From Rariglobus sp. (GTDB lineage: Bacteria; Verrucomicrobiota; Verrucomicrobiia; Opitutales; Opitutaceae), in NCBI GenBank assembly GCA_029266495.1, contig JAQSWS010000085.1, positions 1 to 35,607 of the forward strand: DNA of 35,607 bases, written 5' to 3'. Positions 1-35,607 of the stretch are shown piece after piece (within the stretch, counting starts at the first letter, position 1; each line of letters starts with the position of its first letter). The position numbers and the translations under genes are program-made. Below the pieces are notes generated by a model. That model ran no database searches, was not told where the DNA came from, and saw only the letters and a list, made by a program, of their open reading frames with translations.

Positions 1-1
1 G

Positions 2-391
2 CTCTATAACGCGCCCGCCGCCCCGGCCAGTTACGACACCTGGATGGCCTCTCTTCCCGTCCCGCCCTCACCCGGGCACCGCGCTCCGACCGCGATCCCG
101 CCCGGCGGCACGCTGCCCAATCTCCTCGCCTACGCCCTCGCCGTCGATCCCTTCAACACCTCCGCCGCCGCCCTCCCGCAGCCTTCGACAGCCGACTCCC
201 GGCTCCGCCTCACCTATACCCGCCATCGCGCCGACCTCGACTACACCGTGGAAGCCAGCTCCGACCTCGTTGTCTGGACGCCCGTTGCCACCAACTCCGG
301 CGCCCTCGGCGCCGAAACCACCGTGACCGACCTCGTCGCCCTCACCGATTCCCCCCGCCGCTTCCTCCGCCTTCGCGTCAGCGAAAAATAA
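2..391 (+). CDS. C-terminal fragment of a large exported protein
   Basis: The reading frame is open from the window edge, so only the C-terminal 129 or so residues are visible and the start lies outside. The segment has a Thr/Pro/Ala-rich stretch, then a phrase of the type 'LPNLLAYALAVDP', then a short beta-rich domain ending in 'YTVEASSDLVVWTP' and 'RRFLRLRVSE'. By my recollection, this 'NLLEYAL..DP' plus 'SSDL..W' arrangement closes many large secreted or surface proteins of Verrucomicrobiota. The main domain, and so the function, cannot be read from what is present. The first ATG in frame is at 44, but the frame upstream codes in the same style, so 44 is unlikely to be the true start. Confidence 0.6.
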   Translation, partial: LYNAPAAPASYDTWMASLPVPPSPGHRAPTAIPPGGTLPNLLAYALAVDPFNTSAAALPQPSTADSRLRLTYTRHRADLDYTVEASSDLVVWTPVATNSGALGAETTVTDLVALTDSPRRFLRLRVSEK

Positions 392-412
392 CGGCCTTTT
401 CGTCATAAAATC

Positions 413-443
413 GTTCTCGTTCTCCCCGGTGTTCTTGTTCTCC
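413..443. repeat. Short imperfect direct repeat in kdsC leader
   Basis: Two 13-base copies, GTTCTCGTTCTCC at 413-425 and GTTCTTGTTCTCC at 431-443, differ at one base and are separated by five bases. They sit in the 87-base gap before kdsC. Short GTTCTC-type runs may be dispersed in this genome, but only this pair is visible here. Confidence 0.4.
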
Positions 444-478
444 TTCAAGACGCACTGTTTTAGAACGCGCACGATTTC

Positions 479-991
479 ATGAAAGCCCTCATTCCCCACG
501 CCCGCTGGGCCGCCATCCGCCTCTTCGCCATGGATGTCGATGGCATCCTCACCGATGGCACGGTGGAAATTCACTCCGACGGCACCGAGAGCAAGCGCTT
601 CTCCATCCTCGACGGCATGGGCCTCGTCCAATTGCGCAAGCACGACATCGCCACCGCCTGGATCAGCGGACGCGCCTCGGGTGCCACCACCCTCCGCGCC
701 ACCGAGCTCAAAATCCCCCACCTCGTCCAGGGGCGCACCGACAAGATCACCGCCCTCAAGGAACTCGCCGCCACGCTCAACCTCACCGCCGACCAGATCG
801 TTTACATGGGCGATGACAACATCGACACCGCCGCGATCGAATGGGCCGGCATCGGCGTGACCGTGCCCGACGCCATGCCCCTGCCCTTCGCCGCCGCCGA
901 CTACGTCACCCGCCGCGCCGCCGGACACGGAGCCGTTCGCGAAGTGTGTGAACATATCCTCTCCGCCCGCGGTCACACCTTTCACGCGTGA
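479..991 (+). CDS. kdsC: 3-deoxy-D-manno-octulosonate 8-phosphate phosphatase (KdsC)
   Basis: A cytoplasmic HAD-superfamily phosphatase that removes phosphate from KDO 8-phosphate to give KDO for lipid A/LPS core synthesis. HAD motif I is DVDGILTDG at residues 19-27, with nucleophile Asp19 and acid/base Asp21. Motif II is SGR at 63-65, the motif III lysine lies in the TDK segment near 89, and motif IV is GDD at 111-113. It is a short cap-less C0 HAD protein of 170 aa, close to the usual 170-190 aa. The ATG at 479 has no purine-rich ribosome site. The stop overlaps the GTG start of the next gene in a GTGA, so the gene is translationally linked to lptC, lptA and lptB. That context makes KdsC far more likely than another small HAD phosphatase. 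Confidence 0.93.
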   Translation: MKALIPHARWAAIRLFAMDVDGILTDGTVEIHSDGTESKRFSILDGMGLVQLRKHDIATAWISGRASGATTLRATELKIPHLVQGRTDKITALKELAATLNLTADQIVYMGDDNIDTAAIEWAGIGVTVPDAMPLPFAAADYVTRRAAGHGAVREVCEHILSARGHTFHA

Positions 992-1434
992 ACCGTCCTC
1001 TTGCCATTTTCCTCGCCCTGCTGGCCTGCGCGGCTCCCTCCGCAGCCCAAACCACCGCGCCCAAGGTCATCCCCAGCGCGCCCATCAAGAATTTCCGGCT
1101 GCCGACCTTTGATAAGGAAGGTAAACGCGCCACCTTTATGCGCGCCGGCGAAGCTCTCTTCATCACACCCACCCAAATCGAGGTGAAGGACATGCACTTC
1201 ACCCTGTTCACCAAGGACGGCACCGGCGCCTTCGATACCGTGCTCCTTGCCCCGTCCGCCACTTTTCTCACCGACCAGCGAATCGTCAGCGGCAAAGACT
1301 CCGTCCGCCTCATCCGCATCAATCTGGAGGTCACCGGCGAGCAGTGGTCCTACAACCACCTCGAGAAAAGAGTTTTGATCGGCAACAACGCCCGCGTCAC
1401 CTTTCAGGACGAGCTCAAAGACATCATTAAATGA
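988..1434 (+). CDS. lptC: LptC-like LPS export periplasmic protein
   Basis: A protein of 148 aa with an N-terminal signal sequence or anchor (hydrophobic residues 5-20, ending ..APSAAQ), followed by an all-beta region. It should be the periplasmic link between the LptBFG transporter and LptA. Sequence identity to LptC is not obvious by eye. The call rests on size, exported beta-rich nature, the word 'LPTFDKEGKRATFMRAGEA', which resembles the opening strands of LptC/OstA-like domains, and position between kdsC and lptA. The start is a GTG in the GTGA overlap with kdsC. The stop overlaps the lptA start in ATGA, so the pair is probably translated together. Confidence 0.75.
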   Translation: MNRPLAIFLALLACAAPSAAQTTAPKVIPSAPIKNFRLPTFDKEGKRATFMRAGEALFITPTQIEVKDMHFTLFTKDGTGAFDTVLLAPSATFLTDQRIVSGKDSVRLIRINLEVTGEQWSYNHLEKRVLIGNNARVTFQDELKDIIK

Positions 1435-2014
1435 ATCGCCTCCTTCTTCGCGTCTCCCCCCTCTTCGCGCTCCTCACGGCAACCACCTTTGTCCAGGCCG
1501 CCGACCCCAAGCCCGCCGCCGTTCCGGTGGTTCCCACCGTCATCACGAGCACCAAAATGGAAATGTGGAGCACGGACACCGAGACCCGCTCGGTCTTCGA
1601 GCAAAACGTCGTCGTCACCGGCACCAACATCAAGATCACCTGCGACAAGCTCGATGTCACCGCCACCCGCCTGGACGACATCAAAAACAAGGACGCCACC
1701 ATCGGCACCCTCGAAAAATTCAAGACGCTCGTCGCCACCGGCAATGTCCACATCATCCAGGGTGATCGCGAGGTCACCTGCGGCCGCGCCGAGGTGTTTC
1801 CCGCCGAGGACCGCGTCGTCCTCACTGAAAAGCCCGTCGTGATCGACAGCTCCGGCCCCTACGTTGCCACCGGCACCCGCATCGTGCTCCTCCGCGGCGA
1901 ACGCCGTCTCTTCGGCGACAACATCAAGCTCCAAGGCCCGCCCATGCGCGACCAAGGGCCCGACAAGGACAAACCGATGCAGCCTCCCGCCTCCCTTCCG
2001 CGCCTTCCGAAGCC

Positions 2015-2018
<4 letters not shown>
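1431..2018 (+). CDS. lptA: LptA/OstA-like LPS transport protein
   Basis: A secreted 195-aa protein with a signal peptide at residues 1-23 (cleavage near FVQAA). An OstA/LptA beta-jellyroll region follows, with repeated 'V..G.v.i...' strands: 'NVVVTGTNIKITCDKLDV', 'ATGNVHIIQGDREVTCGRAEV' and 'VATGTRIVLLRGERRLFGDNIKL'. LptA forms the periplasmic bridge that carries LPS from LptC to LptD. The C-terminal 25 residues are Pro/Lys-rich and probably disordered. It overlaps lptC by four bases upstream and lptB by four bases downstream (ATGA). The gene order kdsC-lptC-lptA-lptB supports the call strongly. Confidence 0.88.
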
Positions 2019-2791
<773 letters not shown>

Positions 2792-2793
2792 CA

Positions 2794-2867
2794 GGGAACT
2801 CAGGAAATCAGGAAGCCAACCTCTGTCCCTTTCCATTTCGGGTCTCTTCCTGATTTCCTGAGTTCCC
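2794..2867. repeat. 22-bp perfect inverted repeat (large stem-loop)
   Basis: The left arm 2794-2815 begins GGGAACTCAGGAAATC and the right arm 2846-2867 is its exact reverse complement, with a 30-base loop (2816-2845). It occupies nearly all of the lptB-hprK gap. There is no T-run after the right arm, so it is not a textbook rho-independent terminator. It could be a mobile palindromic repeat, a transcript-end stabiliser, or an attenuating structure. The left arm contains two near-copies of an octamer (ACTCAGGA, AATCAGGA). Confidence 0.9.
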
Positions 2868-2891
2868 CATAAAAATCTCCATCCTTCCCCA

Positions 2892-3899
2892 ATGCAAAAA
2901 GCCATCCACGGCATCACCGTCGCGCACTTTGCGGATGCCTACCGCGAGAAATTAAAGCTCGAGTTGGTCTCCGGTGCCGAGGGGGTGCACCGCCTCATTC
3001 GCGAAGGCTCCATCAACCGCCCCTCCCTCGCGCTCACCGGCTTCTTCAAATATTTCGCCAATAAACGTATTCAGGTTCTCGGTGCGGCCGAAATGACCTA
3101 TTTCAAGACGCTCCCCATCGAGAAACAGACCGCCATCCTGAATGAAATGGTCGACCGCAGCGTTCCCTGCCTCGTCCTCACGCGCAACTTTCACCCCACC
3201 TCCGCAATGGAGCAGATCTCGCGCGACCGGAAACTGCCGATCTTCCGCACGCCCATGATCACCATGAACTGGGTGAACCTGGCGACCCTCTGCATCGACA
3301 ACGAATTCGCCCCCTCCTCGACCGAACACGCCACCACCCTCGACGTGAAAGGCGTCGGCGTGATGCTCCGCGGTGATTCCGGCGTGGGTAAAAGCGAGTG
3401 CGCCCTCGCGCTCATCGAACGCGGCCATTCCCTCGTCGCCGATGACCTCACCGTCATCAAGCTCCTCGACGAACGCGACCTCATCGCCTCCAGCCGCCCG
3501 CTTAACCGCGGCTACATGGAATGCCGTGGCATCGGCATCATCAACATCGCGGAGATGTTCGGCGTGAAGAGCGTGCGGGTCGAACAACGCATCGACATGG
3601 TCGTCTCCCTCAAGGAATGGACACCCGAAGTCATCGAGGAGCGCACCGGCCTCGAGGAAAATCACTACGCCATCCTCGGAATAAGCATCCCCCATGTGGA
3701 GCTCTACGTGCGCCCCGGCCGTGACATCGCCCGTCTCGTCGAAGTCGCCGCTCTCGTGCAGGCGCTGAAAAAAATCGGCCACGATCCCGCAAAGACCTTC
3801 AACGACCGGCTCATCGCGTTCATGTCGCAACAAGCCGAGGAGAGAACCCGCATCATCAAACCCCTCGAGCGCTCGCGGCCTCCCTTCGAAACAATCTAA
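2892..3899 (+). CDS. hprK: HPr kinase/phosphorylase
   Basis: A cytoplasmic bifunctional enzyme that phosphorylates and dephosphorylates a serine of the PTS phosphocarrier HPr in response to metabolites. The N-terminal Mur-ligase-like domain spans about residues 1-130. The C-terminal kinase domain has Walker A GDSGVGKS at 161-168, a conserved His at 146, LVADD at 181-185, and the HprK signature MECRGIGIINI at 209-219. At 335 aa it is a normal full-length family member. The ATG at 2892 is preceded by a C/T-rich leader and no Shine-Dalgarno box. It lies 100 bases after lptB. Many Gram-negative bacteria with hprK lack sugar-PTS permeases and use the system for regulation. No HPr gene is visible in this window. 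Confidence 0.95.
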   Translation: MQKAIHGITVAHFADAYREKLKLELVSGAEGVHRLIREGSINRPSLALTGFFKYFANKRIQVLGAAEMTYFKTLPIEKQTAILNEMVDRSVPCLVLTRNFHPTSAMEQISRDRKLPIFRTPMITMNWVNLATLCIDNEFAPSSTEHATTLDVKGVGVMLRGDSGVGKSECALALIERGHSLVADDLTVIKLLDERDLIASSRPLNRGYMECRGIGIINIAEMFGVKSVRVEQRIDMVVSLKEWTPEVIEERTGLEENHYAILGISIPHVELYVRPGRDIARLVEVAALVQALKKIGHDPAKTFNDRLIAFMSQQAEERTRIIKPLERSRPPFETI

Positions 3900-3998
3900 C
3901 CGGTCTCGCGCGCCGGCCAGGCCGCGAGCGTGTGCAATGCCCCCCGTTGGCGCTCCCGCCCGGCCCGGACGTCACGACTCACACCCGCTCCTCTTTTC

Positions 3999-4457
3999 AT
4001 GCCCTCCGCCGATGCTCCCAGTCACCAGGTGGCCCGCGCGGAAGACGAGGCCACAATCCTCGCGTTAATGCGCGAGTTCTACGCAGAGGAACACCTCGCC
4101 TTCGACGAACTCCTCACGCCACATGCCGTTCGCGAACTCCTCAGTCACCCGCAATCCGGCCTGATCCTGCTTTTTAAATCAGCCGGCACCGTGGTCGGTC
4201 ATGCAACGATCACTTTTGGCTTCAGCCTGGAGTTCCATGGCCGTTATGCGCTTCTCGACGAACTCTATCTGATCCCCTCCGTGCGCGGACGAGGCTGGGG
4301 ACGGCATGGACTGTCACTCGCGGCGACGACGGCTCGCGCCCACGGCGTCGCCACACTTCGCCTCGAAGTAAATCACGCCAACGCCCGCGCTCGTGCGGTC
4401 TATCTCAAAGCTGGTTTCCAAGATGACCAGCGCACTCTCTTCACCCAATGGCTCTGA
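3999..4457 (+). CDS. GNAT family N-acetyltransferase
   Basis: A 152-aa Gcn5-related acetyltransferase. The acetyl-CoA pyrophosphate loop is visible as RGRGWGRHG in the centre, preceded by the acidic strand 'ALLDELYLIPSVRG' (motif A). Motif B follows as 'LRLEVNHANARARAVYLKAGF'. The substrate cannot be predicted from sequence. The frame is open further upstream to an ATG at 3930, but residues encoded there are Arg/Pro-rich and unlike the family. The ATG at 3999 places the first conserved strand at the usual distance and is preceded by a pyrimidine-rich leader like its neighbours. It is separated from hprK by 99 bases and could be cotranscribed. Confidence 0.82.
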   Translation: MPSADAPSHQVARAEDEATILALMREFYAEEHLAFDELLTPHAVRELLSHPQSGLILLFKSAGTVVGHATITFGFSLEFHGRYALLDELYLIPSVRGRGWGRHGLSLAATTARAHGVATLRLEVNHANARARAVYLKAGFQDDQRTLFTQWL

Positions 4458-4534
4458 GCCGGGATCGGACCCGTTGTGGAGTTGTGGATCAGATGAAGCG
4501 GTGTTCAAACGGGCAGCCCTGATCGGTCCCGTAG

Positions 4535-4555
4535 GGCCTCACCTCGTGTGAGGCC
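4535..4555. repeat. Perfect 8-bp hairpin, possible dispersed intergenic element
   Basis: GGCCTCAC at 4535-4542 pairs exactly with GTGAGGCC at 4548-4555 around a five-base loop (CTCGT). It lies in the 172-base gap between the convergent GNAT gene and the minus-strand gene at 4630. There is no adjoining T-run on either strand. It may help end transcripts or be one copy of an interspersed palindromic repeat. No second copy was noticed in this window. Confidence 0.4.
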
Positions 4556-4629
4556 GCCGTCTCCATCCCGTGCACGCCAAAATGCCCTGAGCCAACGCCC
4601 ACGCCTGCTCCCGTGCGGCTTAACCCCAT

Positions 4630-5577
4630 TCACGCCGGCATCAACGTTGCCTCCAATACATCCCTGTAAGCGCGTTCCGTCTGCTCGACGACGGCGCTGA
4701 TGTGCTCCGCATCCACGCTATGCGCCACCGCATGGGCATGGAGCTGATTCCACGCGTTGCGCACATAACTTTCCGTGCGGGCGACATGCTGTTGCGCCGC
4801 CTCGCGCACGCGCCTGCGCAACGTCTCCACCTCGCGATGAATCAGGTCTTCGACCGCGGAGATCACCCGGTTGAACTCGGCTTGCGCCACCATGGCGGGA
4901 TGGCTGGCGATTTGCGCGACCACCGCGGCATAGGGCTCCTGCATCAGACGGGGCATGGGATCATTGAAGACCGTCTTCCCCAAAAGCTTGCCGTGCTCCA
5001 TTGCGATCGCGTTGGTGGCGGCAATCTCCGCCTCCACCTTGATCCCAAGGGCATGCGCATGGCTGATGGCTTCATAGGTGCCCGGCGAAAAAACCCCGCG
5101 CGCAGTGTCATAGCCGGCGGACGCCATGTTGCGCGCCGCGCCCAGCGCCACGATGAAGGCCTGCGCGTGTTCCGTGAATCGCATCAACGCCTTCTCCCAA
5201 TCCGTCGCAAAATGCCCCGCCGTCAGACCCAGGCGATACTCCTCGCAATGAGTGCTCAGCCACTTCTCCAGCATCGCCTCGGAACACGTGCGCAAATGGT
5301 CGCATAGCCGTTTATTCACTGCCTGCGCGTGATCGATCACCGTCAGGTCAGCCGTGGTGGCATGAGTGGCGCTCAAAAAGGCCATTCGGGTTTCTCTGGG
5401 GCGCAAAAAAAGAAAGGGTGGCTGGGAAGCTCTCACGGTCTGCAGGCGAACCTCCTGCTCGCGACGGCTCTGTTCGAGCTCACGGGCGCTATGTTCAAGG
5501 TAAGCACCACGAACAATCATGTCTTCCAACGCACTGGGGATCTTGTGCACGGCTTCAGCTAGATTGAATGAACGCAT
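4630..5577 (-). CDS. Unrecognised His-rich helical protein
   Basis: I do not recognise this 315-aa protein. It appears almost wholly alpha-helical. An N-terminal coiled-coil-like stretch (about residues 25-50, rich in Glu/Arg/Gln) is followed by an amphipathic helical body with many histidines, for example around 'AISHAHALGIKVEAEIAAT', and a second Glu/Arg-rich segment near 245-265. There is no signal peptide, no transmembrane segment and no familiar catalytic motif, so a cytoplasmic structural or regulatory role is possible but unsupported. The ATG at 5577 is the first in frame. It is divergent from the superoxide dismutase gene and convergent with the acetyltransferase. The frame length and the absence of a better frame on the other strand support it being a real gene. 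Confidence 0.6.
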   Translation of the reverse strand: MRSFNLAEAVHKIPSALEDMIVRGAYLEHSARELEQSRREQEVRLQTVRASQPPFLFLRPRETRMAFLSATHATTADLTVIDHAQAVNKRLCDHLRTCSEAMLEKWLSTHCEEYRLGLTAGHFATDWEKALMRFTEHAQAFIVALGAARNMASAGYDTARGVFSPGTYEAISHAHALGIKVEAEIAATNAIAMEHGKLLGKTVFNDPMPRLMQEPYAAVVAQIASHPAMVAQAEFNRVISAVEDLIHREVETLRRRVREAAQQHVARTESYVRNAWNQLHAHAVAHSVDAEHISAVVEQTERAYRDVLEATLMPA

Positions 5578-5821
5578 GGCTTTTTTTACAGTTATCTTAC
5601 AGCAGCCTTCCTGCCAACGTAGGTAGTAACCCCTAATTCCAACGCCGAAGGCAAAACCAAAATCATCAAATAACGCACAAAAATTGCGTATATTGAGTGG
5701 TATAAGTTCACCTCACCCCGCCTCGGGAAATCCCCGAAAAGCCTCCTGCAAGGTTGACGCATTTCGCAGCGCATCTCACGTTGCGGCTGATTTTTCCCAC
5801 ATCATCAACCCTACCTTCATC

Positions 5822-6454
5822 ATGGCTTACGAACTCCCTAAACTCGCCTACGCTTACGACGCCCTTGTTCCACATATCGATGCCAAGACGATGGAAATCC
5901 ATCACTCCAAGCATCACCAGGCCTACATCACCAATGTGAACAAAGCCCTTGCCGATGCCGGCGTCGCCGCCCCCGAGTGCGTGTGCGATCTCATCTCCGA
6001 CCTGTCAAAGGTCCCGGAGTCCATCCGCGGCGCCGTCCGCAACAATGGCGGCGGTCACGCCAATCATGCGTTCTTCTGGAAAATCATCGGTCCGGGCAAA
6101 GGTGGCGCGCCCAAGGGCAAACTCGCCGAGGCCATCACCGCCACCTTCGGCAGCTTCGACAAATTCAAGGAAGAGTTCGCCAAGGCTGGCGCAACCCGTT
6201 TCGGCTCCGGCTGGGCCTGGCTGGTCGTGACGGCTGACAAGAAGCTCGCGGTGGGCTCCACCGCCAATCAGGACAGCCCCGTCATGGGCAAGGCCGTCGC
6301 CGGCATCGAAGGCAAACCCGTCATCGGCCTCGATGTCTGGGAACACGCCTATTACCTGAACTATCAGAACCGCCGCCCCGATTACATCGCCGCCTTCTGG
6401 AACGTCGTCGATTGGGATGCCGCCGAGGAGAAATACCTCAAAGCCATCGCCTGA
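5822..6454 (+). CDS. sodA: Superoxide dismutase, Mn-type of the Fe/Mn family
   Basis: Converts superoxide to oxygen and hydrogen peroxide. It has 210 aa, the normal single-domain length. The metal ligands are visible as His27 (EIHHSKHH), His82 ([10 protein letters not shown]), Asp171 and His175 ([12 protein letters not shown]). Gly77/Gly78 before the second ligand, and Gln150 in NQDSP, match the manganese enzyme pattern rather than the iron pattern, which has Gln near residue 69 and Ala-Ala. It has no signal peptide, so it is cytoplasmic. The frame is open upstream to 5684, but homology begins at the ATG at 5822 ([15 protein letters not shown]), preceded by a pyrimidine-rich leader. A TATAAG-like hexamer lies at 5701-5706, about 115 bases upstream, with no clear -35 partner. 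A strong bidirectional terminator follows. Confidence 0.95.
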
Positions 6455-6476
6455 TTCGCCCTCGCGTTTCCGTTTC

Positions 6477-6520
6477 AAAAACAAAAGCCGCACCGGAATT
6501 CCGGTGCGGCTTTTGTTTTT
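6477..6520. terminator. Bidirectional rho-independent terminator
   Basis: A perfect 44-base palindrome centred on GAATTC. A G/C-rich core (GCCGCACCGG and its complement) is flanked by an A-run on the left and a T-run on the right. It reads as a stem with U-tract in both directions, so it can stop sodA transcripts on the plus strand and tolB transcripts on the minus strand, whose genes converge here. Confidence 0.88.
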
Positions 6521-6584
6521 CAAGGCAGGAGCTCTCAAAGGGCGAGGTTGGACCTGAACGCGCGCGCCTCGCCGGTGACACCGC

Positions 6585-7778
6585 TCACCGCAGCCACACG
6601 CTCACTTGCGAGGTCTGGCGCAGTTGCTCGGGACTCAGGCGGGTGCGTTTGCCGGTCTCCGTATCGAGAAGGTAAATACTCCGGCTGTTGGCAGCGCGCT
6701 CCGTATAAACGAGGTGGCGGCCGTCAGCCAGCCAGGCCGGCCCCACCGCATCCACCGGCGCCTTGGAGACAACCTTGGCCGGCGTGCGCTTGGCCAGATC
6801 GTAAACCGCGATCTGGAAACCGCGTCCGCTGCGTGTGGTGAATGCGATCTTGCTGGGGTCGCCCGCGCTCCAATCCGGTTCGGCGCAATAACCGCTGATA
6901 TTCGTCGATACCCGCTGGGGAGCGCCACCCGACACCGGCATGATGTAAATCTGCGGACCACCCGCCGCGTCCGAAGTGAAGATCAGCCGCGAACCGTCCG
7001 GCGACCATGCGGGAGAAGCCTCGACCGTGGACGTGCGCGTGCGCCGCGTCACACCACGCCCCTGCGCGTTGCTCACATAAATTTCCGGGTTGCCCTCGCC
7101 CGAAAGCACCATCGCCACCTGGGAGCCGTTCGGGCTGAACCGGGCACCGCTGTTGGTGCCCTTGAAACTCACAAAGGTCGTGCGCTGCATGCTGTTCAGA
7201 TCGAGCATAAAAATGTCGGGAAAGCCCGACTTGTAGAAGCTCGTGTAGAGAATTTTGCCACCGTCCGGCGACCAGCGAGGGGTGATTGCCTGGGCATTAT
7301 CCTTCGTGATCTGCCGCACCTCGCCAAAGAACAAGTCGCCGGTGAATACCTCCGATTTCCCCGAATACTCGCTGATGAAAGCCAGGCGCGATGCGAAAAA
7401 ACCCTTGAGCCCGCTGGTGGCCAGAACCGCGGCGTCCGCCGCACGAAAGAGGGCATTGCGCGCACTCGTCCCCTGCGCGACTTGGTTCAACACCACCGTG
7501 CCACCCTTGGTCACCGTGACCTGAACCTGATTGCTGGCAACGGCCGTGAACTTGATATCGAAACTGCCGCCGCTGGCCACCCGGCGGTAGCGTCCGTGGG
7601 CGTTAAAGGCGAGATTCGCGAGATTGTTCAGCTCGGCCGTCGAACCCGAAACGGTCACGGAAATGGTTTTGCCGTCAGCGATGATAACGACGGGAGGCAA
7701 TTCACGGGTGCCTTGGGCGAAACTCGGAACAGCCGCGACCAAGGCGGCGAGGGCAAACAGACGGAGCAGTTTGTGCAT
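6585..7778 (-). CDS. tolB: TolB-like periplasmic beta-propeller protein
   Basis: A 397-aa exported protein from the ATG at 7778, with signal peptide MHKLLRLFALAALVAAVPSFAQ. The N-terminal region (to about residue 140) has the alpha/beta fold size of the TolB D1 domain. The C-terminal part is a six-bladed propeller marked by PD40/WD-like repeats: 'ITPRWSPDGGKILYTSF', 'GARFSPNGSQVAMV', 'SPAWSPDGSRLIFTS', 'EPDWSAGDPSKIAFTT' and 'GPAWLADGRHLVYT'. TolB belongs to the Tol-Pal envelope system. No tolQRA or pal is present here, so the exact role is inferred. Alternative in-frame ATGs at 7793 and 7817 exist. I prefer 7778 because it gives a compact signal peptide. The gene is divergent from the Mrp ATPase gene. 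Confidence 0.8.
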   Translation of the reverse strand: MHKLLRLFALAALVAAVPSFAQGTRELPPVVIIADGKTISVTVSGSTAELNNLANLAFNAHGRYRRVASGGSFDIKFTAVASNQVQVTVTKGGTVVLNQVAQGTSARNALFRAADAAVLATSGLKGFFASRLAFISEYSGKSEVFTGDLFFGEVRQITKDNAQAITPRWSPDGGKILYTSFYKSGFPDIFMLDLNSMQRTTFVSFKGTNSGARFSPNGSQVAMVLSGEGNPEIYVSNAQGRGVTRRTRTSTVEASPAWSPDGSRLIFTSDAAGGPQIYIMPVSGGAPQRVSTNISGYCAEPDWSAGDPSKIAFTTRSGRGFQIAVYDLAKRTPAKVVSKAPVDAVGPAWLADGRHLVYTERAANSRSIYLLDTETGKRTRLSPEQLRQTSQVSVWLR

Positions 7779-7884
7779 GGCAGAAAGGGACATGATAGTT
7801 GCGGGGCGGCAGGGCATTTCTATTTACACCCCCTCCCCTCATAACAACGTAAAACCTCCCTTCGTTCCCAATTTTTATCCAACC

Positions 7885-8967
7885 GTGACACCTGACGATA
7901 TCAAAGAAGCCCTCAAGCAAGTGAAGTATCCCGGCTTCAGCCGTGACATCGTGTCATTCGGCCTTGTTCGCTCCGCGGCACTCGTCGGCGATACCGCCAA
8001 GGTCTCGCTCGCCCTCACCACCTCCGATCCGAAGATCCCGCTGCACATCAAGCAGGAGGTCGACAAATGCCTGCGCGCCCTGCCCGGCGTGAAAGCCACC
8101 GTGATCGATGTCGCCGTTGCGCCCGCCCGCACCGCCTCGGCTCCCGGCGGCAACCTCGGTGGCAATGCCGGCGCACCCAAGACCATCAAATACGCCATCG
8201 CCATCGCCTCGGGCAAAGGCGGCGTCGGCAAGAGCACCTTCGCCGTCAACCTCGCCTGTGCCCTCGCCCAACTGCTCACCGCCCAAGGCCGCCCCGGTCG
8301 CGTCGGTCTCATGGACTGCGATATTTATGGCCCGTCCGTGCCGCTGATGATCGGTCTCGACGGTCGCCCCCAAGTCGAAGGCGACAACCTCATTCCGATG
8401 GAAAAACACGGCGTGAAAGTCATGAGCATGGGCTTCCTCGTCGATGACAACACCCCGGTCGTCTGGCGCGGACCGATGATCATGAAAACCATCCAGCAAT
8501 TCGTCCAGAATGTGAAATGGGGCGAACTGGACATCCTGCTCGTCGACCTGCCTCCCGGCACCGGTGACGCCCAGCTCTCACTCGTTCAAACCCTCCCGCT
8601 CGATGGCGCCGTGCTCGTCACGACCCCCCAGCCTGCCGCCACCAACGTCGCGCGCAAAGGCGGCCTGATGTTTCAGAAGGTCAACGTCCCCCTCCTTGGT
8701 GTGGCTGAAAACATGAGCTATTTCCTCGATCCCACGGGCCAAAAACACACTATTTTTGGTGAAGGCGGCGGACAAAAAACCGCCGATTCACTCGGCACCG
8801 TGCTCCTTGGACAAGTGCCGCTTATCCCTGAAATCCGTGCCGGAGGCGACGCAGGAAAGCCGATCGTGGTCACCACCCCCAACAGCCCCGCAGCCGTTAC
8901 GTTCCGTGACATTGGCGACCGCATCCTGCTTCAGCTCTCACGCAAACCCGTTCCGGGAACAACTTAG
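7885..8967 (+). CDS. Mrp/ApbC-type P-loop ATPase with MIP18 domain
   Basis: A 360-aa cytoplasmic ATPase of the Mrp/NBP35/ApbC family, which generally carries and inserts iron-sulfur clusters. The N-terminal MIP18/DUF59 domain (residues 1-80, 'TPDDIKEALKQVKYPGFSRDIV') is followed by a linker. The P-loop domain has the deviant Walker A GKGGVGKST at 110-118 and 'DCDIYGPSVP' and 'LLVDLPPGTGDAQLS' further on. The GTG at 7885 is chosen because homology starts there. The frame is open to 7624, but that stretch is the reverse of the tolB leader. The cluster-binding CxxC usually found after 'ENMSYF' is replaced by DPTG, so a bridging cluster at that site is doubtful. An Fe-S carrier role is therefore inferred from the family only. 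Confidence 0.9.
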   Translation: MTPDDIKEALKQVKYPGFSRDIVSFGLVRSAALVGDTAKVSLALTTSDPKIPLHIKQEVDKCLRALPGVKATVIDVAVAPARTASAPGGNLGGNAGAPKTIKYAIAIASGKGGVGKSTFAVNLACALAQLLTAQGRPGRVGLMDCDIYGPSVPLMIGLDGRPQVEGDNLIPMEKHGVKVMSMGFLVDDNTPVVWRGPMIMKTIQQFVQNVKWGELDILLVDLPPGTGDAQLSLVQTLPLDGAVLVTTPQPAATNVARKGGLMFQKVNVPLLGVAENMSYFLDPTGQKHTIFGEGGGQKTADSLGTVLLGQVPLIPEIRAGGDAGKPIVVTTPNSPAAVTFRDIGDRILLQLSRKPVPGTT

Positions 8968-9221
8968 GAAATTTGCTTACTTGTAAACAACCGGCAAGAG
9001 CACCCGGCCTATTTGCAGGCATTGACAGCCCTCCCTTCAATTCTACCTTTCGACCAAGACATGATGGCGCTTAAGAAAAACGAAAGGAATCCGCTGACGT
9101 TTTTGCCCATGCTTGAATCTCATTCCGTTCTGCCGGTGTTGCTCCGGGAAACCCGTTGTTTCGGGGTCGGCAACAGCCAGCATCCCTCTATTTCCCGCGC
9201 TGAATAATCACCGTGGTCGCC

Positions 9222-9524
9222 ATGCCTCCCTCCAGCCCTCAAGAGTCCGACAAATCTTCCCGTGAATTCGTGAAGCAATCGAGCCTCTATCAAGAGTTCC
9301 TGGCTGAGCGGGAGGAGATTTTAAGGCACAAGTGGCTCGAGTCCGAACGCCTCGGGCATGACATCGGTTTCGAACGCGCCCTGCTCGACTGGATCCGCAA
9401 ACATCGCGAGAGCTGGCGCACCGCCCGGCGCTCGCAATCGTCCACTGCGACCTCCGGCACGCCGACGGGCAAACAGTCCTCCGGCCAGCCGCTCAAAATC
9501 GCGACGGTCTCGACCAAACGCTGA
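9222..9524 (+). CDS. Small conserved protein of unknown function
   Basis: A 100-aa acidic-to-basic protein. The conserved-looking core is residues 15-65: 'SSLYQEFLAEREEILRHKWLESERLGHDIGFERALLDWIRKHRESWR'. It is helical and rich in Glu, Arg and Trp, and I associate it with a small family of uncharacterised bacterial proteins with a 'HDIGFE.AL.DWI..HR..WR' motif. The C-terminal 35 residues are Ser/Thr/Lys-rich and probably disordered. There is no signal or membrane segment. The ATG at 9222 is preferred over the GTG at 9213, although both fit. It follows the Mrp gene by 254 bases, in which I see no other convincing gene. A TTGACA at 9022-9027 lacks a good -10 partner. Confidence 0.7.
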   Translation: MPPSSPQESDKSSREFVKQSSLYQEFLAEREEILRHKWLESERLGHDIGFERALLDWIRKHRESWRTARRSQSSTATSGTPTGKQSSGQPLKIATVSTKR

Positions 9525-9575
9525 TCCGGCACAGGCATCCCGCCAAGGCCGCAGGGCTGGATCGGCCACCCAGGC

Positions 9576-9605
9576 AAAAAAAAGACCGGCCTTTTCAGGC
9601 CGGCC
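9576..9605 (-). terminator. Rho-independent terminator of rpmG
   Basis: On the minus strand an eight-pair stem (GCCGGCCT, GAAA loop, AGGCCGGT with one G-T pair) is followed at once by CT and a run of eight T (9576-9583 read in reverse). It lies about 30 bases after the rpmG stop and should end the rpmG transcript. The convergent small gene at 9222 ends just before it. Confidence 0.85.
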
Positions 9606-9633
9606 CTTCTGAAAGTGAAACGCGTAAGATGCG

Positions 9634-9801
9634 TTACTTGATTTCCTTGTGGAGCGTGTGGCGCTTGAGGAAAGGATTGTATTTCTTCTTCTCGATGCGC
9701 TCGGTGACGGTCTTCTTGTTACGCTTGGTGAGGTAACGGGAAACGGGTTTACCCTCTTTACGGGCCTCGGTGCATTCTAGGGTGACGGTTTCTTGTGCCA
9801 T
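9634..9801 (-). CDS. rpmG: 50S ribosomal protein L33
   Basis: A 55-aa basic ribosomal protein of the large subunit. The family pattern is clear: '[25 protein letters not shown]' followed by '[20 protein letters not shown]'. Zinc-binding L33 proteins carry two CxxC pairs. Here the second pair is replaced by NPFL and only one Cys of the first pair remains (CTEA), so this is a C-minus, non-zinc form with one relic cysteine. The frame is open far upstream, but the ATG at 9801 gives the normal length. It is 62 bases downstream of the diadenylate cyclase gene on the same strand. Confidence 0.96.
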
Positions 9802-9863
9802 GGTTTTTAAATGTTGAAGGGTCAGAGCAAACGGTGCAACCTCAAAGTTTCCCCCGCGATCCC

Positions 9864-11222
9864 TCACCCGGCGGCACCCAGCTTCTTTTCCGTCAGCGGC
9901 AGCATGACCCCGCGACGGAAAAGGGTCACCTGGCCCGTGCTCGACGACACCACGATCGAGATGCACTCGGTCGCCACCGAGATCGCCGCGGCCGCCGCGT
10001 GCCGGCTGCCCAGCCCGCTCGGCAGCATGTGATCGCTGTCCGCCGCCTGGATCAGACTCCCCGCCGACGACACCACGCCGTCGCCACGGATGATGAATGC
10101 CCCGTCGATCGACGAAAACTCCTTCACCGTCTCGTCCATGAAGGGGCTCAGGATGTTCCGGTCCTCCTCTTTGTATCCGTAAAATGGATTCAACACGAGC
10201 GGCTTGATGAGCTTCTCCACCTTCGGTGCGTCGCCCACGACAAAAAGACACCCCACCGGCTTGCCTTCACGGCCCTCGACCGCCAGCTCGGTGGCGATCG
10301 CGATCACGCGTTCGAGCACCTCGGGTTTCACGTCGTCCGGCATCAGGTCGGCATGACCGGTCAGCAGCGTTTGAAACTCCCTCTCCACGTCCACGATCAC
10401 AACCGTGTCGAACTGATTGCTCCCGGCGATGCCACCCACGCAACAAACCCGGTCGCTAAAGGAAATCATTCCGCGTGTCAGCGCCACGAACATTGCGCTG
10501 CGCAGCTGGGCCAGCCGCCGCGGCGAATAAGAGCGAACCTGGATGACACCGGCAAAGTTGCCTTCCTCCTCGTCCAATTCGACGAGGTTGCGTGTCACGA
10601 GGATCGTCTTGCTTTTCGGGAACCACGCACCCGGCTCGATGCCGCCCACAAAAACATCGCCAAACACCATGATGGCACCGCATCCCGCTCCCTTGGCCAC
10701 GCGATCGGCCTCGTGGATCATCAGGCGGTTGATGCGATTTTGCTGGGCTTGGACCGGCTTGGCCAGAATACCGCCAAAACCCGCCACCAGCCGGTCAAAC
10801 ACATCGTCAGTGGTCGGGGCCTGCAATGTGGCACGAACGAGTTCCTCGTCTTTGAGCAGCCGGGCGATCGAAGCGAGCAACTGCAGGTAATCGCGGGCTT
10901 TTTCGTCAGCCAGCAACATGAACAGCAGGTGGATCTTCTCCTCGTCGACCGTGTTCTCGTTGTGAATGCCTTCGCGACTCCGTCCGATCGCGAGGATGTA
11001 GCGGCGTCCCATCTTTACGCGCACGTGCGGCAATGCCACGCCCGCGCCGAGGTAGGTCGTCATCGTGCTCTCGCGCTGCAACAAGCCGCGGAGCAGCGTC
11101 TCCTGCTTCAGATCGGGGAACTTGCTGGCGGACACCGCCAGGAGCTCGGTGAGAGCTCCCTTCATGTCCGTGCTCCGCAGGTCGATGATGCGGCTGCGGG
11201 CGATGATCTTGTCGAGTTTCAT
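9864..11222 (-). CDS. EIIA-like/PK-C-like/DAC fusion, probable c-di-AMP synthase
   Basis: A 452-aa protein in three parts. Residues 1-150 resemble a PTS EIIA domain of the fructose/nitrogen type, with '[14 protein letters not shown]' placing the phosphorylatable His at 66. The usual second active-site His, in 'E.H...LA.LA', is Tyr112 in '[13 protein letters not shown]'. Residues 155-290 look like an alpha/beta domain similar to the pyruvate-kinase C-terminal fold seen in archaeal DacZ. Residues 300-445 are a DisA_N/DAC diadenylate cyclase domain with DGA at 373-375, and SRHAAAA near 407 in place of the classic RHR. The predicted product is c-di-AMP from two ATP. It has no membrane segment. 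The ATG at 11222 is the first in frame, and homology to EIIA begins nearby. The domain combination is unusual, and activity and the regulatory input are inferred. Confidence 0.85.
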
Positions 11223-11257
11223 CGGGATTCGCCTCGCTCAGGCCGCACCGGTGGCGG

Positions 11258-11632
11258 TCACTTTTCCCACTCGAGGGCGCCCTTCTTCACCTCGTAGAAA
11301 AGGCCGAGGACCAGCACTCCGAAGAAGAACAAAATCGGCCCGAGAATCGACATGTTGGCGGCCAGAAAATCGCGGTAGATAAACGACCACGGAATCAGGA
11401 AAACCACCTCGATGTCGAAGAGGATGAAGAGCATCGCGGTGATGTAGAACTTCACCGAAAAACGCGTGTGCACCAGACCCTCGGCTTTCACGCCGCACTC
11501 GTAGGCCGTGTCCGTGATTGCGGTGTCTTTTTTGCGCCGCTCGCCCATCACGTGGCTCACGCCGACGATCAGGCAGGCCAGACCGGTGGCCAGGATGAGT
11601 TGAATGAGAAGCGGCAGATACGCGTCGGACAT
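11258..11632 (-). CDS. nuoA: NADH-quinone oxidoreductase subunit A
   Basis: A 124-aa inner-membrane subunit of respiratory complex I with three predicted membrane helices (about residues 6-27, 61-83 and 91-112). The conserved NuoA loop reads 'YECGVKAEGLVHTRFSVKFYITAMLFILFDIEVVFLIPW', including the conserved Cys and the acidic 'FDIEVVFL' segment. The length is normal. nuoB and the other complex I genes are not next to it: the upstream neighbour is a DUF362-like gene and the downstream neighbour is the diadenylate cyclase gene 35 bases away. It is therefore an isolated nuoA, or the rest of the complex is encoded elsewhere. No Shine-Dalgarno box precedes the ATG. Confidence 0.94.
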   Translation of the reverse strand: MSDAYLPLLIQLILATGLACLIVGVSHVMGERRKKDTAITDTAYECGVKAEGLVHTRFSVKFYITAMLFILFDIEVVFLIPWSFIYRDFLAANMSILGPILFFFGVLVLGLFYEVKKGALEWEK

Positions 11633-11689
11633 AAAATTACAGGGCTAGAAATGGGCTCAGGAGTCCGGGCGAGACAAGGGGATTTTACA

Positions 11690-12736
11690 TCAATTGCCAA
11701 CCGGCACGAACCGGGCGTCCGATATCTTGCGCGATCCGACGCCCAGAATCGACGCGAACTCCAAGGTGCGAATGTCATCCGAAACAGGTTTAAAACCTTC
11801 GCGAGCCCGGTGGCGATTGATGCGCTCCAGCATGAGCGCGTCCAGCAACACCGGATCCGTGCCCAGCCAGAGAAGCGGTTCCGAAATGGTGTAGAGCGAG
11901 TTAAACCACGGTCCGCCGATAAACTGGTAGCGCTCCAGGCTCGCCAGCGTGAACATCCACGTGCCGCGCAACTCGGGAATCGCGCTCATCTCCGCCACCG
12001 CCGCCGGCGCACTCGCCGGGCTGCGAAAAAAGCGGGCCGTGTTTGACGCATTCCAGAGCGTGGCGTTGACCAGTGCACCGTTGACCCCGAGCACCGTATG
12101 ATCGGTGTAGACCGGCAGGTTGATCCAGAAATCCGCATCCACAAAAAGCGGCGTCGCCAGAAAGCTTTTGCGGTCCTCCTCGAGCGTCGTCTCGGGATCG
12201 AAGGATTCAACGCTTTTTTGCGCGAGAATCGGATCGAAACGCGAAGGCAGCGGGCTGTCGTAAAACCACACCGGATCAAAATAACGGCCGGATTCGAGCA
12301 CGTAGACCTTATGCCCGTCGAAAGCCGATTTGTTCGTCACCAAGGAAGGCAGATATCCCGTGAATCTCAGCCGCTGCTGGTTCAGTCCGACGAGAAAAAT
12401 CCTGTCCTTGGTATAACCGCGCCGTTCCAAGGCGGCGATCACCGCCTTGGTCAAGCCCAGCGGCGTGGCAAGGCCCGGTCCGGAGTCGGCGTAGATTTTA
12501 AGGCCTACCTTGCCCTTTTCACCCGGCGTGAGTTTTTGTCCCAGCGACGCCTCGAACCGGGTGATTAATTGCTCCACCTGGATCCCATAAGTTTCGTCCG
12601 AAAAATCCGTTAATTTAGCCTCCCAAATGACCGGCGACACCGGAGGCATGGTCGCAGCCGCGCTCGCACCCAATGCACAAGCGGAGCCTGCGGCGAGCGC
12701 AACCACACAAAGAAAAACGGAACGGAGATTAAACAT
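11690..12736 (-). CDS. DUF362-like exported protein
   Basis: A 348-aa protein with an N-terminal signal peptide (MFNLRSVFLCVVALAAGSACALGASA). The body resembles DUF362 family proteins: 'VGLKIYADSGPGLATPLGLTKAVIAALERRGYTKDRIFLVG', then 'VLESGRYFDPVWFYDSPLPSRFD', 'FWINLPVYTDHTVLGVNGALVNATLWNASNT' and the C-terminal 'PLLWLGTDPVLLDALMLERIN'. DUF362 proteins often act near Fe-S clusters, but I see no clustered cysteines here and assign no reaction. It is likely periplasmic. It is divergent from dnaG and lies 57 bases upstream of nuoA on the same strand, so the two may be cotranscribed. The leader just before the ATG is C/T-rich. Confidence 0.72.
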   Translation of the reverse strand: MFNLRSVFLCVVALAAGSACALGASAAATMPPVSPVIWEAKLTDFSDETYGIQVEQLITRFEASLGQKLTPGEKGKVGLKIYADSGPGLATPLGLTKAVIAALERRGYTKDRIFLVGLNQQRLRFTGYLPSLVTNKSAFDGHKVYVLESGRYFDPVWFYDSPLPSRFDPILAQKSVESFDPETTLEEDRKSFLATPLFVDADFWINLPVYTDHTVLGVNGALVNATLWNASNTARFFRSPASAPAAVAEMSAIPELRGTWMFTLASLERYQFIGGPWFNSLYTISEPLLWLGTDPVLLDALMLERINRHRAREGFKPVSDDIRTLEFASILGVGSRKISDARFVPVGN

Positions 12737-12767
12737 GGAGGAGGAAACACCCGGCGATCAGACCATT

Positions 12768-12817
12768 GCGGGCATTCCAGCCCGCAGTTCTTGACAGACC
12801 CCGCACGGGGGTAAAAG
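12768..12817 (+). promoter_or_regulatory. Candidate dnaG promoter region with hairpin
   Basis: In the 122-base gap between divergent genes, GCGGGC at 12768-12773 pairs exactly with GCCCGC at 12780-12785. It is followed by TTGACA at 12791-12796 and, after a short 15-base spacer, TAAAAG at 12812-12817. The -35 is consensus, the -10 matches four of six positions and the spacer is two bases short. It is the best sigma-70-like candidate upstream of dnaG, but not proven. Confidence 0.35.
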
Positions 12818-12858
12818 TGCAAACTTCGTCGCTTCTCTTTCGCGCCGCCCGCCGCTCC

Positions 12859-14730
12859 ATGCCCGTCATCAAACCCACCTGTCTCCGCGATCTAAAGCTT
12901 CGCGTGAACATTGTCGACGTGGTGGGCCGGGTCGCCACCTTGCGCAAGGCCGGCTCGCGTTTCAAAGGACTTTGCCCCTTCCACAACGAAAAATCGCCGT
13001 CCTTTCACGTCGATCCGGACAAGGGCTTCTACAAATGCTTCGGTTGCGGCAAGGCGGGCGACATCATCACGTTCGTCCGCGAAACCGAGCAGCTCAACTT
13101 CACCGAGGCGATTGAAACCCTGGGCAAACGCTTCGGCGTTCCCATCGAATACGAGGAAGGTTCCGGCGGCCCCAGTCGTGAGGAACGTTCGCTGCGCCAG
13201 GAGATTTTCGACATCCACGAAACCGCCGCCGAACACTATCATCAGGTGTTCAAATCCTCCTCCGCCACCGGAAGCTGGATGCGCGCCTACTGGACCGATA
13301 AACGTCGCTTCACCCACGAACTCGCCGACGAGTTCAAGATCGGGGCGGCCGAGCCCGGCGACGCCTCGCTCGCCGCGGCGTTGCTCAAGAAAAAGCACTC
13401 CGAGGACGCTCTCCGCCAATGCGGCCTCTTCTTCGTGCGCGACGGCACCCTCATCGGACTCAATTCCATGCGACCCCGTTTCCGGGGCCGCCTGATGATT
13501 CCCATCCGCGATCATCAGGGCCGCGTAGTCGCATTCACCGCGCGCCAGACCGACCTCACTCCCGAGGACGATCCCGCCCGGGAGGCCAAATACGTCAACT
13601 CACCCGAGACCCCCATCTTCACCAAGGGAAACCTCCTCTTCAACCTCGACCGCGCCCGCAGCCATGTTGGCGAAGGCAAGCCCTTCGTCCTCGTCGAAGG
13701 CCAGCTCGACGCGTTGCGCAGCTGGAGCGTGGGCCTCAAGACCGCGATCGCACCCCAAGGCACGTCGATCACCGAAGGCCAGCTTGTGCTGCTTCGTCGC
13801 TATCATACGCAGGTCGAATGTTTCTTCGACGGTGACAGCGCCGGCCAGAAAGCCGCGCTGCGTTTTCTTCCGATGGCGCTGAAGGCCGGCCTGGAAGTGC
13901 GTTTTCTCGGTGGTGCAACCGACACCAAAATCGACCCCGACCTCCTCTTCCTCGAAAAAGGCCTCGCCGGCTACGACGAGGTGCGTAAAGGCGCGCTCTC
14001 CGCAATGGGGTTTGCCTGCCGCGCTCTGCTCCCGGCTCCGGAAGCCGCCACGCCCGAACAAAAATCGCGCGTCGCCACCGAACTGCATGGGCTTGTCCTG
14101 AATGCCGAATCCGAGGTCGCCCGGTCCCAGTTCCTCGCCGAAGCCGCCTCGATCCTGCGCCTGCCGCTTTCCGCCCTTCAAAAAGATTTTGAAGGCCAGC
14201 GTGTTCGCCACGAACGCCAGCAAACCGCGCGGCCCCTGCCCCCCGCTGAAATTCAAGAAGTCGTGGCTCCGCCCGCCAAAACCTCCACCAAGGACACGCC
14301 CGAGCATCATCTGCTTTTCACCATCCTGCACTTTGAACATATCGGAAAATCTCTGGACCATACCTTGCCGCACGAATGGATCGATCGCGGTCACTCCGCA
14401 GGCGTTTTGCTGGACCGTTTTCTGGGCCTGATGGGTCAGGACGATTACCCCGGACGGGATAATCTCGATGATCTGCTTGAAACCGCCGACGAACGCACAT
14501 TGGTTGCGTCTTTATTATTCGAGTCCCCTCAAATCGATGATCCGGTCAAGGTTGTTAACGAAGGCCTGCGCATCATTCAGGCGCGCACGCTGGAACCCCG
14601 CATCCGCCAAATAGAACTTGCTCTAGCCAATACCACTGCGGACAGTAACGTTGACGCAAATTCTCTATTTAAAGAACTCCTCGATATCAAACGCCAGCTG
14701 CGCGCGCCCTTGAGGCTGCCCGCAGCTTAA
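12859..14730 (+). CDS. dnaG: DNA primase
   Basis: Makes RNA primers for DNA replication at the fork. It has 623 aa from the ATG at 12859. The N-terminal CHC2 zinc-binding domain has Cys39, His42, Cys60 and Cys63 in 'CPFHNEKSP' and 'FYKCFGCGKAGD'. The TOPRIM catalytic core follows, with 'PFVLVEGQLDALR' (Glu/Asp metal site) and 'FFDGDSAGQKAALR' (DGD). The C-terminal DnaB-binding region is weakly conserved, as usual. An ATG at 12766 and a GTG inside the leader are also in frame, but the family starts at about 'KPTCLRDLKLRVNIVDVV'. The stop is 27 bases before rpoD, giving the classic dnaG-rpoD pair without a preceding rpsU. Confidence 0.95.
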   Translation: MPVIKPTCLRDLKLRVNIVDVVGRVATLRKAGSRFKGLCPFHNEKSPSFHVDPDKGFYKCFGCGKAGDIITFVRETEQLNFTEAIETLGKRFGVPIEYEEGSGGPSREERSLRQEIFDIHETAAEHYHQVFKSSSATGSWMRAYWTDKRRFTHELADEFKIGAAEPGDASLAAALLKKKHSEDALRQCGLFFVRDGTLIGLNSMRPRFRGRLMIPIRDHQGRVVAFTARQTDLTPEDDPAREAKYVNSPETPIFTKGNLLFNLDRARSHVGEGKPFVLVEGQLDALRSWSVGLKTAIAPQGTSITEGQLVLLRRYHTQVECFFDGDSAGQKAALRFLPMALKAGLEVRFLGGATDTKIDPDLLFLEKGLAGYDEVRKGALSAMGFACRALLPAPEAATPEQKSRVATELHGLVLNAESEVARSQFLAEAASILRLPLSALQKDFEGQRVRHERQQTARPLPPAEIQEVVAPPAKTSTKDTPEHHLLFTILHFEHIGKSLDHTLPHEWIDRGHSAGVLLDRFLGLMGQDDYPGRDNLDDLLETADERTLVASLLFESPQIDDPVKVVNEGLRIIQARTLEPRIRQIELALANTTADSNVDANSLFKELLDIKRQLRAPLRLPAA

Positions 14731-14757
14731 TTCATTTTACCCGATCCCGCCCTCATC

Positions 14758-16560
<1,803 letters not shown>

Positions 16561-16568
16561 GGCCCGGC

Positions 16569-16958
16569 ATGCGACGCGCGTTCACCTTCGCGCTCTGCAG
16601 CCTGCTTCTCGCCGGCTGCTCCAGTCGCGGCAGCAAGACCGTCGCGAAAGACGGCGGCGGCACATCCGCCCCGCCGGGCTCGCAAGCCACGCACACGGTC
16701 CCGGGGCCGGTGCAGGTCGTCGGCCGCGTGATCGCCGTGGACCTGCGCACGCTCTCCGTGATCATCGAGCTCGCTCCGTATGCCACACTGCCGGCGGATT
16801 TCAGCGGACGTATCCTGATGACACGTCTGGATGACCTGCGCCCCACCGCACGCCTGCAAGCCTCGTCTTATCTGAGAGGCCGCACCCTCGGGGCGCGTCT
16901 CATGGCCGGACAACCACAAATTGGCAATGAGGTGGTCTTCGTCCCGGTTGTCCCCTGA
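16569..16958 (+). CDS. Small predicted lipoprotein
   Basis: A 129-aa protein with a lipoprotein signal peptide ending in the lipobox LLAGC (cleavage before Cys17), then 'SSRGSKT' and a Gly/Pro-rich linker. The remaining ~80 residues form a beta-rich domain: 'VVGRVIAVDLRTLSVIIELAPYA', 'FSGRILMTRLDDLRPTARLQASSYLRGRTLGARLMAGQPQIGNEVVFVPV'. The 'GRVIAVD..L..V.I' and 'LGARLMAGQPQIGNEVV' pattern suggests a small OB- or barrel-like fold that may occur in other Verrucomicrobiota lipoproteins. Function is unknown. It follows rpoD by eight bases and precedes tatA by 65, so it may ride on the rpoD transcript. Confidence 0.75.
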   Translation: MRRAFTFALCSLLLAGCSSRGSKTVAKDGGGTSAPPGSQATHTVPGPVQVVGRVIAVDLRTLSVIIELAPYATLPADFSGRILMTRLDDLRPTARLQASSYLRGRTLGARLMAGQPQIGNEVVFVPVVP

Positions 16959-17023
16959 GAGGGGACCAAAAGCGCTTTCCACCTTGCCTCACCTAGGGCG
17001 CAGGCGTAACCCTCCACCATCTT

Positions 17024-17269
17024 ATGAACACTCTTTTCAACCCAATCCTGGCGATCTTTGGCTTGGGCGCTCCCGAGCTGCTGCTGATCTTCGGCGTGCT
17101 GATTTTGCTTTTCGGCGCCACGAAACTTCCCGCGCTCGCCAAGGGACTGGGCAAGTCGATCAAGGAGTTTAAAAAGGCCGCCAACGAAGAGGGTGGCGAG
17201 GAAGCCGAAGGTGCTGAAAAAAAGCCCGCCGCCAAACAGGAAAGCACCAAGACCCACGGTTCCAACTGA
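17024..17269 (+). CDS. tatA: Sec-independent protein translocase subunit TatA/E
   Basis: An 81-aa membrane protein of the twin-arginine translocase. One N-terminal membrane helix (residues 14-32, '[22 protein letters not shown]') is followed by the amphipathic helix '[16 protein letters not shown]' and an acidic/Lys-rich tail. '[21 protein letters not shown]' is the diagnostic FG..KLP..ar.lG pattern. It oligomerises to form the pore through which folded proteins pass. No tatB or tatC is nearby. TatA, TatB and TatE are hard to separate by sequence, but the short length and pattern favour TatA/E. A strong terminator lies 30 bases after the stop. Confidence 0.94.
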
Positions 17270-17298
17270 TCGACGAATCGAGTCCTGATCAATTTTCC

Positions 17299-17325
17299 AA
17301 ACGCGCCAGACCGGCGCGTTTTTTT
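17299..17325 (+). terminator. Rho-independent terminator after tatA
   Basis: The stem AAACGCGCC (17299-17307) pairs exactly with GGCGCGTTT (17313-17321) around a five-base loop, and the T-run continues to 17325. It is about 30 bases after the tatA stop and is a typical intrinsic terminator for the dnaG-rpoD-tatA side. Confidence 0.88.
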
Positions 17326-17813
17326 GTGAACCGGTCACAGCGGCATGCTAAACTCCGGCCTGATACCTCCTCGGATCATTTAAGGTCGCCCTTCAAAATC
17401 CCTGACGATCCACTCGAGCAGTTTTCACTTAGGATGGAACGGCACACGCTGAGGAAGGCATCAGTGAAATCGTGAATTTCCATCAACGAGGAAGTCTGGG
17501 AATACCGAAACGGTATTTTGACGATCACCGAGGTCAGATGACCGACCCACACACGATCGCAGAATCAAAACGGACCTGAAGCGGCTCGCCCCTCGGGAAG
17601 AAAACTAGCACTACTCCGAAAGATACTGCAGGCGCACGGTGGTCTCCGAAGCAGACGCGGGCCACCGTTCGATGGTAGGGCGAACCGTCTTGGTGAGCGT
17701 CCGTCGCTAGCTCGACGGGACTCCTCGACCTACCCAGAAACGCCGAGGCTAGGAGATTCGACGAGGTCGTCGGGGCGCCAACGATCACAAGGGTAGAACC
17801 TAACGAAGTAGTG
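17326..17813. other. Gene-free stretch of about 490 bp with several hairpins
   Basis: No convincing coding frame exists on either strand. The longest, 84 codons on the minus strand at 17534-17788, has no recognisable protein pattern. Small stems are visible: GAAAT/ATTTC at 17466-17480; AATACCG/CGGTATT at 17501-17517, followed by TT; and a nine-pair stem 17636-17644 with 17660-17668. I looked for RNase P RNA, tmRNA and 6S RNA landmarks (for example the GAGGAAAGTCCGG box) and found no convincing match. GAGGAAGTCTGGG at 17489-17501 is only superficially similar. It could be a structured RNA, a decayed gene or spacer. Confidence 0.5.
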
Positions 17814-19118
17814 CTAACGGACCGTCGCCAATAATTCCTTGGCCGTCAGTCGCCCTGTTTTATCGCCGAAAGGAGGCGTGGTGTTTCCCTTGGGTGGCAC
17901 CATTGTCGCTACGGTCGTATCCAAGGAAGTCGTTGCCGTTAAAGGCGGAGGAGGGGTGCTGCCGCCGGCACGACCGACAAACGATGATTCACGCATCGTC
18001 ATGTAAGCCATCGTCAACTCACGGCTCGGGCATTCCATGATGACCTGCCGCAAGTAAGCACAAAACTCGTCGTGATTTCCACGCCACAGTCGTCCCGCGA
18101 GCCACTCGGTGACCCCCGCTTTCATCGCACGCACCCGGTATTCGGGATACATTGCCGTGAGATCGAGCAAGATCCGGCGAGCCAACGGCTCGATATCCAC
18201 TTTGCGATCACGCAAGGCAGGCACTTTCACTATGACGGGTAGGACGAACAGCAATTCCTCCAAGAAAGGCAGGTCCAGATTGCGTCCTTTGTCATCGCAA
18301 TCCGCGACCGTGAACACGAACCGCAGCGGGCGATCACGATCCCTCCGGCGCTTGGCCAGACGCAAAAAATCCAAAAGCTGCGCCTGCTGACTTGCGGGCA
18401 GCAATTCCAGATCCTTGATCAGAAATGTGCGCGGAATCCCGTCATTCAAACGATCCAAAGAGGCCGCAGTGGCCAGTCCTTCGGATGTGACCTCATGATG
18501 TCCCAGCACATAAAGGTAGCCGTTCGAGTCACCGCACATCGCCTGATACTCACGTGCAAGTAATTCAAACTCGCTGCCGGGTTCTCCTCGCAGGATCACC
18601 CCCAGCGACTCCTGCCGGGCCTGCCAGAGCTGATTCATGACCGTCCGCATCAAAGGGCTCCGCGCAATGACATGTTGTGGACGATAGGAGCTGCCTTGCT
18701 GGGCGGCCCCCTGCTCGGCCCCACCCTCTTCAACCGCCTCGGACTGCGCTTCGACTTGCTGCGAAGCGATCATCTTCTGAATGGCTGCAATCGCTTTCTT
18801 TGGATTAATCGGCTGCAACAACACCTCGCTAATCCCCAGCGGGAAAAGCGGGATGATCTGCTCAACGTCCTCCTTGTTCGCGATCAACAAAATACGAGTA
18901 TCCGGGGAGAGATAGCGCACTGTCTTGATGAAGCCAGCCATATCCGCCGAAGCATCCAAGGTGATCGCGCATAAGTCATAAAAACGCGTCACCAACACCC
19001 GTTGGAATTCATCGCTGTCGTGACAGGCGGTAACCTGCGCGTCGCTATCAGTCAGCAACAACGAGAACAGACTGCGCAATCGCGCATCGGGAATGCAAAA
19101 CAAGGCTTGTGAGCTCAT
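17814..19118 (-). CDS. Receiver plus degenerate NtrC-like AAA+ protein
   Basis: A 434-aa cytoplasmic protein. Residues 1-115 have the fold pattern of a response-regulator receiver: 'FYDLCAITLDASADMAGFIKTVRYLSPDTRILLIANKEDVEQIIPLFPLGISEVLLQPINPKKAI'. The likely phospho-acceptor is the Asp in 'ITLDAS', but the usual acidic pair is poorly kept. Residues 145-360 match the sigma-54 activator AAA+ domain, from 'ARSPLMRTVMNQLWQ' to 'VPALRDRKVDIEPLARRILLDL'. Walker A is degenerate (RGEPGSEFELLA, no Lys-Ser/Thr), Walker B lacks DE in the normal place, and there is no GAFTGA loop. ATP hydrolysis and sigma-54 activation are therefore unlikely. The C-terminus is Pro/Thr-rich with no Fis-type helix-turn-helix. 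It is probably a signalling scaffold, and it is the last gene after two Roadblock-like genes. Confidence 0.75.
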   Translation of the reverse strand: MSSQALFCIPDARLRSLFSLLLTDSDAQVTACHDSDEFQRVLVTRFYDLCAITLDASADMAGFIKTVRYLSPDTRILLIANKEDVEQIIPLFPLGISEVLLQPINPKKAIAAIQKMIASQQVEAQSEAVEEGGAEQGAAQQGSSYRPQHVIARSPLMRTVMNQLWQARQESLGVILRGEPGSEFELLAREYQAMCGDSNGYLYVLGHHEVTSEGLATAASLDRLNDGIPRTFLIKDLELLPASQQAQLLDFLRLAKRRRDRDRPLRFVFTVADCDDKGRNLDLPFLEELLFVLPVIVKVPALRDRKVDIEPLARRILLDLTAMYPEYRVRAMKAGVTEWLAGRLWRGNHDEFCAYLRQVIMECPSRELTMAYMTMRESSFVGRAGGSTPPPPLTATTSLDTTVATMVPPKGNTTPPFGDKTGRLTAKELLATVR

Positions 19119-19171
19119 TCGAGATCTTCAAAAAACCGCTATTTCCAACGGGAAACTCCACACGTTAAAAA

Positions 19172-19708
19172 TCAATAGGGGCGGCCGCGAAACATGCGCA
19201 CGATCTTGTGCGGCTCCGGCGCAGGTGCCGGTGCTGCCGCGGGCGCAGGCTCGGCGGCGATCACCGCCGGTGGGAAAGGAGCGGCTGAGAAGGGCGTCGC
19301 CGTGGCCCCCGTCGGCACACGAGCTGCAGCAACCGCCGGCGCCGGAACATCCGAGGCCATCTCGGCCAGAGCTGCGGGCGTCAGATGCTTCAAGGCCATG
19401 TTGGTGACCATCCGCGTTGAGGCAAAATTGGCGGTCTCGGCGGCCAGCACCAGCAGCACCGCCTGATCAGTGCGGCGAAAAAGAATCCATTTCTCCGCAA
19501 CCCGGAGCAGATAGTCATCACACGGCAGGAAGTTTTCATCCATCGTCTCGTAAAGAGCAGCGATACGCCGTAACGCATCGGAAAACACATCGGGTGAAAG
19601 AAAGGCGGGCATCCGATTCAAAAACACCTGCCCGGACAGACCAAAGAGGCATACGCCGTCTACGCCGGGAATATCCAGGACGTTGTCGAAAACTTTATTA
19701 AGGACCAT
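19172..19708 (-). CDS. Roadblock/LC7-like protein with Ala/Pro tail
   Basis: A 178-aa protein. Residues 1-115 fit the small alpha/beta Roadblock/LC7 (profilin-like) pattern: 'VLDIPGVDGVCLFGLSGQVFLNRMP', 'SDALRRIAALYETMDE', 'DDYLLRVAEKWILFRRTDQAVLLVLAAETANFASTRMVTNMALKHL'. Bacterial Roadblock proteins often pair with Ras-like GTPases (MglA/MglB) or act in signalling complexes. Residues 120-168 are Ala/Pro-rich and disordered, ending in a basic 'HKIVRMFRGRPY' that might bind a partner. It lies between a second Roadblock-like gene (12 bases upstream) and the degenerate NtrC-like gene. No GTPase gene is visible here. The family assignment is by fold pattern and moderate. Confidence 0.62.
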   Translation of the reverse strand: MVLNKVFDNVLDIPGVDGVCLFGLSGQVFLNRMPAFLSPDVFSDALRRIAALYETMDENFLPCDDYLLRVAEKWILFRRTDQAVLLVLAAETANFASTRMVTNMALKHLTPAALAEMASDVPAPAVAAARVPTGATATPFSAAPFPPAVIAAEPAPAAAPAPAPEPHKIVRMFRGRPY

Positions 19709-19720
19709 GACGTTAGTAGG

Positions 19721-20047
19721 TTAGCTAAGGTTTAGGATCTGGCGCATCTGGGAAACGATCTCATTTACCCGGGCGCGTGAGTTAAGAATCACCCCGACCA
19801 CCTCGTTATTGACCGGTATGCACACGACGGTGAGCGATTTCCCCTGAATTTGGGCTTCATGAAAGTGCTCGAGCCCAAACGATTCACCAATGAGCACCGC
19901 GATTTGCTGGAAGTAGACGATGACATTCGCAAGCACATCGACCTCATTGCCTTCCTGCTCGATGACGTCACCTGCCTCTGAACAGCGGACATACCCAATG
20001 ACATTGGGTGCCTGCATGATTTGGTTAATGGCCAGATTATTTCCCAT
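19721..20047 (-). CDS. Roadblock/LC7-like small protein
   Basis: A 108-aa protein from the ATG at 20047. The single-domain pattern is 'APNVIGYVRCSEAGDVIEQEGNEVDVLANVIVYFQQIAVLIGESFGLEHFHEAQIQGKSLTVVCIPVNNEVVGVILNSRARVNEIVSQMRQIL'. This is the strand-helix-strand-strand-helix arrangement of Roadblock/LC7 proteins, with 'IGESFGLEHFHEAQIQGKSLTVVCIPVNNEVVGVIL' as the central sheet. An upstream in-frame ATG at 20104 would add 19 residues with an unrelated look, so I prefer 20047. It is first in a minus-strand cluster with the other Roadblock-like gene and the NtrC-like gene. A near-consensus sigma-54 -24 box lies just upstream. Confidence 0.62.
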   Translation of the reverse strand: MGNNLAINQIMQAPNVIGYVRCSEAGDVIEQEGNEVDVLANVIVYFQQIAVLIGESFGLEHFHEAQIQGKSLTVVCIPVNNEVVGVILNSRARVNEIVSQMRQILNLS

Positions 20048-20073
20048 AAAGAGATGTGTGTATTTCAGGATAT

Positions 20074-20089
20074 ACCACATCGCGTGCCA
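20074..20089 (-). promoter_or_regulatory. Sigma-54-like promoter candidate (perfect -24, weak -12)
   Basis: On the minus strand TGGCACG (20083-20089) is followed, at the spacing expected of sigma-54 promoters, by GTGGT (20074-20078) where TTGCA or TTGCT is expected. The -24 half is perfect, but the invariant C of the -12 GC is missing. It lies 27 bases before the 20047 start. Confidence 0.25.
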
Positions 20090-21504
<1,415 letters not shown>

Positions 21505-21511
21505 TATTTGT

Positions 21512-21598
21512 GATTCATGATTCGCGGATTATGATCCTAACCGACGGCTCCGCCGGGCAGGCCGGATGCCGGCAATCATAAATCCCAAGTCATAGATC
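21512..21598. repeat. Imperfect inverted repeat between mreB and mreC
   Basis: The arm 21512-21535 and the reverse complement of 21575-21598 agree at 17 of 24 positions, including a seven-base exact outer block (TTATGAT, then ATCATAA). A G/C-rich segment lies between (21536-21574), including the CCGGATGCCGG palindrome-like core. It fills nearly the whole gap. It may be a transcript-processing hairpin or a degenerate interspersed palindrome. Confidence 0.55.
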
Positions 21599-21605
21599 CT
21601 CCGCC

Positions 21606-22445
21606 GTGCTTCCCCAGCGTTTCGACCAAGCCAAACCGTTTCTCACGCTGGGCATTGCGCTGCTTGCATGGCTGCTCATTCCAACCGCCGTGAAGCGCAT
21701 GGCGCGCACCAGCTTTTTTGAGCTTCAGGCACCGTTGCAAACGACCGCCTCCTATGTTCGCGATCTTCAGGATTTTTGGTCGCTCAAAACCCGCTCAAAA
21801 AACGAGCTCATCGAAGCCGGTCGCGACCTTGCCCGCCTCAACGCCGCCTACGAAGCCCGCCTCCAGCAAGACGCCGCTTTACGGGCTGAACTCGAACGCT
21901 TGGAGCGCATTCTCAAGCTCCCCACTCCCCCCGGATACCGGGCGGAGCCCGCCCGCGTGGTGTTGCGCGATTTCTCCTCCTGGTGGCAGCGACTGGTCAT
22001 CCGCAAAGGCCATAACTATGGCTTGGTTGAAGGGGCTCCGGTGATCTACGCAGGTGGAGTCGTCGGACGGGTGCGGGAGGTTCATGCTTATACGGCCGTG
22101 GTCGAACTGGTGAGCAGCCCCGGAGTGCGCATCGCCGCCACAACCGAGGGAGACACGCGCCCAATCAGTTATCAGGGCGGCGTAAACCCCACCTACGGCC
22201 CCGCAGTCGGCACGGTTGAATATGTGCCGCTGGACATTTTCGTCACCCCGTCCGCGCCCCGGCGCCTGGTCACCTCCGGATTAGGCGGCGTGTTTCCGCC
22301 CAATCTCACCATCGGTTTTCTCATTCGGGTGGAACCCAGCTCCGATGGTCTTTTCAAATCCGGTGATGTTCGTCTCGATCCAGCCCTCTCCGCCCTTAAC
22401 GAAGTAACCGTGCTCGTGCCCGAGCCCGCCGCGTCCGCCCGTTGA
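21606..22445 (+). CDS. mreC: Rod-shape-determining protein MreC
   Basis: A 279-aa bitopic inner-membrane protein of the elongasome. A single membrane helix (about residues 11-30) is followed by a coiled coil (about 60-100, 'LARLNAAYEARLQQDAALRAELERLERIL') and two periplasmic beta domains. Key phrases are 'ARVVLRDFSSWWQRLVIRKGHNYGLVEGAPVIYAGGVVGRVREV' and 'LVTSGLGGVFPPNLTIGFLIRVE', both typical of MreC. It interacts with PBP2 and activates it. The start is a GTG at 21606. It is spaced four bases from mreD. Confidence 0.95.
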   Translation: MLPQRFDQAKPFLTLGIALLAWLLIPTAVKRMARTSFFELQAPLQTTASYVRDLQDFWSLKTRSKNELIEAGRDLARLNAAYEARLQQDAALRAELERLERILKLPTPPGYRAEPARVVLRDFSSWWQRLVIRKGHNYGLVEGAPVIYAGGVVGRVREVHAYTAVVELVSSPGVRIAATTEGDTRPISYQGGVNPTYGPAVGTVEYVPLDIFVTPSAPRRLVTSGLGGVFPPNLTIGFLIRVEPSSDGLFKSGDVRLDPALSALNEVTVLVPEPAASAR

Positions 22446-22448
22446 TCC

Positions 22449-22982
22449 ATGAAACGCCGGGTGCTCATCCTCACTGCCGCCTCGTTGCTGCTCGTGCTGC
22501 TGGTCGGACAGCTCAACCACTATCTCGCCCTCTGGCAGATGCACGTCTGGTGCGGCGGGCTTTTCGTCGCGTTCGTCGCCCTCCGGCTCGGCTACCGCAC
22601 AGGGGCGGCCTCCGTGTTCGCCGCCGGCCTGCTGCTTGATGCAGGCGTGCCGGCCGCTTTCGGGACGCAGGGGTTCCTTTTTCTCGCAGCCCACGCCGTC
22701 ATTTTCACCGTCCGCGCCCGCGCTCCGCGCGACGAAACCATCATCGGCGTCATGGTCGCCCTTTTCGCCAACCTGGGTCTCTTCCTCGCCCTATGCTTCC
22801 TCCGCATGGACTCCACGATGGATCCGGCGCAATCCTGGATGCGGGCGTTTGCCGATCTCCTGATCTCCCAGATCGTGCTCGCACTGATCGCCCCTTGGTT
22901 TTTCGCCGTCCAAACCCGCCTCCTCGAGGCCAATGGCACCAGCCTGCGGGCCACCACCCGCACTTCTCGATTCGCCCTCTGA
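22449..22982 (+). CDS. mreD: Rod-shape-determining protein MreD
   Basis: A 177-aa integral membrane protein with about five hydrophobic segments (residues 5-25, 33-47, 55-70, 100-117 and 135-153). MreD is poorly conserved at sequence level. The call rests on membrane topology, length (160-180 is usual) and position between mreC and mrdA. Partial similarity is visible in 'GLFVAFVALRLGYRTGAASVFAAGLLLD', corresponding to the MreD region with G and D in the membrane. The ATG is four bases after the mreC stop, with no ribosome site of its own, so translation is likely coupled. It precedes mrdA by three bases. Confidence 0.88.
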   Translation: MKRRVLILTAASLLLVLLVGQLNHYLALWQMHVWCGGLFVAFVALRLGYRTGAASVFAAGLLLDAGVPAAFGTQGFLFLAAHAVIFTVRARAPRDETIIGVMVALFANLGLFLALCFLRMDSTMDPAQSWMRAFADLLISQIVLALIAPWFFAVQTRLLEANGTSLRATTRTSRFAL

Positions 22983-22985
22983 GCC

Positions 22986-24953
22986 ATGCCTGACAACGGT
23001 TCGGAACGTTCGGGCGGTCTCGTCGAAACCCACAAGGGCTACAACCCGCGGGTCGTCGTCTTTTATCTCTTTATCGCCGGCCTCCTGCTCATCCTGGCCG
23101 GCGGCCTCGCCTACCAACAGTTGCTGCGGAGCGACAGTTTCCACGAAAGCGAGCGCAAGCAGAACCAGCGCCGCGTGCTCGTGCCCGGCCCCCGTGGCAA
23201 CATTTATGACCGTGAAGGTCGCCCCCTCGTGACCAATCGTCCCCGCTTCGCCGTCACCCTCTACCTCGGCGAGCTGCGCAAGGAGTTTCGCGCCGAATAC
23301 ATCCGCATCCGCAAGGCGTATCGGGAAACCGGTGACAAAGACATTCCCAGCACATCGCAAATGGAGCGCATTGCCCGGTTCACGGTGGTCCAACGCTACC
23401 TCAACCAGATCAACCGCGCGCTCGGCCGCAGCGAAACGCTCGACTCCGACGACCTCGACAAACACTTCCGCCAGCAACTCCTCCTGCCCTATCTCCTGGT
23501 CGACGACCTCGGACACGGGGAATACGCCCGGTTGATCGAACAGCTCCCCGTCACCTCCCCGCTTCAGGTTTACGCCTCCAGCGTCCGTGATTATCCGCTG
23601 GGCTCGATCGCCGCCCAGACCCTCGGCTACGTCACCGCCAACGATGCCATCGAGGCAGCCGAAGACTTCCCCGGCGCGGAACTCACCACCTTCAAGATGA
23701 AAGGCACCCTCGGACGCGAAGGCTTGGAGGCGCGCTTCGACCCGCTTCTCCAAGGCCAGACCGGCGGGGCCATCTACCGGGTCGATCCCGCCGGCTACCG
23801 GATCAACCCGCCTCTCTCCAAACGCCAGCCCGTGCACGGCCGCGATCTGCGCACCTCCCTTGACGCCGATCTCCAGCAGGCGGCCGAAAAGGTCATGACC
23901 GACACCGAGCTCGCCGCCGCCGCCGTGGCGATCGACATCCGCAGCGGTGAAGTCCTCGTGCTCGCGAGCAAACCCGATTACGACCTCACCGGTTTCATTC
24001 CGCGTCTCAGCCATCCCGCGGCCCGGGACATCACCGAACGCGGAGCCTGGCTCAATCGTGCCACCCACGGGCTTTACCCCCCCGGCTCGTCATTCAAGAT
24101 CCTCACCGCCATCGCCGGGTTGCGCAGCCAGACCATCGACCCCGCGGTCCGCGTCAATTGCACGGGCTACTATCAGGTCGGCGGACGCAGGTTCCCCTGT
24201 CACGACGGCCATGCCCACGGCGAGATCAACCTCGCCACCGCCATCGAAAAAAGCTGCAACGTCTACTTCTACAAACAGGGCCTGGACATGGGGGTGGAAA
24301 CCCTCGCCTCGGAGGCCCGTCGCCACGGCTTTGGCCGGCCCACCGGTCTGGAAGTTTTGGAAACACGCGGCACGCTCGTTCCGGACCCCGCCTGGAGGAA
24401 AGAACGCCGCGACGCCCGCTGGTTTCCGGGCGACACCGCCAACTTTTCCATTGGCCAGGGAGACCTGCTCGTCACGCCCCTGCAGATGGCCGCCTTCACC
24501 GCCTCGGTCGCACGCGACGAACTCACCACCACCCCCACGCTCCGGCACGACGAAAATCGGGCCGCGCAACACAGCCCCCGCAGCGGCCTCACCGGCCCGC
24601 AATACGCCGCACTCATCGCCGGCATGGAAGCCTGCACCGTCACCGGCACGGCAAAGGTCCTGCAGTCGCCTTTCATGAAAATCCCCGGGATGCGCATCGC
24701 CGGAAAAACCGGCACCGCACAAAAGCAGACGCCCCATGGCACCATTAACTTCGCCTGGTTCATCTGCTTCGCCCCCGTGGAAAACCCCCGGGTCGCAATC
24801 GCCGTCGTGGTGGAGGGCGACACCCCCGGTGAAGAAACCGCCGGCGGTCGCTACGCCGTTCCCGTTGCCCGCGCGATTTTGAAAACCTGGGACGACAAAC
24901 AGAAAAAACACCCTTCTCCTTTGCAGTCTTCCGCGGTGCCCGCGTCCCCCTGA
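22986..24953 (+). CDS. mrdA: Penicillin-binding protein 2 (elongasome transpeptidase)
   Basis: A 655-aa class B penicillin-binding protein that cross-links peptidoglycan during elongation with RodA, whose gene is not in this window. A short cytoplasmic N-terminus and one membrane helix (about residues 23-45) come first. The pedestal domain is marked by 'RRVLVPGPRGNIYDREGRPL' and 'GTLGREGLEARFDPLLQG'. The transpeptidase motifs are SxxK with nucleophile Ser368 (GSSFK), SxN at 423-425 (SCN), and KTG at 574-576. Length and motifs fit PBP2 rather than FtsI, and the mreBCD context agrees. It ends 34 bases before the convergent transglutaminase gene fragment. Confidence 0.95.
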   Translation: MPDNGSERSGGLVETHKGYNPRVVVFYLFIAGLLLILAGGLAYQQLLRSDSFHESERKQNQRRVLVPGPRGNIYDREGRPLVTNRPRFAVTLYLGELRKEFRAEYIRIRKAYRETGDKDIPSTSQMERIARFTVVQRYLNQINRALGRSETLDSDDLDKHFRQQLLLPYLLVDDLGHGEYARLIEQLPVTSPLQVYASSVRDYPLGSIAAQTLGYVTANDAIEAAEDFPGAELTTFKMKGTLGREGLEARFDPLLQGQTGGAIYRVDPAGYRINPPLSKRQPVHGRDLRTSLDADLQQAAEKVMTDTELAAAAVAIDIRSGEVLVLASKPDYDLTGFIPRLSHPAARDITERGAWLNRATHGLYPPGSSFKILTAIAGLRSQTIDPAVRVNCTGYYQVGGRRFPCHDGHAHGEINLATAIEKSCNVYFYKQGLDMGVETLASEARRHGFGRPTGLEVLETRGTLVPDPAWRKERRDARWFPGDTANFSIGQGDLLVTPLQMAAFTASVARDELTTTPTLRHDENRAAQHSPRSGLTGPQYAALIAGMEACTVTGTAKVLQSPFMKIPGMRIAGKTGTAQKQTPHGTINFAWFICFAPVENPRVAIAVVVEGDTPGEETAGGRYAVPVARAILKTWDDKQKKHPSPLQSSAVPASP

Positions 24954-24990
24954 AAAACAGGAGGGCCGGCTGAATCCCCGGCGGTTTTCA
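24951..24990. terminator. Possible shared terminator of convergent genes
   Basis: TGAAAA at 24951-24956 pairs with TTTTCA at 24985-24990. Inside, GCCGG at 24965-24969 pairs with CCGGC at 24978-24982. The outer arms contain the stop codons of both convergent genes (mrdA and the transglutaminase part). The stem is interrupted, so termination ability is uncertain. Confidence 0.35.
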
Positions 24991-25800
24991 AGCCGCGGAG
25001 CTACGCGCATTCCGGCATGCCCGCCTGGCACGCCTGAACGCACCTTGCGGGTTCGGCCAGTTCTGGCGCGGCCCATAACGCAACTGCTCCAACTCCGATC
25101 GCACCGGAGCCAGCTCCGTCTCGGTCGCCTCGGTTCTGCATTCCTCGATTTTGCGCAACCAGCGCCCCGCCTCGCGACGCACTGGATCGGCCCCGCGCCG
25201 CGTCAGACCGCTGCGCCAGCGCATCCATATACCGCGCCCATAGCCCCGCCAGCCCAGCACAAGGCCAAACGCCGTCACGATGATAAACGCCCAGGCCGCC
25301 AGCCGGGCGACATCCCACGGTCGCTGCAGCCACGCCCTGATCGCCGCCAGCCGCTCGTTGACGATCAACTTCAACGCCTTTGTCCAGTTCTCGATCGCAT
25401 GCCGGGCTTCGCGCGCCATCTCCACCTGTGAATTCTGATCGAAGTCCACGATGCGCCGATACCAGAACATGCGTAATCCATCGAATTTCGCCGACCAGCT
25501 CCTGTCGCTTATCCGCGCCAGCCTTGCCTCCGTGCTCTCCTCCGTCCGGGCTTGCTCGGGTAGAATCGCCCCTGGCGTCGGGTCCGCCCTCACCCATACC
25601 TTCGTTACCGGGTCATAAATCTCGCACCATGCGTGCGCATCGGAATTGCGAATGACGAGGTTCTGGCTTCCGGGATTCCAGGTGCCGCCGCGAAAGCCGG
25701 TGACCAGCCGCGTGGGATATCCCGCCGTCCGTCCCATCAAGGTGAGCGCGCCGGCGAACAACTCACAATGTCCGGGTTGCGACGACGCCATCCAGCGCAC
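24988..25800 (-). CDS. TgpA-like transglutaminase, C-terminal part (frameshifted)
   Basis: The C-terminal 270 residues of a TgpA-like membrane transglutaminase. The catalytic triad is present: Cys12 in 'QPGHCELFAGALTLMGR', His in 'NSDAHAWCEIYDP', and Asp in 'VWVRADPTPG'. One membrane helix follows (about residues 168-188), then a short cytoplasmic tail. The listed ATG at 25800 is only the first in frame. The same frame codes on upstream to about 25910 with 'EDARAFARLASAWLAQKHAYS', which is typical domain sequence. The beginning of the protein therefore lies in the N-terminal fragment at 25820-27217, joined through a one-base frameshift. Family members are usually one protein of about 650-750 aa. 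Confidence 0.8.
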   Translation of the reverse strand: MRWMASSQPGHCELFAGALTLMGRTAGYPTRLVTGFRGGTWNPGSQNLVIRNSDAHAWCEIYDPVTKVWVRADPTPGAILPEQARTEESTEARLARISDRSWSAKFDGLRMFWYRRIVDFDQNSQVEMAREARHAIENWTKALKLIVNERLAAIRAWLQRPWDVARLAAWAFIIVTAFGLVLGWRGYGRGIWMRWRSGLTRRGADPVRREAGRWLRKIEECRTEATETELAPVRSELEQLRYGPRQNWPNPQGAFRRARRACRNARSSAA

Positions 25801-25819
25801 CAGCAGATCGCCGTCACCC

Positions 25820-27217
25820 TCACCGATATTCGACTGCAGCGAATACGCGTGCTTTTGCGCCAGCCACGCGCTCGCCAGACGGGCAAACGCGCGCGCGTCC
25901 TCCCTGCACCCGGGCGGTGTCCGCTTCTCCCAATGAAACTTTCAGGAACGAGGGCATTCCGGCAGGGGTGGTCCGGGGAGCCCCCGTCTCCCCGTATTGC
26001 TCCTGCAAGAAAGGCACGGGGTCGCGTGCCTGCACGATTTCCACCGGACCCAGCTCAGGTTCGTTTTTCATGCCCTCAACCCGGTAGGCGAACATCTTCG
26101 CCGGCGGTTTTTCCAGACGCAGCAGGCGCAACTCGTCATTGATCGCATACGTTTGCGCGCCATCGCTGAACTGCATGTTGTTGAAGCCTCCCAAGGTCGG
26201 CAGATACCGGCTCGTGCCGCCCTCCAGATAAAACACCCAGACGGCACTACCCGCGCGCGGACGCACGCTGCCGACGACAAACGCCCGCTTTCTCCGTTCG
26301 GTCCGCAACTGGTCACGGAGCTCCGGCGAAACCGTGAACATGCCATCCGCGTAGCCGTCCAGCACCAGCATCCGCCAATAAGGGTCGGCCGGGATCTGAC
26401 GGGGATCTGACACATCCACGCGCAGCGCCACGCCGGTGTCCTGCTGGATGTCCGTCACGTCATTGAAGCTCACATTTTCGCTAAACCCCGTCTTCGACTG
26501 CCGGTTGATCATGTTCTCAAGGAAGAACGTGTTGCTGATTTCAAAACGCGGCAGCGCAAAGAACAGCAGCGCCGACAGCCCCACCACGCCGCCGAACAAG
26601 CCCGAGCCCAGCAACGCCACGCGCCAGTCCGTCGCCGCGTGCAGCCTCCGCGCAAGCCTCACCCACTCGATCCGCATCCATGCCGGGGGCGCCGACGCCG
26701 AAAACTCCACCGGCGCCTGCCCGACCTCGGCCGAGTCGATCAGCGTGATCACCAGCAGGAACATCAACGTGCACGCCGTGAACACCACGATCTGCAACGC
26801 AAACACCATTGAAACCGAGAGCACACCCGCGATCACCACCAGGAACAGACCCAGCACGATCAGTTGCAAATCATCGCGTCGCTTGCGCGGCGTCACCGCC
26901 CGGTAAAGCACGAGCATCAACGCCAGGCGGATCATCGCGGGCAGCGGCTCGCGGTTGAGATAGAAATCCACCGCAAACAACGCCACGAACAATGGAAAGG
27001 CCAGGCGATGGGCCCAGCGCGGCACATACAAGGTAAGCACCGGCCACCGCAGCACCAGAGGCACCACCGTCGTGATCGCCACCAGCCAGATCCATGCCTC
27101 GACGTCCATGTAAAGGACCGTCCAGGCCGAGAGCAGCGCCAGGGCGCCGCCCAGGACCCACTTGAGCTGGTAGAGCTCGGTGAGGTTAAGCTGAGGCCGC
27201 TTTTTCTCCATCGACAT
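25820..27217 (-). CDS. TgpA-like transglutaminase, N-terminal part (frameshifted)
   Basis: The N-terminal part of a TgpA-like protein (DUF3488 type), about 465 aa from the ATG at 27217. There are about six membrane helices in residues 15-160 and another near 215-235, then a periplasmic region ('YWRMLVLDGYADGMF', 'FYLEGGTSRYLPTLGGF'). The frame leaves the family after 'SLGEADTARVQ': one base too many around 25901-25912 shifts it into Arg/Val-rich sequence ending at 25820. Removing one base restores the expected 'ARV(R)EDARAFARL' run into the transglutaminase core. GGGGAG lies nine bases before the 27217 start, one of the few Shine-Dalgarno-like sites here. It overlaps the DUF58 gene end. It could be a sequencing error or a true loss of function. 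Confidence 0.8.
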   Translation of the reverse strand: MSMEKKRPQLNLTELYQLKWVLGGALALLSAWTVLYMDVEAWIWLVAITTVVPLVLRWPVLTLYVPRWAHRLAFPLFVALFAVDFYLNREPLPAMIRLALMLVLYRAVTPRKRRDDLQLIVLGLFLVVIAGVLSVSMVFALQIVVFTACTLMFLLVITLIDSAEVGQAPVEFSASAPPAWMRIEWVRLARRLHAATDWRVALLGSGLFGGVVGLSALLFFALPRFEISNTFFLENMINRQSKTGFSENVSFNDVTDIQQDTGVALRVDVSDPRQIPADPYWRMLVLDGYADGMFTVSPELRDQLRTERRKRAFVVGSVRPRAGSAVWVFYLEGGTSRYLPTLGGFNNMQFSDGAQTYAINDELRLLRLEKPPAKMFAYRVEGMKNEPELGPVEIVQARDPVPFLQEQYGETGAPRTTPAGMPSFLKVSLGEADTARVQGGRARVCPSGERVAGAKARVFAAVEYR

Positions 27218-28388
27218 AGGCGAGCACTCCCCGCGCCCCGTCAGGCGCAAATGTCAGCACGTTGGCCCGGCGCACCGAGGGTGCGGCTGCGGGCGATTGA
27301 AAGGACTGGACCGTCGGCTTCACCAACGCCACGCGATCCAGAAAACATTCGAGGTCGTGCGCCCGGCGCACCGGCAGCGGAGCCTCGTCGTCGACCGCGA
27401 CCGACACCAGCCGGCCTCCTCGAAACAGGTCTTCCGCCATCGTCGCGGCCAGGCTGCACATCAGCTCGAATTGCTCCGGCCGTGACCACTCTCCCGCCGA
27501 AGTGCGCAACCAGAGCGAAAAGCCGGTCTGTGTTTCCGCCGCATGCTGCCGCACCATGAGCTTCTGCAAACGCGCGCTCGCCTTCCAATGCACCAGACGA
27601 TGCGAATCGCCGCGCGCATAGGTGCGCAGCGCAAAAAGATCTCCGCCCTGCCCCGCACGGGAAGCCCGGTCGACATGGCCCGGCTGATGCCACGACGCCA
27701 GCGCGAACCGCTGGTATTCGACCGGCGCTGGCCAGACCAGCAACTCGCGTTTGAGTTCGCTGCCGATCAGCTTCTTCAAAAATCCAAAAGGAAACAACGA
27801 TCCCACCCCCAGCAGTTCCACCGCGAGACGCCCCCGCGCGGCCGGCCGGAGCGTCCACTCCAGGAAGGTCGCGCCCTGTGCATCCAGCCGCTCGCGCAAC
27901 GACAGGCGCACGGGGCGTTTTTCGCCCGTTGCATTGATTTCAAACCACAAGCCATAGGTCGGCAGCACCTGCTTGCCGTTGTTCAGCTCGATCAGCACGG
28001 GATGGTCACGCCCGGCCCGCAATGGTGGTTGCACCCGCAGCCGCCACGACAGGTTTTTCAAATTAAGCCAGGACAACAGCCCGCTGAACACGAGGCAGGC
28101 CAGCAGCAGCGAAAGCGCGATGAACAGAATATTGTTCGCCGTGTTGTAGGCGGCCAGCCCCAGCCCAATCACCACCGCGATCACGATGCCTCCCGGCAAG
28201 GTGAGCAACAGGCGGTTGCCACGATACGGATACACCAGCGACCACATGAACGCACGCCAGCGGTTGTTGCGCGCCCGCCCGCGCGACAACCCCGCCGTCT
28301 GCCAGGCGGTCACACCGCTGCCGTCCGTCGACCGCGCGGCCGGGCCCGACGACCGGGCGCGGGAGGGACTGGGGGAGGCAAATGACAT
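27186..28388 (-). CDS. DUF58 domain-containing protein
   Basis: A 400-aa membrane-anchored protein. A basic, Ser/Pro-rich N-terminus (residues 1-47) is followed by two membrane helices (about 60-80 and 85-105), then a beta-rich region and the DUF58 core. The signature is 'LRTYARGDSHRLVHWKASARLQKLMVRQ', containing the family's Y..GD..R.IHWK. DUF58 proteins form a three-gene unit with MoxR ATPases and transglutaminases, as here. The unit is thought to act in maturation or assembly of envelope proteins, but no specific substrate is known. The ATG at 28388 starts 17 bases after the MoxR stop. An alternative ATG at 28247 would remove the disordered N-terminus. It overlaps the next gene by about 30 bases. 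Confidence 0.88.
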   Translation of the reverse strand: MSFASPSPSRARSSGPAARSTDGSGVTAWQTAGLSRGRARNNRWRAFMWSLVYPYRGNRLLLTLPGGIVIAVVIGLGLAAYNTANNILFIALSLLLACLVFSGLLSWLNLKNLSWRLRVQPPLRAGRDHPVLIELNNGKQVLPTYGLWFEINATGEKRPVRLSLRERLDAQGATFLEWTLRPAARGRLAVELLGVGSLFPFGFLKKLIGSELKRELLVWPAPVEYQRFALASWHQPGHVDRASRAGQGGDLFALRTYARGDSHRLVHWKASARLQKLMVRQHAAETQTGFSLWLRTSAGEWSRPEQFELMCSLAATMAEDLFRGGRLVSVAVDDEAPLPVRRAHDLECFLDRVALVKPTVQSFQSPAAAPSVRRANVLTFAPDGARGVLAYVDGEKAASA

Positions 28389-28405
28389 GAAGACCCCCTG
28401 CTACT

Positions 28406-29377
28406 TTACACAGGAGTCGGAAGACTGCCGACAATACGGCGCAACGCGGCCGTCACCGCCCGCCGCTCTTCCATCGGATCGGAACTCTGCCGGAGCAGCG
28501 AAAGCCGGTGCGCCAGCACGGAAACGACCAGATCCTGCACATCCTCGGGAACCACAAAATCCCGTCCGAGCAACAACGCACGCGCCTGCGCCGCATGCTT
28601 CAGCGCAAGGCTTCCGCGCACCGAGATGCCCGCTTTGAATTCAGCCTCCGTGCGCGTCGCACCGATGATCTTGAGCATGTATTCCAACACGGATTCCTCC
28701 ACGAACACCTGCTGGGCGGTCTCCTGCAGGTGCAGCACCTGCTCCCGCGTGGCAACCGCGTTGAGCGTGATGGAATCGTAGGAGTGCCGCGTCGCCCGCA
28801 GGATATCGAGTTCGTCCGCCTCCTTCGGATAGCCCATGTGCAACCGCATGAGAAACCGGTCCATCTGGCTCTCCGGCAGGGGAAACGTTCCCTCGTAGTC
28901 CACCGGGTTCTGCGTCGCGAATACCATGAACGGCGACCCCACGTCGTGCGGCTCGCCGTCGATCGTGACCTTGGCGCGATCCATCACCTCGAGCAACGCC
29001 GACTGCGTCTTGGGCGTGGCGCGATTGATCTCGTCCGCCAGCACCACGTTCGCGAACACCGGACCTTTCTTAAAAACGAAATTCTTCTCCTGTTCGTCGT
29101 AAATCGCCACCCCCGTCACGTCGCTCGGCAACAGGTCGCTGGTAAACTGAATGCGCGCGAATGCACAATCCATCGAACGGGCCAGCGAGTAGGCGAGCGT
29201 CGTCTTGCCCACGCCCGGCAGATCCTCGATCAACGGGTGCCCGCCCGCGACCAGACAGATCAACACCTGGTCGATCACCTCATCCTTGCCCTTGATCGTC
29301 TGCCGCATGCTGGTGCGCAAGCGATCGAGGGTTTGCTTGGCATCGGTAACCGCGGGGCCGGAAACGAAATCGCTCAT
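28406..29377 (-). CDS. MoxR-family AAA+ ATPase
   Basis: A 323-aa cytoplasmic AAA+ ATPase. Walker A is '[16 protein letters not shown]' (GVGKT at about 56-60), Walker B is '[22 protein letters not shown]', sensor 1 is '[28 protein letters not shown]', and sensor 2 lies in '[29 protein letters not shown]'. These are diagnostic of MoxR proteins. MoxR ATPases act as chaperone-like machines for partner proteins, usually VWA- or DUF58-containing. Here it is first in the operon with DUF58 and the TgpA-like gene. The length is normal. No Shine-Dalgarno box precedes the ATG at 29377. Confidence 0.93.
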
Positions 29378-29490
29378 GCGAACAGTGTGGCGATCCGCAA
29401 GAAGGCGTCAACGGACACCCGGAGTTCCCCCAAATAAAAAGCCCTCCTTCATGCAATCTGAGGACAATTCCCCAATCGCCGCAGGCCCGC

Positions 29491-30315
29491 TTATCCCAGC
29501 AGTTTGATCAGCGCCGAAAAATCCTCGTCCGCCCAGCCGGCACGCTCGGCGGCCGCAAGGCGGTCGCGCACCGTGTCGAGCACGGGGAAGTCCTCGCAAC
29601 CATTGATGCGCGAAGCCAGCCGCATGTCCTTGAGCATGTGCTTCACCGAAAATTGCGGCGCAAAATCCCCCGCGCGCAGCTTCGGCTCCTTGAGCTTGGT
29701 CAGCCCAGAATAGCCCGCGTTCTTCCCCAGCGCCCCGAAAAACACCTCGTCGGCAATCCCCGCCCGTCGCGCCAGCACCAACGCCTCGCTCAACGCCTGC
29801 ATCTGCGCGGCGATATTGAGGTTCATCGCCAGCTTGAGCGTCGCCGCCTGCTGGTGATCGCCGATGTGAAACCGTGCGGTCGAAATGATCGCGAGCAACG
29901 GATCCAGCTCCGCAATCAGCGCGGCATCGCCTCCCAGGTAAAAGATACTTTGCCCCTGTTCCGCCGCCGGTTTGCTGCCCGTAAACGGCGCCTCAAGATA
30001 ACGCGCGCCCCTCGTCACCACCAGTGCGCGAAACTCCTCGCTGCTTTGCGGATCAATCGTGCTCGACTGCACCACGATCTTGCCCGGCCCAAGCACGGGC
30101 ACGATGCGCCCGAGCACCGTGCGCACCGCCGGCGGATCGGCCACCACGATCTGCACGACATCGGCCGCACTCACGACGGACTCGGGCGAATCCATCCAGA
30201 AGGGAAAACCCGGCTGCGGTGTGCGATTCCATGCCCCCGCCAGTTTGCCGGCGGCCTCATAATGCCGCGCCCACACGCTGCCGATGATCCCCAGGCCTAT
30301 GACGCCGATTTTCAT
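29491..30315 (-). CDS. NAD(P)-dependent reductase of the 3-hydroxyisobutyrate dehydrogenase family
   Basis: A 274-aa cytoplasmic oxidoreductase. The N-terminal Rossmann motif is MKIGVIGLGIIGSVWARHY (GLGIIG). 'VVQSSTIDPQSSEEF' and the substrate-binding 'EAPFTGSKPAAEQGQSIFYLGGD' follow, with catalytic Lys in 'ATLKLAMNLNIAAQMQALSEAL'. The GSKPAAEQG wording resembles glyoxylate/succinic-semialdehyde reductases more than valine-pathway HIBADH, but the substrate cannot be fixed from sequence. The frame is open upstream to 30549, but the Rossmann fold begins at the ATG at 30315. It is divergent from the antiporter gene. Confidence 0.85.
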   Translation of the reverse strand: MKIGVIGLGIIGSVWARHYEAAGKLAGAWNRTPQPGFPFWMDSPESVVSAADVVQIVVADPPAVRTVLGRIVPVLGPGKIVVQSSTIDPQSSEEFRALVVTRGARYLEAPFTGSKPAAEQGQSIFYLGGDAALIAELDPLLAIISTARFHIGDHQQAATLKLAMNLNIAAQMQALSEALVLARRAGIADEVFFGALGKNAGYSGLTKLKEPKLRAGDFAPQFSVKHMLKDMRLASRINGCEDFPVLDTVRDRLAAAERAGWADEDFSALIKLLG

Positions 30316-30457
30316 AAGATTCCGATGAAAGCCATATGTCGTGTCGGCGCAACCCGGGGGCCTTACATTCCCCTCGAATGCCGGCATTGATTTAACCCGG
30401 GGCCCGCCTTCTGCTTGCCCTGCCCGGTCGCATCGGCGTCGCTTCACCACCTTTGTC

Positions 30458-32083
30458 ATGCTCGCCTTTGAACATGCGCTCGCCCTGATCCTGCTGCTCA
30501 CCGGACTCAGTGTGCTCGGACGCTGGCTGCCCTGGCCCCTGCCGATCACCTACATGCTGGGCGCCTGCGCGGCGGCGTTCTGGACGCCCTTTCCACGCAT
30601 CGAATTGGATCCCGGGTTTTTCTTTCTCTGCTTCGTTCCTCCCCTGCTCTTCGCGGATGGCTGGCAGATGCCCCTGCGTGACTTCATTGCAGCACGGCGC
30701 CCCATCCTGCTCCTGGCAACCGGCCTCGTGGCATTCACCACCCTCTCGGTTGCCCTGATCGCCCACTGGCTCGTGCCCGATCTGCCTTTGGCCATGGCGT
30801 TCGCGCTCGGTGCGCTCGTTTCGCCCACCGATGCGGTCGCCGTCGGCGCCATCACCCACCGGCTCAAAGTCCCCGCACGCCTCACCGCCGTCCTGAATGG
30901 CGAAAGCCTCATGAATGACGCCACCGGTCTCGTGGCGTTTAAATTCGCGCTCGCCGCCATGATGACCGGTGCGTTCTCAATGCGCGCCGCGGCCATGGAT
31001 TTCGTCGTGCTGGCGTTCGGCGGAATCATCACCGGCTGGCTGATCAGCTATGTAATCGGACGCCTTCGCGACCTGTTGCGCCGCTTTCGCGGCTCCGATG
31101 TTTTTATCGAAGTAACACTGTCCTTGCTCACGCCCTACGCCGCCTTTCTTGCAGCCGAGGCGCTGGGCCTGTCCAGCATCCTCGCCGTCGTGGCCGCCGG
31201 CCTCTACGCCGGCTGGCGCGATCCCGTGCGCATGGATGTGGAAACCCGGCAGACGGCGCTGGCCACCTGGTCCGTCGTCCTGTTCTGGCTCAATGGCCTG
31301 GCCTTTATTCTTCTTGGCCTTCAATTCCCCTCGCTCCTCGCGACGATCAACACGCTCTATACGCCCGCGCAGATCCTGATCGCAGTCGGCGCCATTTCCG
31401 CCACCGCGATCCTCGCGCGGATCATCTGGGTTTTCCCCGGCGCCTACCTGCCGTTTTGGCTCTTCAAACACATCCGTCAGACCGAGACCCGGCCCTCCTG
31501 GCAAGGCGTGCTGGTGACTGGCTGGGCCGGCATGCGCGGCACCATCACCCTCGCGGCTGCCTTGTCCATCCCTCGACTGATGGACGACGGACAACCATTC
31601 CCTGCGCGCGATGTCGTGATTTTTCTTTCGTTCGGTGTCATCGCGGTGACGTTGTTGCTCCAGGGAACGACCTTGGAGGCGCTCATTTGCCGGCTCGGAC
31701 TCCGGGACGATGACGCGACCGCCAAAGAAGATCGCCTGGCCCGCATCGCCGCGGTCGAGGCCGGCCTGTCCAGCCTGCGCGCATCGGAAGCCGCGCAGGA
31801 CAACGCCTCCCCCGAGGAAATCGCCGCCCTCGGCAACGTCGTCGCCGAATACGAACACCGCCTGGCCGAGCTCACCGCCGAGGGAGAGACCCGCACCAGC
31901 GCCCGCTTGCGCCAGACGAACGCCCGCAAGCTCCGGCTGCAGGCCCTGCAAGCCGAACGCAACGCGCTTCAAGACCTCTGGCGTCGCAACGTGATCACGG
32001 ACGCGATTCATCACCCGCTCCAGAAACTGCTCGACCACGAAGAGGCCATGCTCGCCGCGCAACCAACCCGGACGGAGGCGTAA
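30458..32083 (+). CDS. CPA1-family cation/proton antiporter
   Basis: A 541-aa inner-membrane protein with about 12 membrane helices over residues 5-405. The conserved ion-site helices read 'LGALVSPTDAVAVGAI' and 'LNGESLMNDATGLVAFKFAL' (acidic ND motif), and 'GWAGMRGTITLAAALSIP' is typical of CPA1 Na+/H+ exchangers such as NhaP-like proteins. The C-terminal cytoplasmic domain (about 430-541) is rich in Glu/Arg/Ala and likely coiled coil, as in many regulatory tails. The frame is open from 30341, but the Arg/Pro-rich leader is not family-like. The ATG at 30458 directly precedes the first helix. Ion specificity is not predictable. Confidence 0.9.
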   Translation: MLAFEHALALILLLTGLSVLGRWLPWPLPITYMLGACAAAFWTPFPRIELDPGFFFLCFVPPLLFADGWQMPLRDFIAARRPILLLATGLVAFTTLSVALIAHWLVPDLPLAMAFALGALVSPTDAVAVGAITHRLKVPARLTAVLNGESLMNDATGLVAFKFALAAMMTGAFSMRAAAMDFVVLAFGGIITGWLISYVIGRLRDLLRRFRGSDVFIEVTLSLLTPYAAFLAAEALGLSSILAVVAAGLYAGWRDPVRMDVETRQTALATWSVVLFWLNGLAFILLGLQFPSLLATINTLYTPAQILIAVGAISATAILARIIWVFPGAYLPFWLFKHIRQTETRPSWQGVLVTGWAGMRGTITLAAALSIPRLMDDGQPFPARDVVIFLSFGVIAVTLLLQGTTLEALICRLGLRDDDATAKEDRLARIAAVEAGLSSLRASEAAQDNASPEEIAALGNVVAEYEHRLAELTAEGETRTSARLRQTNARKLRLQALQAERNALQDLWRRNVITDAIHHPLQKLLDHEEAMLAAQPTRTEA

Positions 32084-32113
32084 ACGAGGTCGCCTCATCC
32101 GCCTTGCCTCTGC

Positions 32114-32812
32114 TCACCCGAAAACTTCGAGCAACCGTGCGAACAACCGGTTCACCTTGCCCTGGTTTTCCCTCACGAGGTCTTTGAACTTCGTGAAATC
32201 AATCTCCGTTCCTTCCAGCCCGTTCGCGTAATTATCCACGATTGCGAGCGAGTTATAGTTCAGCCCCAGCTCTGTGCAAAGATCCGCCTCGTGCGCGAGC
32301 GTCATCCCCACGACATCACCCCAGTCCTTGATGATGCGAATCTCCGCCTTGGTCTCAAAGCGCGGCCCGCGCATCTGCACGTAGACCTTGCCCGTCTCGA
32401 TGCGAAACTCCGGCGCCAGTCTTTCCACGATCAACGGCACCAGGTTGTTCGCGATGCCCGGCGCCCCGCCCTTCAATTCCTCATCGAAGTAGGTCGCCGG
32501 CCCCTGCTGCAACGCCACGTAATCACCACACGACACCAACGATCCCGGCGGAAGCCCCGGCTTGAGCGAACCCACCGAGTTCAACGACACGACCTCCCGG
32601 AATCCGAGCTCTGCCAGCGCGCGGATATTCGCCCGGTAATTGATCGTGTGCGGCGGCAGCGGCATGCCAAAGCCGTGACGATTGAGTAATACGTGCTCAC
32701 CGCGCGCCTTATAGGTGACGAGCCCGTATTTAGTCTCGACGCTGCGCACCTCCCAAGCCGAGAACAGCGGGGAATTGACGATACTGGTCCCACTGACAAA
32801 GGCGATTTTCAT
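32114..32812 (-). CDS. MTAP/PNP-family nucleoside phosphorylase
   Basis: A 232-aa cytoplasmic phosphorylase of the MTAP/PNP class, cleaving a purine nucleoside, or 5'-methylthioadenosine, with phosphate. The visible motifs are 'VSGTSIVNSPLF' (phosphate loop), 'LNRHGFGMPLPPHTINYRANIRALAELG', 'VSLNSVGSLKPGLPPGSLV', 'QMRGPRFETKAEIRIIKDWGDVVGMTLAHEADLCTELGL' and 'VDNYANGLEG' (base-binding Asn/Asp region). It is shorter than the human enzyme (283 aa) and the usual ~260-290. The substrate choice between MTA, inosine and guanosine cannot be set by eye. The ATG at 32812 overlaps the divergent ATG of the lipoprotein gene, and the frame upstream of it is not family-like. Confidence 0.85.
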   Translation of the reverse strand: MKIAFVSGTSIVNSPLFSAWEVRSVETKYGLVTYKARGEHVLLNRHGFGMPLPPHTINYRANIRALAELGFREVVSLNSVGSLKPGLPPGSLVSCGDYVALQQGPATYFDEELKGGAPGIANNLVPLIVERLAPEFRIETGKVYVQMRGPRFETKAEIRIIKDWGDVVGMTLAHEADLCTELGLNYNSLAIVDNYANGLEGTEIDFTKFKDLVRENQGKVNRLFARLLEVFG

Positions 32813-33617
32813 GACGCGACTCACACGTCGGGCTCCGGCGTTGACAACGCGAAAACACGCGGCGCTCCGCCGTCCTCGCGCATGGGCGCTTCTCGCCTGC
32901 CTCGCGCTCGGCCTCGCCGGCTGCTCCACCCCCGGCCCCACCCACGCCTACCTCGCCAGCCGTGCCGAGGATCCGATTATCGATCTGCTCCCCGGCACGC
33001 CTGACGCCGACATTCCGACCCATCTCATCCCTGTAAACGAACTCTACGGCATCGCCTACGATCCGTTCACCGACCACCTCTTCCTCCGTATTTTTCCCGG
33101 CGACTTCATCCGCGTGATCGACCGGCCCGCCCGCAAAATCAAACGCGGCATCCTCATCAAGGATCTCCCCCCCGGGCGCGGCGACCTCGCCATCCGCTCC
33201 AGCGATCGCCACCTGTTCTTCGCGCATCCCTCGCTTCCCGCCGTCCTGGAGACCTCCCTCTACGGCGAGGCCGTGCGCACGGTGACGCTGGAGGGTCTGC
33301 AAGGGCCGCCCGCCGGCGTCGCCTACGACCAGACCAACGACCGCCTGCTCATCCTCGAAGGCCGCAGTCCGTCCCACGTTGTCATCTGTGATCTCGACGG
33401 CAAACGACTCAAAAACATCCCCCTGAACCGCGCCGTCCGCCTCGTCTGCCTCGCCTATGATTCCGTCGCCGGCGAATTCTACGTGCCGCTGCTCGATCAG
33501 CCCGCCATCGGAGTCTTCGACGCCAATGGACACCTCCTGCGCACCCTCGCCACCCCGGATGCCGGCGTCCACGACTTTGTTGACGTCGGCCAGCGCTCCC
33601 TGCTCCGTCTTTTCTGA
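32811..33617 (+). CDS. Predicted lipoprotein with beta-propeller-like repeats
   Basis: A 268-aa exported protein. A basic stretch (residues 1-24) is followed by a hydrophobic segment and the lipobox GLAGC (Cys at about 38). The rest contains repeated beta motifs of the NHL/six-bladed type: 'LYGIAYDPFTDHLFLRIFPGDFIRVIDR', 'GRGDLAIRSSDRHLFFAHP', 'PAGVAYDQTNDRLLILEGR', 'RLVCLAYDSVAGEFYVPLLDQPAIGVFDANGHLLRTL'. It may bind a partner or ligand at the outer membrane, but no enzyme motif is seen. The ATG at 32811 sits inside the divergent start of the phosphorylase gene. A TTG about ten codons later is an alternative. It precedes the esterase gene by 12 bases. Confidence 0.72.
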   Translation: MTRLTRRAPALTTRKHAALRRPRAWALLACLALGLAGCSTPGPTHAYLASRAEDPIIDLLPGTPDADIPTHLIPVNELYGIAYDPFTDHLFLRIFPGDFIRVIDRPARKIKRGILIKDLPPGRGDLAIRSSDRHLFFAHPSLPAVLETSLYGEAVRTVTLEGLQGPPAGVAYDQTNDRLLILEGRSPSHVVICDLDGKRLKNIPLNRAVRLVCLAYDSVAGEFYVPLLDQPAIGVFDANGHLLRTLATPDAGVHDFVDVGQRSLLRLF

Positions 33618-33629
33618 TTCCCCATCCCA

Positions 33630-34592
33630 ATGCCACTCGTAGACAAACCGCTCTCCGAACTCCGCACTTATCAGGGCCGCAACCCTCGCCCCGCCGACTT
33701 CGACGCCTACTGGTCCGATGCCCTCCGCGAGCTCGACGCCACCGATCCCAAGCCCGAGCTCGTCCCCAACGCTGAAATCAGCCCCAAGGGCATCGAATGC
33801 TTCGATCTCTGGTTCACCGGTGCAGGCGGCGCGCGCATCTACGCCAAATATCTCCGCCCCATTGGCGCGAACAAGGCCCCCGCCGTCCTCCAGTTCCACG
33901 GCTACTCCGGCAACGGCGGCGACTGGGCCGGCAAGCTCGGCTACGCCGGCCAGGGGTTTTGCGTCGCCTCGATGGACTGCCGCGGCCAGGGCGGCCGCTC
34001 GCAGGACAAGGGCGGGGTCCTCGGCAACACCCTGCGGGGCCACATCATTCGCGGCCTCGACGATCCCAATCCCCACAACCTGCTGTTCCGTAATATTTTT
34101 CTGGATACCGCCCAGCTCGCCCGTGCCGTCATGAGCCTGCCGGAGGTCGATGCGACCCGCGTCGGCGCCATGGGTGGCTCCCAGGGCGGCGCCCTCACCA
34201 TCGCCTGCGCCGCCCTGGAACCGCGCATCAAGCGGGCCGCCTCCGTGTTCCCGTTTCTCTGCGATTACCAGCGCGTCTGGGAAATGGACCAGGCCAAGGA
34301 TGCCTACGCCGAGTTGAAGGATTATTTCCGCCTCTTCGATCCGCGCCATGAACGCGAAGAGGAGGTTTTCACCAAGCTCGGCTACATCGACCTCCAGCAC
34401 CTCGCCCCGCGCATCAAAGCCGAGGTTCTCATGTTCACCGGCCTGATGGACACGATCTGTCCGCCCAGCTCGCAATTCGCCGCCTTCAACAAGATCACCT
34501 CCAAAAAGGACGTCGTGATCTACCCCGATTTCGGCCACGAGGGGCTGCCCGGCGAAGGCGACCGCACGCTCAACTTTATGCTCGGCTTATAA
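33630..34592 (+). CDS. Acetyl xylan esterase/cephalosporin-C deacetylase family (CE7)
   Basis: A 320-aa alpha/beta hydrolase of the AXE1/CE7 family, which removes acetyl groups from xylo-oligosaccharides or other small esters. The nucleophile elbow is GGSQGG with Ser184, the acid is Asp274 ('FTGLMDTICPPSS'), and the base is His303 ('YPDFGHEGLPG'). Other typical pieces are 'KAPAVLQFHGYSGNGGDW', 'MDCRGQGGRSQD' and 'RNIFLDTAQLARAVMSLPEVDATRVGAMGGSQGG'. No signal peptide is seen, so it is probably cytoplasmic, acting on imported oligosaccharides. The length is normal. It is 12 bases after the lipoprotein gene, so the two may form a transcript, and it converges with the dehydratase gene. Confidence 0.9.
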   Translation: MPLVDKPLSELRTYQGRNPRPADFDAYWSDALRELDATDPKPELVPNAEISPKGIECFDLWFTGAGGARIYAKYLRPIGANKAPAVLQFHGYSGNGGDWAGKLGYAGQGFCVASMDCRGQGGRSQDKGGVLGNTLRGHIIRGLDDPNPHNLLFRNIFLDTAQLARAVMSLPEVDATRVGAMGGSQGGALTIACAALEPRIKRAASVFPFLCDYQRVWEMDQAKDAYAELKDYFRLFDPRHEREEEVFTKLGYIDLQHLAPRIKAEVLMFTGLMDTICPPSSQFAAFNKITSKKDVVIYPDFGHEGLPGEGDRTLNFMLGL

Positions 34593-34597
34593 CAGAG

Positions 34598-34616
34598 ACG
34601 CGGCGCCCCGCCGTGT
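34598..34616. terminator. Hairpin between convergent genes
   Basis: ACGCGGCG at 34598-34605 pairs with CGCCGTGT at 34609-34616, with one G-T pair and a three-base loop. It lies in the 33-base gap between two convergent genes. There is no T-run on either side, so a terminator role is only inferred from position. Confidence 0.35.
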
Positions 34617-34625
34617 CCGGCAGCC

Positions 34626-34916
34626 TCACCGCCCCGCCGCCTCCATCCGCTTCGCCAGCTCCACGTCCTTCGCCGTGACCCTGTCACCCGAATCGTGGGT
34701 GGTGAGCCGGATGGAGACCTTGTTGTAAATGTTGGTCCATTCCGGGTGGTGATTGAGCGCATCCGCCTCGAAGCCAGCCTTCAGCATAAACGCGAGCGCC
34801 TCGCGAAAGTTTTCGAATTTCAGGGTCTTCACCAGCGCGTCACGCTCCCAAGTCCAGCCGGGCAGGTGTGTCAGCGCATGCTCGATTTCGGCCGGGCTCA
34901 AAGGCGGGCTTTTCAT
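34626..34916 (-). CDS. Pterin-4a-carbinolamine dehydratase
   Basis: A 96-aa cytoplasmic enzyme that dehydrates 4a-hydroxytetrahydrobiopterin during pterin cofactor recycling. The conserved active-site cluster is 'NHHPEWTNIYNKVSIRLTTHDSGDRVTAKDVELA', matching the family pattern H-H-P..W..Y..V...L.THD....T..D..LA. The N-terminal 'GWTWERDALVKTLKFENFREALAFM' is also typical. The length is normal. GAGGTG lies about eight bases before the ATG, one of the few good ribosome sites in the window. No aromatic amino acid hydroxylase gene is nearby, so the physiological partner is unknown. Confidence 0.94.
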   Translation of the reverse strand: MKSPPLSPAEIEHALTHLPGWTWERDALVKTLKFENFREALAFMLKAGFEADALNHHPEWTNIYNKVSIRLTTHDSGDRVTAKDVELAKRMEAAGR

Positions 34917-35016
34917 GTCTTCACCTCTACCTGCCCCCGGAATTTCGTCAACGCGACGCCGTCGTTAAGCCGGCTTGTCAAAGCCTTCCGCCACGCCCTA
35001 ACTCGCTCCCCTGCCT

Positions 35017-35607
35017 ATGTCCGATACGCCCGCCCAAATCCCCGCCCACGTCGCCATCATCATGGATGGCAATGGACGCTGGGCAAAACAACGCGGGCTC
35101 CCGCGCATCGAAGGACACCGGCGCGGCGTCGAAACCGTGCGCAGCATCATCGACGCCTCCAAGGAACTCGGAATCCGCTACCTCACGCTTTACGCCTTCT
35201 CCGTCGAGAACTGGAAACGACCCCAGGACGAAGTCGGCGCGCTCATGTCCTTGCTTGAGTATTTTTTGAAGCGCGAAACCGCCACGCTGGTCAAAAACAA
35301 GGTCCGCCTCCTCAGCATCGGCCGCACCCAGGATCTGCCCGAGGTCGTCCGCCGTCAGCTCGACGCCGCCATCGCCGCCACCGCGCATTTCACCGAACAC
35401 ACGCTGGTCCTCGCCCTCAATTACGGTTCGCGCACCGAAATCGTCGACGCCGCCCGCGCCTATGCCGCCGCCGTCGCCGCCGGCACCGTCAACCTCAATG
35501 ACTGCTCGTGGGACACCTTCGCCCGCCACCTCTACACCGCGGACCTTCCCGATCCCGACCTCGTGATCCGCACCTCGGGCGAATACCGCGTCAGCAACTT
35601 CCTCCTC
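35017..35607 (+). CDS. uppS: Isoprenyl transferase, probable undecaprenyl diphosphate synthase (partial)
   Basis: A cis-prenyltransferase that extends farnesyl diphosphate with isopentenyl diphosphate to undecaprenyl diphosphate, the lipid carrier for peptidoglycan and O-antigen. The first 197 residues are present and the 3' end lies beyond the window. The catalytic Asp is in 'AIIMDGNGRWAKQRGLPRIEGHRRGVETV'. 'LTLYAFSVENWKRP' and 'LNYGSRTEIVDAARA' are family segments, and the final visible stretch 'DPDLVIRTSGEYRVSNFLL' precedes the usual WQ. The ATG at 35017 has a C/T-rich leader and no Shine-Dalgarno box. It is divergent from the dehydratase gene. Confidence 0.94.
   Translation, partial: MSDTPAQIPAHVAIIMDGNGRWAKQRGLPRIEGHRRGVETVRSIIDASKELGIRYLTLYAFSVENWKRPQDEVGALMSLLEYFLKRETATLVKNKVRLLSIGRTQDLPEVVRRQLDAAIAATAHFTEHTLVLALNYGSRTEIVDAARAYAAAVAAGTVNLNDCSWDTFARHLYTADLPDPDLVIRTSGEYRVSNFLL

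Follow-up and report, generated by a model that had tools for sequence, protein, structure and literature searches.

The window, by which we mean the whole 35,607-nucleotide stretch of Rariglobus sp. DNA analysed here, encodes on its minus strand (9864..11222) a 452-residue protein in which an EIIA domain of the phosphotransferase system (PTS), a DacZ_P domain with a pyruvate-kinase C-domain-like (PK_C-like) fold and a diadenylate cyclase (DAC) domain are joined in a single uninterrupted frame. This fusion appears best explained as the housekeeping c-di-AMP synthase of the order Opitutales. Moreover, we consider it reasonably probable that a phosphoryl group passed from PEP through EI and HPr to His66 of the EIIA domain alters the output of the cyclase, and that c-di-AMP then acts on potassium uptake.

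The original prediction had placed one continuous frame here and had read in it an N-terminal EIIA-like domain, a PK-C-like middle domain and a C-terminal DAC domain. The frame holds at exactly these coordinates on the minus strand, and the three domain calls were right, because Pfam matches well above the curated cut-offs, NCBIfam matches and the matches of the predicted folds of all three parts support them. On the plus strand, a longer frame (9795-11297, 500 aa) overlaps the gene. A chance frame was ruled out by the three Pfam domains and the order-wide conservation, and the occurrence of the full-length protein in 41 of the 43 order genomes sampled excludes an artefact of assembly as well. 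The full-length AlphaFold2 model, built from 31 sequences of the window protein and its relatives, was middling (pLDDT 72, pTM 0.50), and we therefore left the arrangement of the domains uninterpreted. No tRNA was found in the window, and Rfam gave no match there.

The cyclase assignment of the C-terminal part is supported by both Pfam and fold. The DAC catalytic domain comprises residues 314-439 (9906..10283, minus; Pfam E 6.7e-21, 74.5 bits against a cut-off of 27), and residues 293-445 of the model resembled DAC structures, the best being 2fb5 (Z 13.5, 127 residues, 3.0 Å). Within it, the DGA motif (residues 373-375; 10098..10106, minus) and the SRH motif (residues 406-408; 9999..10007, minus) keep D373, G374, R407 and H408 in 204 of 204 alignment rows, with position 375 being A in 182 rows, G in 11, C in 9 and S in 2. 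The invariance of these catalytic residues led us to reject an inactive cyclase, and the domain is predicted from its sequence to make c-di-AMP from ATP. Among the NCBIfam models, DacZ matched the C-terminal half best (2e-34), followed by CdaA (5.6e-9), both below their own model cut-offs. For the DacZ equivalog NF041371, the match was partial (239-440) and reached 119.2 bits against 430, indicating a relative and not the archaeal equivalog itself; for CdaA (TIGR00159), it reached 35.7 bits against 188.8, and the N-terminus of the window protein is an EIIA domain rather than membrane segments.

The PK-C-like middle domain was likewise borne out, here by its fold. Pfam names this region DacZ_P (residues 162-285; 10368..10739, minus; E 2.1e-23, 82.7 bits against a cut-off of 27.4) and found it in 27 of 27 aligned members. 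When folded alone (pLDDT 72, pTM 0.68), the domain matched the C domain of the pyruvate kinase PKM2 (Z 11.3, 103 residues, 2.7 Å); a sequence profile search returned nothing credible in the PDB for it, and fold comparison alone gave a match. Cys261 of this domain (10440-10442, minus) is nearly invariant (199 of 204 rows, with 2 gaps) and could possibly be a redox or metal site in a sensor domain. One locus (L077:1103-3199, minus strand, in genome G114) joins DacZ_P and DAC to a different, long N-terminal region in a whole frame of 840 aa, of which the 698 residues searched gave no further Pfam family at E 0.01.

The EIIA domain (PTS_EIIA_2, PtsN-like) occupies residues 1-151 (10770..11222, minus), with the Pfam match itself spanning residues 18-144 (E 3.3e-20, 73 bits against a cut-off of 27). 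Residues 1-151 of the model superimposed on E. coli IIA-Ntr (1a6j) with a Z of 21.0 over 147 residues at 2.0 Å, and PtsN was the best NCBIfam model for the N-terminal part (1.2e-13), yet below its equivalog cut-off (51.2 against 138.7 bits). His66 (codon 11025..11027, minus), which the original prediction had singled out in an LPH motif, lies in G-V-A-L-P-H and aligned with the phosphorylation-site histidine of G-V-A-I-P-H in Burkholderia PtsN and of G-I-A-I-P-H in E. coli IIA-Ntr. Pfam, fold and alignment thus concur on an EIIA domain with its site histidine in place. In the 192 alignment rows whose EIIA region comprises over 120 residues, residue 66 was His in 160, Tyr in 19, Ser in 4, Cys in 4, Asn in 3, Arg in 1 and Leu in 1, the Arg row being L077, whose N-terminus differs.

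Two features of the site are consistent with an alternative in which the EIIA domain serves for docking or as a structural element and works without being phosphorylated, for instance through binding to HPr, to a potassium transporter or to the core of the protein itself, with His66 kept for fold or interface. EIIA-Mtl and IIA-Ntr have a second histidine that serves as an active-site helper. At this position the window protein has Tyr112, as do its relatives (Tyr in 175 of 192 rows), and the phosphotransfer chemistry may therefore differ. Furthermore, Tyr has repeatedly taken the place of His66 while Pro65 and Arg68 stayed, in distinct lineages of which some have EI (f66: L197, L199-L202; G428: L227) and another lacks it (g184: L125-L133, L136, L137). 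A docking role would also be in keeping with E. coli, where PtsN acts by protein contact, according to the accessible text of PMC13104625. However, 132 of the 144 rows from genomes with EI (EI-positive rows) have kept His66, and these 132 rows also retain the residues around it almost throughout (R50 in 127, E51 in 129, G59 in 124, P65 in 132 and R68 in 131), which is what a phosphoacceptor site predicts. We regard the docking module as a realistic, if unlikely, alternative.

The candidate phosphoryl donors are encoded in the same genome. Its EI has 589 aa with three EI domains and the stretch TSHAVIVAR, its HPr has both GIHARPA and VNGKSIMG, and GDSGVGKS occurs in the HPr kinase encoded in the window, all of which we take to be phosphorylation-site or P-loop motifs. 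A second EI-type match and a second EIIA match are also present. The HPr(Ser) kinase/phosphatase gene hprK, which had already been recognised in the window, lies at 2892..3899 on the plus strand (PF07475 E 2e-54; TIGR00679 above its cut-off) and is not part of the dac operon. A direct operon of the cyclase with PTS genes was rejected, since hprK lies on the opposite strand at a distance of some 6 kb and the conserved neighbours are nuoA and often rpmG. An ABC-transporter ATPase gene adjoins hprK (2015-3899, plus), an arrangement that we take to be reminiscent of the proteobacterial lptB-ptsN neighbourhood. Across the order, the N-terminal domain of EI was found in 171 of 223 genomes and HPr in 180 of 223.

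By sequence, the PTS of this genome would be one without a permease of the EIIC family searched. No EIIC match was found in the genome, and a sugar-transport EIIA was rejected on that account, even though 5 of 52 order genomes do have an EIIC match, G045 of the same genus being one of them. EIIA domains of sugar PTS are relays, and the EIIA domain could by analogy accept phosphoryl groups from HPr and hand them on to an EIIB or a different acceptor, with the cyclase as a passenger and c-di-AMP regulating PTS flux; other EIIA-like proteins do match in many genomes of the phylum. The scarcity of EIIC argues against such a relay, as does the fact that in reduced lineages the DacZ_P-DAC core outlives the EIIA domain and not the reverse, and we give this possibility hardly any credence.

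The presence of EI and the state of the EIIA site co-vary. In the 189 rows with both kinds of data, His66 was kept in 18 of 45 rows from EI-negative genomes as against the EI-positive proportion given above; counted the other way, His66 or the whole EIIA domain was missing in 27 of 45 EI-negative and 12 of 144 EI-positive rows. The twelve EI-positive exceptions (Tyr in 6, Ser in 4, Asn in 1, Cys in 1) comprise the Tyr rows of f66 (five) and G428, and six rows of f3 g24 with Ser, Asn or Cys. This count left out L077, L078, L079, L111, L141, L144 and L242-L246 (fragments, paralogues or contig-end cuts), G271, G274, G283, G247, G035, G004 and G159 (without EI data) and order genomes with an absent or weak cyclase match, and G297 was scored as keeping His66 by label alone, through a separate piece from a contig end (L144). 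A DacZ_P-DAC core without EIIA was found in eight genomes, all EI-negative, in which D373, G374, R407 and H408 stay. These cyclases come from reduced genomes (L116, L117, L119 and L120 of f82; L118, L122, L142 and L143 of f83), and three of the eight were checked by Pfam, with DacZ_P falling below its cut-off in one. No clean loss of EIIA was seen among EI-positive genomes, the cases G415, G325 and G323 having been set aside as fragments or paralogues.

The EI-negative genomes are mostly strongly reduced (39 of 45 with gene data are 0.6-1.1 Mb), so general relaxation confounds the association between EI and His66. A second, tree-based count, which also left out the fragmented assemblies G363, G405 and G468, placed 6 changes over 14.3 core branch-length units without EI against 4 over 28.5 with EI (one-sided p 0.077); the branch-length-corrected test was not significant and is only suggestive, and independent-pair tests had too few informative pairs. 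Taken together, these patterns support, without proving, the view that the EIIA site serves the PTS. The link from PTS state to c-di-AMP drawn in the original prediction is sustained in part: the donors, the lack of an EIIC match in the genome, the co-variation of His66 with EI and the restriction of EIIA loss to EI-negative genomes speak for it, and the corrected test, the EI-positive rows that have replaced His66 and the tyrosine at the second histidine position speak against it.

The same data bear on whether the EIIA domain dates from an ancestral fusion, has little function today and is slowly decaying, leaving DacZ_P alone to set the cyclase. At equal DAC identity, the EIIA domains of EI-negative rows without His66 were less alike than their DacZ_P domains in three of four bins (in the 0.7-0.8 bin 0.28 against 0.49, n 8; the 0.6-0.7 bin was opposite), and the eight EIIA-less genomes, with the core alone in f82 and f83, would fit such a decay. 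In EI-positive rows with His66, however, EIIA is nearly as conserved as DacZ_P in every DAC-identity bin, the site residues are near invariant, and the domain persists throughout the order as well as in 4 of the 245 genomes from outside. A decaying fusion therefore seems very unlikely to us, and we retain phosphorylation of His66 as the preferred reading.

A survey of 288 genomes across the phylum, with phylum (Verrucomicrobiota) and order (Opitutales) assigned through named relatives of the protein, showed the full-length architecture to be order-wide in Opitutales and rare elsewhere, its carriers outside the order being G247, G035, G004 and G159. The window protein was the only DAC match in a search of its own genome, and 39 of the 43 order genomes have a single DAC, so that an accessory second cyclase was rejected; G223 and G172 each have two DACs, and G102 and G146 have no DAC match. 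Outside the order, a DAC match was present in 238 of 245 genomes, nearly all at E of about 1e-31 to 1e-44 compared to about 1e-17 to 1e-24 within it, with G004, G179, G241 and G275 as exceptions. All nine DACs tested from elsewhere in the phylum were membrane CdaA proteins above the curated cut-off; these came from 36 loci examined, of which 15 yielded no frame to the motif script and L047 an incorrect one, and one of the nine (L046) was taken from an ORF list. Since the tested relatives have CdaA, the soluble fusion seems to hold the place of membrane CdaA in Opitutales, as a housekeeping enzyme would.

In a wider draw, 200 of 223 order genomes matched the protein; the seven with weak matches (E 7e-10 to 5e-4) were left out of the carriers. 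The best 80 named loci bear the names Opitutaceae, Opitutus, Lacunisphaera, Cephaloticoccus, Ereboglobus, Opitutae, Opitutia or Opitutales bacterium or Verrucomicrobia bacterium, apart from one titled 'bacterium' (L273) and one titled Akkermansia (L268). The latter (CAMCZZ010000001.1, an Akkermansia muciniphila MAG by title) carries an Opitutaceae-type copy with 76% identity, and its title is probably wrong. Six genomes of g19 in f3 (G102, G336, G377, G396, G437 and G443) had no match to this cyclase or, in the case of G102, just a weak one of EIIA size, and EI was found in all of them except G443. As G102 lacks any DAC match, c-di-AMP synthesis may have been lost there.

The gene neighbourhood is conserved as well. 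The gene for complex I subunit A, nuoA (11258..11632, minus; PF00507 E 2.2e-28), lies 35 nt upstream of dac and is the only nuoA match in the genome. It is found upstream on the same strand in 79 of the best 80 named loci, at a distance of up to 400 nt in 78 of them and of 526 nt in L308; the eightieth locus, L316, has only 93 nt of upstream sequence. It also stands beside dac in 58 of 59 order loci with upstream flank in a second set, the window locus included and G204 being the exception; L086 (no flank) and L243 (a paralogue) were left out of this set, which overlaps the named 80 in part. No nuoA was found beside the cyclase in 20 loci of EI-less reduced genomes (L115 with only about 230 nt upstream) or in the four full-length carriers outside the order, and seven surveyed reduced EI-less genomes (G293, G306, G307, G310, G314, G318 and G319) had no nuoA match anywhere. 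Upstream of nuoA, a conserved gene without a Pfam match (11690..12736, minus) has a relative upstream on the same strand in 68 of the 80 named loci and is possibly in the same transcription unit as nuoA-dac. Directly downstream of dac, rpmG for ribosomal protein L33 (9634..9801, minus; PF00471 E 1.6e-14) recurs within 400 nt on the same strand in 48 of the 80. The search for further DACs in the window's own genome, the genome-wide nuoA search and the counts for EIIC, the c-di-AMP riboswitch and the phosphodiesterase refer to either one genome or 52 genomes of the order.

On the output side, the genome that carries the window has a c-di-AMP riboswitch (56.7 bits; L335:3522-3691, minus, in G000:C101) some 107 nt ahead of the start listed for a permease frame of 684 aa (1360-3414, minus), whose only PDB match at E 0.001 was the KimA potassium transporter (E 2.5e-63). 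With the stricter filters, this riboswitch was found in just 2 of 52 order genomes, and a riboswitch output is thus not general. A PgpH-type phosphodiesterase was present in 45 of 52, including the window's own genome. In the reduced genome G319 (L340:262-4094), a PgpH-type phosphodiesterase gene, a LOG/lysine-decarboxylase-like gene and the cyclase gene are consecutive, which brings maker and breaker of c-di-AMP together.

From the components that can be read in the sequence, namely the domains and motifs, a sole DAC, EI, HPr and HPr kinase, the riboswitch and the phosphodiesterase, we infer catalysis, phosphotransfer, an effect on the cyclase and its sign as follows. The EIIA domain would sense the state of a regulatory PTS that has no sugar permease: EI would take phosphate from PEP and pass it via HPr, gated by HPr kinase, to His66, and the phosphorylated EIIA domain would shift its contacts with the DacZ_P-DAC core, thereby changing the output of the cyclase. 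The PK_C-like middle domain could be an allosteric or assembly module. As to the sign, we slightly prefer, with low confidence, that synthesis is permitted or stimulated by unphosphorylated EIIA and restrained by EIIA~P, because several lineages have kept the core after losing EIIA and because in E. coli unphosphorylated PtsN contacts potassium transport proteins, namely TrkA, KdpD and YcgO in the accessible text of PMC13104625. The same text describes evidence and models for the effect of PtsN on E. coli potassium levels as discrepant. In Caulobacter, EIIA-Ntr~P inhibits the SpoT hydrolase, whereby (p)ppGpp rises (PMC4848567, accessible text), which may serve, by analogy, as a precedent for control of a nucleotide messenger by EIIA-Ntr~P.

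A more elaborate reading, which we rate as distinctly unlikely, would make the protein a multi-input metabolic gauge for turgor. The EIIA domain would report PEP supply via EI and HPr, HPr kinase acting as a second gate, a glycolytic or redox metabolite would bind to the pyruvate-kinase-like domain, and the joint inputs would set c-di-AMP, which would shut KimA-type potassium import through the riboswitch. Co-transcription with NuoA would tie the level of the cyclase to complex I. The fusion would have replaced the membrane CdaA as the housekeeping enzyme of the order, and the loss of EI in reduced lineages would have let the EIIA input decay while the core was kept.

The signals that set diadenylate cyclases are a poorly resolved part of c-di-AMP biology. 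Phosphorylation of His66 by the PTS would offer a candidate signal that is legible from sequence, with a PTS acceptor domain and its donors in one genome and a riboswitch-controlled potassium importer as one output. PTS-Ntr and c-di-AMP have been studied separately as controllers of bacterial potassium and may here be one polypeptide, which would give a testable route from carbon or energy status to a messenger controlling potassium. The lineages with His66, with Tyr, Ser, Cys or Asn at this position and without EIIA form a natural panel on EIIA control of the cyclase.

Among the known cyclase classes, DacD is the one that we take to have an EIIA domain, and Galperin's 2023 'All DACs in a row' reportedly reviews all DAC architectures. 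The accessible text of Braun et al. 2019 (PMC6741144) names five DacD representatives, from Lacunisphaera limnophila, Puniceicoccaceae bacterium, Coraliomargarita sp., Verrucomicrobia bacterium and Opitutae bacterium, follows the 2013 classification of Corrigan and Gruendling for this class and gives no function for DacD. A Lacunisphaera sp. contig (L326) encodes a window-type protein with 68% identity over residues 1-447. The window protein thus probably belongs to DacD, in which case the combination is not new; the organisms listed for the class agree with this assignment, but some doubt attaches to it because the window protein is DacZ-like and Braun et al. set DacZ and DacY/CdaZ apart from the other bacterial classes. 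The literature searched, in which subscription papers were thinly covered and beyond which others may exist, yielded no account of what an EIIA-DAC protein does; PMC12974146 and PMC13022847 contributed nothing, and PMC13289029 offered general statements and the citation of Galperin. New here is the evidence on the input, output and evolution of this protein.

With the archaeal DacZ/CdaZ (DacY) proteins, the window protein shares the superfamily pairing of a DacZ_P/PK_C fold followed by DAC. The accessible text of PMC6741144 places DacZ and DacY/CdaZ in a single family that has a PK_C-fold domain, on a branch distinct from the other classes and with several bacterial proteins inside, and mentions reported activity of Haloferax DacZ. 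The window protein differs from them in falling below the equivalog cut-off, in its additional N-terminal EIIA domain, in being bacterial and in having nuoA rather than mscS as a neighbour. With CdaA it has in common the catalytic DAC fold, the DGA motif and, as we would expect, a housekeeping role, but CdaA is membrane-anchored whereas the window protein is a soluble fusion. Its EIIA domain resembles EIIA-Ntr (PtsN) in fold (Z 21), in the site histidine, in belonging to a PTS without EIIC in its own genome and in the potassium theme, and it departs from EIIA-Ntr in being fused to a cyclase and in having Tyr112 for the second histidine. PtsP, the EI of the PtsN system, has an added GAF domain, unlike the EI of this genome, which consists of the three EI domains only.
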